Source: J088 sp003695505 [NCBI: Candidatus Dadabacteria bacterium] (GTDB lineage: Bacteria; J088). Taken from it: 11,467 nucleotides of DNA. Position 1 is the first letter of the stretch; each line of letters begins with the position of its first letter. The position numbers and the translations under genes are program-made. The notes under the pieces are model-generated. The model saw only the letters and a program-made list of their open reading frames with translations, made no database searches and was not told where the DNA came from. The stretch spans positions 1 through 11,467 of the forward strand of contig RFIY01000060.1 in the NCBI GenBank assembly GCA_003695505.1. The letters run 5' to 3'. This document shows, piece after piece, positions 1 to 11,467 of the stretch.

Positions 1-603
1 TCCTCGGTGCGTACGGCACTCAAGGCCCGCGATGCCGGCGTGGACATCATCATTGCAGAGGGCGTCGAATCAGGTGGCAAGGTCAGCCCGGACGAGGTGC
101 CGACGATCTCACTGATTCCGCAGGTCGTCGATGCCGTCGACGTGCCGGTCGTCGCCGCCGGCGGTCTCGCCGAAGGGCGAGGACTGCTCGCCGCACTGGC
201 GCTCGGCGCCGTCGGCGTCCAGATGGGCACACGCTTTCTGGCCTGTACCGAGGCCGATATGGCGCATGACAACTGGAAACGGGTCCTGGTGCAGGCCGGG
301 GACAATGCCACCGCGATCGCCTGCCGCAAGTCGTCGCCGACGCGCATGATCAAGAACCAGTTTTTCGACGAACTGGATGCGCTGGACGAACCGGGAAAGA
401 AGGCAATGCACTACATGCCCGTCCAGGCACAGGGCATGGCGCGTATCCCGACCGATACCGACGGCACGACCGGCAACTACGTGGCCGGCACGGGCGCCGG
501 TCTCATTCACGAGATCCGGCCAGCCGCAGAGATCGTGGCAGAGATCGTCGATACGGCGGCGGCCCGATTGCGCGACGTCCAGGAGATGTTCCACAACGAC
601 TGA
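1..603 (+). CDS. Nitronate monooxygenase / FabK-like flavin oxidoreductase, 3' part (5' end outside window)
   Basis: The reading frame is open from the first base, so the gene begins upstream. About 200 C-terminal residues are visible, ending at TGA 601-603. The fragment looks like the C-terminal part of an FMN-dependent TIM barrel of the nitronate monooxygenase / 2-nitropropane dioxygenase / FabK family. It contains an EGVESGG segment (visible residues 20-26) and then VPVVAAGGLAEGRG and LGAVGVQMGTRFLA, the stretches that hold the FMN phosphate in this family. Known members oxidise alkyl nitronates, or reduce enoyl-ACP (FabK) or quinones; the substrate here cannot be read from the sequence. 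The EGxExGG motif is usually followed by His; here it is Lys (residue 27). The next gene starts 100 bp downstream behind an AT-rich operator-like region, so the two are probably separate transcription units. Family assignment is firm; the exact activity is not. Confidence 0.85.
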   Translation, partial: SSVRTALKARDAGVDIIIAEGVESGGKVSPDEVPTISLIPQVVDAVDVPVVAAGGLAEGRGLLAALALGAVGVQMGTRFLACTEADMAHDNWKRVLVQAGDNATAIACRKSSPTRMIKNQFFDELDALDEPGKKAMHYMPVQAQGMARIPTDTDGTTGNYVAGTGAGLIHEIRPAAEIVAEIVDTAAARLRDVQEMFHND

Positions 604-663
604 CGGCTCGGCCGTTTGCCGTACCGCCGGCCTCCTGGCGCAGGATGCGATGGCGCGACCATA

Positions 664-705
664 ATATTACATCTTGTTGCCATAATTACACTACTTATGT
701 AATAT
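664..705. promoter_or_regulatory. Operator-like inverted repeat at the start of the PaaX-family gene
   Basis: ATATTACAT (664-672) and ATGTAATAT (697-705) form a perfect 9-bp inverted repeat with a 24-bp spacer. The half-site ATTACA also recurs at 685-690, giving ATTACA-N7-TGTAAT (685-703), a second inverted pair sharing the right arm. The area is sharply AT-rich against GC-rich surroundings. The right arm overlaps the first possible ATG (704), and no Shine-Dalgarno sequence is visible before 704 or 713. A weak promoter fits: TTGTTG 674-679, 16 bp, TATGTA 696-701. That would give a nearly leaderless transcript. The position suggests autoregulation by the PaaX-family protein encoded immediately downstream. 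This is inference; no binding site consensus was tested. Confidence 0.55.
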
Positions 706-1522
706 GTTAGACATGTTGAAACCACCTGCAGCACCGACCTGCGGTCGGCTCATACTCGAACTGCTGACGGCGATCCCGCAACACACCGCGCCCGCGGCCG
801 TGCTGATCCGTGGTGCGGCGGTCTTTGGGTTTGACGACAATGCCGTCCGCGTCGCGTTGACCCGACTGCGACAGCGGGGCCTGATCGCATCTGTCGAGCG
901 CGGCATCTACCGCATCGGCCCGAGCGCCGAACAGACGACCGGCTGGATTGTTACCTGGCGTGACCGGGCGAGCTGGCTCGCCCCGTGGGATGGCACCTGG
1001 CTCGCGTTGAGCGTTGACCTGTCCGATCTGACACGAACGGACCAGATGCATCTGCAACGCTGGCTGCAACTGCGCGGGTTTCAGGCAACCTCGCGCGCGC
1101 TGTTTCTACGACCGGCGAATCTCGACCGGCCATGGGAACGCCTCGGAGCTCCTCCAATGCCGGCGTTGACCGGGCATTTCGACGTACACGGCGCACTACC
1201 GGAACAGACCCTCACGCACTGGCGCAGCGGCCCCTGGAACGCGCAGATGCGACGTGCGCTGGAACGTCTTCGTCAGGCCCGACAGTCGATGGCCGACCGT
1301 TCACTCGAGGAAGCGGCTCGCCTGTCGTTTTTGACGGGCTCCGACGCCATTGCCGCGATCGTCCGCGAGCCGCTGCTGCCCGAGCCGTGGACCGATGCAG
1401 CCTTGCGACAGCAGCTCATTCAGGAAATGACCGCGTTCGATGAGCTCGGCAAACGACTCTGGTTCCGCATCATGTTTCCCGATTCCACCACGGCTTCCAC
1501 CTGTAAAGGAGAAGACCCATGA
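704..1522 (+). CDS. PaaX-family transcriptional regulator
   Basis: The 272-aa protein has the PaaX layout. An N-terminal winged-helix DNA-binding domain lies at about residues 10-75, with the characteristic VFGFDDNAVRVALTRLRQRG stretch (40-59) followed by YRIG. A central/C-terminal PaaX-type region follows, recognisable by the spaced Trp residues (W-x2-W in the 90-105 area, GTWLALSVDL) and the RGFQATSRALFLRPANL segment. PaaX represses phenylacetate catabolism and responds to phenylacetyl-CoA, and relatives sense other acyl-CoAs. No paa genes are visible here, so the ligand may instead be a fatty acyl-CoA, given the downstream desaturase; that is inference. Start choice is uncertain: ATG 704 overlaps the operator-like repeat, and ATG 713 is an in-frame alternative that loses three residues. 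Neither has an SD. The stop TGA (1520-1522) overlaps the desaturase ATG, so the two are translationally coupled. Confidence 0.85.
   Translation: MLDMLKPPAAPTCGRLILELLTAIPQHTAPAAVLIRGAAVFGFDDNAVRVALTRLRQRGLIASVERGIYRIGPSAEQTTGWIVTWRDRASWLAPWDGTWLALSVDLSDLTRTDQMHLQRWLQLRGFQATSRALFLRPANLDRPWERLGAPPMPALTGHFDVHGALPEQTLTHWRSGPWNAQMRRALERLRQARQSMADRSLEEAARLSFLTGSDAIAAIVREPLLPEPWTDAALRQQLIQEMTAFDELGKRLWFRIMFPDSTTASTCKGEDP
1505..1511 (+). promoter_or_regulatory. Strong Shine-Dalgarno for the desaturase, inside the regulator's 3' end
   Basis: AAAGGAG lies 7 nt before ATG 1519, within the last codons of the PaaX-family gene. It fixes the desaturase start and shows that the two genes are read from one transcript. 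The regulator itself has no visible SD, so the desaturase is probably the more strongly translated partner. Confidence 0.8.
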
Positions 1523-2511
1523 CCGATCGTGTCCCCGCACGCATTACCGACGTCCTGACGCCCGCAGAACTGCGTGAACTGACGCAGGCTTCGGACCTGC
1601 AAGGCTGGCTGTCCGTGCTGACCACCTGGGGCATGATTGCCGGGTCGTTTGCGCTGGTCGCGTGGCAGACGACCTGGTGGACGATTGCGATTGCGCTCGT
1701 CATCCTCGGCGGCCGCCATCTGGCGCTGGCGATTCTGATGCACGAATGCTCGCACTACTCGCTCTTTCGCACGAAGCGCCTCAACGACATCGTCGGGCGC
1801 TGGCTCGCGGCGGCCCCGACGTGGCAGGACGTCTATCGCTACCGCACACACCATATCCAGCACCATGCCCATACCGGCACCGAAAAGGATGTCGACCTCG
1901 GACTGGTCGAACCATTTCCGACGAACTGGTCGAGCCTGCTGCGCAAGTTCGCGCGCGACCTGAGTGGCGTTTCCGGGCTGAAACGGGCGCTGGGGCTGTT
2001 GCTGATGGACTTCGGCTTCCTGACTTACTCAGCTTCAACAACGGCAAAACCGATTCCGCAAAAGGGCCGTCCATTCCGCGATATCATTCTCACGGGCGCT
2101 CGCAATCTGTACCCGGTCGTGCTGACCAACGGCGCGCTTTACGCCACCCTGGCCTGGACCGGCCACGGCTGGCTGTACAGTCTCTGGGTCATCTCGTGGC
2201 TGACGACCTTCAGCCTGTTCGTCCGCATCCGGTCGATGGCCGAACACGCCTGCACCGAGCAAACCGCGAACCAGTTTCTGAACACGCGGACGACATATGC
2301 GAGTCCGCTGGCCCGCGTGACCGTTGCCCCGCACCACGTCAACTATCATCTGGAACACCACGTCGCAATGACCGTACCGCACTACAAACTGAAACGGCTG
2401 CACCGGATGCTGCGCGAACGTGGCGTCTATGACCACAGTCCGTCGGCGCCAAACTATATCGAAATTTTGCGTCTGGTCGGCAGCGGCAAGGCGGCCGCCG
2501 CGGCTGCGTAA
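1519..2511 (+). CDS. Membrane-bound fatty acid desaturase (di-iron, three His boxes)
   Basis: The 330-aa integral membrane protein carries the three histidine boxes of the FA_desaturase superfamily: H75-E-C-S-H79, H111-H-I-Q-H115-H116 and, near the C-terminus, Y276-H277-L-E-H280-H281. An extra His pair, H272-H273, precedes the third box. Together these ligate the di-iron centre that uses O2 and electrons (ferredoxin or cytochrome b5/rubredoxin type) to introduce a double bond or a hydroxyl. Hydrophobic segments lie at about residues 35-75 and 190-235. That is the usual arrangement, with the His boxes on the cytoplasmic face. Length is normal for bacterial acyl-lipid/acyl-CoA desaturases. Substrate and regiospecificity cannot be read, and carotenoid or alkane-type relatives share the boxes. 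The C-terminus is an Ala run (KAAAAAA). It is co-transcribed with the PaaX-family regulator, which likely controls it. It ends 10 bp from the stop of the convergent TonB receptor gene; no terminator hairpin is visible there. Confidence 0.88.
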   Translation: MTDRVPARITDVLTPAELRELTQASDLQGWLSVLTTWGMIAGSFALVAWQTTWWTIAIALVILGGRHLALAILMHECSHYSLFRTKRLNDIVGRWLAAAPTWQDVYRYRTHHIQHHAHTGTEKDVDLGLVEPFPTNWSSLLRKFARDLSGVSGLKRALGLLLMDFGFLTYSASTTAKPIPQKGRPFRDIILTGARNLYPVVLTNGALYATLAWTGHGWLYSLWVISWLTTFSLFVRIRSMAEHACTEQTANQFLNTRTTYASPLARVTVAPHHVNYHLEHHVAMTVPHYKLKRLHRMLRERGVYDHSPSAPNYIEILRLVGSGKAAAAAA

Positions 2512-2521
2512 GGTCGAGTGG

Positions 2522-4579
2522 TCAGAACGTCGCTTCGACGCCAATCCGGACTTCTCGGCTGTCTTCTTCGTAACCCGAAATCGCAACGTCGTCGCGTACC
2601 GTCGTAAACGCTCGAGTCCCGGTCAGATTGCGACCGGTCAGCAACAGCGTCCAGTGTTCGACGGGCTGCCAGCGGATGTTCGCGTGCAGCCATGTGGCCG
2701 CATCGCCATCGCCGTAGCGGCCACGATAGATGACGCTCGGGGTCATCCAAAGGGGCATGTCGTCCTCGAACAACTTCAGCATCGCCGCCCCCTTGGCCAG
2801 CACCCGCGGCATCGTCCGAAGATACTCGCCGTTTTTCAGACCGCTGCCGCGATCCCACCGACCTTCGTGAAACGTCGCGCTGAGATCCACACGCAACATG
2901 GTTACCGGCAGCCACGTCACACCCAGATCGGCACCCCAGGTCCAGAGTACGTCAGGCTCAAGATTCACAAACTGCGCCTCTGTCGCCGTCGGAGACGTCA
3001 CCCGCGTTTCGATGCTGTCCTGAATCGCGTTGACAAAGCCATTCAGACGCACCGTCAGTGTATCGGTCGGCCGACTGTCAAAGACCAGTTCATAGGAGTC
3101 CTGCAGCTCCGGATCCAGATAAGGGTTCGGCGTGATCACCGTGGCAACCGCCGAAAACAGTTCCAGGATACTCGGCAGCCGGAATGCGCGACCATACAAC
3201 GCCTTGACCGTCAGGCGGTCGTGCGCCCGCCAGATCAAGGCTCCCCGCCCCATCGGCGAGAATGTCGGATCCGGGCTGGCCTGGTCGCTGTTGAAAATCT
3301 GGAAATCCCAGGTGCGCGTCTTGTACACATTCAGGCGCAAGCCACCGAGCAGGCTCAATTTTTCGTGAAGGTCGACGCCTCCCTGTATAAACACATTGAA
3401 ATCCTCGATCAGCCCACGCACCGTCTCGAGCGGAATCAACGGGTTGTACCCACCCGACTGTTTGAACCGCAAATCAAAATCGGTCACATAGTGAGAGCGG
3501 CTCTGGATACCGACCTTCGCCTGCCAGCGATCCGCCTGGTAGCCGCTGTCGCCCTGGGCCTCGATCAGATAGCCGTTGTAGCGCAGGATTGTCCGATTCT
3601 CTTCGATCGTCTTGAATCCGGGTAGCGGCGCGGTCGGCGGAAAACGCCCAAAATCCAGTTCCCGCTTGCGATAGTCGAGCGCGGCATGCCCGCTCCAGCG
3701 CCACGGACCTTCGCCGCCGCTGTATCCCATCTCGGCGCCAGCCATCTGCAACGTCGATGGTTTATTGGCATTGGACAGCGCAGCCTGGAACCCCTGCATG
3801 AACGACCGCAAGTAGTGATACTGTACACGCGCGTACCAATTATCATTGCGCGCCGTCGAAAGCAGCGACACCCAGGTACTCTGGCGCGGGAAACTGCCCC
3901 TGATGCCGAAGTCGTCGCCGTCCAGAAACACATCACGGTCATTGGTCAGGCCACCCTGGACATCGGTGCGTACGCGCCAGCCACCATCCAGCCGCACCGC
4001 CGCGGCGGCGGTACCGTCGAGGCCGTTCGGCGGGTCAAGCAGGTTCGCGGCTGCGCTGCCACCGTACGCGTTGCCGTCCGGATCTCGCGTGATCACGCGA
4101 ATCACGCCTGCCATCGCACTCGAACCGTACAAAACCGCCGCCGGGCCGCGCAGAAACTCGACACGCTCGATGCTGTCGATCGGAATCGACAGAATGTTGT
4201 AGGCTTCATCGAACTCGTCAAGCACGCTATGGTTGTCGATCATCAACGAAATGCGTCGCGCGCTTGCGCCGCCGCGCAGGCGCGCCTCATTAAAGATGAA
4301 CGGCGCCAGATTGTGGTAGCTGCGATAGACGCCGGTCAGATGTTCGAGCAGTTCGGCGAGCGTCCGCACACCGAGCCGCTGCAGATCTTCGCGTGTCCAG
4401 ACCTCGACGACGGCCGGTACCTCGGACAGGCTCTGCTTGCCAAATCCACCACCCGTATCGACCTCGGTATTGAGGAGCGCTTCGAGATCGAGCGCGGAAA
4501 AGTCGCTGAACTCTTCGTCCTGGGCTTGCGCCGCCAGTGGCATCAGGATCAATGTTGCAAGCAGCGCCAGTTTCCGCAT
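2522..4579 (-). CDS. TonB-dependent outer membrane receptor
   Basis: The protein is 685 aa from the chosen start. Residues 1-20 (MRKLALLATLILMPLAAQAQ) form a textbook signal peptide, so ATG 4577-4579 is preferred over an in-frame ATG 27 codons upstream. A G-rich GGGGG (4586-4590) on the coding strand lies 6 nt before this ATG and may act as a weak SD. The plug domain spans roughly residues 45-170, with VPAVVEVWTREDLQRLG, RGGASARRISLMIDN, SIERVEFLRGPAAVLYGSSAMAG and VIRVITRD. The rest is a C-terminal beta barrel ending in a terminal Phe (IGVEATF), the usual outer membrane assembly signal. The AFRLPSILELF stretch in the barrel is also typical of this family. The N-terminal mature region (LDLEALLNTEVDTGG) resembles the SLxDLLxxxV lead found in many such receptors; a clear TonB box was not identified. 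The substrate (siderophore, vitamin, lipid, polymer) cannot be deduced. No adjacent transport genes are present. Confidence 0.9.
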   Translation of the reverse strand: MRKLALLATLILMPLAAQAQDEEFSDFSALDLEALLNTEVDTGGGFGKQSLSEVPAVVEVWTREDLQRLGVRTLAELLEHLTGVYRSYHNLAPFIFNEARLRGGASARRISLMIDNHSVLDEFDEAYNILSIPIDSIERVEFLRGPAAVLYGSSAMAGVIRVITRDPDGNAYGGSAAANLLDPPNGLDGTAAAAVRLDGGWRVRTDVQGGLTNDRDVFLDGDDFGIRGSFPRQSTWVSLLSTARNDNWYARVQYHYLRSFMQGFQAALSNANKPSTLQMAGAEMGYSGGEGPWRWSGHAALDYRKRELDFGRFPPTAPLPGFKTIEENRTILRYNGYLIEAQGDSGYQADRWQAKVGIQSRSHYVTDFDLRFKQSGGYNPLIPLETVRGLIEDFNVFIQGGVDLHEKLSLLGGLRLNVYKTRTWDFQIFNSDQASPDPTFSPMGRGALIWRAHDRLTVKALYGRAFRLPSILELFSAVATVITPNPYLDPELQDSYELVFDSRPTDTLTVRLNGFVNAIQDSIETRVTSPTATEAQFVNLEPDVLWTWGADLGVTWLPVTMLRVDLSATFHEGRWDRGSGLKNGEYLRTMPRVLAKGAAMLKLFEDDMPLWMTPSVIYRGRYGDGDAATWLHANIRWQPVEHWTLLLTGRNLTGTRAFTTVRDDVAISGYEEDSREVRIGVEATF

Positions 4580-4596
4580 CGAAAACCCCCAATCAT

Positions 4597-4624
4597 GCAA
4601 ACGGAGTTTGCCATGACTCATGGC
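4597..4624. promoter_or_regulatory. Two abutting perfect palindromes in the 5' leader of the TonB receptor gene
   Basis: GCAAAC-GGA-GTTTGC (4597-4611) is a perfect 6-bp inverted repeat with a 3-bp centre. GCCATGA-C-TCATGGC (4610-4624) is a perfect 7-bp inverted repeat with a 1-bp centre. They share two bases. Both lie between the predicted minus-strand promoter and the receptor ATG. The upstream one would sit at about the transcription start, a usual place for a repressor operator. The one nearer the ATG would form a 6-bp hairpin in the mRNA just upstream of the G-rich ribosome-binding region. Neither resembles a Fur box. The role as operator or RNA hairpin is inferred from position and symmetry only. 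Confidence 0.5.
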
Positions 4625-4631
4625 CATGTCC

Positions 4632-4660
4632 ACCCTAGCACCCGCACAGGCGGTTTGCAA
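4632..4660 (-). promoter_or_regulatory. Predicted sigma70-type promoter for the TonB receptor
   Basis: On the minus strand, TTGCAA (4660-4655) is followed after exactly 17 bp by TAGGGT (4637-4632), preceded by an extended -10 TG (4640-4639). Spacing is ideal and the -10 hexamer is weak (3 of 6). Transcription would begin around 4625, at the edge of the palindrome pair. Predicted by eye from consensus. Confidence 0.4.
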
Positions 4661-4685
4661 GTGACCGGCGACCCGTCGTTATACT
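4655..4685 (+). promoter_or_regulatory. Predicted promoter for the SDR gene, sharing TTGCAA with the divergent promoter
   Basis: TATACT (4680-4685) is a good -10 hexamer (5 of 6). The best -35 is the self-complementary TTGCAA (4655-4660), at a long 19-bp spacing. The same hexamer serves as -35 for the minus-strand promoter, so the two divergent genes could compete for polymerase. The transcript would have a leader of about 30 nt up to GTG 4723. Confidence 0.4.
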
Positions 4686-4712
4686 GTTGACGACTGAGCG
4701 AACATTCATTCG

Positions 4713-4718
4713 AGGAGG
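4713..4718 (+). promoter_or_regulatory. Shine-Dalgarno fixing the SDR start at GTG 4723
   Basis: AGGAGG lies 4 nt before GTG 4723. It decides against the upstream in-frame TTG at 4687, which overlaps the predicted -10/+1 region, has no SD and would add 12 residues before the Rossmann fold. Confidence 0.75.
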
Positions 4719-4722
4719 CCCC

Positions 4723-5520
4723 GTGACGAGCCTGAACCATGCCACGATCTGGATCACTGGCGCGTCGTCCGGCATCGGCGAGGCCTTCGCGCGCGAGGCG
4801 GAAGCGGCCGGCGCCACCCGACTGATCCTGAGCGCGCGTCGCGAGGATGCCCTTGAGCAGGTCCGCGCCGGCATGCAACGTCCCGACGACCACCGCGTCG
4901 TCCAGCTCGACCTGGCCGACACCGACGCGCTGGGGCCGCTTGCCGAACAGGTCTGGCACGAACACGGCCCGATCGACATCATCGTTCACAGCGGTGGCAT
5001 CACGCAGCGCAGTCTTGCGAAAGACACGACCTTCGACGTGTATCGGCGCATCATCGACGTTGACTTTCTCGGCACCGTCGCGCTGACACAGGCGCTGCTG
5101 CCGCACATGCTGGAACGTGATCACGGACATATCGTGATGATCTCGTCGCTCGTCGGCAAATTCGGCACACCCCTGCGGTCGGCCTATGCGGCAGCCAAAC
5201 ACGCCCTGCACGGTTATGCCGATGCCGTACGCGCCGAACTCGCGGACACGGGTGTACACGTCACGGTCTTTTGCCCCGGATTCATCCGCACGAACATTTC
5301 GGTGAATGCGTTACTCGAAGACGGCACGCCGCAGGGGCGGGACGACCCGGCGATCATCAACGGAAAAGACCCCGCCGACTGCGCACGGGCGATTCGCAAG
5401 GCGATCGAAAAAAATCGGGGCGAAGCCTACTTTGCCGGCAAGGAAATGCTCGGCGTATACCTCAAACGCTTTACGCCGCGTCTCTTTGAGAAGATAATCC
5501 CGCGTCTTCCGGTTCGTTGA
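4723..5520 (+). CDS. Short-chain dehydrogenase/reductase (DHRS7-like classical SDR)
   Basis: The protein is 265 aa from GTG 4723, normal for a classical SDR. The nucleotide-binding TGASSGIG lies at residues 12-19 directly after the N-terminus. SARR near residue 40, after the second strand, suggests NADP(H) preference. HSGG (89-92) stands where NNAG is usual. The catalytic Ser142, Tyr155 and Lys159 (YAAAK) are present with normal spacing. Helix alpha-4 normally carries an Asn of the catalytic tetrad (DVNxxGT); here it reads DVDFLGT, with Asp114. The FLGTVALTQALLPHML and GKFGTPLRSAYAAAKHALHG stretches resemble DHRS7/DHRS7B-type SDRs. Hydrophobic or steroid-like alcohols or ketones are plausible substrates, but this is not readable from sequence. 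It is divergent from the TonB receptor, and its last 50 bp overlap the convergent gene at 5471-5878. Confidence 0.88.
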   Translation: MTSLNHATIWITGASSGIGEAFAREAEAAGATRLILSARREDALEQVRAGMQRPDDHRVVQLDLADTDALGPLAEQVWHEHGPIDIIVHSGGITQRSLAKDTTFDVYRRIIDVDFLGTVALTQALLPHMLERDHGHIVMISSLVGKFGTPLRSAYAAAKHALHGYADAVRAELADTGVHVTVFCPGFIRTNISVNALLEDGTPQGRDDPAIINGKDPADCARAIRKAIEKNRGEAYFAGKEMLGVYLKRFTPRLFEKIIPRLPVR

Positions 5521-5878
5521 ACAGGCGCGCTTCGCACCAGCGCAGCACCGCCTCTTCATCGACGGACACATAGACTTCGGCCGCCGGCTCGGCTCCCTCG
5601 CGCATCAGGCGATCAACGGCGAGTTGTTTGCGAAAATTGGGTGACCTGATTGCCCAAAAACGGACGCCGGCCGCCGTCCCACGTGCAGCCATGTCGCGGA
5701 TCGCCTCCGCATAGCCGGGCCCAACCGGTGTCGGATTCGCGCAACGGATCAGCACGAGCCGCCTCGGCCGCTGCTCGAGTTCGGACGTGACCGCCCGGAG
5801 CGCCGCGATCAGTTCGGGCGTCCCCAGCTCGGGCGCGATGTCGATCTCCAGGATCTCCTGTTCATTGAAACTTTGCAT
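5471..5878 (-). CDS. Small protein of unknown function, possibly STAS/SpoIIAA-like fold
   Basis: 135 aa, with a good SD (AAGGGGG) upstream of ATG 5878 on the minus strand and codon use typical of the neighbours. I do not recognise the family with certainty. The pattern is an N-terminal strand (EILEIDIAPELG), a helix (TPELIAALRAVTSELEQ), a hydrophobic strand (RRLVLIRCA), a helix (GYAEAIRDMAARGTAAG), a strand (VRFWAIRSP), then FRKQLAVDRL and VYVSVDEEAVLRWCEARL. This alternating beta-alpha order, and the C-terminal element resembling the closing F-x-S-x-D-E-A-x-x-W segment of STAS/SEC14-like proteins, suggest a cytosolic alpha/beta regulatory domain. There is no signal peptide or membrane segment. 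Its 3' end overlaps the SDR gene by 50 bp on the opposite strand. It is divergent from the topoisomerase operon across a 178-bp gap, so shared regulation is possible but unproven. Confidence 0.7.
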   Translation of the reverse strand: MQSFNEQEILEIDIAPELGTPELIAALRAVTSELEQRPRRLVLIRCANPTPVGPGYAEAIRDMAARGTAAGVRFWAIRSPNFRKQLAVDRLMREGAEPAAEVYVSVDEEAVLRWCEARLFNEPEDAGLSSQRDAA

Positions 5879-5970
5879 CAGTACCCCCTTGTGCGCTGGC
5901 AGTCCGAGTCAGTACGCTGTCGTTATCGGCGTTCCCGGCCGATTCTTAACGCTGTACCGCCAGTACCAAT

Positions 5971-6008
5971 TTGGCATATCTTGGCGCCCGCGCAGTTTTT
6001 GCTACGAT
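5971..6008 (+). promoter_or_regulatory. Predicted promoter of the topoisomerase operon
   Basis: In the 178-bp gap between the two divergent genes (5879-6056), TTGGCG (5981-5986), a 16-bp spacer and TACGAT (6003-6008) give the best forward promoter; each hexamer matches 4 of 6. TTGGC occurs twice exactly 10 bp apart (5971-5975 and 5981-5985), one helical turn, so both copies face the same side of the DNA. A GC-rich stretch follows within the spacer. The operon ATG (6057) has only a distant GGAG (6040-6043, 13 nt away). No convincing promoter or large palindrome was found for the leftward gene in the rest of the gap. Confidence 0.35.
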
Positions 6009-6056
6009 ATGTGGTATCCATAGCCCAGAAACCCGATACGGAGTGCCCCCGGCGAC

Positions 6057-7952
6057 ATGGCTACACCCGAACAGGTAGTCTACGACGAAAACAGCATCCG
6101 GTCCCTCGACTGGCGCGAGCATATCCGGCTGCGGCCGGGCATGTATATCGGCAAGCTCGGCGACGGTTCGACGCCCGATGACGGCATCTATGTCCTGATC
6201 AAGGAGGTCATCGACAACTCGATCGACGAGTTTGTCATGGGCGCCGGAAACCGGATCGACGTGACGGTCGCCGAGCGACATGTCAGCGTCCGGGACTACG
6301 GCCGCGGCATTCCGCTCGGCAAGGTCGTCGACTGCGTGTCGCGCATCAACACCGGTGGCAAGTACGACTCCGAGGCATTCAAGAAATCCGTCGGCCTCAA
6401 CGGCGTCGGCACCAAGGCCGTCAATGCGCTCAGCGCACGCTTCGAGGTCGTCTCGTACCGCGACGGCGCCTGCAAGCGGGCGGTGTTCAGCCGTGGCGAG
6501 CTGCTCGAAGACCCGCCCGAGGCGCCGACAGACGAACCCAACGGCACGCTGGTCGTCTTTGAGCCCGATCCCGAGATCTTTCGCAACTACCGTTTTCAGC
6601 GCGAGTACATCGAGGAGCTGCTCTGGAAATATGCCTGGCTCAACGCCGGCCTGACCCTGTCGCTGAACGGGCAGAAATACAAGTCGGCGAACGGCCTGAA
6701 GGATCTGCTCGAAGCCAAGACCGAAGCGGACCGGTTGCGCTACCCGATCATCCACTTCAAGACGGACGACCTCGAAATCGCGTTGACCCATGCGAGCCAG
6801 TATGGCGAAGACTATTACAGCTTCGTCAATGGTCAGCATACGACGATGGGCGGCACGCACCAGGCGGCGCTGCGCGAAGGCGTCGTCCGCGCCGTCAAGG
6901 AGTTCTTCAAGAAGGACTACGATCCATCGGACATCCGCGCCGGCCTGATCGGTGCGATCGCGGTACGTATCCAGGAACCGGTCTTCGAATCGCAGACCAA
7001 GACCAAACTGGGTTCACAGTACGTCGACCCCGAACAGACGCGCACGATCCGAAGCTGGATCGTCGACTACCTCAAGACCGAGCTCGACAATTTCCTGCAT
7101 CGCAACAGCGACGTCGCCGAGGCGATGGAGCAGCGCATCCGCGAAGCCGAGCGCGAACGCAAGGATCTGGCCGGCATTCGCAAACTTGCACGCGATCGCG
7201 CCAAGAAGGCGGCCGTGTACAACAAGAAATTGCGCGACTGCCGCGTCCACCTGGGCCGCAACCACGATCGGGCGCAGGAATCGACGCTATTTATCTGCGA
7301 GGGTGATTCGGCAAGCGGTTCGATCACGAAGGCCCGCGATGTCGAAACGCAGGCAGTATTCAGCCTGCGCGGCAAGCCGCTCAACTGTTTCGGCCTGACC
7401 AAGAAGGTCGTCTACCAGAACGAAGAATTCAACCTGATCCAGCACGCCCTCAACATCGAGGACGGCCTCGACGGCCTGCGCTATAACCGCGTCGTAATCG
7501 CGACCGATGCCGACGTGGACGGCATGCACATCCGCCTGCTGCTGATGACCTTCTTCCTGCAGTTTTTCCCGGAGCTCGTACGACACGGCCATGTCTATGT
7601 ACTGCAAACCCCACTGTTTCGGGTGCGCAACAAACAACGCACGATCTATTGCTACGATGAACAGGAAAAACAGCAGGCCATCGAAACGCTCGGCGGCAAG
7701 GTCGAAATCACCCGCTTCAAGGGACTCGGCGAAATTTCGCCCGACGAGTTTGAAGCCTTCATTGGCGAAGATATGCGGCTCGATCCGGTTCGCCTGTCGC
7801 AGCAGACCAAGATTCAGGCACTGCTCGGCTACTACATGGGCAAAAATACGCCACAGCGTCAGGAATTCATCATCGGCAACCTTCGCCTCGAGGACAACCG
7901 CGACATCGAGCCGCTCGAAGAAGAGGTCGTTGACGCGGAGGCGACCGCATGA
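6057..7952 (+). CDS. parE: Type IIA DNA topoisomerase subunit B (ParE/GyrB-like, Bacteroidota-type)
   Basis: This 631-aa ATPase subunit pairs with the downstream cleavage subunit to pass one duplex through another. The GHKL ATPase domain occupies residues 1-230: RPGMYIG, the general-base Glu50 and Mg-binding Asn54 in [13 protein letters not shown]-contacting Asp80 in DYGRGIP, and the [13 protein letters not shown] lid. The transducer carries the QTK loop in [11 protein letters not shown]. The TOPRIM domain has Glu415 (EGDSASG), LRGKPLN, and Asp484/Asp486/Asp488 (DADVD). [13 protein letters not shown] follows, and the protein ends soon after. The length is that of ParE, without the insert of proteobacterial GyrB. 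From memory, stretches such as [28 protein letters not shown] and [15 protein letters not shown] match Bacteroidota topoisomerase subunit B far better than E. coli ParE (which has GLGEMNP). It forms an operon with the next gene via an ATGA overlap. Gene naming as parE is by role. Confidence 0.93.
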
Positions 7953-10573
7953 CCGAACTGCCGCCCGACAACATCGGCGACGACACGCTCGCCAACGATG
8001 CCCAGCACATCGATGAGCTCTACGAGAGCTGGTTCCTCGAGTACGCCAGCTATGTGATTCTCGACCGCGCCGTTCCGTACCTCGAGGACGGACTGAAACC
8101 GGTGCAGCGGCGCATCCTGCACGCGATGAAGCTGCTCGACGACGGCCGCTACCACAAGGTCGCGAACATCATCGGCAAGACGATGACGTTTCATCCGCAC
8201 GGAGACGCGTCGATCGCCGATGCACTGGTCAATCTTGGCCAGAAGGATCTGTTGATCGACACGCAGGGCAACTGGGGCAACATCTTCACCGGCGACCCCG
8301 CCGCGGCGCCGCGATACATCGAGGCACGGCTGAGCAAATTCGCGCTCGAAGTGCTGTTTCACCCCGAACTGACCGAATGGCAGGCCAGCTACGACGGACG
8401 CGCCAAAGAGCCTGTGATGCTGCCGGTGCGCTTCCCGCTGTTGCTCGCCCAGGGCGTAGAGGGGATCGCCGTCGGTCTGTCGACACGGATTCTGCCGCAC
8501 AACTTCCTCGAACTGATCAATGCGTCGATCGCGGTACTCGAAGGCCGCCCCTTCAAACTGTATCCCGACTTCCCGACGGGGGGGATGATCGATGTCAGCC
8601 AGTACAACAAGGGAGCCCGCGGTGGTCGCATCAAGGTGCGTGCCCGCATCGAAACGGTCGACGCAAAGACCCTGCGCATCTGCGACATTCCGTATGGCAC
8701 GACGACGACCAGTCTGATCGACTCGATTGTTGCCGCCAATGAAAAAGGCAACATCCGCATTCGCAAGATCGAAGACAACACGGCCCGTGAGGTCGATGTC
8801 CGCATCCACCTGCCATCGGGCGTCTCCCCCGAAGTGACGATCGACGCGCTGTACGCCTTCACGAATTGCGAGGTTTCGATCTCGCCGAACTGCTGCATCA
8901 TCTACAATGGTCGTCCGCTGTTCACCGACGTTCACGAACTGCTGAAGATCAGCACCGAGCATACGAAGCATCTGCTCGAACGCGAGCTGCAGATCCGGCT
9001 GGAAAAGCTCGAACAGAAATGGCACGCCGCGTCGCTCGAAAAAATCTTCATCGAAAACCGCATCTATCGCGACATCGAAGAATGCGAAACGTGGGAAAGC
9101 GTTCTTGAAACGATCGATCGCGGTCTGGAGCCCCACAAGCACAAGCTGCGCCGCGAGGTCACCGAAGACGACATCGTCAGGCTGACAGAGATCAAGATCA
9201 AGCGCATCTCGAAGTACGACAGTTTCCGCGCCGACACCTATCTCGCCGAGCTCGAAAAGGACATCGCCCAGGTCAAGCTCGACCTGCAACACATGACCGA
9301 ATACACGATCGCCTGGTTCGAGGGCTTACGTGAGCGCTACGGCAAAGGTCGCGAGCGGCGCACGAAAATTCAGACGTTCGAACAGGTCGACACCGTTGCG
9401 GTCGCCGCCGCTACAGAAAAGCTCTACGTCGATCGCGCGGAGGGCTTCATCGGCACGGGCCTCAAGAAAGCCGAACTGATCGGCGAATGTTCGGCGCTCG
9501 ATGACGTGATCGCGATCCGCAAGGACGGCAAGTTCACCGTGTCGAAGGTCGGCGACAAGGTCTTCATGGGCAAGGACATCCTGCACGCCGCGGTCTGGCG
9601 CAAGGGTGATGAGCGCACCGTATACAACATGATCTATCGCGATGGACGTCAGGGTCCGGTGCGCGCCAAGCGATTCACGATCCCGTCGGTCATTCGCGAT
9701 CGTGAGTACGACCTGACGAAGGGCAACCCTGGCAGTCGCGTGCTTTACCTGACCGCTAACCCGCAGGGCGAAGCCGAAGTCGTCCAGGTCACGCTGCGCG
9801 AAGACTGCCGCGCCAAGAAAAAGCAGTTCGAGTTCGATTTCGGTGACATCGATATCCGCGGGCGCGGTTCCCACGGCAACATCGTCACCAAATACCCGGT
9901 AAGGCGGATCACGCAGCTCAGCGTCGGGCCGTCGACGCTGGCGCCGGAATCGATCTGGTTCGATCCGGCGACCGGGCGCCTCAACACCGAGGAGCGGGGT
10001 CGCCTGCTCGGCGAGTTTGGCGGCGATGACCGTATTGTTGCGCTCTACGATAATGGTGAGTTCGAGGTCACCGACTTCAACCCTGACAACCGCTACGGCG
10101 ACGGGCTGCTGTTGCTCGAAAAACGGCCCGCCCACGGGATTCTGACGCTGGCCTATCAGCACCCGGAGCGCGACGCCGACTACGTCAAGCGCATCGAACT
10201 TCCAGTTGAGCCGACCGGCAAGCGCGTTGCGCTGCTGCCAGAAGGCGCCGGCAAGGTGCTCTTTGCCAGCCTCGATGCCCGCCCACGCATCCGCGCCGAG
10301 TTTCGCAAGGGCAAACGCAAGACGCCCGAACCGCAGGAGCTGGTCCTCGAAGACATCGTTGGCGTCAAGGGCCTCACGGCCATTGGCAACAAACTGGCAC
10401 GACACCGCGTCAAAAAGATCGTACCACTCGATCCGCTGCCCGAACCGGAGCCACAGGCGACGCCGGGCGACGCCCCGGCCGCCGACAGCGAGTCACCTTC
10501 CCGCGACGACGATACTCCGACGCCGAACAACACCGGCTCGCTGACCCAGTTATCGCTACTGGATCCGGAATAG
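7949..10573 (+). CDS. parC: Type IIA DNA topoisomerase subunit A (ParC/GyrA-like, Bacteroidota-type)
   Basis: This 874-aa cleavage subunit starts in an ATGA overlap with subunit B, with GGAGG at 7937-7941, 7 nt before the ATG. The catalytic Arg122-Tyr123 sits in PRYIEARL, and the DNA-intercalating Ile181 in STRILPHN. The resistance-determining loop reads [10 protein letters not shown] (82-91): Ala87 replaces the usual Ser, while the acidic Asp91 is kept. A long coiled-coil/tower region spans about 320-470. A beta-pinwheel C-terminal domain follows (about 490-820), with only a degenerate GyrA-box-like GRGSHGN (638-644), so wrapping as in gyrase is doubtful and decatenation is more likely. The tail from about 829 is Pro/Asp-rich, surely disordered, and ends QLSLLDPE. 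Stretches such as [27 protein letters not shown] and [11 protein letters not shown] are, from memory, characteristic of Bacteroidota subunit A. Whether the host also has ordinary gyrase and ParCE cannot be seen here. Confidence 0.93.
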
Positions 10574-10642
10574 TCTATACGCACCCGTGGCGCGGCACGG
10601 CAGATTGGGGGCGCGATGCGAAGCGAAGCGGGTCAGGCGGGG
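10574..10642. repeat. Topoisomerase 3' flank with short tandem duplications (GCGAA, GGTCAGGCGG)
   Basis: After the stop at 10573 there is no clear terminator: CCGTG-N6-CACGG (10585-10600) is a 5-bp stem without a T tract. Bases 10614-10648 resemble 10727-10746. Both begin CGATGCGAA and end GTCAGAC, but the left copy is 15 bp longer, fully explained by a duplicated GCGAA (10618-10627) and a duplicated 10-mer (around 10631-10650). This looks like the junction sequence that also separates the transposase gene from its relic, here carrying slippage duplications. Confidence 0.5.
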
Positions 10643-10731
10643 TCAGACATGATGTAATGCCATATGAAGCACCCACGGACCAACATTCAGCTCGCCTCCG
10701 AATGGCAGCACCATATGCGAAAATGCCGATG
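10643..10731 (-). pseudogene. Decayed second copy of the RAYT transposase 3' end
   Basis: Read on the minus strand, this stretch encodes SAFSH…FGGELN…PWV…ALHHV-stop. It aligns with the last 33 residues of the intact gene beside it (SALSH…FEGKLN…PRV…SKHHV-stop), both ending HHV-TGA. Five residues (15 bp) are missing in frame from the relic. At DNA level both copies end in GTCAGAC[A/G]TGATG as read on the plus strand. Homology begins at the relic stop (10643) and fades after about 10731, against 10741-10845 in the intact gene. The minus-strand frame stays open beyond 10731, but only because it runs into an alternative frame of the transposase gene. It is a remnant of a tandem duplication or of an older second element, not a functional gene. 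Confidence 0.75.
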
Positions 10732-10740
10732 CGAAACGAG

Positions 10741-11467
10741 TCAGACGTGATGCTTTGACATAAGTGCCTCGTACCAACTCCGCACCCGCGGGTCGGTATT
10801 CAGCTTTCCTTCGAACCGCCGCGCCGCATGCGACAACGCCGATGGATCCCGCTGTAAGGTGCGCCCCAGTGCCGTCAGGGACCACGCGCCCGTTTGCAAC
10901 CCGGCATACGCCAGCATCCCTCGCCCCAGCGCCGGGAGTCTCCGCTTCCCCGGCTGGGCCAGTACCTTCGGATCGATCCCAAGTAGTGCAGCGACCTTGT
11001 GCACCGCCTGCTCCATCGTCAGATCCAGCTCTACAATATTCTGACCCCGCCGCATCACGGCTTCGGCGAAGCCATCTGGAGCCAGCACTGCCTGTTTGCG
11101 GCTGTTGCCACGTTTGAAGTCCAACTGGACGGGCTGGTCGATGCCTTTCTGCACAAATGTCTGAAACGCCGCAACGGCAGCGTCACGACGCGTCGAAAAA
11201 GTCCCCAGTACCATGTCGTTTGTCAACCATTCCGGTCCAGCGCCGCTCAGGTAGTGGCGATGAGAAGACCAGGGATACTCCTCTGGCCGATCAACGGCGC
11301 CTACGCGAACGGGGTTGAGGTGGATATATCGAATCAATTCACTCAAATACGCATCTCTGTCGACGAGGATCGCACGATGCCGGTCTTGAAACAGATGTCC
11401 GGAGCGATTGCGCGTTCGGTTGAACCACTGACCGTACCGGCCGAACAGGCTCTGCATCGCGCGGCCA
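10741..11467 (-). CDS. REP-associated (RAYT/IS200-like Y1) transposase with C-terminal DnaA-like HTH, partial
   Basis: The minus-strand frame is still open at the window edge: codons for G-R-A precede the Met at 11457, matching the family's internal sequence. The true start therefore lies beyond 11467. About 241 residues are visible. The Y1 nuclease part shows YGQWFNRTRNRSGHLFQDRH, AILVDRD and SELIRYIHLNPVRVGAV; the Tyr in RYIHLNPVR is the expected catalytic nucleophile. YPWSSHRHYLSG closes the nuclease core. The metal-binding HUH motif is expected upstream, outside the window. Positions after about 120 form a separate C-terminal domain (ALLGIDPKVLAQPGKRR…RGMLAYAGLQTGAWSLTALGRTLQRDPSALSHAARRFE) that resembles the DnaA domain-IV DNA-binding fold. 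RAYTs are single-copy nucleases linked to REP hairpins; no typical REP hairpin is seen here, but a relic of the gene's own 3' end lies immediately downstream. Confidence 0.85.
   Translation of the reverse strand, partial: GRAMQSLFGRYGQWFNRTRNRSGHLFQDRHRAILVDRDAYLSELIRYIHLNPVRVGAVDRPEEYPWSSHRHYLSGAGPEWLTNDMVLGTFSTRRDAAVAAFQTFVQKGIDQPVQLDFKRGNSRKQAVLAPDGFAEAVMRRGQNIVELDLTMEQAVHKVAALLGIDPKVLAQPGKRRLPALGRGMLAYAGLQTGAWSLTALGRTLQRDPSALSHAARRFEGKLNTDPRVRSWYEALMSKHHV

What the first reader, a model, noticed from the sequence alone, without database searches (positions are those of the whole stretch)
6057..10573. Bacteroidota-type topoisomerase IV operon in an apparently proteobacterial genome
Both subunits carry long stretches that I recognise from the Bacteroidota type IIA topoisomerase pair rather than from proteobacterial ParE/ParC or GyrB/GyrA. 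Examples are [10 protein letters not shown] in place of [17 protein letters not shown], and EYDLTKGN..S in the C-terminal domain. Gene order (B then A, ATGA-coupled) also fits. Neighbouring genes look proteobacterial. Base composition is uniformly GC-rich, so if it was transferred, this was long ago. It may be a third type IIA enzyme beside gyrase and ParCE, or may have replaced ParCE.
Basis: partly seen in the sequence, partly recalled or inferred. Interest (0 to 1): 0.65.

Follow-up and report, generated by a model that had tools for sequence, protein, structure and literature searches.

The report
Bacteroidota-type topoisomerase IV in deep-branching bacterium
The two genes encode an ordinary, intact DNA-untangling enzyme of the kind typical of Bacteroidota, here in an unclassified bacterium whose own gyrase looks neither Bacteroidota nor proteobacterial; it most likely does the job of topoisomerase IV and was probably acquired from another phylum long ago.

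Summary
Window 6057-7952 and 7949-10573 (+) encode an intact ParE/ParC pair with an ATGA overlap. The A subunit scores 1270 bits (cut-off 780) against NCBIfam NF009397/PRK12758, the Bacteroidota-type family, and far below the cut-offs of the ordinary ParC and GyrA models. Nearest relatives fetched are Bacteroidota and Calditrichota (ParE 65-70%, full-length ParC about 49-59% identity), not proteobacterial ParC/ParE. Catalytic residues are intact, the GyrA box is absent, and the GyrA-Ser83 position is Ala.

Two parts of the interpretation fail. (1) The host is not shown to be proteobacterial. Its gyrase is about 54% identical to E. coli's, at most 60% over its whole length to any GyrB listed, and falls outside both the sampled Pseudomonadota and the Bacteroidota/Calditrichota. 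A search of its phylum covered only itself. (2) A third enzyme was not found: the bin shows one gyrase pair plus this pair, so it fills the topoisomerase IV slot. The bin is 84.5% complete and contigs under 3 kb appear masked.

The family is patchy across bacteria, so ancient horizontal transfer is likely, but the donor cannot be resolved. A new member of a known kind, of modest interest.

The parts
6057..7952 (+). parE-like gene, B subunit: GHKL ATPase, transducer and Toprim domains, 631 aa
   Evidence: Pfam PF02518, PF00204, PF01751 over cut-off, PF00986 at 29.7 against a cut-off of 29.8; 65-70% identity to the 80 named relatives kept; ATPase and Toprim residues intact
7949..10573 (+). parC-like gene, A subunit of the PRK12758 family, 874 aa
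   Evidence: NF009397 1269.9 bits, cut-off 780; PF00521 359.9 bits; AlphaFold model mean pLDDT 83.0, pTM 0.65
7937..7952 (+). GGAGG (7937-7941) and ATGA stop/start overlap joining the two genes
   Evidence: sequence read
8207..8209 (+). Codon (GCG) for Ala87, the position of E. coli GyrA Ser83 in the quinolone-resistance region; Asp91 (GyrA Asp87, codon 8219-8221) is kept
   Evidence: alignment; codons and residue numbers checked
8315..8317 (+). Codon (TAC) for the presumed catalytic Tyr123 (E. coli GyrA Tyr122)
   Evidence: alignment; invariant in the 47-row alignment; codon checked
9404..10444 (+). ParC C-terminal domain (residues 486-832): all-beta, predicted as two half-propellers of the GyrA/ParC CTD type, no GyrA box
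   Evidence: model mean pLDDT 90.6, pTM 0.74; 17 rows at Z 8.1-11.3, all type IIA topoisomerases

Best explanation
The pair is a complete type IIA topoisomerase of the PRK12758 family. It most likely works as this bacterium's topoisomerase IV: an A2B2 enzyme that cuts one DNA duplex through Tyr123, passes a second duplex through under ATP control, and so decatenates and relaxes DNA while the separate gyrase supercoils it. The family is the usual topoisomerase IV of Bacteroidota and Calditrichota. Its patchy presence elsewhere, and here in a lineage whose gyrase lies outside those phyla, is best explained by an old horizontal transfer of the parE-parC operon followed by full amelioration. Shown: sequence, family, intact active-site residues, absence of a GyrA box, one gyrase pair and no other type IIA genes in the searchable bin, and composition that fits the bin. 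Inferred: enzymatic activity, cellular role, that a transfer took place, its direction and donor.
For: NF009397 over cut-off while parC_Gneg, parC_Gpos and gyrA models score far under theirs. Trees place both subunits with the PRK12758 family and far from E. coli ParE/ParC/GyrB/GyrA and the host's gyrase. GHKL, Toprim (E, DxDxD) and Arg-Tyr residues are intact; QRRGGKG is present in host and E. coli GyrA and absent in the window protein. The bin has two A-type and two B-type genes, all candidates scored, and the other two pass the GyrB and GyrA cut-offs. Of 20 genomes reached through loci that hold the family, all candidates scored, 19 show one GyrB and one ParE of this type and one (G392) only the latter. 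The family is over cut-off in 13 of 386 genomes spread over bacteria, own included, 9 of them the long form, and in 8 of 396 of one other phylum, 3 of them the long form. Host GyrB is separated from Bacteroidota and Calditrichota by a 100/99 branch. The operon's tetranucleotide correlation to the bin sample is 0.65-0.66, within the 0.42-0.70 of 22 bin pieces.
Against: The donor is unresolved: with the short form as outgroup the window is an unresolved deep branch outside a 95/96 set that holds the sampled Bacteroidota and Calditrichota, which an ancient vertical origin with losses would also allow. Without outgroup it pairs with Oligoflexales at 97/93, and in ParC alone at 88/66, but both are long branches and mostly flagged for odd composition. 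The bin is only 84.5% complete, and 3 of 20 sampled contigs, the three under 3 kb, read as N, so a hidden parC/parE is possible. Family counts score at most two candidates per genome, so they cannot exclude a third enzyme there. Foreign DNA pieces reach a composition correlation of 0.58, so composition alone is not proof of origin.
Confidence: 0.75

Rival explanations
1. Vertical inheritance: this topoisomerase IV type was present in an early ancestor of several phyla and was lost or replaced in most, so no transfer into this lineage is needed.
For: With the short form as outgroup the window attaches at an unresolved fork outside the set that holds the sampled Bacteroidota and Calditrichota, and the family with its short form occurs in many of the groups sampled.
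Against: The long form is sporadic within one well-sampled phylum (3 of 396); one of these, G419, nests with Calditrichota, which suggests that transfer does happen in this family (misbinning of G419's contig was not tested). In the ParE tree rooted on E. coli ParE, GyrB and host GyrB the window lies inside a 97/95 set that leaves other Bacteroidota outside, though that root is very distant.
Confidence: 0.2
2. Binning error: contig C94 belongs to another organism, so the host has no such enzyme.
For: The window is a whole 11.5-kb contig of a 395-contig metagenome bin, with no longer contig to prove linkage.
Against: GC and tetranucleotide signature fit the bin, though foreign pieces overlap the lower part of the range; reported contamination is 0.25%; the RAYT-like gene at the contig's end has a 93% identical partner (137 aa) on contig C342 of the same bin. 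Removing the contig would leave the searchable bin without any topoisomerase IV.
Confidence: 0.08
3. A third type IIA enzyme beside gyrase and an ordinary ParCE.
For: Incomplete bin; contigs under 3 kb appear masked.
Against: Only gyrase and this pair are found; parC and parE would both have to be missing.
Confidence: 0.06
4. A phage- or plasmid-borne topoisomerase.
For: Of 172 plasmid records with any match, 3 cover most of ParC, at 51-52% identity, all three Bacteroidota. Of 1867 phage records with any match, 6 cover at least 80%: unannotated faecal contigs, five of 4.4-5.1 kb and one of 42.6 kb. ParE matches phrog_543, a phage topoisomerase family, at 447 bits.
Against: Neighbours carry metabolic and transport names in Pfam and NCBIfam (most were not scanned against PHROGs); no PADLOC hit for the pair.
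Confidence: 0.03

Closest known systems
NCBIfam NF009397 / PRK12758, DNA gyrase/topoisomerase IV subunit A (Bacteroidota type), with its ParE partner
   Same: Score well over the curated cut-off, match over residues 16-853 of 874; same gene order where it can be seen: of 80 named loci the parC frame opens within 60 nt of the parE stop in 26 and within about 2.4 kb in 22 more; same catalytic residues.
   Different: Host lineage outside Bacteroidota/Calditrichota; long branch of its own, at most 70% (ParE) and about 59% (full-length ParC) identical to the relatives fetched. In the other 32 of 80 loci no parC frame was found downstream (19), the locus was too short (12) or parE had no end (1).
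NCBIfam NF007209 / PRK09631, DNA topoisomerase IV subunit A (short form)
   Same: Residues 20-655 match it and are over cut-off (761.6 against 644).
   Different: The model has 635 positions and its match ends at residue 655 of the window protein, near the predicted border between the two C-terminal lobes (about residues 661-665); the second lobe, to residue 832, has no counterpart in it.
E. coli topoisomerase IV (ParC/ParE)
   Same: Type IIA core and domain order; no GyrA box; C-terminal lobes resemble ParC and GyrA CTDs.
   Different: About 34% (ParE) and 30% (ParC core) identity; under the cut-offs of parE_Gneg and parC_Gneg.

Membership tests
PRK12758-type topoisomerase IV A subunit (NF009397) | Score over the curated cut-off of 780 bits across the model | tested here: met
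   1269.9 bits, model positions 18-854 of 870
PRK12758-type topoisomerase IV A subunit (NF009397) | Long C-terminal beta-propeller-type domain | tested here: met
   Model pLDDT 90.6; 17 PDB rows at Z 8.1-11.3, all GyrA/ParC, each aligned to one half only, so a closed propeller is not shown
Topoisomerase IV (function) | Intact ATPase, Toprim and catalytic Arg-Tyr residues in a B-A pair | tested here: met
Topoisomerase IV (function) | No GyrA box Q(R/K)RGG(R/K)G | tested here: met
   Absent in window ParC, present in host and E. coli GyrA; use of the motif as a filter seen in a passage of PMC9348778
Topoisomerase IV (function) | ATP-dependent decatenation without negative supercoiling | not testable with these tools
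   Needs purified protein
Proteobacterial ParC/ParE (TIGR01062, TIGR01055) | Scores over curated cut-offs | tested here: not met
   213.3 against 628.9 and 318.7 against 723.35 bits
DNA gyrase (TIGR01063, TIGR01059) | Scores over curated cut-offs | tested here: not met
   246.3 against 877 and 379.5 against 882.4
Pseudomonadota (host) | Host GyrB inside the clade of sampled Pseudomonadota GyrBs | tested here: not met
   Excluded by 100/99 branches; p-AU 0.018. One marker and five Pseudomonadota rows only
Bacteroidota (host) | Host GyrB with Bacteroidota GyrBs | tested here: not met
   Separated by a 100/99 branch

The most novel reading that the evidence does not exclude
A phylum-level, so far unnamed lineage lacks ordinary ParC/ParE and relies on a PRK12758 topoisomerase IV gained by transfer. 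The long form of this enzyme would then be a repeatedly transferred, self-contained decatenation module, with a non-Ser residue at the main quinolone contact (47 of 47 aligned), that can take over an essential chromosome-segregation job across phyla.
Probability: 0.3. Interest if true: 0.5.

Novelty: new member of a known kind. Interest (0 to 1): 0.3.

Why it matters
Topoisomerase IV is essential and a drug target, and is usually thought of as inherited with the chromosome. A patchy, cross-phylum distribution of one type, with the main quinolone serine replaced, would bear on how freely such enzymes move and on natural quinolone tolerance. As it stands it is one more patchy occurrence of a family that NCBI already names.

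Tried and rejected
Proteobacterial ParC/ParE placement: rejected by family cut-offs and trees. Gyrase: no GyrA box, scores under cut-offs. Defence system: no PADLOC hit for the pair. 16S rRNA to name the host: none found in the bin. A guess that G082's phylum was Pseudomonadota was dropped: by eye the larger part of its 396 genomes shows only one A-subunit match. A first idea to use 'exactly two A-subunit matches' as evidence was dropped, because those calls scored at most two candidates per genome. Promoter and terminator scans of the operon found no more than shuffles. No REP-like palindrome array was found beside the RAYT-like gene; one 13-nt palindrome at 10966-10983. Literature searches listed no paper whose title or abstract start tells of transfer of this topoisomerase IV type; only part of the hits were listed (15 of 77; 15 of 29; 12 of 140). 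'PRK12758' is in no paper of that library, which holds open-licence papers only. Only search listings were seen, except passages of PMC9348778.
Full report
What is there. The window is the whole of contig C94 of a 2.83-Mb, 395-contig metagenome bin, 84.5% complete and 0.25% contaminated. Two overlapping genes, 6057-7952 and 7949-10573 (+), encode 631 and 874 aa. They are joined by ATGA, with GGAGG before the second start. Pfam finds the type IIA B- and A-subunit domains. The A subunit passes only two NCBIfam models, NF009397 (1269.9 bits, cut-off 780) and NF007209 (761.6, cut-off 644). It falls far under parC_Gneg, parC_Gpos and gyrA. The B subunit passes none of the gyrB/parE models: its best is 411.3 against 740.

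Relatives. Of 567 stretches of named genomes that matched patterns from ParE, 507 encode a relative; the best 80 were kept and the other 427 not seen. By title 75 of the 80 are Bacteroidota or Calditrichota; the others are an Oligoflexales bacterium (L017), Candidatus Uabimicrobium (L030), two titles that look wrong (L012, L016) and one unassigned bacterium (L082). ParE identity is 65-70%, full-length ParC identity about 49-59%. The ParE tree (49 rows), the ParC tree (48 rows) and the joined trees all put the window in this family, which hold E. coli ParE/ParC, put it far from those (over very long branches, which the tool warns of). Its own branch is long and its place unsure. It pairs with Oligoflexales at 88/66 in ParC and at 97/93 in the joined tree without outgroup, where both rows are flagged for odd composition, and the fork is unresolved in ParE and with the short form as outgroup. 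The donor is therefore unresolved. That looks like a clearer case of transfer than the window itself, if its contig is rightly binned, which was not tested.

The host. The bin's GyrB (807 aa, C33) and GyrA (764 aa, open to a contig end, C233) pass the gyrase cut-offs. Each is 53.8% identical to E. coli's. The best GyrB identities over the whole length were 58% in 145 genomes sampled across bacteria, 60% in 396 genomes of G082's phylum and 54% among the 30 listed of 202 plasmid records; partial alignments without the Toprim insert reach 65-70%. In the GyrB tree a 100/99 branch separates the host from Bacteroidota and Calditrichota. Another 100/99 branch leaves it outside E. coli, Neisseria and three Alphaproteobacteria, and outside G082 with them; a sister place to that clade has mixed support, 98/64. 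In a second tree the host is unresolved and its inclusion in the five Pseudomonadota is rejected at p-AU 0.018. Searches of its order and phylum covered only itself. So the host looks like a deep lineage of its own, not shown to be proteobacterial and not Bacteroidota. This rests on one marker. The neighbouring genes (nitronate monooxygenase-like, weakly PaaX-like, fatty acid desaturase, TonB receptor, SDR, RAYT-like) do not by themselves name a phylum.

Does the contig belong to the bin? The operon's two 4-kb pieces have GC 0.60 and tetranucleotide correlations of 0.65 and 0.66 with a sample of 19 bin contigs. Twenty-two bin pieces have GC 0.576-0.666 and correlations 0.42-0.70, and 17 foreign pieces 0.06-0.58, so the ranges overlap. 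The RAYT-like gene has a 93% identical partner over 137 aa on C342. Misbinning is unlikely but not excluded.

How it works. The GHKL ATPase residues, the QTK loop, the Toprim Glu and DxDxD, and the Arg-Tyr of the A subunit are all kept. The QRRGGKG box of gyrase is absent. The C-terminal domain is missed by Pfam's beta-propeller model in 43 of 47 members at E up to 1, and no PDB sequence found at E 1e-20 aligns past residue 484 in its best stretch. Its model (mean pLDDT 90.6, pTM 0.74) matches GyrA and ParC C-terminal domains at Z 8.1-11.3 in 17 rows. Each row aligns only one half of the domain, residues 1-176 or 180-347 of the model. The match to the short-form model NF007209 ends at residue 655, close to that border, so the long form reads like the short form plus a second lobe; that is inference. 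The mutual arrangement of the lobes is unsure. With one gyrase pair in the bin and no other type IIA genes found, the natural role is topoisomerase IV: decatenation and relaxation. In 20 genomes reached through loci holding the family the same division is seen: one GyrB plus one ParE of this type in 19, and only the latter in G392. Activity itself was not tested.

Quinolone region. The Ser83 position of E. coli GyrA is Ala in the window ParC, and Ala in 45, Thr in 1 and Met in 1 of the 47 aligned long-form proteins, window included; it is Gln in the short-form L164, while host GyrA keeps Ser and Asp. From established knowledge of quinolone binding (recalled) this predicts weaker drug contact in this topoisomerase IV; it is a prediction only.

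Verdict. Ancient transfer is the likeliest history; vertical descent with losses is not excluded.

Noticed in passing
L012 (PBNL01000044.1): Record titled 'Euryarchaeota archaeon SP189' carries ParE and ParC that nest inside Flavobacteriales: probably a mislabelled or mixed metagenome genome.
   Followed up: partly
L016 (JAGHBR010000230.1) and L174: Record titled 'Caldisericaceae bacterium AUK261' groups with Calditrichota in ParE, ParC and GyrB: probably a mislabelled genome.
   Followed up: partly
G419 (L264), G532 (L265), G683 (L263): Three genomes of one other phylum hold the long-form enzyme out of 396 sampled; G419's groups with Calditrichota.
   Followed up: partly
window 10741-11466 (-): RAYT-like gene (NF047646 38 bits, under its cut-off of 80) cut by the contig end, with a 93% identical partial copy on contig C342 of the same bin and a 37% relative on C159.
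   Followed up: partly
window 5471-5878 (-): 135-aa ORF divergent from parE with no match in Pfam, NCBIfam or PHROGs at E 0.001.
   Followed up: no
window 9404-10444 (+): The ParC C-terminal domain of this family escapes Pfam PF03989 in 43 of 47 members and is predicted as two half-propellers rather than one clearly closed ring; the short-form match ends near the border of the two lobes.
   Followed up: partly
OY726004.1, NZ_OY725749.1, NZ_OY725948.1: Records deposited as Bacteroidota plasmids carry a PRK12758-like ParC, beside what look like chromosomal genes in NZ_OY725749.1.
   Followed up: no
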